Virus record (IMG/VR): IMGVR_UViG_3300030060_001026
Coordinates: 1 to 36,301 of that record
DNA length: 36,301 nt
Strand: one strand, 5' to 3'
Source of the DNA: a virus
In this document: positions 1-36,301 of the stretch, one piece after another
Layout of the letters: each line of letters opens with the position of its first letter
How positions within the stretch are numbered: the first letter of the stretch is position 1
Notes under the pieces: model-generated
Database searches by the model: none
What the model saw: the letters and a program-made list of their open reading frames with translations, nothing else
Told to the model about the DNA's origin: nothing
Program-made: the position numbers and the translations under genes

Positions 1-2
1 TA

Positions 3-1178
3 AACTTGAGTGGTATACCTGCTATACCAGAAGGTATGGCTCAGATAGATGTAGTAGGAACTGAACGACCTGACTTTAGATTGAGAGATGATTACAGTTT
101 AAAATCACAAAAAGAGTTTGTTACTTCTAGATTAGCATTTGTAACAAATCAACTAGCTAAAGAAAATCTTTCGCAAGAGCAAAGGGAAAAATTATTAACA
201 GATAAGAATAGTCTAGTAGATAAATTAGGTGTTTACAATAGGGCTGAACTTGAATCTGCTGGTTCATTGTTAGATTTTGAAAAAGAGTTTATGCGATTAA
301 CTGCTCTTGCAGAAAGAACAACAGATCCTAAGAAAAAAGTAGAATATAAAAAACAGGCTCAAGAAACTGCAAAATTAGCTTCAGCATGGTCAACTGCAAC
401 TAGCACAAAACACACAGGTTCAAAGGGTATATTTTTACGTACCCTATATAACGACATACCTAAAGATGCATCTTCAGATACGTTTGGGTATGATCCAAGA
501 AAGCCTATGGCATCTTTAGCATATCAAAATGAAGCTGGAAAACAAGCAATATTGTCTGGTACTGAAGCAACAAAAATGTATAATGAATCTAAATACCGTA
601 GAATATTAAGGTTTAAACAGCAACATTTATCTAACCCAGATTTACTAGATGTTAATGGTAGAGATCTACTAACAGCCGTAAATGAAGATATTAAAGAGTT
701 ACAAGGATTGTTGAATATTGGTCAAACAAGTGATCCACTACCAAGAGGTGAACCGGGTAGTGAAGACCGTAATAATATAATGACTGATACAGAAGTTAGG
801 CAGAACGGAATCACTACAATGGGAGGAAGCAATGCTAAAATAAACGAAGATGTGTTTGATGATGAAGCATTAACAGTTACAGGTGGTGCGTCACCAATAC
901 AAATTGAAGGTTACGGATCTGGGGTACAAAACTATGTTAACCAAAACCCAACTGCTGTGAGAATTTTAATGGAAGAGTATAGCAAAGTTAAAGATCTACC
1001 TTTAAGTGCAGATTATAACAGATTTATGAGTACAATGGCTAGTAAATTTAACATTGACCAGCAAGACGCTGCGGAGTTAGCGCAAGAACTTTTTGAAAAA
1101 ACTAGACCAGTTGTAAGTAAAGAGCAACCTGCACCTGCAACAAATAGAAGTAATAGAAGAAGAAATAGGAGAAGATAA
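3..1178 (+). CDS. Probable virion-associated protein, left-truncated
   Basis: The reading frame is open through the left edge, so the real start may lie upstream; the first possible start inside is a TTG at position 6. About 390 residues are visible. The N-terminal 120 residues are charged and look helical (a coiled-coil-like Lys/Glu/Leu stretch), the middle is rich in Gly, Asn and Thr, and the end is strongly basic (RSNRRRNRRR). I recognise no enzyme motif. It ends four bases before the 1118-residue gene, whose ribosome-binding site (AGGAGA) lies inside this gene's last codons, so the two are co-transcribed. Position at the end of the plus-strand structural module suggests a virion or ejection protein; this is inference from context only. 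Confidence 0.7.
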   Translation, partial: NLSGIPAIPEGMAQIDVVGTERPDFRLRDDYSLKSQKEFVTSRLAFVTNQLAKENLSQEQREKLLTDKNSLVDKLGVYNRAELESAGSLLDFEKEFMRLTALAERTTDPKKKVEYKKQAQETAKLASAWSTATSTKHTGSKGIFLRTLYNDIPKDASSDTFGYDPRKPMASLAYQNEAGKQAILSGTEATKMYNESKYRRILRFKQQHLSNPDLLDVNGRDLLTAVNEDIKELQGLLNIGQTSDPLPRGEPGSEDRNNIMTDTEVRQNGITTMGGSNAKINEDVFDDEALTVTGGASPIQIEGYGSGVQNYVNQNPTAVRILMEEYSKVKDLPLSADYNRFMSTMASKFNIDQQDAAELAQELFEKTRPVVSKEQPAPATNRSNRRRNRRR

Positions 1179-1182
1179 TATA

Positions 1183-4100
1183 ATGTCTTTAGAGTCCAGT
1201 GCATTAGATCTTGATAGATTAAATAGTCTTCCTAGTGTAAATGATGAAGAGCAACAATCCTCTAGTCTAAATCTTGAGGCATTAGACAATCTTCCTTCTG
1301 TGCAAGATATGCCATCATACAGTGACGCATCTGATGAAGAAGAGAGAACTATATCAAAAGAAGAGTATGCTAATAATCCTGAGTTTATAGATAACCTACA
1401 GGACTATGCTATAAAAAGATTTGGTGTAGAGGGTGGTGCAAAACAAGAAGATGAAACTAACGAGGAATACTTTGAAAGATTTCTTACTCATAAACGTGCT
1501 ATGGAAGAAAACAGTATAGATCAAGGTGGTCAGATAGACTGGATACGTGGTGCTAGTCCTGAAGATAGGGATCAGTTCGTAGATTTGTATATTGATGTAG
1601 AAAACAATCTACCCAACTTTTATGAGAAGGGTGGTGGTAACACAGGAAGTGCTCTATTTGATTATATATTCTATAACGTATCAGAGCCTATGAATTTAAT
1701 AGGTGGTTTGTTTGGTAAATTTTTTGGTAAGGCTGTTACGTCAAGCATAAAAGATGAGTTAATTAAGTATGGTAGAAAAGCAGCGTTAAAAAAAGCTAAG
1801 AGTGAAGGTCTTAAAAGGGGCATAAAAATAGGTGCAGTTACAGAGGGAACTGCTGAAGCTGTTAAAGATTTAGGCACACAAAGAATAGAACAGGCTAACT
1901 TGGATATAGAGGATGTAGATATTAATCCTTATAGAACGGCTGCTGTAGGCACTATAGGTGCAGTGGCAGGTGGCATAGGTTTTGGACTACAGCAACGTGG
2001 TGAATTTGCAGATGTGTCTGAGTTAATGGCATACAGACAGAAACAGATTAAGGATGCCAAAGCAAAGGTAGCACAAACAGCAGAAGATAAAATAGAATCA
2101 GATAAGATAGCCAAAGAGGTGTCAGATAAAGCAGATGAAGAGCTAGGAATTACACCCATAGGCGAGGTCTTTGATCCTATCAATGGTAAGGCTGTAGCGA
2201 GTGCTTTAGCAGACTATAAAAAATCTGGTGTAATAGAACCTGTAATGCAAAAAGATTTATTAAGAAGGGTAACTAGATTTGCAGAAGATATATTTGATGA
2301 GTATAGACGTAAAGGTGATCTACCACCTGAAGTAGATTTAAATATGAAAGCTACAGAGGTAATAGGTACTATACTTAAAAATGTAGACAATTTAAATGTA
2401 GACTCAGGTTTACTAGATCAAGCAATATCTAAAGCAGGTTTAACACCTGAAATAATAAAAGATCTATATGGATTTACTACTAGTTCAGCAGGTTCAATAC
2501 TTCAAGCACCTAGTAGTCTAGGTAAAAAGTTAAAGAAAGAACGTAATCTAAGTCCTGAGTTTGTTAAACGACTAGACGAACTAGCAGGTAAAGATCAAAG
2601 CACTACAAATATATTTGGTAGGGTTTGGGACTTTGCTAGAAGATTAGACAGAGAGGGTAGAGCACTAGCTGTTACTAGGTTTAGCACAACTGCTGGTAAC
2701 TTAGCTACTCTAGCTGCTACACAAACAATGCAGTCTGCTGCTAACTTTGTGGAAAGTACGCTATACCATATAGGCAAATCTACAGCATCTATAATGGATG
2801 GAACTGCATCTGTTGCAGGTGCTAGGCAGGGGTTTAAAGATTTAATAAAAGATACATTTGGAACATTAGCATATTTAGATAACCCTACATTATCTAACGA
2901 AATGGTTTCTTATCTACTGAAACATAATCCTGCAATGGCTAGAGTTATTGACAGATCACTTGGAGAAGTAGGAGAAGAAAGTTTAAGTAAGTTTACACGT
3001 ATGGCAAATACACTAAACATGTTGCAGGATGTGTTTGCTAGAAGAGCAGTATTCTCAGCAGCAGCAGATAAACATTTACGTAGAGCAGGATTAGATTTTG
3101 ACACCATAGTAGCAGAGAATAAAGCACTGCCTATTAGTGTATTAAAAAGTGCACAACGAGATGCATTAAGTGCTACGTTTGCTGCTATGCCTAGAACAAT
3201 AACACAGGGTGGTAATAGAGTAGAGCACGTAGCACACCACTTTATACAGATGGTTGAGAGATTACCCTTTTTTCCTATAGTAGGCACAGGTGAATTACCC
3301 TACGTAAGATTCATGGTCAATGCACTAGCCCATCAACTATCGTATAGTCCTGTTGGAGGAGTTAATGCAGCTGCTAGTTTAACAAATGCAATGTATAGGA
3401 AATATGGTAAGCAGATAAACGATGCTACTACGGCTGCTGACTTAGCTAAAGCTAAAGAACAATTATCTAAGGGTATAGTAGGTTCAGCCGCTTTATATGG
3501 TGCTGTGTTATACAGAGAAGAAAACCAAGATCTAAAACCACATGAGATGCGTGGGCAAGATGGTAAACCAAGTGATGTTAGACGGTTCTGGCCCGCAGCA
3601 CCTATACTAACACTAGCAGATGTGCTTGTTAAATTTAAGAACGGAAAGTTTAACGAAATATATTGGTCAGAGGTAAAAGAAAATCTTATAGGCACACGTT
3701 TTAGAATGGGTCAATACGGTGGTGCTGTAGATGACATGATGCTTCTTCTATACAAAGGTGTCACTGAGGGTGTTGAGTCAGAGGAATTGGCAGACAGATT
3801 TGGTGCGTATACAGGTGAGATGGGAACTAGGTTTACTACACCTGCTAAACTAGCTACAGATATAATAGCTATATTTGATGAAGAGGAAGCTGTAGTTAGA
3901 GATGCGTCACAGATTGAGGGAGATGAACCTAGAGAAAGGTTCCTAGATGCTGCTAAAAGAAAGCTATATATTAATATGCCATTCTTACAGAGAGATCTAC
4001 CTGTAAAAGAGCATACAACTAGAAGTGATGAAAGATACTTGCAAAGTCCTATGTTACGATTGTTCTTTGGTATAAGTTCTACAGAAAGAAGAACTAATGT

Positions 4101-4539
4101 AGAGAAAGAGCTATTAAAACATACTATGCAGGACTTTCAACTATCACCCAAAACTGGAGACAATAGAGCTAGAGCAGTTGTCAATAAATATTTAGGTCCA
4201 CTAGTTGAGAAAAAGTTAGGTGATTTAGTCGAGGATGATTACTACAAACAGTCTAGTGCTGTAAGACAGAAGCAGTTACTAACTAAAGAACTGTCAGAAG
4301 TTAGGAGACTGTCATATACTTTGGGTAGGATGGATGCAAGGGACACACAGGGTGAAGAAGGACCAACTACTTTTAGTAGAGGGGATTGGATAAAACTATC
4401 TTCTCAACAACGTGCTCTGGCAGATGAAGTGTACCAAGATAAATATGGTAAGTCTGTACTAGAACAACAAAGAGCAGATCCTGACGTAGATCACTACAGG
4501 TTAGGTGCAGAGATAGCTAGACTACTAACTAGTCTCTAA
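1183..4539 (+). CDS. Large probable internal virion (ejection) protein, 1118 aa
   Basis: This is the longest gene in the window. The acidic N-terminus carries two related segments, LDRLNSLPSVND near residue 10 and LEALDNLPSVQD near residue 30. Glycine-rich hydrophobic stretches lie around residues 158-186, 248-268 and 763-780 and could insert into membranes. The rest is mainly charged helix with no catalytic motif that I recognise. Very large helical proteins at the end of the structural operon of podoviruses are commonly internal core proteins that are ejected with the DNA, so that is the best guess; a tail-associated protein is the alternative. The start is supported by AGGAGA nine bases upstream. 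Its stop codon overlaps the stop codon of the convergent MazG-like gene. Confidence 0.75.
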   Translation: MSLESSALDLDRLNSLPSVNDEEQQSSSLNLEALDNLPSVQDMPSYSDASDEEERTISKEEYANNPEFIDNLQDYAIKRFGVEGGAKQEDETNEEYFERFLTHKRAMEENSIDQGGQIDWIRGASPEDRDQFVDLYIDVENNLPNFYEKGGGNTGSALFDYIFYNVSEPMNLIGGLFGKFFGKAVTSSIKDELIKYGRKAALKKAKSEGLKRGIKIGAVTEGTAEAVKDLGTQRIEQANLDIEDVDINPYRTAAVGTIGAVAGGIGFGLQQRGEFADVSELMAYRQKQIKDAKAKVAQTAEDKIESDKIAKEVSDKADEELGITPIGEVFDPINGKAVASALADYKKSGVIEPVMQKDLLRRVTRFAEDIFDEYRRKGDLPPEVDLNMKATEVIGTILKNVDNLNVDSGLLDQAISKAGLTPEIIKDLYGFTTSSAGSILQAPSSLGKKLKKERNLSPEFVKRLDELAGKDQSTTNIFGRVWDFARRLDREGRALAVTRFSTTAGNLATLAATQTMQSAANFVESTLYHIGKSTASIMDGTASVAGARQGFKDLIKDTFGTLAYLDNPTLSNEMVSYLLKHNPAMARVIDRSLGEVGEESLSKFTRMANTLNMLQDVFARRAVFSAAADKHLRRAGLDFDTIVAENKALPISVLKSAQRDALSATFAAMPRTITQGGNRVEHVAHHFIQMVERLPFFPIVGTGELPYVRFMVNALAHQLSYSPVGGVNAAASLTNAMYRKYGKQINDATTAADLAKAKEQLSKGIVGSAALYGAVLYREENQDLKPHEMRGQDGKPSDVRRFWPAAPILTLADVLVKFKNGKFNEIYWSEVKENLIGTRFRMGQYGGAVDDMMLLLYKGVTEGVESEELADRFGAYTGEMGTRFTTPAKLATDIIAIFDEEEAVVRDASQIEGDEPRERFLDAAKRKLYINMPFLQRDLPVKEHTTRSDERYLQSPMLRLFFGISSTERRTNVEKELLKHTMQDFQLSPKTGDNRARAVVNKYLGPLVEKKLGDLVEDDYYKQSSAVRQKQLLTKELSEVRRLSYTLGRMDARDTQGEEGPTTFSRGDWIKLSSQQRALADEVYQDKYGKSVLEQQRADPDVDHYRLGAEIARLLTSL

Positions 4540-4865
4540 CGCTTATCACCACTACCCTGTATTGTACCTTTTTTTAACCTAGCTTCTAACTTCTCTTTAT
4601 TCTGTGCAGCAATCACTCCAAGTGACATATTTAAATCTGATGCCAGTGCTGCACAATACCACAGTACATCACCTATCTCTGATGCTAACTGCTCCTTCCA
4701 ATCACTAGGCATCTTATCCTCACCATCACGTACAATCTTCTTGACTTTGTTGGCTACCTCACCTGCCTCACCAACGAGTCCTAATGCAGGGTACGTTATC
4801 TTGTATTGATCAGGGTATATTGCTGTAGTCTTTGCTATCTGTTGATAATCATTAAAATCTAACAT
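4536..4865 (-). CDS. MazG-like nucleotide pyrophosphohydrolase
   Basis: A 109-residue protein with the MazG signature of two acidic pairs: E33-x-x-E36 in GEAGEVANKVKK and E63-x-x-D66 in SEIGDVLWYCAAL, which bind the metal ions that cleave nucleoside triphosphates to monophosphates. Phage MazG proteins are common in marine phages and are thought to tune nucleotide pools or (p)ppGpp-like signals; the substrate here cannot be told. I chose the internal ATG because AGGAGAG sits seven bases before it; a longer frame of 127 residues would overlap the upstream RMF-like gene by 32 bases. It is the last gene of the leftward block and overlaps the stop of the rightward 1118-residue gene by four bases. 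Confidence 0.88.
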   Translation of the reverse strand: MLDFNDYQQIAKTTAIYPDQYKITYPALGLVGEAGEVANKVKKIVRDGEDKMPSDWKEQLASEIGDVLWYCAALASDLNMSLGVIAAQNKEKLEARLKKGTIQGSGDKR

Positions 4866-4887
4866 AGCATATCTCTCCTTTAACCAG

Positions 4888-5097
4888 TTAATTGCTGACT
4901 GTTCTAGACTGCTCTTCATACTTTACCTTTCTCATATTCTCAAAGTAGGCTTTGTTATAGCCTCGCTCCCATTCTCTATATTGCATAGAGTTATGCCTGT
5001 ATGGGTTGGTATACTTAGCACCTCTTTGAAAGGCATGATAGCCTTTCTTAAACTGTATCTTCAGAGGTGCATCGTTCTTATTTAAGTTCCTTCTCAT
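4888..5097 (-). CDS. Ribosome modulation factor (RMF)-like small protein
   Basis: A 69-residue basic protein. The segment GYHAFQRGAKYTNPY, followed by EWERGYNKAYFENM, matches the layout of RMF (G-Y-x-A-x-x-x-G, then N/C-P-Y, then W-x-x-G-W/Y-x-x-A). RMF in gammaproteobacteria binds the 30S subunit and drives 100S ribosome dimers in stationary phase. Related short proteins (Rmf/CrpP type) occur in phages and plasmids with mostly unknown roles, so a ribosome role here is inference. The start is the second ATG (MRRN), because AGGAG lies six bases before it and touches the first ATG. It follows the ribonucleotide reductase gene directly and is probably co-transcribed with it. Confidence 0.7.
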   Translation of the reverse strand: MRRNLNKNDAPLKIQFKKGYHAFQRGAKYTNPYRHNSMQYREWERGYNKAYFENMRKVKYEEQSRTVSN

Positions 5098-5106
5098 ACC
5101 CATCTC

Positions 5107-7044
5107 CTAATTAGTTAAGTCTACTACCTCACAAACACCTGCTGAACATGCTAAGTCTCTAGCACCAGTAGTGCCATCCTCTTTCTCATAGTCAGATAGT
5201 TTGCTCCAATCAATCTTAGTAGGCATACGTGCTACCATCTCTAGACATGTCTCTTTGTCTACCTCTTGATAGGGTGCTTGTTTGTATACGTGCTCACTGT
5301 GTGGTAGAAAGCTGATGCCCGATACATCATCGAAGTGCTCATACACCCATGCTCCTACATCCATCCATTCATCTTTACGTACAGATATAGTGACAGATGG
5401 TTTGTGTTCACACCAGTAGTTCTGGTAGTCTAGCCATATGTTTAGCTGATCTAGTGCAGTCATATCATCACGTACCATAGCACTCTTTGGTGTTATCGTA
5501 GGAAAGCTAAACACTGTAGTCTCTAATGGCTTAGTAACATCAGGCTCATTTGGTATGCCCATATCCATCATAAACTGTGTCATTGGATCTTTGTTGTCTG
5601 CACGTACAGTTCTGATGTAGTACCTGCTATGCCTTGTGTGTATGCCACTAGCACTATCAACTAGCTGTGATACAGTGCCTGATGGTTTAACACAGGTTAT
5701 AGCAGTGGATACACTGATGCCTAGCTTCTTTGCCATATCTTTGTTTGTGTCTACTGCTACCTTTTTTAGTTCTGTAAGCACTGCCTGTAGACTACTCTGA
5801 CTACCATTTAGTAGTGGGCAGTCCATGATACCTGTAAGAGACACACCAAGTAGTCTTTCTTCTTCCGTGTTATCTTTCCATACCTTACGTAAATATTTAA
5901 AGTTAGTTAGCGTAGATTGCATAGTGCCTAGTATGGTTGCATACTTAACTTTTTTCTTGAGAGTGTCCATCGTATCTGTTTCACGTGCAACAACCTCTGA
6001 TAAGTTGCAGAACTGATACGGTCTTAGTATTATCTCAGAGCATGGATTACATCCAAACGTGTGCTCAGTATCTCTCCTACCACTTTTAGATGCCTGTTTT
6101 ACTGCTGACTGCCTGTTGAATATACCACGTTCACCTGACTGACTTTCATATAGAGATAGCCACTCACGCATGAATGTACCCATATCTGGCTTCTGTGCAT
6201 ATGCTACACTATTGTTAGCTAGTGCACGTTGTCCTTCATGCTCCCACCATTGTCCTGACTTAGCATGTCTCATCTGATCATCTTCAATATCAGACAGACT
6301 GATAAGTGCGCTACGTCTTACACCACCAACAACTACTACCTCACCTATCTTGCACATAATATCATGGCATTCTAGTGGGCTTAACTTGCGTCCTACTGCA
6401 TTAGTAAACTTCTGAACACAAAAGTTAAACAAGTCTTCAAGTGGTGCAGGACCAGATGCCCTGCCTCCAAATGTCTTTAGCCTCGCTCCCGAAGGTCTTA
6501 CCTCACTGACATCCCACATGGGTATCTGTCCTGCGTACAGTATAGCTAGGAGTTCTTTGAGTGCTCTTGCCCAACCCTCACGTGAATCTCCTACTCTAAT
6601 AATCGTGCTTGTAGGTTCTAGCTCCTCGTTTACTACAGGTAACTTTTCAACGTACTGTTTTTCAACAGAGAAGCCTACACCTGTGCCACACATAAGTATA
6701 TACATACATTCATCAAACGCTCTTGGTGTATCTACAGTTATGTATGAGCAGTTGTAACTAGCTACGTGACATCTATCTAGTGGTGCACCAGCAGTCATCA
6801 ATGCCCTCATACTAGGCATGACAGATAGATCTAGCACTGCACCCTCTACCTCTTTGCGTTGTTTATCTGGCACATCATAGCCATACGTATCTTTGATGTA
6901 CGTAGTTAGATAGTTAAAATATCTTTCTACTGTCTCTAACCAGCCCTCTCGTCTTTGCTCGTCCTCTTTCCACCTAGCATATCTAGATAGTGCAATAAAG
7001 TTTTGATAGTCAGAAGTTAAATAGTTATTGGTATGCATAGTCAT
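5107..7044 (-). CDS. nrdJ: Class II (adenosylcobalamin-dependent) ribonucleoside-triphosphate reductase
   Basis: This 645-residue protein reduces ribonucleoside triphosphates to deoxynucleotides for phage DNA synthesis. Every cysteine known from monomeric RTPR (Lactobacillus leichmannii type) is in place: C99 and C346 form the active-site redox pair, C335 in NPCSEI is the thiyl-radical cysteine with E337 nearby, and C633/C638 near the C-terminus (CSAGVCEV) is the shuttle pair. The 335-346 spacing of 11 matches the 408-419 spacing of the model enzyme. Class II needs no oxygen and no partner subunit, but needs host B12. Its ATG overlaps the stop of the 53-residue gene upstream (ATGA), indicating translational coupling. 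Full length, no sign of damage. Confidence 0.96.
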   Translation of the reverse strand: MTMHTNNYLTSDYQNFIALSRYARWKEDEQRREGWLETVERYFNYLTTYIKDTYGYDVPDKQRKEVEGAVLDLSVMPSMRALMTAGAPLDRCHVASYNCSYITVDTPRAFDECMYILMCGTGVGFSVEKQYVEKLPVVNEELEPTSTIIRVGDSREGWARALKELLAILYAGQIPMWDVSEVRPSGARLKTFGGRASGPAPLEDLFNFCVQKFTNAVGRKLSPLECHDIMCKIGEVVVVGGVRRSALISLSDIEDDQMRHAKSGQWWEHEGQRALANNSVAYAQKPDMGTFMREWLSLYESQSGERGIFNRQSAVKQASKSGRRDTEHTFGCNPCSEIILRPYQFCNLSEVVARETDTMDTLKKKVKYATILGTMQSTLTNFKYLRKVWKDNTEEERLLGVSLTGIMDCPLLNGSQSSLQAVLTELKKVAVDTNKDMAKKLGISVSTAITCVKPSGTVSQLVDSASGIHTRHSRYYIRTVRADNKDPMTQFMMDMGIPNEPDVTKPLETTVFSFPTITPKSAMVRDDMTALDQLNIWLDYQNYWCEHKPSVTISVRKDEWMDVGAWVYEHFDDVSGISFLPHSEHVYKQAPYQEVDKETCLEMVARMPTKIDWSKLSDYEKEDGTTGARDLACSAGVCEVVDLTN

Positions 7045-7202
7045 TTCTCCATAATAGTTTTTAGTGTTACTATCTCTGCACCATCTAAGTCATGCAGATA
7101 CTCACGCAATGCGTCATTTATTTCTGACGCTACATCTCCATCAGAGGGTACTGGATACTCTTCTGTATCTATGGACAAAGTTAAAAGGACTTTTATTCTC
7201 AT
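7041..7202 (-). CDS. Small acidic protein of unknown function, 53 aa
   Basis: A short gene squeezed exactly between the DUF3310 gene and the ribonucleotide reductase gene. Its ATG overlaps the preceding stop (TAATG) and its own stop overlaps the reductase start (ATGA), so it almost certainly belongs to the operon. The product starts with a hydrophobic strand (MRIKVLLTLSID) followed by an acidic helix-like half (EINDALREYLHDLDGAEI). I recognise no family. The pattern of beta strand then amphipathic helix could be a small alpha/beta fold. Confidence rests on the perfect junctions and on uninterrupted, ordinary codon use. Confidence 0.7.
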   Translation of the reverse strand: MRIKVLLTLSIDTEEYPVPSDGDVASEINDALREYLHDLDGAEIVTLKTIMEK

Positions 7203-7465
7203 TACTTATCCACGTGCTCTATTAGTTTATCCAAGTACCACTTAGCTTTGTTGAGATCTTCAACAGCCTTACCTTTATAATCAAACCTCCATAAGTATTT
7301 CATTATGTTACCTTGTAAATAATATTTAAAGTTATCACCTGTAGCAGCACTGATAGCGTCAATGCACTCTACACCGCTTTGATTATAGTGTGGTGGGTGG
7401 TTTACCATATCAAATGTATCTTTAATCGTGATAGTTTCATCACCCATAGTTAATACTCCCATCAT
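7202..7465 (-). CDS. DUF3310 family protein (nucleotide-kinase-associated)
   Basis: An 87-residue protein carrying the DUF3310 pattern: VNHPPHYNQSGVECIDAI near the N-terminus, then LQGNIMKYLWRFDYKG and LNKAKWYLDKLIEH. The domain occurs in many phages and in the C-terminal part of T7 gp1.7, a nucleotide kinase; on its own its activity is not established. Placement next to ribonucleotide reductase and MazG supports a role in nucleotide metabolism. The first ATG overlaps the previous stop (ATGA). A second in-frame ATG six codons later (MGDETIT) has GGAG eight bases upstream and could be the real start. Family assignment is firm, function is not. Confidence 0.88.
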   Translation of the reverse strand: MMGVLTMGDETITIKDTFDMVNHPPHYNQSGVECIDAISAATGDNFKYYLQGNIMKYLWRFDYKGKAVEDLNKAKWYLDKLIEHVDK

Positions 7466-7821
7466 GCAGATCCTTTCGTTTTTGTGTTAAAAGATAAATA
7501 CACTACATTGCCCTGTCTGTCAAGTATTTCTGGCTGACTCTGTGGTACTGGTTTATCATTGTCTAACGTGCTGTAAGACTCGTATACAAAGTCACTAATG
7601 TCATTACGTAATACAGGGTTGTCTTCCATCATTGGTACAGATGCACATATCATCTTAGCTAAATGCATGAACCTAAAGAAATCATCTTGAGATAGGTGGT
7701 TAGTGCCATCCCACATAATACTTATATCTACATCACCATTCCATTCTTCTTGTTCAATGTGTGGTCTTAGTCTTATAACAAAATCATTTGGTTCAAAGTC
7801 AGTAGGTGTAGTTTTCTTCAT
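7462..7821 (-). CDS. Conserved-looking phage protein of unknown function, 119 aa
   Basis: I do not recognise this protein. It is acidic and soluble-looking, with no signal peptide or membrane segment. The central segment (LSQDDFFRFMHLAKMICASVP) is a likely amphipathic helix and the C-terminal part is short strands and loops. It overlaps the genes on both sides by four bases, so it is part of the same translationally coupled run linking endonuclease I to the DUF3310 and reductase genes. That context suggests a role in DNA or nucleotide metabolism, but nothing in the sequence proves it. Confidence 0.72.
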   Translation of the reverse strand: MKKTTPTDFEPNDFVIRLRPHIEQEEWNGDVDISIMWDGTNHLSQDDFFRFMHLAKMICASVPMMEDNPVLRNDISDFVYESYSTLDNDKPVPQSQPEILDRQGNVVYLSFNTKTKGSA

Positions 7822-8273
7822 ACCACTCTCCTTTTAGTTCCAGTAAAACATATAAACTTTTTGTGTTTGTTTTTTCCTTTTTCTTTTAGCCATTCTTCAG
7901 GTACAACTCTGTTTGCATACAGAAAGTTATGCTTGAAGCACCACTGACCATACGTGCTCTTAGCACCCTTTCGTAGCCTACGTTTACTGTTCTCAAATAC
8001 AAAACGTATATCTAACTTAGGATGCTGTCTCTTAATGCAAAGATGTTTACGCCTGTCTATTGCTGTAAACATACCCTTTGTCTCAATGATTATACCGTTA
8101 GCCAATATAAAATCAGGAGTATAGGTACGGTAGGCTAGATCTTCCCACTCAATCTTGATTGTCTCATAGTCATACTTTACTTTTAATAACTCAAGATAAT
8201 CAGCAAGTTTCTTCTCTAAGCCTGACCTGTACCCATACTTCCTTGCATGAGCATACTTAGCATAGTTCATCAC
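7818..8273 (-). CDS. T7-like endonuclease I (Holliday junction resolvase)
   Basis: A 151-residue protein that aligns along its length with T7 gp3, the junction-resolving endonuclease that debranches replicating DNA and breaks down host DNA. The catalytic set is intact: E20 in RSGLE, D54 in TPDF, E64 and K66 in IIETKG, with nearly the same spacing as T7 (20, 55, 65, 67). The block KHLCIKRQHPKLDIRFVFEN after the active site is also characteristic. Start: a GTG followed immediately by ATG, with no ideal ribosome-binding site; the ATG one codon in is equally possible. It sits with nucleotide-salvage genes, consistent with recycling host DNA into phage precursors. Confidence 0.95.
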   Translation of the reverse strand: MMNYAKYAHARKYGYRSGLEKKLADYLELLKVKYDYETIKIEWEDLAYRTYTPDFILANGIIIETKGMFTAIDRRKHLCIKRQHPKLDIRFVFENSKRRLRKGAKSTYGQWCFKHNFLYANRVVPEEWLKEKGKNKHKKFICFTGTKRRVV

Positions 8274-8276
8274 GTG

Positions 8277-8495
8277 TTAGTAATATCTCCTAACACTACC
8301 AGCAACATAAGCTGGAACACTGTTATAGCCTAGCGACTTCAATTCATCACGTATAGTTGCATCTATTTCTTTACGTGCTTCTAACGCTAACCGTAAAGCT
8401 GATGTGCTCTTTTCTCTATACTCTCGCCTCATCTCAGCTAGTTGCTGTTCCATGTCTTTGATAGAGTTTTCTAGATCTTCTAACTCGTTTGCCAT
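8277..8495 (-). CDS. Small coiled-coil protein of unknown function, 72 aa
   Basis: The N-terminal half (ELEDLENSIKDMEQQLAEMR and onward) is a clear heptad-like coiled coil rich in Glu, Lys and Leu; the C-terminal third is less regular and ends YVAGSVRRYY. No catalytic motif is visible. The start codon lies inside the end of the preceding 51-residue gene, with AAAGGA about ten bases upstream. It precedes endonuclease I in the same operon. It may be a small dimeric accessory protein, but no family is recognised. Confidence 0.7.
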   Translation of the reverse strand: MANELEDLENSIKDMEQQLAEMRREYREKSTSALRLALEARKEIDATIRDELKSLGYNSVPAYVAGSVRRYY

Positions 8496-8635
8496 TCATC
8501 TAATCCTTTCCTGTTCTCGTTTTTGCCAAACGCATCATAGTGATGCTTACCATTACGGAACTGTCCATTCTCAACAGCTTCCTTAACATCAGGGTTTGCC
8601 TCAAGATAACTCTCTTCAGGAAACTCTTTCATCAT
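8480..8635 (-). CDS. 51-aa protein with a YLxxNPDVxxAVxxG...HYxxFG motif
   Basis: A short gene fitted between the Cas4-like nuclease (20-base overlap) and the coiled-coil gene (16-base overlap). AGGAGAG lies five bases before the ATG pair. The sequence YLEANPDVKEAVENG, then HHYDAFGKNENR, matches a widespread bacterial module seen as repeats in large glycosyltransferases and surface proteins (Y-L-x-x-N-P-D-V, G, H-Y, F-G, x-x-E-x-R). Here a single module stands alone with a short tail. What the module binds is not known to me. The assignment is by pattern recognition; presence of the gene is well supported by the ribosome-binding site and motif conservation. Confidence 0.72.
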   Translation of the reverse strand: MMKEFPEESYLEANPDVKEAVENGQFRNGKHHYDAFGKNENRKGLDEWQTS

Positions 8636-9494
8636 TATCCTCTCCTTTTATATGCACGTAAGAAACTGTCTTTGGTTCCTTTGCACGTGACTTTAATGCT
8701 GGCAGTTCTTTTAGTGTAGGCCAACAGGCATGTCTGTAAGAACACCAGCTACACTCTGATCCTAGTATTTTGTTGCCTGTCTTTTTACCGTTGAATACTT
8801 CATCAACAGCATCGAAGCACCGTTCTAGTTTGTCACTCTTTACAGCTAGAGCAGTCTTCTTTATTTTATACAATTCCTCCACCATGTCAAGACCATTAGC
8901 AGGAATATATTTAAAGCTACCATTGGCTTTATTTATCACCCACCAGCCTCCAGCTTTTAAACCAGATGCCTGTGCGTATCCTGCTAACTGTCCTACATAC
9001 CCAAAAGGGTCACTCTCTTTGAGTGATGCAAAGGACTTAAACTTATTACGATAAGACCAATCAGATGCAGACTTAATATCATCGACTGCACCATCAATAG
9101 CTATATCATATGTACCATTAATTGTAACATCTGCTTCTGGTATCTCCAATGCAACTTGATCTGCATCTTCAAATGCTACCTTTGCTTCTGTTAACAATCC
9201 TTTAAATACTGCCTCTACTATATCTCCTAACATCATGTTCATAACAAAGTTACTTGGTAGAGGTGTAGCTTCATCAGGACGATTCTTCTGAAACCATAAC
9301 TGACATGTAGGTCTACCTACATTAGACATTCTCAGTGCAAAGTCCTTACGCTTATTACCTCCACCAAACTGACGCTTTAACGCATCCATAACATCCTTGC
9401 CTATCTTTTCAATAGTGGCATCAGATAGTACAGCCTTACCATTGGCTGCATCTGTCATGTACTGTGCTAACGTCAGTTCGGCAGGATGGTTCAT
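8616..9494 (-). CDS. Cas4/RecB-like PD-(D/E)XK exonuclease with Fe-S cysteines
   Basis: A 292-residue nuclease. The PD-(D/E)XK core is visible: D130 in NGTYDI, D139-x-K141 in DIKSAS, and Q169-x-x-x-Y173 in QLAGYAQ (the QxxxY motif of the RecB/Cas4 group). Four cysteines, C64 near the N-terminus and C248, C251, C257 in CSWCSYRHAC, have the arrangement that holds a 4Fe-4S cluster in Cas4 and AddB. The expected activity is end-processing of DNA during phage recombination or replication, or degradation of host DNA. It is not a CRISPR protein by context: no cas1, cas2 or array is nearby. It follows the SSB-like gene without a gap, so the two are co-expressed. Confidence 0.9.
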   Translation of the reverse strand: MNHPAELTLAQYMTDAANGKAVLSDATIEKIGKDVMDALKRQFGGGNKRKDFALRMSNVGRPTCQLWFQKNRPDEATPLPSNFVMNMMLGDIVEAVFKGLLTEAKVAFEDADQVALEIPEADVTINGTYDIAIDGAVDDIKSASDWSYRNKFKSFASLKESDPFGYVGQLAGYAQASGLKAGGWWVINKANGSFKYIPANGLDMVEELYKIKKTALAVKSDKLERCFDAVDEVFNGKKTGNKILGSECSWCSYRHACWPTLKELPALKSRAKEPKTVSYVHIKGEDNDERVS

Positions 9495-10409
9495 TTAGAA
9501 GGGTGCTTCATCATCAAGTGAATGAAACTCATCTAGAACTTTCTCATCGCTAGACGATAGTGACTCTGACTTCTTGTTCCATTCAGAAATAATGTAGTTG
9601 TTATAGTTATCTACCCAACCCATAAAGTTACTGAATGCCTCATGGTCTTCCTGTGATATAGACAATGTATTATTAAAGTCTGCATTCACAGTAGGTAGGT
9701 AGAAGCTACTACCATTAGGTAATGATTGTTCTTCAGTACCGAATGATATTGTATGTGAGATAGGTAATAACTTCTTCTTACCGAATGTGTTGTAGGTATC
9801 ACCCAATAGTTTAAAAGCATTACGATTGTCTATCTCCCATATAAAAGGAAATGATTCAATTTTTTGTTTAACCTCCTCACCGTTTTCGTTGACAACATCT
9901 TTGAGATCTAGCAAACCAAATAATACACGTGTACGCTTGATCTCTTTAATCAATGTTTGCTGTGACTGTGGCAATGCCTTGAAGTCCTTGATCCAACCTG
10001 TAGGCTTACCACAGTTAAAGCCACCATCATTATCTTTAAGATCTATCTTGAGTGAATCACCCATGACAGTCTTAACGAACCTGTTAGGAACAGATCCAGA
10101 TCCTTTAATAAATCGCTTGTACATAAAGCGTTGTAGAAAAGTTCTTATCGTTGCAACAGGTGCATAGTACATGCCCGATGCAACAGTTGCATTACCGTCT
10201 GGTACGTCAAGTCTGTAATACCCACCGGGTACTACTTCCATCTTTACCTTCTTACCTTTAACTTCAGTGTCACCCATGATAGGTGCATGACTAATGCGTA
10301 ATCTAGCTAGGTTACTCTGAGCACTCTTAGTACTAGCATCTGCTGTGATGCCCATTGCTTTAGCCATTACTTCATAGTTATTAGTATCTATTGTTTCTGT
10401 CATTGCCAT
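9495..10409 (-). CDS. Probable single-stranded DNA-binding protein analogue
   Basis: A 304-residue protein without a sequence motif I can name, but its C-terminus ends LDDEAPF after a Ser/Glu/Asp-rich linker. An acidic tail closing in aromatic Phe is the hallmark of bacterial SSB (DDDIPF in E. coli) and T7 gp2.5, where it recruits partner replication proteins. The body has beta-rich and basic stretches compatible with an OB fold (residues 45-130). It lies between the DNA polymerase and the Cas4-like nuclease, where a replication phage would place an SSB. AGGAG stands eight bases before the ATG. The gene is certain; the SSB role is inference from tail and neighbours. Confidence 0.8.
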   Translation of the reverse strand: MAMTETIDTNNYEVMAKAMGITADASTKSAQSNLARLRISHAPIMGDTEVKGKKVKMEVVPGGYYRLDVPDGNATVASGMYYAPVATIRTFLQRFMYKRFIKGSGSVPNRFVKTVMGDSLKIDLKDNDGGFNCGKPTGWIKDFKALPQSQQTLIKEIKRTRVLFGLLDLKDVVNENGEEVKQKIESFPFIWEIDNRNAFKLLGDTYNTFGKKKLLPISHTISFGTEEQSLPNGSSFYLPTVNADFNNTLSISQEDHEAFSNFMGWVDNYNNYIISEWNKKSESLSSSDEKVLDEFHSLDDEAPF

Positions 10410-10453
10410 GTGTTTTTCTCCTCTACATGTTTCTCAAAAGAGCATAAGTTATA

Positions 10454-12547
10454 CTACGTTACGTCCTTCATGTCAAGCCAATTATTACCTATTTTTGCCT
10501 CTAATAACAAAGGCACATTGAAATCTACCTCTAACCACTCACGTATTATATCCTTAATATTATCGTTTGTGCTTTGGACTACGTGTATTACCCAATCCAA
10601 CTCGTCAGGGTGTACATCAATGACGATACTATCATGCACAGTATTTACTACGCAAGACTTTTTGTTGCGTAACATGTGATCAAACTGCCACAGTGCAACA
10701 GGAACTATATCTGCTGTAGCAAATGACTGCACAGGATAGTTTTTTATTTGAGTGAAATGACTCACTCTACCTCTAGGACTACGTACCACATCAGGAAAAG
10801 AAAACTCCCTACCTGATGGTGTGCGTATCTTACCAGTGTTTAGTGCTTCTTTGGCAAGAGACTTGTGCCATCTTGCGATGCCCATATACTTCTCATTAAA
10901 GTGTGAGTAGTATGTAGCCTCTGCCTCTGATCTACCGTACCCACTAGCACCGTATAGTGGTGCAAAGGTATGTGCTTTAGCTTCCTGTCTACTCATAGGT
11001 TGTCCTGCATCAGATATAACTTTAGCAGTATAAGCATGTACATCAAAACCCTCTACCACTTCTTGTATGGCAATAGGATCTTGTGACAGGAATGCTGCAA
11101 CTCTAAACTCTAGTTGTGCAAAGTCAGCCTCAACGATATGTCCACCATCAAAGCGTGATACAAATACACGTTTGACAGGGAACGTACCACCTCTAGGCAT
11201 GTTCTGCATGTTAGGTTCTTTACCACTTAGTCTACCAGTAGATGTCATGTGTTGGTTTAACTTAACATGTAACATACCATCAGCCTTAATATTATTCTTT
11301 ATACCACCAACGAAAGAAGAAAGATATGTGTCCAGTGCAGACAACCTCTGTACCTTTTCCAAAAACTCTAGAGCCTCTGGCATATCTTTTCTTCTTGCAG
11401 CGTTAGCTAGTAACTCCAGATTACGTTTGTTGGTGGAGAAGCCACTAGCTGTAGCCCACTTAGCACTAGGTGGTATAAACTTTAAACCAGCAACAGCGTT
11501 AGTAGGAATAACGTGATAACCGTTGCCACTACACGTGGGACATCTCGTTTCTTTAGCAAATGGGGTGCCATCCTTTTTTACCTTTCTTACTTTACCTGAA
11601 CCATAGCAGGTTTTACACTGCTTTAACTTAGCCTTATATACAATGTCAGTCTCACTACGAATTAGATCTCTGAAACTTGTGTCAGACATATAGGGTTCGT
11701 GTGCGTTCATCCACACTGTTTTATTCTTAGGCTTACGACTGTAAATCAAAGTAGACAATTGTTCTGGACTACTTAGATTAATGGGTACATCACCCATAAG
11801 TTCTCTTACCTTTCCATCTAGATACGCTACTATCTCCTTTCTCTCTTGTTCAAATGTGATACGCACTTCTTCTAGTGCATCACTATCAACTTTAAATCCA
11901 CGTGTATGGATCTTAGATAACTCAACCACCATCATGTTAGTTAAGTATCTAATCTTACTAAGACCTACATCATTAGCACCGTTGAACTTCATGTTTAGTT
12001 CATGTGCCAGTTGCTGTGTGGCATGTAAGTCAGCACTAAGATACTCAGATAACTCTGCATGTGGTATGTCACGTACAGACAAACCTTTCTTTAAGTATTC
12101 TTTCAGAGTGTCCTGCTTCTTAGTATCTAACTCGTACCGTTCAGCACATGCCTCAAGGGATAGTGGTTGTTTGATGCCACGCTGTGTAATGTACTCCATC
12201 ATCATAGTATCAAACACTGTGCCATTATACTTGAAGCCAGACTCCCATAACCACACAAGGTCATGGCTAATGTTGTGGCCTATCAGTACAGTAGCCTTAT
12301 CTAAGGCATCCTGCACTATCTTGTGTCCATCACTAGTGGGTGATACCTCACTGTGATCAAAGGTAACGATTGTTTCATTACCATGATCATCAAGCATACC
12401 CACCATGACTAACGTATTGTCAGGTTCAAAGGGATCGAGATGTAACTTACCGTTACGTTTTGTTACTGTGTTCTCAACGTCTAAGGTAAGTTTCACTGGA
12501 CCACTAGCCCTCTTGTCCGACAACTGATGCTTTAACTGTTCCATCAT
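10454..12547 (-). CDS. Family A DNA polymerase with DnaJ-type zinc-finger insert
   Basis: Replicative polymerase, about 697 residues from the chosen start (GGAG seven bases before an ATG pair; a frame ten codons longer has no such site). Numbering from the chosen ATG: the 3'-5' exonuclease has D23/E25 (DVEN), N92/D96 (NISHD) and Y169/D173 (YLSAD), so proofreading looks intact. Residues about 311-341 hold CKTCYGSG and CPTCSGNG, a half DnaJ central (zinc) domain, as described for HMO-2011. Polymerase motif A is DFAQLEFR (D475), motif B runs R520, K524, F528 to YG, and motif C is H638-D639. Phe at the position of E. coli F762 fits the form usually linked to processive, virulent phages. It overlaps the oxygenase gene upstream by 44 bases. 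Confidence 0.96.
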   Translation of the reverse strand: MMEQLKHQLSDKRASGPVKLTLDVENTVTKRNGKLHLDPFEPDNTLVMVGMLDDHGNETIVTFDHSEVSPTSDGHKIVQDALDKATVLIGHNISHDLVWLWESGFKYNGTVFDTMMMEYITQRGIKQPLSLEACAERYELDTKKQDTLKEYLKKGLSVRDIPHAELSEYLSADLHATQQLAHELNMKFNGANDVGLSKIRYLTNMMVVELSKIHTRGFKVDSDALEEVRITFEQERKEIVAYLDGKVRELMGDVPINLSSPEQLSTLIYSRKPKNKTVWMNAHEPYMSDTSFRDLIRSETDIVYKAKLKQCKTCYGSGKVRKVKKDGTPFAKETRCPTCSGNGYHVIPTNAVAGLKFIPPSAKWATASGFSTNKRNLELLANAARRKDMPEALEFLEKVQRLSALDTYLSSFVGGIKNNIKADGMLHVKLNQHMTSTGRLSGKEPNMQNMPRGGTFPVKRVFVSRFDGGHIVEADFAQLEFRVAAFLSQDPIAIQEVVEGFDVHAYTAKVISDAGQPMSRQEAKAHTFAPLYGASGYGRSEAEATYYSHFNEKYMGIARWHKSLAKEALNTGKIRTPSGREFSFPDVVRSPRGRVSHFTQIKNYPVQSFATADIVPVALWQFDHMLRNKKSCVVNTVHDSIVIDVHPDELDWVIHVVQSTNDNIKDIIREWLEVDFNVPLLLEAKIGNNWLDMKDVT

Positions 12548-13226
12548 TTTTTTGCTCCACTTTCTTTGGGATCTCAAGGAAGTTAAAGTTTACACTAAAA
12601 GATCTACGTTCACCCTTAGTCTTGAATGGATAGACACAGTGAAATAATTCACTAGGAAACAAATAGAAGTCACCCACCTGTGGCTTAACCATAAAGTTTG
12701 TAGCACTATACGTACTGGCAGTGCCATGCACAAACTGTATGTGTCCATGTGAAGGATGATGATCTTTGTAATCCTCTTCCCATTCAGAGTCTATGCCATC
12801 TGGCAACTTGAGATAGCCAACGCATGACATCCTACATCCTGTGTGTAGGTGCAGTGGGTTGTAATCATTCTCAAACTGACGCACTAGCCACCCTGATATA
12901 AACTGCACAGAATAATTATTTCTTTCTGTGTCTAACATGTTCTGTCCGTATGAGTTGCGTATTGTAGCTGTATTATTGTAGCTACCTACGAACTGTTTGA
13001 TCTCATTTAAGAATGTATCTCTCATCTCATCTGTAAAGAACAACTCCTGTTTTACCTTACCGACTAACTGATCAGAGTAGTCTGTCATAGATGCAAAGTC
13101 TTTATCAAAGTATGCATTCATGTCTGCTACAAACTTTGCACTTAGTTTCTTGTAACCCATAACAGGTCCAAAAGGAAAGAAGATCTGTTCCTCTGCATCT
13201 GGTTTGGGTCTAAATATATTTACCAT
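12504..13226 (-). CDS. 2-oxoglutarate/Fe(II)-dependent oxygenase family protein
   Basis: A 240-residue protein of the phage 2OG-Fe(II) oxygenase type. Iron ligands are visible: H126 and/or H128 in NPLHLHTG and H196 in FHCVYPF, with R208 in ERRSFSVNF as the likely 2-oxoglutarate anchor. The first histidine motif (N-P-x-H-x-H) and the strand YLKLP after it fit the Pfam PF13759 pattern rather than classical AlkB. Such enzymes hydroxylate proteins, nucleic acid bases or small molecules; the substrate is unknown. It has a perfect GGAGG six bases before ATG and overlaps the polymerase gene by 44 bases, so expression is tied to replication. DNA modification or repair is one possibility, virion or host protein hydroxylation another. 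Confidence 0.85.
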   Translation of the reverse strand: MVNIFRPKPDAEEQIFFPFGPVMGYKKLSAKFVADMNAYFDKDFASMTDYSDQLVGKVKQELFFTDEMRDTFLNEIKQFVGSYNNTATIRNSYGQNMLDTERNNYSVQFISGWLVRQFENDYNPLHLHTGCRMSCVGYLKLPDGIDSEWEEDYKDHHPSHGHIQFVHGTASTYSATNFMVKPQVGDFYLFPSELFHCVYPFKTKGERRSFSVNFNFLEIPKKVEQKNDGTVKASVVGQEG

Positions 13227-13237
13227 ATGTGTCCTCC

Positions 13238-14464
13238 TTATGCTGTAAATCTTGCTACTTGGTTATCTAACTCGCATGTTACTACACCATGCCAACCTGT
13301 AATCTTATTCTTGCCTATAGTAATGTGCCTCTCTGGATCTTCATCCGTATCACCTGCCTCTTTAATAGAGTTTCTTGCGAGTAACAATATCAAATCTGCC
13401 TCTGCTGCCTTACCTGTCTTAGACCCCTCCATCATGGACTGATCAAGAACAATGCGTCCTTCTGCTTCAGCAGCCAGTTGTGACATGTAGAAGATAGCAC
13501 ATTCATGTTGCTTGGCTATCTGTCTGGCGTGTATTGCATTCTGCTTTAGTAACTCATGTGTGCTTATTGTTGTAGAAGTTTTAGCAAATTTATCGCCCAT
13601 GTCAAGTATTAAAACGTCAGGTTTGTATCTTTTACACACAGCCTCCACCCAATCCATAGTTTTAGCTGTAGCATCTGTATGCCTTACGTTCTTAGACTTC
13701 TCTCTGTACACCACGAGATTACTGTCTACGTCATCAAGTATCTCCTTGCCTGTCCTGCCTGTAGCTGCATTGATATATCGCATACGCACACGCTGAACTG
13801 ACTCTTCATTGCATAGCACAGCTACATTAGCACCCTGATCTGCAAAGCCACCTTCACCCATGACTAGACTTGCATGGAAGCTAGTTTTACCTGTGTTAGA
13901 TCTAGCACCAACCGTGATAAGATGGCCCTGACTTATACCGGGTACTCTACGTGCCAAGGTGCGTATGTTAAACTTCCATTGTGGGTCCATGCTGTTCTGT
14001 TTAATCAGCGTGACCATATCTGTCTCATCCCAATTAACCTGTATACTAGGAATAAAATCATCTGCATATGTATCTAGTAGATTACGTAAGGGTTCTAATG
14101 TAGTAGCATCACCATTAACAAAATCAAAACCTAAGTTAGCTACCTCTTCACCAACCACCTGCCTAAACAACGTGCTCATAACATCACGTGCTATACCTTT
14201 GTCCATTAATTGCTGTTGCTTTAACTGTTCAAACATATCTGCAAACACAGACTTCTGTGCAGTGGTAAGCGTAGGATTGGCTGATAAAAAAAGTGCCTCC
14301 ACTTCTTCTGGTGAGACACTACGTTCATAGTTTTCCATGGCGTTATCTATTGCATGTTTAATCTTCTGAACATCTTTGGTGAAGAGTTTATCAGGACACC
14401 TTGTACCTTTGTTACCATCATAAAAATCTTTGTCCATAAGATTTCTTATTAGAGAAAGTTCCAT
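13238..14464 (-). CDS. Replicative DNA helicase (DnaB/T7 gp4B-like RecA-fold ATPase)
   Basis: A protein of about 408 residues. The C-terminal RecA-like domain holds Walker A GARSNTGKTS (residues about 186-195), a likely catalytic Glu in CNEES, and Walker B ILDMGDK (D288). Downstream segments IFYMSQLAAEAEGR and NKITGWHG match helicase motifs H3 and H4 of the DnaB family. The N-terminal 140 residues are helical. It should unwind DNA at the fork together with the primase encoded just upstream, which in T7 is fused to it. Start: of two adjacent ATG codons, the second lies five bases from AGGAG and is preferred. It lies 11 bases downstream of the primase stop. Confidence 0.93.
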   Translation of the reverse strand: MELSLIRNLMDKDFYDGNKGTRCPDKLFTKDVQKIKHAIDNAMENYERSVSPEEVEALFLSANPTLTTAQKSVFADMFEQLKQQQLMDKGIARDVMSTLFRQVVGEEVANLGFDFVNGDATTLEPLRNLLDTYADDFIPSIQVNWDETDMVTLIKQNSMDPQWKFNIRTLARRVPGISQGHLITVGARSNTGKTSFHASLVMGEGGFADQGANVAVLCNEESVQRVRMRYINAATGRTGKEILDDVDSNLVVYREKSKNVRHTDATAKTMDWVEAVCKRYKPDVLILDMGDKFAKTSTTISTHELLKQNAIHARQIAKQHECAIFYMSQLAAEAEGRIVLDQSMMEGSKTGKAAEADLILLLARNSIKEAGDTDEDPERHITIGKNKITGWHGVVTCELDNQVARFTA

Positions 14465-14475
14465 CATTTCTCCTT

Positions 14476-15231
14476 TCAATCCATGTTAAGTAATTCTATA
14501 TCCTTGTCATTTCCATACTTCAAATCATCCTGCAACATCAGGATCTTAACTTTCTCTACTACACCCTTCAACTCCTTTGCTACCTGTAGTGCTTTATTTA
14601 CTGCATCCTTATCTAAAGCAACCAATGCTGTAGAGAATTGTGATAGGTACTGCTTTTGTTCGTTAGACATTGATGTTCCCATTAATGCTACACCTGTATG
14701 TCGATCATCTCCAACGACAGCAGCACTTATACAATCCTCCACAACAACTGCCACCTTACCATAACCGTGAACATATGGCAACCTATTATTTCCATATCGT
14801 TTCCACTTAGGCAAACGTCTACCTATTGCTCTACCTGTAGCGTCCACCGTAACACCACCATGCACAACAGGAAACACAACTCTGTGCTCACGTATATCAT
14901 ACATCAAGCCGTGTCTGTTTGGTGACAGGTTCCAACCAAATGCCCACGCCATTGCCTGTTCATACTCACTGCTCAGAGGCACAATGTTTACTGGCATACA
15001 AAACTCTGTGGTATAGTTTTCCTCTGTCATATTTAACCTCCTGTATATAGACTCAGCAGACATCCTCATCTTATGTGTACCCCTTACATTGCACGATGCT
15101 TTGTAACAGTTCCACAGTAGGTGTCCATTGTTGTTGGTCACTGTAAATGTCTTGCGTCCTCTACACTCAGGACAATCCATACGTACAGAACTACCATCAG
15201 TAATGTCCAAGCCTGTCAGATATTCAAGCAC
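14476..15231 (-). CDS. DNA primase (zinc finger plus Toprim), T7 gp4A-like
   Basis: A 251-residue primase. The N-terminal zinc-binding domain has C20-P-E-C23 and C42 with C47 (NCYKASC), which reads the priming site. The Toprim domain shows VVVEDCISA (E165, D166) and ALDKDAVNKA (D207, D209), the metal-binding acidic residues. In T7 this module is fused to the helicase, here they are two adjacent genes. The start is a GTG with GGGGAG eight bases upstream, and it overlaps the previous stop by one base (TAGTG). It synthesises RNA primers for the lagging strand in concert with the helicase and polymerase next door. Confidence 0.93.
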   Translation of the reverse strand: MLEYLTGLDITDGSSVRMDCPECRGRKTFTVTNNNGHLLWNCYKASCNVRGTHKMRMSAESIYRRLNMTEENYTTEFCMPVNIVPLSSEYEQAMAWAFGWNLSPNRHGLMYDIREHRVVFPVVHGGVTVDATGRAIGRRLPKWKRYGNNRLPYVHGYGKVAVVVEDCISAAVVGDDRHTGVALMGTSMSNEQKQYLSQFSTALVALDKDAVNKALQVAKELKGVVEKVKILMLQDDLKYGNDKDIELLNMD

Positions 15232-15467
15232 TACACAAACTCCCCTGCTACTACATCTTCAGGTTTTATTATATCACCATCATCACGGTGCTTTTGTAGC
15301 TCTGACACACTTACTATTTCACATTTTAAAACTTGAACATCTCCATACAAACGATCAACTATTTTTTGAGCTTGTAACATAGTTTTAAAACCATTGTGCA
15401 ATGCTTTAGGCAAGTATACCCCATCTGCAATATACTCGAAACCCATTACTACATATCTCTCTTGCAT
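15231..15467 (-). CDS. Small protein of unknown function, 78 aa
   Basis: A short soluble protein with no recognised motif. The first 25 residues look like beta strands (YVVMGFEYIADGVYL), the middle is a helix (FKTMLQAQKIVDRLYG) and the tail is acidic. GGAG lies eight bases before the ATG and its stop overlaps the primase GTG start, so it is the coupled upstream partner of primase. The strand-helix-strand order suggests a small alpha/beta fold that could act on replication, but no function is claimed. Confidence 0.7.
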   Translation of the reverse strand: MQERYVVMGFEYIADGVYLPKALHNGFKTMLQAQKIVDRLYGDVQVLKCEIVSVSELQKHRDDGDIIKPEDVVAGEFV

Positions 15468-15468
15468 A

Positions 15469-15972
15469 TTACTTACTCCTTTTTTCTAGTTCATAATAAA
15501 AATCTGCGACTTGATATAGCTCTTTAAGTGTGGCTGAACTTTTCATAGTATTAGCTTTAAAAGAAACAATCACTAGGTTATCTTTACTGTAGCCTTTGTT
15601 ATTATCTATTCTATCTACAGACATACTATTTTGTTTGTATTTCCAATTATGACCTTCACCAAATGAAAACTTAGTTCCAAACACAGGACACTTTAAATCC
15701 TTTGGTATTAATTCTAATAGTTCTTCTGCTGTTAATGTTACGTCATTGCTTCTTTCTTTCATTTTACCTATTTTATAACTTAAAAAAGGCATACTTATAT
15801 CTGTGTACTTCTTAATATTAAAATAATTACTTACATATTTTCTCTTACTATCACGTATTTTTTCTTTATTATCAGCACGATAATTTTTATGCTGTATACG
15901 AAGCCTTTCTTTATTATCTTGATAGTATTTTTTACTATATTCTTTTCTAATAAGTGGGTCTTTATGAGGCAT
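15469..15972 (-). CDS. HNH endonuclease (free-standing homing type)
   Basis: A 167-residue protein. The C-terminal half contains the HNH-like block CPVFGTKFSF, then SMSVDRIDNNKGYSKDN (the D-R-I-D-N-x-x-G-Y-x-x-D-N core of many phage HNH enzymes) and IVSFKANTMKSSAT with the last conserved Asn. The N-terminal 60 residues are Lys/Tyr/Asn-rich and probably bind DNA. Such enzymes nick or cut a specific site and spread their own gene by recombination. It stands between a primase-linked gene and the recombinase gene without an intron, and its codons look more AT-rich than those of its neighbours, which suggests later arrival. GGAGG six bases before ATG supports the start. Confidence 0.9.
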   Translation of the reverse strand: MPHKDPLIRKEYSKKYYQDNKERLRIQHKNYRADNKEKIRDSKRKYVSNYFNIKKYTDISMPFLSYKIGKMKERSNDVTLTAEELLELIPKDLKCPVFGTKFSFGEGHNWKYKQNSMSVDRIDNNKGYSKDNLVIVSFKANTMKSSATLKELYQVADFYYELEKRSK

Positions 15973-15973
15973 G

Positions 15974-16855
15974 TCATTCCTCCTTAAACTGTTGTCGTGC
16001 AGTCAATGCACTATTAGCACTAAGGTATGTATTCTTAATGTATGGTTTTACTGACTGTGGATTGGCGTGACCTGTCACCGACATGATCTGTGGCAGTGGC
16101 ACACCTGCCTCTACCATCTCAGTTGTACCAGTTCTACGTAGATCCATCAAGCGTAACTCTTCTGGTAGTTCAGCCTGACGCATAATCTTTCTACCTATCT
16201 TAGACAACCTCTCCATAGAGAATGGTTTGTACTCACCATCCACAGGTGTAGGCATAGGTGCTACATACTGTTGAAAGTCAAAGTCGTTGCGTTGTTCTTC
16301 CAACATCTCAAGTAGTCCACCTGATATGGGTAGATGCACAGATGCACCACGCTTAGACTGCACTAGGTCTAGCCTTTTGTTATCAAAGTCTATACTAGAC
16401 CATTCAAGCACTCGCATGTCACCTACACGTTGACACCACTCATATGCCATCTGCACTATCAGTCCTACGTTACGATAAACAAAGTCACCGTAGGCTACGT
16501 TAAGAAACTCACGCACCTGATCTTCTGTCCATGTAACTTTACGTGGGGCAGGAGTGATCTTTCTGACCAATGTAAACGGATTGTTCTTCACGTACTCCAT
16601 ATCCAACCCATATCTGTATGCTCTACCTGCTACGACAGAGACATGATTAGCCAACTGTATGCCACGCTTAACCCATTCTTCGTAGGCTAGTCTAGCATCC
16701 TTGCCCGATATAGCATTGGCTGTTTTCTCACCAAAGGTATCTGTCAATACTTTCAAGAACCTTTTGTAATCTAGCTGTGTTCTATCACGTAGCCGATTAA
16801 ACTCTGGTGATTGCACATATAAGTTGACTAATCGTTTTACAGATACTGGCCTCAT
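15974..16855 (-). CDS. int: Tyrosine recombinase / integrase
   Basis: A 293-residue site-specific recombinase. Residues 1-95 form a SAM-like core-binding domain; the catalytic domain has R143 (CQRVGD), K168 (QSKRGASVHL), R240 (LMDLRRT), H263 (VTGHA) and the nucleophile probably Y272 (KPYIKN). The position that is usually His in HxLRR is Met237, a known type of variation but noteworthy. It may integrate the phage genome, or resolve genome multimers. No repressor gene, excisionase or tRNA-like attachment site is visible in the window, so lysogeny is possible but unproven. Its ATG overlaps the stop of the upstream gene (ATGA). Confidence 0.93.
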   Translation of the reverse strand: MRPVSVKRLVNLYVQSPEFNRLRDRTQLDYKRFLKVLTDTFGEKTANAISGKDARLAYEEWVKRGIQLANHVSVVAGRAYRYGLDMEYVKNNPFTLVRKITPAPRKVTWTEDQVREFLNVAYGDFVYRNVGLIVQMAYEWCQRVGDMRVLEWSSIDFDNKRLDLVQSKRGASVHLPISGGLLEMLEEQRNDFDFQQYVAPMPTPVDGEYKPFSMERLSKIGRKIMRQAELPEELRLMDLRRTGTTEMVEAGVPLPQIMSVTGHANPQSVKPYIKNTYLSANSALTARQQFKEE

Positions 16856-17319
16856 ACTGCTTCCACTTCCTCCTGTTGCATCTCTTTGGTGTACAAACCT
16901 ATGTCAGGATAGTGTACACCCACTGACCGTTTGGCATTGCCTTGCTTGTCATAGGCCATGACTGTGCACTTTCTTATGACACTGTGTTCTCTGTCCTGAC
17001 CATACACACTGTCCAGCCATAGACCAGTACGCAGATAAAACTTCATGTTGTGTATGTACATTTCTAGTATATTCATTTCGTTGTTAAGTTTTTTCTGCAT
17101 AGCTTTGTCTCTTCTACAGGACATCTTCAAGGATGATAGCACCTCTTCGTTGTGTTTAATCCATGACTTAACTTTGTCCATGCTTACTGGATGTTTACTG
17201 TCTAGACTACGCACACTTTCATGCACACTAAGGTTAGCAGGTTTACGTTTGGCTGCACGTGCTTTCTCAAGACGTTTTGCTGATGCCTCTCTCTGTTCTT
17301 TTGTCATTGGCTTACGCAT
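16852..17319 (-). CDS. Basic protein of unknown function, 155 aa
   Basis: The N-terminus is strongly basic and helical (TKEQREASAKRLEKARAAKR), a composition frequent in small phage nucleic-acid-binding proteins. A Lys/Asn/Glu-rich helical middle follows, with CRRDKAMQKKLNNEMNILEM, and the C-terminal 50 residues form strands (KCTVMAYDKQGNAKRSVGVH). I recognise no family. GGAGG sits five bases before ATG, and its stop overlaps the recombinase start, so the two proteins are made together; an accessory role to recombination is a guess from this pairing only. Confidence 0.75.
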   Translation of the reverse strand: MRKPMTKEQREASAKRLEKARAAKRKPANLSVHESVRSLDSKHPVSMDKVKSWIKHNEEVLSSLKMSCRRDKAMQKKLNNEMNILEMYIHNMKFYLRTGLWLDSVYGQDREHSVIRKCTVMAYDKQGNAKRSVGVHYPDIGLYTKEMQQEEVEAV

Positions 17320-17330
17320 AGTAACCTCCT

Positions 17331-18368
17331 TTACATTGATAGGTCTTGTAGTTTCATTATTGCCTTGGATCTTTGCTTACGCTCTGCATCACCTAGTGGT
17401 ATCAGTCCGTAGTCAGTTAGATAACCATCAGGACCAGTGGCTCTATCTGATACAAAAATATCTACATACTTCCTTAGTCCTCTGATTAGTCCAATGCTGG
17501 ACTTCTTTACGTAAAAGTATAGTGGTCTGGACACAGGATACTTACCTGATGCAATGTTCTCAAACGTAGGCTTGTGTCCCTGAACAATGCTACCCTGTAT
17601 CTTGTCACCATTCATGTCCAAGAAGCTGAACCCAAAGATACCAAGTGTGTGTGGATTAACAGTTAGTTTGTGTATAATCATGTTGTCGTTCTCTCCTGCC
17701 TCTATGTATACACCATCCTCACGTATGGTATGACACAAGGATTTATATAACATCTTATTAGAGTGCTTCAATGCTTTGATCCACTTAAATGTTTTACAAC
17801 CTCCTTCCATTGCTAGTTCAACAAATGCATCACGTGTTCCTGATGTAGGTGGTGGACCTAGCACTTCGATCTTAGTGGCAGGTAGCATTGGGTTTATCTG
17901 CTTCCATGTTCTGTATGGGTTAGGCATTGTCTTACCATCTTTGGTAGGCACCTCCTTTGCTAGTGCCAAGAAGATGTCACGCAGTGACAATCCAAATCTT
18001 TTTGAGTTTCTACTGTTTGCTAACACGATACCATCATACCCCACTTTTACTTCTAGTATATTTCTTACACCGTTTCTCTGGCACATGTCAAACTCTTTTT
18101 TCTTGATGCGTCTAGAAGCATTGGTAACGTCTGCATAACGCAAACTTGTACCAGAACAAAAGATCTTCATGCCACCACCTGAACCAGTGCTTTCAATTAT
18201 AGGTGTTTTAAATGGTGTAGACTTACCAAACTTTTCAGCAACGATTGTTGCGAATGGATATACAGTCGATGATCCCACGACTCTGATCTGCTCTCGTGCA
18301 GATGCTAGACCCATAGACACAGAGGTAATAAAGTAAGTTAGTATTAAAGTTAATATTATATTATACAT
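17331..18368 (-). CDS. pstS: PstS-like phosphate ABC transporter substrate-binding protein
   Basis: A 345-residue periplasmic binding protein. A signal peptide is visible at residues 1-24 (hydrophobic core, cleavage likely after GLASA). Ligand-binding loops of the PstS family follow: VVGSSTVYPFA, ESTGSGGGMKIF, NASRRIKKKEF, GYDGIVLANS and GPPPTSGTRDAF. It would capture phosphate in the host periplasm and feed the host Pst transporter; pstS is a known auxiliary metabolic gene of marine phages. The gene has AGGAG upstream and follows small exported or hypothetical genes. I see no Pho-box sequence that I could defend, so regulation by phosphate is not shown. Full length, no missing part. Confidence 0.94.
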   Translation of the reverse strand: MYNIILTLILTYFITSVSMGLASAREQIRVVGSSTVYPFATIVAEKFGKSTPFKTPIIESTGSGGGMKIFCSGTSLRYADVTNASRRIKKKEFDMCQRNGVRNILEVKVGYDGIVLANSRNSKRFGLSLRDIFLALAKEVPTKDGKTMPNPYRTWKQINPMLPATKIEVLGPPPTSGTRDAFVELAMEGGCKTFKWIKALKHSNKMLYKSLCHTIREDGVYIEAGENDNMIIHKLTVNPHTLGIFGFSFLDMNGDKIQGSIVQGHKPTFENIASGKYPVSRPLYFYVKKSSIGLIRGLRKYVDIFVSDRATGPDGYLTDYGLIPLGDAERKQRSKAIMKLQDLSM

Positions 18369-18384
18369 ATTTATATATACTCCT

Positions 18385-18624
18385 TTATTGTATAATCTTG
18401 TTACTAATCATATCCCAATTAACTGCTTTAGGTGTTCTTTGAGCGTGTCTAACTACCTTCATAATTGTAGTTATGGGTATCTTACACATACTTGCAACCA
18501 CCTTTGCTCTATTTACATCGTATGTGGGGTCAGCATGTGCAGCTCTCCATACCAGTTCAGTAACTAAATCACCATAGCTTTTTGAAGTCTTTACCCCCAC
18601 CATAGATTGTTTTTTCTGCATCAT
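18385..18624 (-). CDS. Small protein of unknown function, 79 aa
   Basis: A basic, helical protein; the segment VNRAKVVASMCKIPITTIMKVV resembles a helix-turn-helix-like pair of helices, but the match is too weak to name a regulator. AGGAG stands nine bases before the ATG pair inside the end of the preceding exported-protein gene, giving a 56-base overlap; a later start at the eighth codon (MVGVK) has no ribosome-binding site. It directly precedes pstS. A DNA-binding role is a possibility only. Confidence 0.65.
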   Translation of the reverse strand: MMQKKQSMVGVKTSKSYGDLVTELVWRAAHADPTYDVNRAKVVASMCKIPITTIMKVVRHAQRTPKAVNWDMISNKIIQ

Positions 18625-18922
18625 CTATAAGTTCTCCTGTTGTTCCTGCGTCCACACCACACATCATTGTAGGATCAGTCGGTCTTATTATTGATGCGGT
18701 CCATGTGCCACTGTCTTCATTTAAATGTATGATAGTTATGTGTCCTCTTGCAGAGATACCTCTAAATATCAAAGCCTCTTTGTGTTGTTGTTGTAGTCTT
18801 TCCATTGTCTCTTTCATAGGTGCACATACCACTGGCTGTGCATTAGCTACATATGTGAGCACTACCAGTAGCACTACCACTGTGAGTGATCCTATAAAAA
18901 ATCTTATATTACTAGTGTACAT
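18569..18922 (-). CDS. Small exported protein, 117 aa
   Basis: A signal peptide or anchor spans residues 8-29 (FFIGSLTVVVLLVVLTYVANA, with AxA before the mature part). The mature region has two cysteines (VVCAPMKETMERL and TMMCGVDAG) that could form a disulfide in the periplasm, and the block FRGISARGHITIIHLNEDSGTW. I have seen similar small exported proteins in alphaproteobacterial marine sequences, without known function. GGAG lies seven bases before ATG. With pstS two genes downstream it makes a small envelope-directed cluster. Confidence 0.78.
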   Translation of the reverse strand: MYTSNIRFFIGSLTVVVLLVVLTYVANAQPVVCAPMKETMERLQQQHKEALIFRGISARGHITIIHLNEDSGTWTASIIRPTDPTMMCGVDAGTTGELIDDAEKTIYGGGKDFKKLW

Positions 18923-19133
18923 ATTGTATCTCCTTTATAAATCCCAAGCTGAGTTTACAGTCTGGATAGTCTTCATTGGCATGGTGCATGGCATAGTCCA
19001 CGATCTTAGATATGTCAAACAGACCCAGTGTTTCCGTCATATTGTGTGACACATCTACCATGTACTCTAACTCATCCACATCTGGATGATCGTCTGGTAA
19101 CTCAACGTGTATGCAAACCTCATATCTAGGCAT
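18912..19133 (-). CDS. Small acidic protein of unknown function, 73 aa
   Basis: An acidic cytoplasmic-looking protein. The N-terminal strand YEVCIHVELP and loop DDHPDVDELEYMV are followed by helices. GGAG lies seven bases before ATG and the 3' end overlaps the start of the exported-protein gene by 11 bases. No family is recognised. The His/Asp content is high but shows no metal-binding pattern. Confidence 0.68.
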   Translation of the reverse strand: MPRYEVCIHVELPDDHPDVDELEYMVDVSHNMTETLGLFDISKIVDYAMHHANEDYPDCKLSLGFIKEIQYVH

Positions 19134-19145
19134 TGCTATTCTCCT

Positions 19146-19304
19146 TTAATAGTTTTTAAATGTTTGTATGTCTTCTTCTACTTGTTCCTCAAGTAGGTTT
19201 TCACCATATCTTACAGCTTCCAAAGTAAATGGATCATCATACTTTGATTTTATTTCTTTCCTAATATATGTAGGTAGATTATAATATCTAGAATAATAAT
19301 TCAT
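19146..19304 (-). CDS. Small protein of unknown function, 52 aa
   Basis: The chosen start (MNYYSRYYNLP) has AGGAG six bases upstream; a longer frame lacks a ribosome-binding site and would overlap the 22-residue membrane peptide upstream. The product is Tyr-rich at the N-terminus and acidic at the C-terminus (YGENLLEEQVEEDIQ), largely helical. No family is recognised. It lies just after the membrane micropeptide gene, with one base between that gene's stop and this start. Confidence 0.6.
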   Translation of the reverse strand: MNYYSRYYNLPTYIRKEIKSKYDDPFTLEAVRYGENLLEEQVEEDIQTFKNY

Positions 19305-19305
19305 A

Positions 19306-19374
19306 TCATACTCCTGACACAGATATAACACTGACCACAATCATAAATACAAGATACACAAAATCCCATTCCAT
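19306..19374 (-). CDS. Membrane micropeptide, 22 aa
   Basis: A very short frame that fills the gap between two genes. GGAG lies six bases before the ATG, its stop TGA is one base away from the next gene's ATG, and the product is almost entirely a membrane helix: a short acidic start (MEWD), then residues 5-22 hydrophobic (FVYLVFMIVVSVISVSGV). The precise fit between neighbours and the codon choices argue for a translated peptide. Function unknown; membrane micropeptides in phages can act as inhibitors, holin accessories or superinfection blockers, but none of that is shown. Confidence 0.5.
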   Translation of the reverse strand: MEWDFVYLVFMIVVSVISVSGV

Positions 19375-19375
19375 G

Positions 19376-19852
19376 TCAAGCTCCAATCCAATCAGGTACA
19401 GGTCTACCTGTCCACTGTAGTATGTGTGCCTTGTCTGTACGATAGTAGTTACGATAAGCCTCTACATAATCGTCACACTTGAACTGGTCTGGCATACATT
19501 GTGGTGGTGTTGTGTGTGTATCATAGTCATCGTGAACCCAACCGTCATCCATCTCTTCTAGTACCTTAGTGCTTTTGTGTACCTTACCATACCTACGTGT
19601 ATACTCCTTACCTATCTCAATACCATGCGTCACAGCCCATGCAAGATTGTGTTGATTATCTCTGACCCACACAGTCATAGGATGGTTTTTGTACGCAGCT
19701 TTGTACACATGTTTTAGGTGTCGTGCAAAACCCCACTCATGCATAGCAGTGCTACACATCTGCGCTGTCTCCAACACCATCTTAACTACGTGCTTGTCAC
19801 ATAGTTGCTGGGCTGATTTGATTGGGCATTTGTCTATAAAAAATATGTTCAT
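19376..19852 (-). CDS. Conserved phage protein of unknown function, 158 aa
   Basis: This family is frequent in phages of several types and is recognisable by the N-terminal pattern MNIFFIDKCPIKSAQ, then CDKHVVKMVLETAQM, KNHPMTVWVRDNQHNLAW, YGKVHKST, and the C-terminal PPQCMPDQFK and YRNYY. The repeated His, Asp and Cys positions suggest a metal-dependent or nucleic-acid enzyme, but I know of no proven activity. The weak AGGATA-like site lies just before ATG. The gene belongs to the minus-strand accessory cluster with the SleB-type hydrolase upstream. Confidence 0.85.
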   Translation of the reverse strand: MNIFFIDKCPIKSAQQLCDKHVVKMVLETAQMCSTAMHEWGFARHLKHVYKAAYKNHPMTVWVRDNQHNLAWAVTHGIEIGKEYTRRYGKVHKSTKVLEEMDDGWVHDDYDTHTTPPQCMPDQFKCDDYVEAYRNYYRTDKAHILQWTGRPVPDWIGA

Positions 19853-19861
19853 GTCATTATC

Positions 19862-20299
19862 CTATCTGTAAAATATATGATCTTCGATTGTTACTATGTA
19901 CTCTACGTTTCTCCACTCAGGATCTACATTAGTAGCATGGTAAAAGGTAGCACCGTCCACCGTGTTAATTGATAAGCCATATGAAAAGAACACGTCCTCT
20001 GCTATAGCAACAGCCTTTGACCATGCACTTTGATCTTTTGGCTTATCAGATAGACCGTCACAGAACCAACTGAACTGGCACCTATGTTTGATCGGATAGT
20101 CCTGCTTCCAACTATATGTTGGTCCCTCACGTATCACCTCGCACACAGTGTCAGGCCATCTTGGATCATGCACACGATTCAACACCACCTCTGCCACTGC
20201 ACGTTGTCCTATGGTAGGTTGATCACGTGCCTCAAAGTAAATGTTCTGAGCAAGACACGTGATCGTAGCACCCACTGCAAGTATAGTTTCACTTAACAT
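19862..20299 (-). CDS. SleB-type cell wall hydrolase (Hydrolase_2 family)
   Basis: A 145-residue peptidoglycan hydrolase of the SleB/CwlJ group. Diagnostic segments are LAQNIYFEARDQP with the catalytic Glu, GQRAVAEVVLNRVHDP, QFSWFCDG and GATFYHA. The family cuts glycan strands (lytic transglycosylase type). Short hydrophobic residues at the start (ILAVGATITCLA) could be a weak export signal. In marine phages it often serves as endolysin, yet here it lies in the early/middle strand, far from the plus-strand lysozyme and holin-like genes, so it may have a different role such as superinfection control, or act as second lysin. AGGAG eight bases before ATG. Confidence 0.9.
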   Translation of the reverse strand: MLSETILAVGATITCLAQNIYFEARDQPTIGQRAVAEVVLNRVHDPRWPDTVCEVIREGPTYSWKQDYPIKHRCQFSWFCDGLSDKPKDQSAWSKAVAIAEDVFFSYGLSINTVDGATFYHATNVDPEWRNVEYIVTIEDHIFYR

Positions 20300-20311
20300 G
20301 AATACATCTCC

Positions 20312-20578
20312 TCAAAAATCTGTACACCTACCGTTGTGTTGCCAATCCCCATGAATGGTAGGGTCAGGCCCATCATACCCACCGTACTCTTTCTTGGGTG
20401 CTCTACCTCTGGCACGTTGCAACTGATCATCAATACTCTCTGGTTTGCTACGTGCTGATGGTCTTTTAAACAGGGTAAGTGTAACCACCCCATCGTTGTC
20501 CTCTTTGTACGTACCAGCCCAATTGTCAGGCTTGTTGTACCACCAAGTAAGTAACTTCTCTACGTCAGTATCTACCAT
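20312..20578 (-). CDS. DUF1674 / SDHAF4-like protein, 88 aa
   Basis: The C-terminus reads GGYDGPDPTIHGDW followed by QHNGRCTDF, which matches the DUF1674 (SDHAF4) signature G-P-x-P-T-R-Y-G-D-W-x-x-x-G-R-x-x-D-F. In mitochondria and Alphaproteobacteria, SDHAF4-type proteins bind flavinylated SdhA and help assemble succinate dehydrogenase. The N-terminal 60 residues are not typical of the family and hold WWYNKPDNWAGTY, so this may be a fusion or a phage-specific branch. AGGAG lies 11 bases before ATG. If functional, it could interfere with host respiration; the alternative is that the short motif has been reused for something else. Confidence 0.72.
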   Translation of the reverse strand: MVDTDVEKLLTWWYNKPDNWAGTYKEDNDGVVTLTLFKRPSARSKPESIDDQLQRARGRAPKKEYGGYDGPDPTIHGDWQHNGRCTDF

Positions 20579-20714
20579 GATTATCCATACTCCTTTGGCT
20601 GTGTTTAAACTTGCGTTGCTTACGCCTTTGTATCTTCCATTCGTTTTTCTTAGGTTTATCCAACGCTGATTTTTTAATTGGTATCTTTTGAAATAGTAAC
20701 TCTGACTGCATCAT
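20565..20714 (-). CDS. Basic small protein, 49 aa (overlapping gene)
   Basis: An uninterrupted frame overlapping the ArfA-like gene by 41 bases and the DUF1674-like gene by 14. It begins with two ATG codons, preceded by AAGGA about ten bases upstream. The product is highly basic (KPKKNEWKIQRRKQRKFKH), so it could bind nucleic acid or the ribosome. Without it there would be a 95-base gap in an otherwise gapless region. No family is recognised, and the short length leaves real doubt. Confidence 0.45.
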   Translation of the reverse strand: MMQSELLFQKIPIKKSALDKPKKNEWKIQRRKQRKFKHSQRSMDNHGRY

Positions 20715-20832
20715 TGGTCTTGTCCTTCTTCCTGTTGTAAGATCCTTTACCTTTCTTAGGCTTCACCACTTGGGTACGTGGTCTGTTATACGCCATCTCA
20801 CGTGCAACTGGGTTGATTGGTTTGATACGCAC
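20674..20832 (-). CDS. ArfA-like alternative ribosome-rescue factor, 52 aa
   Basis: A short gene with GTG start and GGAGG six bases upstream. The product has the ArfA layout: NPVAREM, then RPRTQVVKPKKGKGSYNRKK, the KKGKGSYxRK segment being the diagnostic core that enters the mRNA channel of stalled ribosomes. ArfA recruits RF2 to free ribosomes stuck on truncated mRNA. In E. coli arfA is itself controlled by mRNA cleavage and tmRNA; here the frame ends with an ordinary stop, so no such control is visible. A phage copy could keep ribosomes cycling when host mRNA is being degraded. Not a long protein, but the motif match is strong. Confidence 0.8.
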   Translation of the reverse strand: MRIKPINPVAREMAYNRPRTQVVKPKKGKGSYNRKKDKTNDAVRVTISKDTN

Positions 20833-20853
20833 AACAGACCTCCTCTCATGCTG

Positions 20854-21102
20854 TTACCTAAGTATGGGCTGCACAGAATAGTCACGCTTAGTCGTGGACA
20901 CTATCCCCTGCATATTCCAGAACACGATAGGTTGTTTGGAAAGATAGATAGAGAACTTACCAAACTGATAAGACTTAAACTCTTTGAGTTCTTTACCAAA
21001 CTCCCATCTCCATTTCTTAACTCGCTTCCTAAAGATGAAGTCCTTGTTAAGGATGCGACCACGTAGTTCTAATTGCTTCTGTATTTTATTTGCTGTTTTC
21101 AT
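20854..21102 (-). CDS. Basic small protein of unknown function, 82 aa
   Basis: A Lys/Arg/aromatic-rich protein (FRKRVKKWRWEFGKELKEF) that probably contacts nucleic acid or membrane lipids. GGAGG stands six bases before ATG. It is the first gene after a sigma-70-like promoter (TTGACA box) and one copy of the repeated palindrome, and leads a run with the ArfA-like and DUF1674-like genes. No family is recognised. Confidence 0.72.
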   Translation of the reverse strand: MKTANKIQKQLELRGRILNKDFIFRKRVKKWRWEFGKELKEFKSYQFGKFSIYLSKQPIVFWNMQGIVSTTKRDYSVQPILR

Positions 21103-21132
21103 AACAGTCCTCCTTTGTTTAAGTGTATATAG

Positions 21133-21161
21133 ATAATTACATAATTATATTATAGTGTCAA
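21133..21161 (-). promoter_or_regulatory. Sigma-70-like promoter upstream of the 82-aa/ArfA-like run
   Basis: On the minus strand TTGACA (21161-21156) is followed after 16-17 bases by an AT-rich hexamer (TAATTA or AATTAT) as -10. The -35 is a perfect consensus. The palindrome copy lies three bases upstream. The start codon of the 82-residue gene is about 30 bases downstream of the -10. Confidence 0.6.
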
Positions 21162-21164
21162 GTC

Positions 21165-21179
21165 TTACTACCATAGTAA
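21165..21179. repeat. Palindrome copy 1 (TTACTA-CCA-TAGTAA)
   Basis: One of five copies of a 15-bp dyad with 6-bp arms and a 3-bp centre. It lies between the stop of the 67-residue gene and the promoter of the 82-residue gene, three bases from the TTGACA box. By its flank (AAAAG on the minus strand) it is inverted relative to the other four copies. Likely an operator. Confidence 0.75.
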
Positions 21180-21182
21180 CTT

Positions 21183-21386
21183 TTATACCAGTATATCTAA
21201 GTTAGTACCACGATTGGTGTCTATCGGTGGCGCTGGTCTAGTAGGCACTAGGTTGTCTGCCTTTTTAGCAGACGGATAGTGATGTTCTTCTACATGTTTC
21301 TCATGTGGTATAGTCCTCCAAGGCACATAGATGTCTCTACCTATGAAGTCCTGCACCAGTATGTGATATACACTGTCAATGCTCAT
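21183..21386 (-). CDS. Small protein of unknown function, 67 aa
   Basis: AAGGAG lies six bases before the ATG, which overlaps the stop of the 49-residue gene (ATGA). The product has a structured N-terminal half (SVYHILVQDFIGRDIYVPW) and a Pro-rich, probably disordered tail (VPTRPAPPIDTNRG). No family is recognised. It is the last gene before palindrome copy 1, so a transcription unit may end here. Confidence 0.7.
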   Translation of the reverse strand: MSIDSVYHILVQDFIGRDIYVPWRTIPHEKHVEEHHYPSAKKADNLVPTRPAPPIDTNRGTNLDILV

Positions 21387-21532
21387 CGTGAACTCCTTAA
21401 AAGATTTAACTCATCCTGTAGTTCTACATCTGTCATATTGTCAAGTGCGTCCACTACAGACTGATGGGGTTGATACCCATAGAAATATGTATATTCTTTT
21501 TCTACAGCATCTCTTAAACTATCTCTTAACAT
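21383..21532 (-). CDS. Small acidic protein, 49 aa
   Basis: A short frame that fills the space between the 124-residue and 67-residue genes. AGGAG is seven bases before ATG and the stop overlaps the next start (ATGA). The product is helical and acidic (DALDNMTDVELQDELNLL), which looks like a protein-binding helix bundle. Family unknown; the translation signals make it credible. Confidence 0.68.
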   Translation of the reverse strand: MLRDSLRDAVEKEYTYFYGYQPHQSVVDALDNMTDVELQDELNLLRSSR

Positions 21533-21533
21533 A

Positions 21534-21908
21534 TTACTTCTCCTCATAGTATTTAATAAAATATCTTAACACTTGTATTATACTTCTATCTTTAAACTTA
21601 CGTGTGTCACCATTGCGTCCTTCCCATTGCAGAAACTTCATAGCGTCTACAATATCTGTAGGTATAGTCCTGCCTGTCTGTTCCTCATACAGTTTAACTA
21701 CGTCATAGACTTTGAGATCACGTTTATCTATGGCTGCATTTGGTTGTGTGGGTAGCCTGTGACGTTTTATTGTATAGTCATTTTTCATGTGCCAATCCTC
21801 TACCATCTCGTATGCATCATCAAGTGACATACCTGTTTTGGTTAGCTCCCTAGCCTGTTGATCTATCATGTCCTCTTTCCTCATTTCAACTCTGTAGTCT
21901 GTACTCAT
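21534..21908 (-). CDS. Protein of unknown function, 124 aa
   Basis: The start MSTDYRVEM has GGAGG seven bases upstream; a longer frame without such a signal was rejected. The protein is charged and mostly helical: an N-terminal half with LTKTGMSLDDAYEMVEDW, and a C-terminal half with VVKLYEEQTGRTIPTDIVDAMKFLQW. It has no membrane segment and no recognised enzyme motif. It forms a row of small, well-spaced genes in the accessory block. Confidence 0.72.
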   Translation of the reverse strand: MSTDYRVEMRKEDMIDQQARELTKTGMSLDDAYEMVEDWHMKNDYTIKRHRLPTQPNAAIDKRDLKVYDVVKLYEEQTGRTIPTDIVDAMKFLQWEGRNGDTRKFKDRSIIQVLRYFIKYYEEK

Positions 21909-21921
21909 ATCATGTCCTCCT

Positions 21922-22245
21922 TTAATCCATCCTTGATGTGTAATATGCGTCAATGCCATGCTCACCAAGACACCTAGCTACACCCATAGCAAATGCCTCT
22001 TTGAATAAAAGAGATTGGTTGTACTCTCCTACCCACCAATGCACACCACTACGCCAATCATCCTTCTCAAATACAGTAGTATGTTCTCTTGCCCACTTCG
22101 CAAACTTAGTGTTTGCTTTGGGTAGTGAAATGGTTGCGAACCCACATGGTCCGTAGTCCTCGTCCACACCTTTAGCCCTAAGTTTATTAACTTCATTGAC
22201 GCCTTCAGTGACAGCTAATGCAAATAGTCCAGTATAATTTTTCAT
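21922..22245 (-). CDS. Conserved-looking phage protein of unknown function, 107 aa
   Basis: The product carries a run of conserved-looking aromatic and small residues: DYGPCGFATISLPK, FAKWAREH, GVHWWVGEYNQS and an end GEHGIDAYYTSRMD. The pattern resembles small phage proteins met in marine and enteric phages that have no known role. GGAG lies eight bases before ATG, which overlaps the stop of the 34-residue membrane protein (ATGA). Soluble, single domain. Confidence 0.75.
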   Translation of the reverse strand: MKNYTGLFALAVTEGVNEVNKLRAKGVDEDYGPCGFATISLPKANTKFAKWAREHTTVFEKDDWRSGVHWWVGEYNQSLLFKEAFAMGVARCLGEHGIDAYYTSRMD

Positions 22246-22346
22246 TCTTTAAACTCCTTTATATTGTGGTATCCTATAAACACCCATCCAAAAATAACTA
22301 ATGTTCCTAAACATAACCCAAGTATTTCTAGTGTGTCAAGTTCCAT
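22242..22346 (-). CDS. Single-span membrane micropeptide, 34 aa
   Basis: AAGGAG is eight bases before the ATG; the ATG overlaps the previous stop (TAATG) and its own TGA overlaps the next ATG (ATGA). The product has an acidic start (MELDTLE), one membrane helix (ILGLCLGTLVIFGWVFIGY) and a charged end (HNIKEFKE). The exact junctions on both sides make translation likely. No family or function is recognised. Confidence 0.68.
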   Translation of the reverse strand: MELDTLEILGLCLGTLVIFGWVFIGYHNIKEFKE

Positions 22347-22615
22347 TATATATACTCCTTATCACCATAAGTTTCGCCAAAGTCCTCCCACTCTTGCTCC
22401 CAATCAGGCTGACCGTCATAGTCCTCATCATCCACTGTAGGTTGTACACTCCTATGTTTTGCTTGTAGTCTCACCAACTGTGAGAATATTTTTTTAAACT
22501 CAAGATGCTGGCTGTTCCGCACAGCTAAATTGCGTACCAACCACATTACATTATCAGGATTATTTGTATCTCTACGGATACGTGGTACATCCATATCATC
22601 AGGTATAGTTATCAT
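22346..22615 (-). CDS. Protein of unknown function, 89 aa, acidic tail
   Basis: Start MITIPDDMDVP with GGAG eight bases upstream. The middle segment MWLVRNLAVRNSQHLEFKK is a likely helix and recurs, as I recall, in small proteins of other phages. The C-terminal 30 residues are very acidic with many Trp, Tyr and Asp (DDEDYDGQPDWEQEWEDF), a composition seen in DNA-mimic or protein-inhibitor peptides, though that role is speculation. It is coupled to the following membrane micropeptide through TAATG. Confidence 0.72.
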   Translation of the reverse strand: MITIPDDMDVPRIRRDTNNPDNVMWLVRNLAVRNSQHLEFKKIFSQLVRLQAKHRSVQPTVDDEDYDGQPDWEQEWEDFGETYGDKEYI

Positions 22616-22616
22616 T

Positions 22617-22997
22617 TTATTTACTCCTTCTCCACTTTTCACCGTACCATAAAGAGGTTATGTTTACATATCCCATATCTGTATAGTCTGTTTCTATGTC
22701 AGCAGATGTTGGATTATGAAACCCCTCTTCAATTAATTTTTTCATGGCATCCCAATTAATATTTTGTTCATAAACATTTCCAGTTGCATACGATGAATCA
22801 GAGTCAAAATAACCATAATTGCCGGGAGTAGTTCCCTCTAATTCTATGTCGCAGCAGTCCATAAGATCATCTTTAATGCCATACTCCCAACTTACATTTA
22901 TACAGTCCAGATCATCAGGAAATATTTTTGTATCGTACTCTTTCCTAAACTCATCAATTTTATCTTTTTCTATAGTCAAATAATAAAGCCCAACCAT
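22617..22997 (-). CDS. Acidic protein of unknown function, 126 aa
   Basis: The ATG start (MVGLYYLTIE) has AGGAG eight bases upstream; a TTG two codons earlier is less likely. The product is acidic, with a ferredoxin-like N-terminal strand-helix pattern (VGLYYLTIEKDKIDEFRKEY), two adjacent cysteines (LMDCCDIE) and several Tyr/Asp-rich loops. No family is recognised. Palindrome copy 2 lies 22 bases upstream of the start, between it and the GP88-like gene. Confidence 0.72.
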   Translation of the reverse strand: MVGLYYLTIEKDKIDEFRKEYDTKIFPDDLDCINVSWEYGIKDDLMDCCDIELEGTTPGNYGYFDSDSSYATGNVYEQNINWDAMKKLIEEGFHNPTSADIETDYTDMGYVNITSLWYGEKWRRSK

Positions 22998-23018
22998 GTT
23001 CAATACTCCTATAAAAAG

Positions 23019-23033
23019 TTACTACCGTAGTAA
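23019..23033. repeat. Palindrome copy 2 (TTACTA-CCG-TAGTAA)
   Basis: It lies between the GP88-like gene and the 126-residue gene. On the minus strand it is followed by CTTTTTAT, so a weak terminator or an mRNA hairpin near the ribosome-binding site is an alternative to a protein-binding site. No promoter box follows it, unlike copies 1, 3 and 5. Confidence 0.75.
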
Positions 23034-23036
23034 GAT

Positions 23037-23930
23037 TTAAGCTGCTAACTTAGTTGCAAATCCAGACGTATCGTCACCGTTTACATTGCCACTCTTTTTG
23101 AGCTTGAGCAATACAGCAACACCGGCAGGATCTAGAAACCTGTGATCTGATTTATCACCGTCAATAGTTGGTACTGTAATACTGTCAACACCATCATCAA
23201 ACGTCCACGTATCCGGGAAAGACTCACCGTCCTGTAGATCAATTACAAGTGTAACATTTATTTTGTTACGGATAGCCTTGATCATGTCCGATTGTGTGGT
23301 GTTCTCATTTCTAGATAGTGTGATGTGATACGTCCCTACATCGTGCATCATCATTTTACTAGCCTTAAGTATTTTAGTGTAATCATAGATAGCATCCAAG
23401 TCCAGATCCCATAGTTCGGGGATACGAATGTGAAATGGTTCATCAGTGAACACATTAGGACGCAGTGCAATACCTACACCTAGATCCCTAGCCTTGCGTA
23501 TTTTTGCTTGTACTTCCTTGATGAAACGTGCTTTGAAATGTTCAAAGTGTTCCTTCATTAGCAGCGTCCTAGTAATCCTAGCAACAGCTACGTGATGAGT
23601 GCCATTGTGTACCATGAAACGTTGCCCATGTCCCGAAAAAAATATACACTCTTTTGCACACTGTAAACTAGCACCAGCACAAGTGTTATAGCCAGAGATC
23701 CAATGAGGTGCACCTTGAAAACCTATGATCATAATCTCACTGAAGCTACCAGTTTTGTGCTCATCAGCGACCTTTTCAAGTTTGGTGTTGGTAGTTATGA
23801 GATTAGGTAACTTGGACCAATCGAACGACCCATCCTTACGCATTGCATTGGCAATCTTTGCACGTGCTTTAGCTCTACTCTCTATTACCAATGGATCATT
23901 CTCTGCTAGTGATTTAATTTGTTTTGTCAT
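23037..23930 (-). CDS. GP88-like phage protein (Pfam Gene product 88 type), 297 aa
   Basis: The signature is a glycine loop followed by spaced cysteines: SGYNTCAGASLQCAKEC (C84, C91, C95), as in the GP88 family known from mycobacteriophage and other phages or plasmids. Further conserved-looking segments are TRTLLMKEHFEHFKARF, GVGIALRPNVFTDEP and TYHITLSRNENTT. The three cysteines could bind a metal or Fe-S cluster; the activity of the family is unknown. A good promoter precedes it (TTGACG-17-TATTAT) with two palindrome copies further upstream, so it is the head of its own regulated unit. The ATG has a modest AAGGA about ten bases upstream. Confidence 0.78.
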   Translation of the reverse strand: MTKQIKSLAENDPLVIESRAKARAKIANAMRKDGSFDWSKLPNLITTNTKLEKVADEHKTGSFSEIMIIGFQGAPHWISGYNTCAGASLQCAKECIFFSGHGQRFMVHNGTHHVAVARITRTLLMKEHFEHFKARFIKEVQAKIRKARDLGVGIALRPNVFTDEPFHIRIPELWDLDLDAIYDYTKILKASKMMMHDVGTYHITLSRNENTTQSDMIKAIRNKINVTLVIDLQDGESFPDTWTFDDGVDSITVPTIDGDKSDHRFLDPAGVAVLLKLKKSGNVNGDDTSGFATKLAA

Positions 23931-23968
23931 TGTGCTCTAGTCCTTATGTGTAATTGATTATGTGAATA

Positions 23969-23997
23969 ATAATATTGTAATATTTTTGGTGCGTCAA
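23969..23997 (-). promoter_or_regulatory. Sigma-70-like promoter of the GP88-like gene
   Basis: TTGACG (23997-23992), a 17-base spacer, then TATTAT (23974-23969) on the minus strand; both boxes are one mismatch from consensus with ideal spacing. Expected transcript start is about 30 bases upstream of the ATG. Palindrome copy 3 lies 13 bases upstream of the -35 box. Confidence 0.75.
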
Positions 23998-24010
23998 TCC
24001 TTACTAAAAG

Positions 24011-24025
24011 TTACTATGGTAGTAA
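24011..24025. repeat. Palindrome copy 3 (TTACTA-TGG-TAGTAA)
   Basis: It lies 13 bases upstream of the -35 box of the GP88-like promoter and 30 bases from copy 4. The conserved AAAAG flank faces the promoter. The pair of copies 3 and 4 has a 45-base period, a little over four helical turns, which would allow cooperative binding on one DNA face. Confidence 0.78.
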
Positions 24026-24044
24026 GATTTTTGCGAACCCATCC

Positions 24045-24200
24045 CTACTCAAAAGTTACTATGATAGTAAGATTTTCAACGTCAATTTGATTATGTTTTT
24101 CATGCCATGTTTCGATGGCGCATGGTGGTATATCGTGCATCGGTTTAGGTGCTGCAGTATCTACCCAAGATGATCTTAAAGGTTTATGTTCATATTGCAT
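24045..24200 (-). CDS. Possible small protein, 51 aa
   Basis: An open frame with ATG and GGAG nine bases upstream, about 32 bases after a plausible transcript start. The product (starting MQYEHKPLRSSWVD, with CAIETWHEKHNQID in the middle) has an ordinary amino-acid mix for this phage. Its last codons run through palindrome copy 4 and encode NLTIIVTFE. No family is recognised. It may be a chance frame in a regulatory stretch. Confidence 0.45.
   Translation of the reverse strand: MQYEHKPLRSSWVDTAAPKPMHDIPPCAIETWHEKHNQIDVENLTIIVTFE
24056..24070. repeat. Palindrome copy 4 (TTACTA-TGA-TAGTAA)
   Basis: Same dyad and flanks (AAAAG before, GATTTT after) as copy 3. It falls inside the 3' end of a possible 51-residue minus-strand gene. 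Confidence 0.75.
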
Positions 24201-24238
24201 TTTGTATGACTCCATGCGGTTAAATGTTTAGCGTCTAC

Positions 24239-24267
24239 ATTGTCGCTCATATAATTTGATACGTCAA
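24239..24267 (-). promoter_or_regulatory. Possible promoter of the 51-aa gene
   Basis: TTGACG (24267-24262), a 17-base spacer, then GACAAT (24244-24239) on the minus strand. The -35 is good and the -10 has four of six matches. The left arm of an inverted repeat lies directly upstream. Confidence 0.4.
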
Positions 24268-24268
24268 T

Positions 24269-24366
24269 AAGCCCATTTAAAGCGTTTGTGAGCGCGTTTG
24301 AGTGCGCTTGTGGTGGTGTACTACCTAAAACGTCTTAAAGCGCCTGTGCGGGCGTTTAAATGGCTT
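24269..24366. repeat. Imperfect inverted repeat enclosing a GCG-rich stretch
   Basis: Left arm AAGCCCATTTAAAGC (24269-24283) and right arm GCGTTTAAATGGCTT (24352-24366) are imperfect inverse complements around about 68 bases. The inside is rich in GCG words (GTGAGCGCG, GAGTGCGC) and holds a smaller bulged hairpin near 24335-24360. The composition differs sharply from the AT-rich surroundings. It could be a structured RNA, a replication signal or a protein-binding region. Confidence 0.5.
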
Positions 24367-24379
24367 ATGTGTATTGTCT

Positions 24380-24422
24380 TATTACTAGGACCTTTTCGTA
24401 TATGTATTACTAGGACCTTTTC
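24380..24422. repeat. 18-bp direct repeat, two copies
   Basis: TATTACTAGGACCTTTTC occurs at 24380-24397 and again at 24405-24422, a 25-bp period. Identical tandem sites of this size next to a terminator suggest a binding site for a regulator or replication protein. I found no third copy in the window by eye. Confidence 0.7.
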
Positions 24423-24430
24423 AATAGGCA

Positions 24431-24459
24431 TAAAAAAGACCGGGCAAAATGCCCGGCCT
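24431..24459 (-). terminator. Rho-independent terminator
   Basis: On the minus strand a perfect six-pair GC stem (CCGGGC, loop ATTTT, GCCCGG) is followed by a short C and a run of six T. It lies just after the stop of the 205-residue gene, and would end transcription from the leftward promoter at 25183. Confidence 0.85.
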
Positions 24460-24482
24460 ATAGTTTGGATTGGGTGGCTAGT

Positions 24483-25100
24483 TTACTGATTAGCAACCTT
24501 ATCAAGTTTCTTTTCAGTCTTAGTTTTAAACGTGCCTAGATTGTCTATGTTAGGTTTCTTGTGAATCTGCTGCATAGGCACTTGTAAATGGTCGCACAGC
24601 TTTTGCAGAAACTCAGCTTTTGACAAGCCACGTTTAACAGCACCATTGCAAACTGATTTTATCCAAGTATCTATATCGCTTGTGGTTTTTGTGGTGGTGG
24701 TAGCTTGCTCTTTCAAACGCTTTAGCACGGCTTGTGGTTTTCTACCAATGCCATCGCTCTGAACATCTACCCATTTTTGGTGGTCTTTATTCTGGATATC
24801 ACGACCAAACTGCACCAATGCGGAATAATCGTTATTCTTGTAGTCGTAAGCTTCAAGCTTGTCTGCACCGCCAACTTTCTTAGCATATGCTGTTAAGGTT
24901 TTTACGCCCATGCTATCCATTAAATTAACACTAGCAAGCGCAAGCTCATAAACTTGGCCTTTTGGTGCATAGGCTTTAACTTGTTTAGCGTCATTAGTTT
25001 TATAAAATGTGCAGAGCTTAGTCACAGCTTTTTTAGATGCTGCAGCTTTAACAGTTGAAAAACCTTGTGTTGCTTTTTTGGTGTTGAGTTTCTTTGACAT
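24483..25100 (-). CDS. Lys/Thr-rich protein of unknown function, 205 aa
   Basis: Start MSKKLNTKKATQG with AAAGG about nine bases upstream. The protein is basic throughout, with a Lys-rich N-terminus (STVKAAASKKAVTKL), a short Thr run (TTTTKTT) near residue 140, and a helical C-terminal domain (RGLSKAEFLQKLCDHLQVP) that resembles a small DNA- or protein-binding fold. I recognise no family. It is a single-gene unit: promoter with palindrome copy 5 upstream, strong terminator downstream. Being first on the leftward side of the divergent control region, it may be an early protein, for example one that takes over host functions or regulates the palindrome sites; this is inference. Confidence 0.8.
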   Translation of the reverse strand: MSKKLNTKKATQGFSTVKAAASKKAVTKLCTFYKTNDAKQVKAYAPKGQVYELALASVNLMDSMGVKTLTAYAKKVGGADKLEAYDYKNNDYSALVQFGRDIQNKDHQKWVDVQSDGIGRKPQAVLKRLKEQATTTTKTTSDIDTWIKSVCNGAVKRGLSKAEFLQKLCDHLQVPMQQIHKKPNIDNLGTFKTKTEKKLDKVANQ

Positions 25101-25154
25101 TTTATTACCTTTCAAAGTAAGTTTTAACTAAGCGTTATTGCTCAATTAGCTGCT

Positions 25155-25183
25155 TACCTAGCACGTAGTCACCTAGCCGTCAA
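25155..25183 (-). promoter_or_regulatory. Leftward promoter of the 205-aa gene
   Basis: TTGACG (25183-25178), a 17-base spacer, then a weak TAGGTA (25160-25155) on the minus strand. A weak -10 next to a palindrome suggests an activated promoter. Palindrome copy 5 lies eight bases upstream of the -35 box. Confidence 0.5.
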
Positions 25184-25191
25184 ACAAAAAG

Positions 25192-25206
25192 TTACTACCG
25201 TAGTAA
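25192..25206. repeat. Palindrome copy 5 (TTACTA-CCG-TAGTAA)
   Basis: Identical core to copy 2, with the AAAAAG flank facing the leftward promoter. It is the copy nearest the divergent control region. Confidence 0.78.
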
Positions 25207-25611
25207 TTTATTTGAATGCCCATTAAAACTATGGGGTATATATCTGGACCTTTGTAGTCCCCGGTAGGGTATTTGCAGCATCTCAAAACCAAAGCAGTCG
25301 TGAACACTCTTGTTCGGCAAGTGATTTGATAACACTTGTCTGTATTAGGTGCGTTGCTTTGCATATATGGTGTTAATTTTTAGATGATGCACATTATATG
25401 GAATTTTTACAGTTGAAGCATGGCATATGCTGCATTATTTTTGAGAACAAATGCGGGCCGGGCATGGGCCACCCCCCGGTCCCCCGATACGTGTATACGT
25501 AGAAATACACAGATTAGGAAAAATCACTGTTAACCAGTACGGCAAGTGACAATAATATGTGACCTATTAGACACACTTATATATTTTTTTAGTAGTTTTT
25601 GTATTTTTTAG
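25207..25611. other. Divergent intergenic control region
   Basis: About 400 bases without a convincing gene. It holds a small hairpin (GGAC-N7-GTCC near 25245), two copies of CGGCAAGTGA (25315-25324 and 25540-25549), a GC-rich patch near 25454-25487 and long T runs (25584-25590). Leftward and rightward transcription units start from its two sides, so it is a candidate for a control region or replication origin. Confidence 0.6.
25454..25487. other. GC-rich G/C-tract patch
   Basis: A 34-base patch of nearly pure G and C in AT-rich surroundings: GCGGGCCGGGCATGGGCC followed by ACCCCCCGGTCCCCCG. The C runs give two long G runs on the minus strand. It is followed by the near-palindrome TACGTGTATACGTA. 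It could be an origin element or a strongly structured RNA. Confidence 0.6.
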
Positions 25612-25640
25612 TTGACAGGGGTTGACGATGTGTGTATAAC
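25612..25640 (+). promoter_or_regulatory. Rightward promoter of the late/structural operon
   Basis: TTGACA (25612-25617), a 17-base spacer and TATAAC (25635-25640). A second -35-like TTGACG lies ten bases later (25622) with TACATA at 25645, so tandem starts are possible. It is the only strong plus-strand promoter I see before the plus-strand operon that begins at 25753. Confidence 0.75.
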
Positions 25641-25656
25641 TATATACATATAATAG

Positions 25657-25671
25657 ATCACTTAAAGTGAT
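25657..25671. promoter_or_regulatory. Perfect palindrome ATCACTTAAAGTGAT, probable operator
   Basis: Perfect 7-bp arms around one central A, placed about 10-25 bases after the expected transcript start of the rightward promoter. A repressor bound here would block initiation or early elongation. Its sequence is unrelated to the TTACTA-type palindromes. Confidence 0.65.
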
Positions 25672-25752
25672 ACACTTAAAACTCCCTTAAATAAAACTTA
25701 AAAAAATTCTAAGATATAACACTTAGATGTACACTTATAGTGAGGCAATTAA

Positions 25753-25920
25753 ATGGACATTAATTCTATTTCATTAATAGATATACTAATACGTGTTTGG
25801 CCTATACTGCTAGGTATAATAACTTTAATTATCGTATTAGCTAAAATGCATGGTGATATTGTCGTACTAAAAGAGAAAGTAAAGAGTTTATTTGATCTGT
25901 GGAACTCTAGATCTAAGTAA
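25753..25920 (+). CDS. Single-span membrane protein, 55 aa
   Basis: First gene of the plus-strand operon. GAGG lies seven bases before ATG. A membrane helix covers residues about 13-31 (LIRVWPILLGIITLIIVLA) followed by a charged amphipathic tail (DIVVLKEKVKSLFDLW) that looks like a coiled coil. The layout (short N-terminus out, helix, charged tail) suits a phage membrane protein such as a holin regulator or small holin, but no family is recognised. The stop is directly followed by the Usg-like ATG. Confidence 0.72.
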   Translation: MDINSISLIDILIRVWPILLGIITLIIVLAKMHGDIVVLKEKVKSLFDLWNSRSK

Positions 25921-26154
25921 ATGTTAGTTAGAGAACCAGTATTGTTACGTGTTTATTATTATTTGCCTGACTATAATAACTTAGTGCAGGAGTTTACGTG
26001 GGGTACTATAGATGTAATACCTGAGTATCCACGTATAAATAGATTTCTTAAATACTGGCACAGTAATATAGATGCTGTAATTGCCAGTATAGACTTAGAT
26101 CCATATAAGGAGCATATAGATGGACTTCAAGAATATACAATCACGTATAAGTAG
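25921..26154 (+). CDS. Usg-like protein, 77 aa
   Basis: The sequence RVYYYLPDYNNLVQEFTW, then VIPEYPRINRFLKYW and NIDAVIASID, matches the Usg family pattern (Y-x-x-P-D-x-x-x-L-x-Q-x-F-x-W, P-x-x-P-x-x-x-x-F-L-x-x-W). In Alphaproteobacteria usg lies beside trpF and is annotated, without firm proof, as linked to phosphoribosylanthranilate isomerase. No ribosome-binding site is evident; the ATG follows the previous stop without a gap, so it is probably translated by reinitiation. Why a phage late operon carries it is unknown. It also supports an alphaproteobacterial host. Confidence 0.8.
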   Translation: MLVREPVLLRVYYYLPDYNNLVQEFTWGTIDVIPEYPRINRFLKYWHSNIDAVIASIDLDPYKEHIDGLQEYTITYK

Positions 26155-26287
26155 TTGCCTACAATCTGTAGGTGACAGGTTATCTGTGTTGTTAATGGAC
26201 AGAGACTTTATGAGATTGGCAGTAGCTGTGCTAGTAATATTAGGTTTTCTAGCATTGGCTCTATCGTTTGGAAAGATGACTTTGTAA
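26120..26287 (+). CDS. Tail-anchored small membrane protein, 55 aa
   Basis: AAGGAG lies seven bases before ATG, inside the end of the Usg-like gene (35-base overlap). Residues 1-31 are charged and soluble (IQSRISSCLQSVGDRLSVLL), residues 33-49 form one membrane helix (LAVAVLVILGFLALALS) and a five-residue end follows. This C-terminal anchor arrangement is seen in some small phage lysis or membrane proteins. No family is recognised. Confidence 0.7.
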   Translation: MDFKNIQSRISSCLQSVGDRLSVLLMDRDFMRLAVAVLVILGFLALALSFGKMTL

Positions 26288-26289
26288 GA

Positions 26290-26475
26290 ATGCGTAAAGA
26301 TGATATTCTAACAGAGTTTTATGAAGCACTAAAGAATAAAACATTTAGAAATTTACATATACCACACAGTGATGTATTCTTTGTACGTGCTGCACTAGAG
26401 GATGCAACAGGGGTAAGATATAGTTTAGCACATGTAGAAAAGAGCATGATGCTTGAAGGATGGAAAGATGGCTAG
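26290..26475 (+). CDS. Small conserved-looking phage protein, 61 aa
   Basis: A soluble protein with the segments SDVFFVRAALEDATGV and LAHVEKSMMLEGW. Similar short proteins occur near the start of late operons of marine phages as far as I recall, with no known role. It starts two bases after the previous stop, with GGAAAG some distance upstream, and its 3' end overlaps the next gene by eight bases. Confidence 0.7.
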   Translation: MRKDDILTEFYEALKNKTFRNLHIPHSDVFFVRAALEDATGVRYSLAHVEKSMMLEGWKDG

Positions 26476-26734
26476 GAAAGCTGTTAAGTTTACAAAGAAA
26501 GATAAGAGTCCTACTGGTGGTTTGTCGGCAGCAGGTAGGGCAAAAGCTAATCGTGCAGGGCATAATCTAAAAGCACCTGTAACTGGTAAAGTTAAAAAAG
26601 GATCAAAGGCTGCTAATAGACGTAAGTCATTCTGTGCTAGAATGGGTGGCATGAAAAAGAAACTCACTAGTGCAAAAACTAGAAATGATCCAAACTCAAG
26701 GATCAATAAAGCTCTAAGGAAGTGGAAGTGTTAA
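26468..26734 (+). CDS. Basic Lys/Gly-rich phage protein, 88 aa
   Basis: The product (MARKAVKFTKKDKSPTGGLS to RINKALRKWKC) is very basic. Conserved-looking blocks are SPTGGLSAAGRAKANRAG and SFCARMGGMKKKLT, with two cysteines. Proteins of this pattern are frequent in the late regions of cyanophages and pelagiphages; they may be packaged or bind DNA, but no function is established. The ATG was chosen over an upstream TTG because GAAGGATGG lies just before it. Confidence 0.78.
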   Translation: MARKAVKFTKKDKSPTGGLSAAGRAKANRAGHNLKAPVTGKVKKGSKAANRRKSFCARMGGMKKKLTSAKTRNDPNSRINKALRKWKC

Positions 26735-27085
26735 ATGGAAGATAAATATAAAACTTTATACGAGGATGAAAAAGCAACATACTTAAAGTATAGAGATCCT
26801 GACAAAGCATCAGCAGATGGACATGAAGCAGATGCAGAGGCATATGCGAAAAGAATGGTAGAAAGAGCAAAAGCAAGAGATGCTAAAAAAACAATGAAAC
26901 CTAGACCACAGCCAAAAGCTAAAGGTGGTACTATTAAGAAACCTGCAATGGCCTATGGTGGTACAGCAAATATGAAAAAGCATATGTACGCTGCTGGTGG
27001 ACAAGTAACAGATAAGATGAAAGGTTTAAAAGCATTGGCGAAGAAAAGACCTGATGTAGTTAGAAAAATGGGATTCAATGTCTAA
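26735..27085 (+). CDS. Protein with YGG/KGG motifs, 116 aa
   Basis: The ATG follows the previous stop directly. The N-terminal half is charged and helical (EADAEAYAKRMVERAKARDA), the C-terminal half contains glycine-pair motifs (KAKGGTIKK, AMAYGGTANM, MYAAGGQVTD), which recur in other small proteins of this operon. Family not recognised. It overlaps the next gene by eight bases. Likely a structural or assembly accessory protein by location. Confidence 0.72.
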   Translation: MEDKYKTLYEDEKATYLKYRDPDKASADGHEADAEAYAKRMVERAKARDAKKTMKPRPQPKAKGGTIKKPAMAYGGTANMKKHMYAAGGQVTDKMKGLKALAKKRPDVVRKMGFNV

Positions 27086-27371
27086 ACCTGATCCTAAAAA
27101 GGGTACAGGTAAAAAACCAAAAGGTAGTGGACGTAGACTGTACACAGATGAAAACCCAAAGGATACGGTAAGCATAAAATTTGCTACACCTACTGATGCT
27201 AGGAAAACAGTAGCTAAAGTAAAAAGAGTAAAAAAACCATACGCACGTAAGATACAGATCTTGACAGTTATGGAGCAACGTGCTAAAGTTATGGGAAAGA
27301 ATGAGGTTGTTGCAATAGCTAAGAGGGCGAAGGAGCAACTTAAATTGGCAAACAAAAAAAGGAGAACATAA
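27078..27371 (+). CDS. Basic phage protein, 97 aa
   Basis: A Lys/Arg-rich protein with the segment GSGRRLYTDENPKDTVSIKF, then TDARKTVAKVKRV and ARKIQILTVMEQRAKVMGK. The first segment is familiar from proteins near structural genes of marine phages, without known role. The C-terminal half is a helix that could bind DNA or a virion partner. Overlaps the previous gene by eight bases. Confidence 0.75.
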   Translation: MSKPDPKKGTGKKPKGSGRRLYTDENPKDTVSIKFATPTDARKTVAKVKRVKKPYARKIQILTVMEQRAKVMGKNEVVAIAKRAKEQLKLANKKRRT

Positions 27372-27373
27372 CC

Positions 27374-27499
27374 ATGCCTATGCACAAAAAGAAGACAAAG
27401 AAAATGGCTAAAGGAGGTGCTACCAAAAAAATGATGTATGGTGGTATGTCTAAGAAAACTAAAAAAATGTCTAAAGGTGGAGCTGCCAGACGTAGGTAA
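27374..27499 (+). CDS. Basic GG-motif micropeptide, 41 aa
   Basis: AGGAG lies about nine bases before ATG. The product is made of Lys, Met and Gly pairs (MAKGGATKKMMYGGMSKK, then SKGGAARRR), a low-complexity basic peptide with three GG motifs. Its stop overlaps the next ATG (TAATG). Similar GG-bearing tails occur in neighbouring proteins, so a shared assembly or DNA-neutralising role is possible. Confidence 0.65.
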   Translation: MPMHKKKTKKMAKGGATKKMMYGGMSKKTKKMSKGGAARRR

Positions 27500-28218
27500 T
27501 GCCCAATCTAATTAGTAATGTACCCCACTTTAATTGTTGGGTTAGAAGAGAGTTTACTAGTAACCATCAGAATTATCACGGTGACTTTCTTCATGCGATT
27601 GCATTCGCAGTAAATACAATACCAGACAGATCACTTAGCTTTCAGATTGTATTTACAGGATGTGAAATAGATAGGGAGGATGGACCTACAGAAAACGTGC
27701 ATGGTGGAGCTATGTGGGCTAGAATGCCAATACAAGCATTAGTAGCTGACATACCTCTAGAAGATTGGCCTGAACCTATGGAAGACCACTTATGTCAACC
27801 TTGGGATTGTGAGTCACGTGATCATAGCACAGTCGTATTAGACAGAGTAAGTTCATCACCTTGGTTATGTAAAATAGGAGGTGATTTCTACACAGGTAAA
27901 TACTTATTTACCGTGGACTATACAGGTAATGATATTGCAGATGATCCTGCACAGCATAAGCAATCACACGTAATATATTTAACAGATGCTGGTAGCTGGA
28001 CAGGCAACTTTGTAGCATTACCTAATAATAGGGTTAGGGCTACGAGTCCTGCTTTATGGCGCACTGGAGAGGGTGCACCAGACTTTACACCCTCACAGTG
28101 GTCACATTCAGCAGAAGGCCATGAGTCTTACTTAGACCCATCTGTAACTTTTAACAATCTGTATTCAAATGGCAAAACAAACAAAAGCAAAAAGAGTAGT
28201 AAAAAAAGTAGCAAGTAA
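27499..28218 (+). CDS. Protein of unknown function, 239 aa
   Basis: A larger, neutral to acidic protein, Trp-, His- and Asp-rich, beta-strand-like throughout (segments FNCWVRREFTSNHQNYHG, QIVFTGCEIDRED, YLFTVDYTGND, DAGSWTGNFVALPN). The final 15 residues are a Lys/Ser tail encoded by DNA that also encodes the start of the next gene in another frame. I recognise no catalytic motif; the composition resembles a virion decoration or receptor-contacting protein, which is inference. Start overlaps the previous stop (TAATG). Confidence 0.78.
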   Translation: MPNLISNVPHFNCWVRREFTSNHQNYHGDFLHAIAFAVNTIPDRSLSFQIVFTGCEIDREDGPTENVHGGAMWARMPIQALVADIPLEDWPEPMEDHLCQPWDCESRDHSTVVLDRVSSSPWLCKIGGDFYTGKYLFTVDYTGNDIADDPAQHKQSHVIYLTDAGSWTGNFVALPNNRVRATSPALWRTGEGAPDFTPSQWSHSAEGHESYLDPSVTFNNLYSNGKTNKSKKSSKKSSK

Positions 28219-28459
28219 GTTAGCAAAAGCTAGTGCTGCACATAAGAAGCAGTCTAAGCAACTTAGTGCGCTTAAACTAAAAGCAGGTGGTAGCACCGTA
28301 AATAAATCAGGTAACTACACTCAGCCGGGTATGCGTAAAAGATTATTTAATAGTATTAAGGCTAGTGGAAAAGGCGGTGCTCCGGGGCAGTGGTCAGCAA
28401 GAAAGGCTCAAATGTTAGCAAAGCGTTACAAAGAAAAAGGTGGAGGATATAAATCTTAA
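28169..28459 (+). CDS. Basic phage protein, 96 aa
   Basis: The C-terminal block TQPGMRKRLFNSIKASGKGG, then APGQWSARKAQMLAKRYK, is a pattern that I have seen in many marine and other phage proteins near structural genes (G-x-W-S-A-R-K-A-Q-x-L-A). The N-terminus is Lys/Ala-rich (MAKQTKAKRVVKKVASKLAK). It probably binds DNA or a virion component; its role is unknown. It overlaps the previous gene by 50 bases, and its stop overlaps the ATG of the Cys-rich peptide. Confidence 0.82.
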   Translation: MAKQTKAKRVVKKVASKLAKASAAHKKQSKQLSALKLKAGGSTVNKSGNYTQPGMRKRLFNSIKASGKGGAPGQWSARKAQMLAKRYKEKGGGYKS

Positions 28460-28578
28460 TGACCTGTGATTGTGGCGAAAATGATAAGTGCATGTGTGAC
28501 ACAGAAAAATGTGATAGTTGCATAGAATGTAACTGTGACCCTAATGTGTGTAAGTGTGGTTGTCATGGCGAAGACTAA
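28459..28578 (+). CDS. Metallothionein-like Cys-rich peptide, 39 aa
   Basis: A 39-residue peptide with 11 cysteines and one histidine: CxC pairs at C3/C5, C11/C13, C24/C26, C31/C33/C35 and CxxC at C18/C21 (MTCDCGENDKCMC, then CDSCIECNCD, then CKCGCHGED). Such density of CxC and CxxC motifs is the metallothionein hallmark for binding several zinc, copper or cadmium ions. The start overlaps the previous stop (TAATG) with GGAGG 13-17 bases upstream, and the end overlaps the next gene by 14 bases, so it sits in a continuous operon. No disulfide-protein signal peptide is present, so it stays in the cytoplasm. It matches no bacterial family (SmtA type) that I can recall. Confidence 0.75.
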   Translation: MTCDCGENDKCMCDTEKCDSCIECNCDPNVCKCGCHGED

Positions 28579-28813
28579 ACGACAGGAAAGCCTATCAGCT
28601 TGGGGTAGACAGAAGTGGCGAACCAAATCAGGTAAGCCATCTACACAAGGACCAAAAGCAACAGGAGAAAGATATTTACCTACTGCTGCAATAAAGTCCT
28701 TGACACCAAGTGAATATGCAGCTACAACTAGAGCTAAACGTAAAAGTAAAAAACAACACGCTAAACAACCAAAAGGTATAGCAAAGAAGACTGCACGTTT
28801 TAGGAGAGTGTGA
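28565..28813 (+). CDS. Basic conserved-looking phage protein, 82 aa
   Basis: Start MAKTKRQESLSAWGRQKW; a longer frame would read through the Cys-rich peptide gene and has no signal. Blocks are SLSAWGRQKWRTKSGK, GPKATGERYLPTAAIKSL and EYAATTRAKR. This pattern is common in late regions of phages, role unknown. It is very basic at the C-terminus (KKTARFRRV). The stop overlaps the ATG of the next gene (TGATG). Confidence 0.82.
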   Translation: MAKTKRQESLSAWGRQKWRTKSGKPSTQGPKATGERYLPTAAIKSLTPSEYAATTRAKRKSKKQHAKQPKGIAKKTARFRRV

Positions 28814-29199
28814 TGTTTGGTTTAGGATCTTTAATAGGACCAGTGGCTAATCTAGCTAGTACATGGTTAGACGGTCACGTAGCTGAAAAGAAAGCTAAGA
28901 CAGAAGCTAAGATTGTTACTATTAAATCTGAAGCTAAGATAAAAGAAAGACAGGCTACAGGTGAGATAGATTGGGATATAGCACAGGCTAAAGCGAGTGA
29001 AGGTAGTTGGAAAGATGAATGGCTTACGATTTTGTTTTCGATACCTTTGGTACTGGCGTTTGTTCCCGGTTGTGAAGACATAGTACAAATAGGTTTTGCA
29101 CAATTGCAGTTAATGCCTGATTGGTATAAGTATGCTCTTTCAGTAATCGTAGCTGCATCGTTTGGGGTACGTAGTGCCACTAAACTATTTAAAAAATAG
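28813..29199 (+). CDS. Holin-like membrane protein, about 128 aa
   Basis: Layout: short hydrophobic start (FGLGSLIGPVANLAST), a charged helical middle (EKKAKTEAKIVTIKSEAK), then two membrane helices (WLTILFSIPLVLAFVPG and YALSVIVAASFGVRSATK) with a Lys-rich end. This resembles three-helix phage holins of the gene-transfer-agent holin type. The lysozyme gene lies two genes downstream, supporting a lysis role. An alternative is a membrane protein of virion assembly. The start codon ATG overlaps the previous stop; a GTG one codon earlier is possible. Confidence 0.75.
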   Translation: MFGLGSLIGPVANLASTWLDGHVAEKKAKTEAKIVTIKSEAKIKERQATGEIDWDIAQAKASEGSWKDEWLTILFSIPLVLAFVPGCEDIVQIGFAQLQLMPDWYKYALSVIVAASFGVRSATKLFKK

Positions 29200-29209
29200 G
29201 AGAGATAAT

Positions 29210-29428
29210 ATGGCAGAAGAAAACGTAATAGTAGACAAAGTTGCATATCAATCTAACAGACGTTACATGGCATGGACTGCACTAGGCACAATGCTGATAG
29301 CTACGACTGCTGTGTTAATATGGCCTACTAGGTTTGCAGAGGCTGACAGTATTCTTATGATGATGTACGGTTCATTGTCTGCACTTGTTGGTGCATATTT
29401 TGGTTTTGCAATGCCAAAGAAAAAATAG
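29210..29428 (+). CDS. Two-helix membrane protein, probable second holin, 72 aa
   Basis: Start MAEENVIVDKVAYQ with AGGAG seven bases upstream. Two membrane helices, AWTALGTMLIATTAVLIW and ILMMMYGSLSALVGAYFGF, joined by a short loop, with a Lys-rich end (MPKKK), the class II holin layout. It immediately precedes the T4-type lysozyme (stop followed directly by its ATG), as holin genes commonly do. The gene is certain; the holin function is inferred. Confidence 0.8.
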   Translation: MAEENVIVDKVAYQSNRRYMAWTALGTMLIATTAVLIWPTRFAEADSILMMMYGSLSALVGAYFGFAMPKKK

Positions 29429-29920
29429 ATGAAATATAACTCAAGTAAATTAATGGATATGCTAGTAGTAGATGAAGGTATGGAACTACAAGTATATAAA
29501 GATAGTCTTGGTATAGATACAATTGGAGTTGGGCGTAATTTAGAGCATAGAGGTTTAACAGAAGAAGAACTTCAACATTTAGGTTATAAAACATTACAAG
29601 ATGTATATGATAAAGGTTTAACTTTGTATGGATCTAGATACTTATTAAGAAACGATGTTACAATAGCTGAGTTAGAATTATGCAAAGCTCATCCATGTGT
29701 TAAGAGTTTAAGTGCAGAGAGACAGATGGTATGTATTAACATGGCATTTAATTTAGGAATACCACGTTTAAATAAATTTAAAAAGATGTGGGCAGCTATA
29801 CATGATGGTGATTACGAAACTGCTTCTATAGAAATGTTAGACTCTAAATGGGCAGATCAAGTAAAGGGTAGAGCAGTAAGATTAAGTAATATAATGAAGA
29901 CAGGAAAACTAGATGGCTAG
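29429..29920 (+). CDS. T4-type lysozyme (GH24 muramidase), endolysin
   Basis: A 163-residue endolysin. The catalytic triad of T4 lysozyme is present with the right spacing: E16 in VVDEG, D25 in VYKDS and T31 in DTIGVG. The T4 residue His31 is replaced by Arg36. The C-terminal part (MVCINMAFNLGIPRLNKFKK, then AVRLSNIMKTG) matches the second lobe. It cleaves the glycan of peptidoglycan after holin release; there is no signal peptide, so it depends on the holin. It overlaps the terminase small-subunit-like gene by eight bases. Confidence 0.94.
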   Translation: MKYNSSKLMDMLVVDEGMELQVYKDSLGIDTIGVGRNLEHRGLTEEELQHLGYKTLQDVYDKGLTLYGSRYLLRNDVTIAELELCKAHPCVKSLSAERQMVCINMAFNLGIPRLNKFKKMWAAIHDGDYETASIEMLDSKWADQVKGRAVRLSNIMKTGKLDG

Positions 29921-30287
29921 ACAATACACAGAGAATCAGTTAAAGTTTCTAGAGGTGCTATTTGATGAAGCAAATGGTGATGTAGCAACTGCAAAGAAAC
30001 TAGCTGGATATGCAGAAGGATCTTCTACAACTAATATAGTTAAGAGTTTGAAAGAAGAGATACTAGAAGCTACACAACAATACATGGCACGTAATGCACC
30101 TAGAGCTGCTGTAGCTATGGCAGATGCACTGCTAGATCCAACAGAGCTAGGTCTACGAGATAAGATGTCAGCAGCTAAAGAATTACTAGATCGCACAGGT
30201 TTAGTAAAGACAGAGAAGATGCAGGTAGAAGCAACAGGTGGTGTAATGCTAATGCCACCCAAAGCAAAAGCAGAAGAGGAAGATTAA
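29913..30287 (+). CDS. Probable terminase small subunit
   Basis: A 124-residue protein. The N-terminal region (TENQLKFLEVLFDEANGDVATAKKLAGYAEGSS, cited from its flanks as NQLKFLEVLF and KKLAGYAEG) forms a helix-turn-helix as in small terminase subunits, followed by long helices (EEILEATQQYMARNAPRAAV) that could make the oligomer ring. It recognises phage DNA for packaging. Located a few genes before the large subunit, and coupled to the lysozyme gene by an eight-base overlap. Assignment is by architecture and position. Confidence 0.8.
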   Translation: MARQYTENQLKFLEVLFDEANGDVATAKKLAGYAEGSSTTNIVKSLKEEILEATQQYMARNAPRAAVAMADALLDPTELGLRDKMSAAKELLDRTGLVKTEKMQVEATGGVMLMPPKAKAEEED

Positions 30288-30734
30288 ATGGATAGAATAC
30301 CTAAAGCGTTTTTTAGAGCAGCTAAAGGAAAATTAAAAAAAGCCGTTCGTAATAAACCATTAAATACTGCACAGCAAAGAAATGTAAATAACGCTATGGA
30401 GACATTTGACGATTTAATGGCAGATCAAAATTTAAATATTAAAGGTGCTACAAAGCCAAGTGCTCTTATAGGCAATCAAAGAATGAATAGAGCAATACAA
30501 AGAATTGCTGAAGGTAAAACACAAACACAAACAGATGCTGTTAATGCATTATTACAAAGTGCTGGTGTTGGATTTGCAGTAGGTGCAGATACAGTTGGTG
30601 GAAAAAAGACCACTACAAAATCTAAAACTAAAAAGAAACCACCACTACCTAGATCAAAGCCTAAAAGAAAAACACCACCATTACCTAAAAAGAAACCAAC
30701 ACTACGCACTAGAGTAGGTATGGCTAAGAAGTAA
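30288..30734 (+). CDS. Basic Pro/Lys-rich protein of unknown function, 148 aa
   Basis: The ATG follows the previous stop directly. The first 100 residues are helical and soluble, the last 45 are low-complexity Lys/Pro (KKKPPLPRSKPKRKTPPLPK), with the PPLP block repeated. A tail like this can bind DNA or a capsid partner, and the PPLP repeat could be an interaction motif. No family recognised. It lies between small and large terminase genes. Confidence 0.72.
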   Translation: MDRIPKAFFRAAKGKLKKAVRNKPLNTAQQRNVNNAMETFDDLMADQNLNIKGATKPSALIGNQRMNRAIQRIAEGKTQTQTDAVNALLQSAGVGFAVGADTVGGKKTTTKSKTKKKPPLPRSKPKRKTPPLPKKKPTLRTRVGMAKK

Positions 30735-31153
30735 TGGACAGAAGTTTAGGCAAATGGAAACTACCACAACCAACAGACATGAAGGAAGAAAATGAGTGGC
30801 TACCTGTACCACGTATTGCTAGAACAGTACCGTTCGGATATAAAGTCGATCCAGAAGATGAGGATTTGCTCTTGCCAATTAAAGAAGAGTTGGACCATCT
30901 GGAGAAAGCTAAAATGTATCTTAGACAGTACTCGTTGCGTGAAGTTGCAGCATGGTTAAGTAAGAATACAGGAAGGTATATATCGCATCTTGGATTACAG
31001 AAAAGAATAAAGCATGAGCGACAGCGTAAGGACAAAGCTAGAAGCCTCCGCAAGTGGGCAGAGTATGCGGAAAAGGCGATCAAAAAGGCAGAAGAAATTG
31101 AAACCAGCAGAGTCGGTGCAAAAAGAATTGGCCCCTCAGAAGCTGGAGTATGA
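30734..31153 (+). CDS. Terminase-associated conserved protein, 139 aa
   Basis: Features RIARTVPFGYKVDPEDED and LLLPIKEELDHLEKAKMYL, then SLREVAAWLSKNTGRYISHLGLQKR, a helix-turn-helix-like module that often precedes the large terminase in marine phages. It probably binds DNA (replication-terminator-like or packaging specificity) and may itself be the small terminase subunit. Its 3' end overlaps the large terminase gene by 140 bases. Gene certain, role inferred. Confidence 0.82.
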   Translation: MDRSLGKWKLPQPTDMKEENEWLPVPRIARTVPFGYKVDPEDEDLLLPIKEELDHLEKAKMYLRQYSLREVAAWLSKNTGRYISHLGLQKRIKHERQRKDKARSLRKWAEYAEKAIKKAEEIETSRVGAKRIGPSEAGV

Positions 31154-32570
31154 CACTACAGAACTAGAACGAGAACTTAATGTAGTATTTAAACCAAACG
31201 AAGGACCACAGACAGAGTTCTTAGCTGCACCAGAACGAGAGGTATTGTACGGTGGCAGTGCTGGAGGTGGTAAGAGCTACGCAATGTTAGCTGATCCTAC
31301 TAGATACTTTGACCATCCATCTTTTAGTGGATTGTTGTTGCGACATACAACAGAAGAGTTAAGAGAACTTATATCTAAGTCGCAGGAGTTATACCCAAAA
31401 GTATGTCCCGGTATAAAATGGTCAGAGAGAAAAATGCAGTGGACCGCACCATCTGGAGCAAAACTTTGGATGTCATATCTAGATAGAGATGATGACGTAA
31501 TGCGCTATCAGGGTCTAGCATTTAGCTGGATAGGTTTTGATGAGCTAACGCAATGGTCTACACCTTTCGCATGGAACTATATGCGATCTCGTCTACGTTC
31601 CACTGCACCAGAACTAGGTGTATACATGAGGGCTACAACAAACCCCGGAGGACCGGGACATCAGTGGGTCAAGAAAATGTTTATTGATCCTGCTCCATAC
31701 AACAGGAGTTTTCCAGCCACTGACATAGAGACAGGTGAAACACTAAAGTATCCAGCAGGACACGCAAAAGCAGGTAAGGCATTATTTAGAAGAAAGTTTA
31801 TACCAGCTAGGTTAGCAGATAACCCATACCTAGCTGACACAGGTGACTACGAGGCAATGCTACTATCGTTGCCTGAACATCAAAGAAAACAATTGCTAGA
31901 GGGCGATTGGGATATAAAAGAAGGTGCAGCGTTTACAGAGTTTAACAGAAGTATACACGTAGTTGAGCCTTTTGATATACCGCATAACTGGGTTAAGTTT
32001 AGGGCATGTGACTATGGCTATGGTTCTTATAGTGGTGTACTTTGGTTTGCTGTTGCACCGAATGAGCAGATAATAATATACAGAGAGTTATACGTATCAA
32101 AAGTTTTAGCTGTTGATTTAGCAGAGATGGTATTAGAGCTAGAAGAAGGTGACGGTAATATAAAGTATGGTGTACTCGATAGTTCTTTGTGGCACAAACG
32201 TGGTGACACAGGGCCATCACTTGCAGAGCAGATGATAAATAAAGGATGCAGATGGAGGCCATCGGATAGAAGTAAGGGTAGTAGAGTTGCTGGTAAGAAC
32301 GAAATACATAGAAGACTACAGGTAGATGAGTTTACAGAAGAACCTAGATTAGTATTTTTTTCAGGATGTACAAATCTAATATCACAGCTACCAGCATTAC
32401 CACTAGATAAACGTAATCCTGAAGATATAGATACACACGCAGAAGATCACTTGTACGATGCATTACGGTATGGTATAATGTCAAGACCAAGGTTTAATAT
32501 ATTTGATTATGACCCAAGTAGAAAACCACCTAGCCAGATGCAAGTAGCAGATGCAGTCTTTGGATATTAA
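31014..32570 (+). CDS. terL: Terminase large subunit
   Basis: A 518-residue packaging motor. ATPase: Walker A GGSAGGGKS (K87), Walker B WIGFDEL (D176, E177) and the coupling motif TTNPGGPGHQW. Nuclease: D333 in ACDYGYG, D389 in GVLDSSLW, and D478/D482 in DHLYDALRY form the RNase H-like metal site. It pumps and cuts DNA together with the portal encoded downstream. The first 55 residues are basic and coded by DNA shared with the preceding gene; an internal ATG at 31065 is an alternative start. All motifs are intact. Confidence 0.96.
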   Translation: MSDSVRTKLEASASGQSMRKRRSKRQKKLKPAESVQKELAPQKLEYDTTELERELNVVFKPNEGPQTEFLAAPEREVLYGGSAGGGKSYAMLADPTRYFDHPSFSGLLLRHTTEELRELISKSQELYPKVCPGIKWSERKMQWTAPSGAKLWMSYLDRDDDVMRYQGLAFSWIGFDELTQWSTPFAWNYMRSRLRSTAPELGVYMRATTNPGGPGHQWVKKMFIDPAPYNRSFPATDIETGETLKYPAGHAKAGKALFRRKFIPARLADNPYLADTGDYEAMLLSLPEHQRKQLLEGDWDIKEGAAFTEFNRSIHVVEPFDIPHNWVKFRACDYGYGSYSGVLWFAVAPNEQIIIYRELYVSKVLAVDLAEMVLELEEGDGNIKYGVLDSSLWHKRGDTGPSLAEQMINKGCRWRPSDRSKGSRVAGKNEIHRRLQVDEFTEEPRLVFFSGCTNLISQLPALPLDKRNPEDIDTHAEDHLYDALRYGIMSRPRFNIFDYDPSRKPPSQMQVADAVFGY

Positions 32571-32581
32571 GGAAAAATATA

Positions 32582-34705
32582 ATGACAGATGATTTTATTA
32601 TGGAAGAAGATGCTATTCATCTTGAAGATGCAGAAGAGTCTATGGATGAAGGTATATCTAATCTAATACCATATATTAATGAAAGATATAAAAGAGCAGA
32701 AGATTACAGGTATCAAGATGAAGAGCGTTGGATAAAATCTTATCGCAACTACAGAGGGCTGTATGGTTCTGATGTGCAGTTTACAGAGTCAGAGAGATCT
32801 AGAGTATTTATAAAAATAACTAAAACAAAAACATTAGCAGCATACGGACAGATAGTTGATGTGTTGTTTGCTAATCATAAGTTTCCACTAAGTATTGATC
32901 CTACACAATTACCTGACGGTGTAGCAGGTGATGTACACTTTGATCCCAAAGAAACAGAAGAGGTAACTAATATATTAAATAGTCCATATGGATTTAAAGG
33001 TGATGGCAATGATTTAGAACCGGGTGCTACTAGAACATCACTATCAGAAAAATTAGGTGAGTACCAAAGTAAGTTAGGAGATATAGAAGGTGTTAGAGAA
33101 GGTGTAGGTCAAACAGGCTCTGCAATTACAGTTAGCCCTGCGTTGGTTGCAGCAAAACGAATGCAGAAAAAGATACACGATCAGTTAGAAGAATCAGGTG
33201 CAAGTAAACATTTAAGAAGCACAGCATTTGAAATGGCTCTTTTTGGTACAGGCGTGATGAAAGGGCCATTTGCTGTTGACAAAGAGTATCCTAACTGGAA
33301 TGACAATGGTGAATATGATCCTATGTTTAAAACAGTGCCACAGGTATCACATGTATCTGTGTGGAACTTTTATCCAGATCCAGATGCTAATAATATGGAT
33401 GAGGCACAGTATGTAATAGAAAGACATAAGATGTCACGATCACAGCTACGTGCTCTTAAAAAGCGTCCATACTTTAGAGACAGCGTGATTGAAGAAGTGA
33501 TAGCAGAAGGTGAGAACTACACTAAACTATATTGGGAAGACGATCTATCAGATTATGCACCAGAGCATGACATAGATCGTTTTGAGGTTATGGAGTACTG
33601 GGGTACTGTAGATACAGATCTACTGGAAGAACAAGAGATTGATATACCTAAAGATCTAAAAGATCTAGATGAGTTACAAGCAAACATATGGGTATGTAAT
33701 GGTAGATTAATACGTGTAGTGCTTAATCCATTTAAACCAGCACGTATACCATACGTTGCAGCACCATATGAACTTAATCCGTATAGCTTCTTTGGTGTAG
33801 GTATTGCAGAGAACATGGACGATACACAGACACTAATGAATGGCTTCATGCGTATGGCAGTCGATAATGCTGTGCTATCAGGTAACTTACTTATAGAGGT
33901 AGATGAAACAAACTTAGTACCCGGACAGGATCTTACAGTTTATCCGGGTAAAGTATTTAGGAGACAGGGTGGTGCACCGGGACAAGCATTGTTTGGTACA
34001 AAGTATCCAAATGTCTCTAGTGAGAATATGATGATGTTTGATAAAGCTAGACAGCTTTCAGATGAGAGCACAGGCTTTCCATCTTTTGCACACGGACAGA
34101 CAGGTGTAGCAGGTGTAGGTAGAACTGCATCAGGTATATCTATGTTGATGGGGGCAGCAGCAGGTGGTATTAAAACAGTAATTAAAAATGTAGATGATTA
34201 TCTACTTAAACCATTGGGTGAAGGACTATTTCAGTTTAATATGCAGTTTGACTTTGATCCATCAATCAAAGGAGATCTTGAAGTAGTTGCACGTGGCACA
34301 GAAAGTTTGATGGCTAATGAAGTGCGTAGTCAGAGGTTGATGCAATTCTTAGGTGTAACATCTAATCCAGCACTTGCACCATTCGCTAAGTTTAATTATA
34401 TCATTCGTGAGATAGCAAAGTCTCTTGATCTTGATCCAGACAAAGTTACAAACAATATGGATGAAGCATCTATACAGGCTGAGATAATGAAAAACTTTGC
34501 ACCAGAACAACCACCACAGGCAGCAGGTGCACCAACACCTCCCGGAACTAATCCAATGGATACAGCAGGAACAGGAGGAGGAACAATTGGAACAGGACAA
34601 GTACCAACACCCGGTGAGCAAGGGTTCACTGGATCACAACAAGGAGCTACTCCAGAAGCTCAAGCCACTGGTCAGCAACAACCGCCAATGGCAACACTTC
34701 AGTAA
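32582..34705 (+). CDS. Portal protein
   Basis: A 707-residue protein directly after the large terminase. Size, order and sequence type (acidic N-terminus, segments YRYQDEERWIKSYRNYRGLY, AFEMALFGTGVMKGPF, VWNFYPDPDANNMDEAQYV, RIPYVAAPYELNPYSFFGVG and GRTASGISMLMGAAAGG) fit podovirus portals; 12 copies form the DNA entry ring and anchor the tail. The C-terminal 60 residues are Pro/Gly/Gln-rich and probably disordered (PPQAAGAPTPPGTNPMDTAG). An AAGGA site lies upstream. It also overlaps no other convincing gene except possibly the 47-residue one at its end. Confidence 0.92.
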   Translation: MTDDFIMEEDAIHLEDAEESMDEGISNLIPYINERYKRAEDYRYQDEERWIKSYRNYRGLYGSDVQFTESERSRVFIKITKTKTLAAYGQIVDVLFANHKFPLSIDPTQLPDGVAGDVHFDPKETEEVTNILNSPYGFKGDGNDLEPGATRTSLSEKLGEYQSKLGDIEGVREGVGQTGSAITVSPALVAAKRMQKKIHDQLEESGASKHLRSTAFEMALFGTGVMKGPFAVDKEYPNWNDNGEYDPMFKTVPQVSHVSVWNFYPDPDANNMDEAQYVIERHKMSRSQLRALKKRPYFRDSVIEEVIAEGENYTKLYWEDDLSDYAPEHDIDRFEVMEYWGTVDTDLLEEQEIDIPKDLKDLDELQANIWVCNGRLIRVVLNPFKPARIPYVAAPYELNPYSFFGVGIAENMDDTQTLMNGFMRMAVDNAVLSGNLLIEVDETNLVPGQDLTVYPGKVFRRQGGAPGQALFGTKYPNVSSENMMMFDKARQLSDESTGFPSFAHGQTGVAGVGRTASGISMLMGAAAGGIKTVIKNVDDYLLKPLGEGLFQFNMQFDFDPSIKGDLEVVARGTESLMANEVRSQRLMQFLGVTSNPALAPFAKFNYIIREIAKSLDLDPDKVTNNMDEASIQAEIMKNFAPEQPPQAAGAPTPPGTNPMDTAGTGGGTIGTGQVPTPGEQGFTGSQQGATPEAQATGQQQPPMATLQ

Positions 34706-34715
34706 CTATTTAGAT

Positions 34716-34859
34716 ATGTTACTAGAACGAGAAATGAAAGTTCTAGAGCAGTCAAATGACATGATAGCAATACACAGAGCGCAAGGTGCTCTTACAGCTT
34801 ACAGTAGAATTAAAAGATTAAGGGATCACGTAAATGCAACATCAAATGGAAATGTTTAA
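34716..34859 (+). CDS. Small helical protein after the portal, 47 aa
   Basis: The chosen ATG lies 10 bases after the portal stop. The product (MLLEREMKVLEQSNDMIAIH, then RAQGALTAYSRIKRLRDHV) is one long helical segment; the pattern A-Q-G-A-x-x-A-Y-x-R-I-K-x-L is familiar from proteins between portal and capsid genes of related phages, and could be a scaffold or portal accessory. No good ribosome-binding site is seen, and a longer frame inside the portal gene exists. It overlaps the next gene by 26 bases. Confidence 0.6.
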   Translation: MLLEREMKVLEQSNDMIAIHRAQGALTAYSRIKRLRDHVNATSNGNV

Positions 34860-36301
34860 TGTAGGTGGACTAAAAGATGAGGGTGGTACAAAAGACCCTG
34901 TATCAGGGAATAATGTACCTTCTGGTTCTCTTAAAGAAGAAGTCAGAGATGACATAGATGCTAAGTTAAGTCCGGGAGAGTTTGTATTTCCTGCTGACGT
35001 TACACGTTTTTTAGGTTTACGTTTTTTAATGGAACTACGTGATAAGGCAAAAGCTGGTCTACAACGTATGGAAGATATGGGTCAGATGGGTAACGCTGAA
35101 GAAGCTGTACTAGATGAAGATGTACCGTTTGAACAGTCTGATTTAATTATTGTTGCAGGTTCTCCTATGGAAGAACAGATGAATAAAATGAATATAGGTG
35201 GTATGCCTATACGTGCAAGTAATGGTGTATTTGCTACATCTCAACAACAACAATCTAATCAAGCAGGTGGAGTGCCGGGAAGAGGTGATCAACTATTAGG
35301 ATCAAACTTACGACAATACTTTAATCCTACTACACAGGAGGTACGTAGTGTTTTAGTATCTAGAGATAATTTAACAGGTGAATTAAAACCAGTAACACCA
35401 TTAGAACAGGGTTTTATATTAGATACACCTGAAAATAGAACTAAAGCTATGGGAGCACAACCACAACAGACATCAGCTAGAGTAGAAACAACTAGGCCAA
35501 AAAAAGAAAGATCTAGTATGGACCCAGATGTAAGTGGTATAGGCGTTAATGAAATGACTATGACTGAAAGAGCAGCCGTAGATATACCTGAGTCAGTAAG
35601 AGGCATAGTATCAGGTGCTGTTAGTCTTGGTGTTGCTAGTTTAGGAGGCTTTTTAGGTAGCGTAGGTCAAGAAGCAGCTAAAAAAACAGGCATGATTGAT
35701 GAGACAGTGAGAGATGTAATGTCTAAAAAGATGGCTAATGATTTTAGTTTAATAGATGAGGCAAGAGCAAAACTAGCAGCTATGACTCCTGATGAAAGAG
35801 CAGCACAAAAAGCTAAAGATCAAGCACAAATAGAAGATAGAACAGCAAGGGATGCAGAGGATCAATTTGGAGCACCACGTGGTCATTTTGGAACTACTGT
35901 TAGTATAGGTAATACCGTATTTGGTGTTGATCCATTTGGAACTGTTACTGATTTAAGCTCACCTAATAGAGAAACTGTTGGAGGTGCACTAGGTAAAAAA
36001 GCTAGAGATTTAGCTGATAAAAAGAACAAAGAAGCATTTAGTACAGACCCAACTTCAAAGTCAGGAGCACCACCACCAGCAGGTTTTACAGATCCACAAA
36101 CAGGAAATCCAACAGGTCCATCAGCAGGTCCACCTTCAGGACCACCTTCAGGACCACCTGCATCAACTACAGGACCAGATGGAAACCCAACAGGTCCATC
36201 AGCAGGACCAAATGATGCTGGTTTAGGAGGAACAGAAACTTTTACAGCAGTAGGAGGCTTTATACCTAAAAAGAAAAAACAAAAGAAGAAGAAGAAGCGT
36301 G
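34834..36301 (+). CDS. Conserved marine-phage virion-associated protein, right-truncated
   Basis: An uninterrupted frame of 489 codons that runs off the right edge. The N-terminus has MFNVGGLKDEGGTKDP, VSGNNVPSGSLKEEVRDD and ALSPGEFVFPADV-like text (here KLSPGEFVFPADVTRFLGL), then GLQRMEDMGQMGN; I recognise this block from many pelagiphage and cyanophage genes beside the portal, role unknown. The middle has a Gly-rich hydrophobic segment (GAVSLGVASLGGFLGSVG, near residue 262). The end is a repetitive GP region (TGPSAGPPSGPPSGPP) and a Lys run. The start overlaps the previous gene by 26 bases; AGGGATCACG lies before it. Confidence 0.8.
   Translation, partial: MQHQMEMFNVGGLKDEGGTKDPVSGNNVPSGSLKEEVRDDIDAKLSPGEFVFPADVTRFLGLRFLMELRDKAKAGLQRMEDMGQMGNAEEAVLDEDVPFEQSDLIIVAGSPMEEQMNKMNIGGMPIRASNGVFATSQQQQSNQAGGVPGRGDQLLGSNLRQYFNPTTQEVRSVLVSRDNLTGELKPVTPLEQGFILDTPENRTKAMGAQPQQTSARVETTRPKKERSSMDPDVSGIGVNEMTMTERAAVDIPESVRGIVSGAVSLGVASLGGFLGSVGQEAAKKTGMIDETVRDVMSKKMANDFSLIDEARAKLAAMTPDERAAQKAKDQAQIEDRTARDAEDQFGAPRGHFGTTVSIGNTVFGVDPFGTVTDLSSPNRETVGGALGKKARDLADKKNKEAFSTDPTSKSGAPPPAGFTDPQTGNPTGPSAGPPSGPPSGPPASTTGPDGNPTGPSAGPNDAGLGGTETFTAVGGFIPKKKKQKKKKKR

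Follow-up and report, generated by a model that had tools for sequence, protein, structure and literature searches.

An open reading frame at positions 28459–28578 (+) of the window (the whole 36,301-nucleotide stretch of viral DNA analysed here, part of a 44.9 kb IMG/VR record) is a real gene, as established by its translation, its homologues and the selection acting on it. It encodes a cysteine-cluster peptide belonging to a large, conserved, virus-only family that had previously gone unannotated. The gene is under purifying selection that acts on the cysteines, and the peptide gene is tightly linked genetically with a phage gene for an A-type Fe-S carrier. From its composition, the invariance of its cysteines and the spacing kept in homologues, the peptide is likely to bind metal through thiolates.

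The translation of the frame, MTCDCGENDKCMCDTEKCDSCIECNCDPNVCKCGCHGED, is 39 aa long and carries 11 Cys (28%) and one His, with the cysteines spaced as five CxC and two CxxC pairs, in agreement with the preliminary description of this DNA. The product has a computed mass of 4.3 kDa and a pI of 4.15, and has neither a hydrophobic stretch nor a signal peptide. An N-terminal module with two CxC pairs (CDCGENDKCMCDTEK, 28465–28509, +) is followed in the alignment by a conserved core of seven Cys and the His (CDSCIECNCDPNVCKCGCH, 28510–28566, +). AlphaFold returned no confident fold for the peptide (pLDDT 57), as expected for Cys peptides of this sort. Translation probably initiates from a GGAGG ribosome-binding site within the upstream gene (about 28442–28446, +). 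The stop codon of that gene and the start of the Cys gene share the sequence TAATG (28457–28461, +), and the ATG of the next gene, at 28565, produces a 14-base overlap, so that both the coupling and the overlap described earlier are present.

The Cys gene sits among small late genes, upstream of the lysozyme, terminase and portal genes. It is preceded by a gene for a small basic protein of 96 aa (28169–28459, +; phrog_17747 by PHROG match and synteny) and followed by one for a small basic protein of 82 aa (28565–28813, +; phrog_14910). Beyond these lie a gene for a small protein with hydrophobic C-terminal stretches (28810–29199, +; phrog_2524, of unknown function), which from its position is probably part of a lysis cassette, and a phage lysozyme gene (29429–29920, +; Pfam match to PF00959). 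On the reading we favour, the peptide is made with the lysis and late proteins by translational coupling. Elsewhere in the window, a conserved 239-aa protein (27499–28218, +; phrog_3704), whose gene adjoins those of many Cys peptides, has 27–29% identity to a short gene of cyanophages and pelagiphage HTVC008M labelled 'PurM' or 'ferredoxin'; a Pfam and NCBIfam search with it gave no match, and these labels therefore look doubtful. The window also encodes a phosphate-binding-protein-like gene (17331–18368, –; PF12849), a possible phosphate auxiliary gene, and a 2OG-Fe(II) oxygenase (12504–13226, –; PF13759) adjoining the DNA polymerase gene.

The cysteine content of the frame is not matched by chance. 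When the window was shuffled 100 times with dinucleotides preserved, no open reading frame of at least 30 aa reached 25% Cys (maximum 21%); the binomial tail for the peptide's content at the window's own Cys frequency was 1.5e-11, and no other CxCxCH frame occurs in the window. Relatives were gathered through the neighbouring anchor gene (28810–29199), and not through the peptide, to avoid selecting for cysteines. After two loci had been set aside (L015, which begins too near the anchor, and L012, which has another upstream region), the peptide was present with every core Cys in 13 of 13 relatives at 84–99% anchor identity. The preliminary description had named broken frames or lost cysteines at homologous loci as grounds for refutation, and had proposed a dN/dS test. 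Neither ground was seen. The core CDSCxECxCxPxxCxCxCH was intact and the frames unbroken at all 14 loci counting the window, with no sign of decay at any of those compared, and the ratio, calculated as pN/pS, was 0.12 over 12 distinct cores (14 loci including the window, the pairs being not independent). Across the same 14 loci, the seven core Cys columns differed only by TGT/TGC exchange, with no replacement.

The window portal protein is 73–79% identical to those of its three closest relatives, HMO-2011, CRP-1 and CRP-345, which identifies the phage as an HMO-2011-type marine podovirus; it has the portal, terminase and gene order of that group. In Puniceispirillum phage HMO-2011 and the Roseobacter CRP phages the late gene order around the lysozyme and terminase is as in the window, whereas the Cys motif is absent. 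The core spacing was found in none of 15 whole group records (HMO-2011, Roseobacter CRP phages, pelagiphages and one uncultured 54.8 kb genome), indicating that the Cys gene is accessory and belongs to uncultured members of the group. The earlier suggestion that such a short frame may be missed across related phages was not borne out here, the motif being truly absent from these 15 records and not overlooked.

A scan of IMG/VR with the strict pattern C-x-C-x2-C-x2-C-x-C-x4-C-x-C-x-C-H returned 73 stretches, 67 of them of the window-peptide kind (family A, with at least 59 distinct proteins in IMG/VR). A looser pattern identified a sister family (family B; core CxTCECYxCDCEECNCDCH) with at least 57 distinct proteins at loci L153–L262, often ending in EEVQGVPV or VAEKGND. 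The profiles of families A and B align across the core with a probability of 84.5%. By synteny, both types are found among the late genes of HMO-2011-like phages, in slots that vary; some family A members, for example L095 and L137, occur in other phage backgrounds. Among 84,980 bacterial and archaeal genomes, the strict pattern matched only poly-Cys low-complexity sequence, out-of-frame segments and a single phage contig, which had been binned in a Halobacteriovorax MAG. When a profile was run against 385 genomes from the class of a Rhodospirillaceae MAG (G001), the one weak match (L416) was set aside as a Cys-rich protein that is unrelated and seems to have a signal sequence; 369 genomes from the class of a Granulosicoccus MAG (G002) gave none. 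A tblastn search of phage records with the peptide was uninformative; masking of low-complexity sequence may conceal matches in such a search. No convincing match to either family was found in Pfam or PHROG, nor any to family A in NCBIfam. A profile search of solved structures gave none. Metallothionein models of Pfam and NCBIfam matched 0 of 34 family A members above the curated cut-off, and those of Pfam matched 0 of 27 family B members.

The Cys gene directly follows the lysozyme gene at three loci (L095, L108, L137), and a GH24 regular expression found lysozyme near 20 family A loci (12.5 expected) and 15 family B loci (9.4 expected), a proximity that is suggestive only. Near the Cys gene and the lysis genes there is also a membrane-type protein of ~108 aa (L148:1108–1431, with similar frames at L090, L095, L096, L114, L127 and L131) with the pattern FxxGIxFxxxxxFxEGDxCIxDGDxAIxxKIGxxE; it had no match in a Pfam search, and we take it to resemble a miniature MscS mechanosensitive channel.

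At several family A loci, the Cys gene has as its neighbour a gene for an A-type Fe-S carrier (IscA/ErpA-like). The carrier scores 55 bits against PF01521 (cut-off 26.3) and 85 bits against TIGR00049 (cut-off 58.8), and its three conserved cysteines (GGGCSG, CGCGE) are invariant. This IscA-like gene was found at 18 of 76 family A loci, 0 of 65 family B loci and 1 of 195 loci with neither family, and that single locus, L017, has a Cys peptide of divergent sequence; the association between A loci and the carrier has a Fisher value of 3e-10, calculated without phylogenetic correction on related contigs that are not independent samples. The association was also examined in reverse, starting from the carrier, with 29 IMG/VR IscA loci (27 close and two remote, the latter at 43–44%). 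A same-strand CxCxCH peptide lay within 3 kb of the carrier at 26 of the 27 close loci, and within 450 bp at 21; at the only close locus without one (L393), the sequence reaches just 1.2 kb beyond the carrier on its upstream side. No Cys peptide was found at the two remote loci. The background, taken from 140 late-region control loci, was ~0.13 CxCxCH frames per 6 kb over six frames.

The two genes are not arranged in one fixed way. In L007 the Cys gene comes first and overlaps the IscA-like gene by 17 nt; in L008, L114 and L168 it also comes first, with a gap between the two, and in L116 and L148 it follows the IscA-like gene. The linkage therefore arose, or was reordered, on more than one occasion. 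L007 is close to the window (98% in the anchor, 97% in the terminase), and there the IscA-like gene occupies the place of the window's downstream basic gene (28565–28813). An IscA-like gene was not found in the 44.9 kb record of the window phage, and no IscU partner was detected by motif near the Cys loci. Since the window phage, the majority of A loci and every B locus are without a nearby IscA gene, the peptide does not require this pairing. Fe-S carrier genes are already known from marine phages: in the available text of two reports, metagenomic genomes of the HMO-2011 type are described as carrying iscU and erpA (PMC9038755), and 14 genomes of marine viruses as encoding A-type carriers (PMC5332604). 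The neighbouring IscA-like gene belongs to auxiliary genes of this kind. That text makes no mention of a Cys-rich partner peptide, and the new element relative to it is the pairing of carrier and peptide.

The preliminary description had called the peptide metallothionein-like. At 4.3 kDa and 28% Cys it lies within the range of that class (<10 kDa, ~15–35% Cys), and its cysteines form CxC/CxxC arrays. Bacterial metallothioneins have 55–79 aa and 8–10 Cys, and bind 3–4 Zn (PMC8636135 Table 1). The window peptide is alike in kind to SmtA/BmtA and PmtA (PF02069), which are small cytosolic proteins with 8–10 Cys plus His in CxC/CxxC pairs that bind 3–4 Zn; unlike them, it is shorter, more Cys-dense, acidic and confined to phages, and matches no Pfam or NCBIfam model. 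SmtA contains a segment with a zinc-finger fold, of which the window peptide has no counterpart. In mammalian metallothioneins, 30–35 residues suffice for an alpha domain with 11 Cys (M4S11) or a beta domain with nine ligands (M3S9). These domains are comparable in ligand count to the window peptide (11 Cys and one His) and to the family A core (eight Cys and one His), although the peptide is not homologous to them, is rich in D/E instead of K/S, and ends in CxCxCH. On these comparisons, the peptide belongs to no described metallothionein family, though it would be metallothionein-like in its presumed working. The earlier label therefore stands as far as a real, conserved and selected peptide of fitting size and composition is concerned, and falls short for the longer members, whose additional segments exceed the needs of a bare metallothionein. 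Nothing was found to tie the peptide to either of two roles proposed with that label, the mopping up of metals from dying enzymes and the supply of zinc to the polymerase and primase.

The gene linkage suggests a functional tie of the peptide to Fe-S chemistry. We consider the chances about even that it is a metallothionein-like thiolate peptide that provides or safeguards metal for the Fe-S and metal proteins of the phage or its host during infection. The small, soluble, acidic peptide would fold only around metals held by the CxC/CxxC thiolates and the terminal His. In carrier-bearing lineages, peptide and A-type carrier would act as a pair, with the peptide storing or donating metal, or shielding the carrier and nascent clusters from Cu, Zn or Cd, and the carrier, during infection, passing clusters on to targets of the phage or the host. 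Where the carrier is missing, as in the window phage, the peptide alone may act on the host Fe-S and metal pool. The carrier nearly always occurs with the peptide and the peptide often occurs without the carrier, as expected of a general metal store or guard.

It is possible, if somewhat doubtful, that the peptide is instead a stand-alone metallothionein that buffers zinc, copper or cadmium with no Fe-S tie, its IscA neighbourhood reflecting a shared hotspot for accessory genes. Such a role would fit the composition and Cys spacing, the position of both the Cys and IscA genes in the variable late region, and the lack of a nearby IscA-like gene at most A loci and at every B locus. A hotspot alone, however, leaves unexplained the peptide at 26 of 27 IscA loci against the background of the 140 controls, as well as the near-complete absence of IscA where there is no Cys peptide (1/195).

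The longer members raise another question. Many family A proteins begin with MGYYRNYY(x)2R and continue with GGCGQESIL and varied tails, whereas the window protein is a short form, consisting of the double-CxC N-terminal module and the core. Among homologues, that N-terminal module is found only in L009, L011, L014, L016, L107, L117, L141 and L234, and in L201 it is a separate upstream ORF. Metallothioneins have few or no aromatic residues; the window protein has none, but the longer homologues have those of MGYYRNYY, and the family B core contains Tyr. An eighth Cys, two residues before the first of the window core, is present in most homologues. By alignment, the Cys core is the sole part common to all members, and its CxC/CxxC cysteines are invariant. 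The MGYYRNYY codons vary synonymously among the longer members, and a reading of this segment as a DNA promoter element was rejected for that reason. Proteins without the CxCxCH core that start with MG/SYYRNYYMQR also occur, at L087, L090, L109, L124 and L201. The tail KEFWRNRG/Q is common to such core-less proteins and to Cys-bearing relatives (L201, L234, L246), and short protein modules thus appear to have been shuffled.

Metal storage does not explain the conserved non-Cys segments of the longer members. These segments would suit a zinc-stabilised protein-interaction module, in which a Cys knot serves as a rigid connector for short host-binding motifs that redirect a late-stage host process. 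The retention of MGYYRNYY through synonymous change, its use as a start on core-less proteins (L087, L090, L109, L124), and the recurrence of GGCGQESIL and similar tails, with FKxxxxE-type tails among the proposed motifs, all point this way. We nevertheless regard this role as unlikely, as the window form does without those segments and is almost purely the Cys part, only the core is common to all, and at least eight Cys in ~20 residues exceed what a structural zinc finger needs. Less probable by far is that the peptide itself binds an Fe-S cluster, as a ferredoxin-like protein or cluster shuttle: the linkage to an A-type carrier and the CxxCxxC spacing within the core are consistent with this, but the peptide lacks the distal CP found in bacterial ferredoxins, its density of CxC pairs resembles that of a metallothionein, and no ferredoxin model matched. 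A spurious frame or chance composition, which might be suspected of a short and unannotated ORF, is ruled out by the shuffles, the pN/pS ratio and the size of the family, which exceeds 100 distinct proteins.

Fe-S carrier genes had been known in marine phages, this group included, with nothing to explain how one of them could function by itself; the partner peptide at nearly every sampled carrier locus offers a directly testable mechanism. The family also illustrates how, through blindness to small ORFs, a conserved set of genes stays hidden in an abundant group of ocean viruses. No phage metallothionein was found in the open-licence literature searched. Tentatively, and with rather less than even confidence, we propose that marine podoviruses carry a two-gene metal/Fe-S module, consisting of an A-type carrier and a dedicated thiolate metallochaperone peptide of a new family, through which the virus would control the loading of Fe-S or metal cofactors during infection, and that related phages may have kept only the peptide, which would then be the first phage metallothionein family to be recognised.
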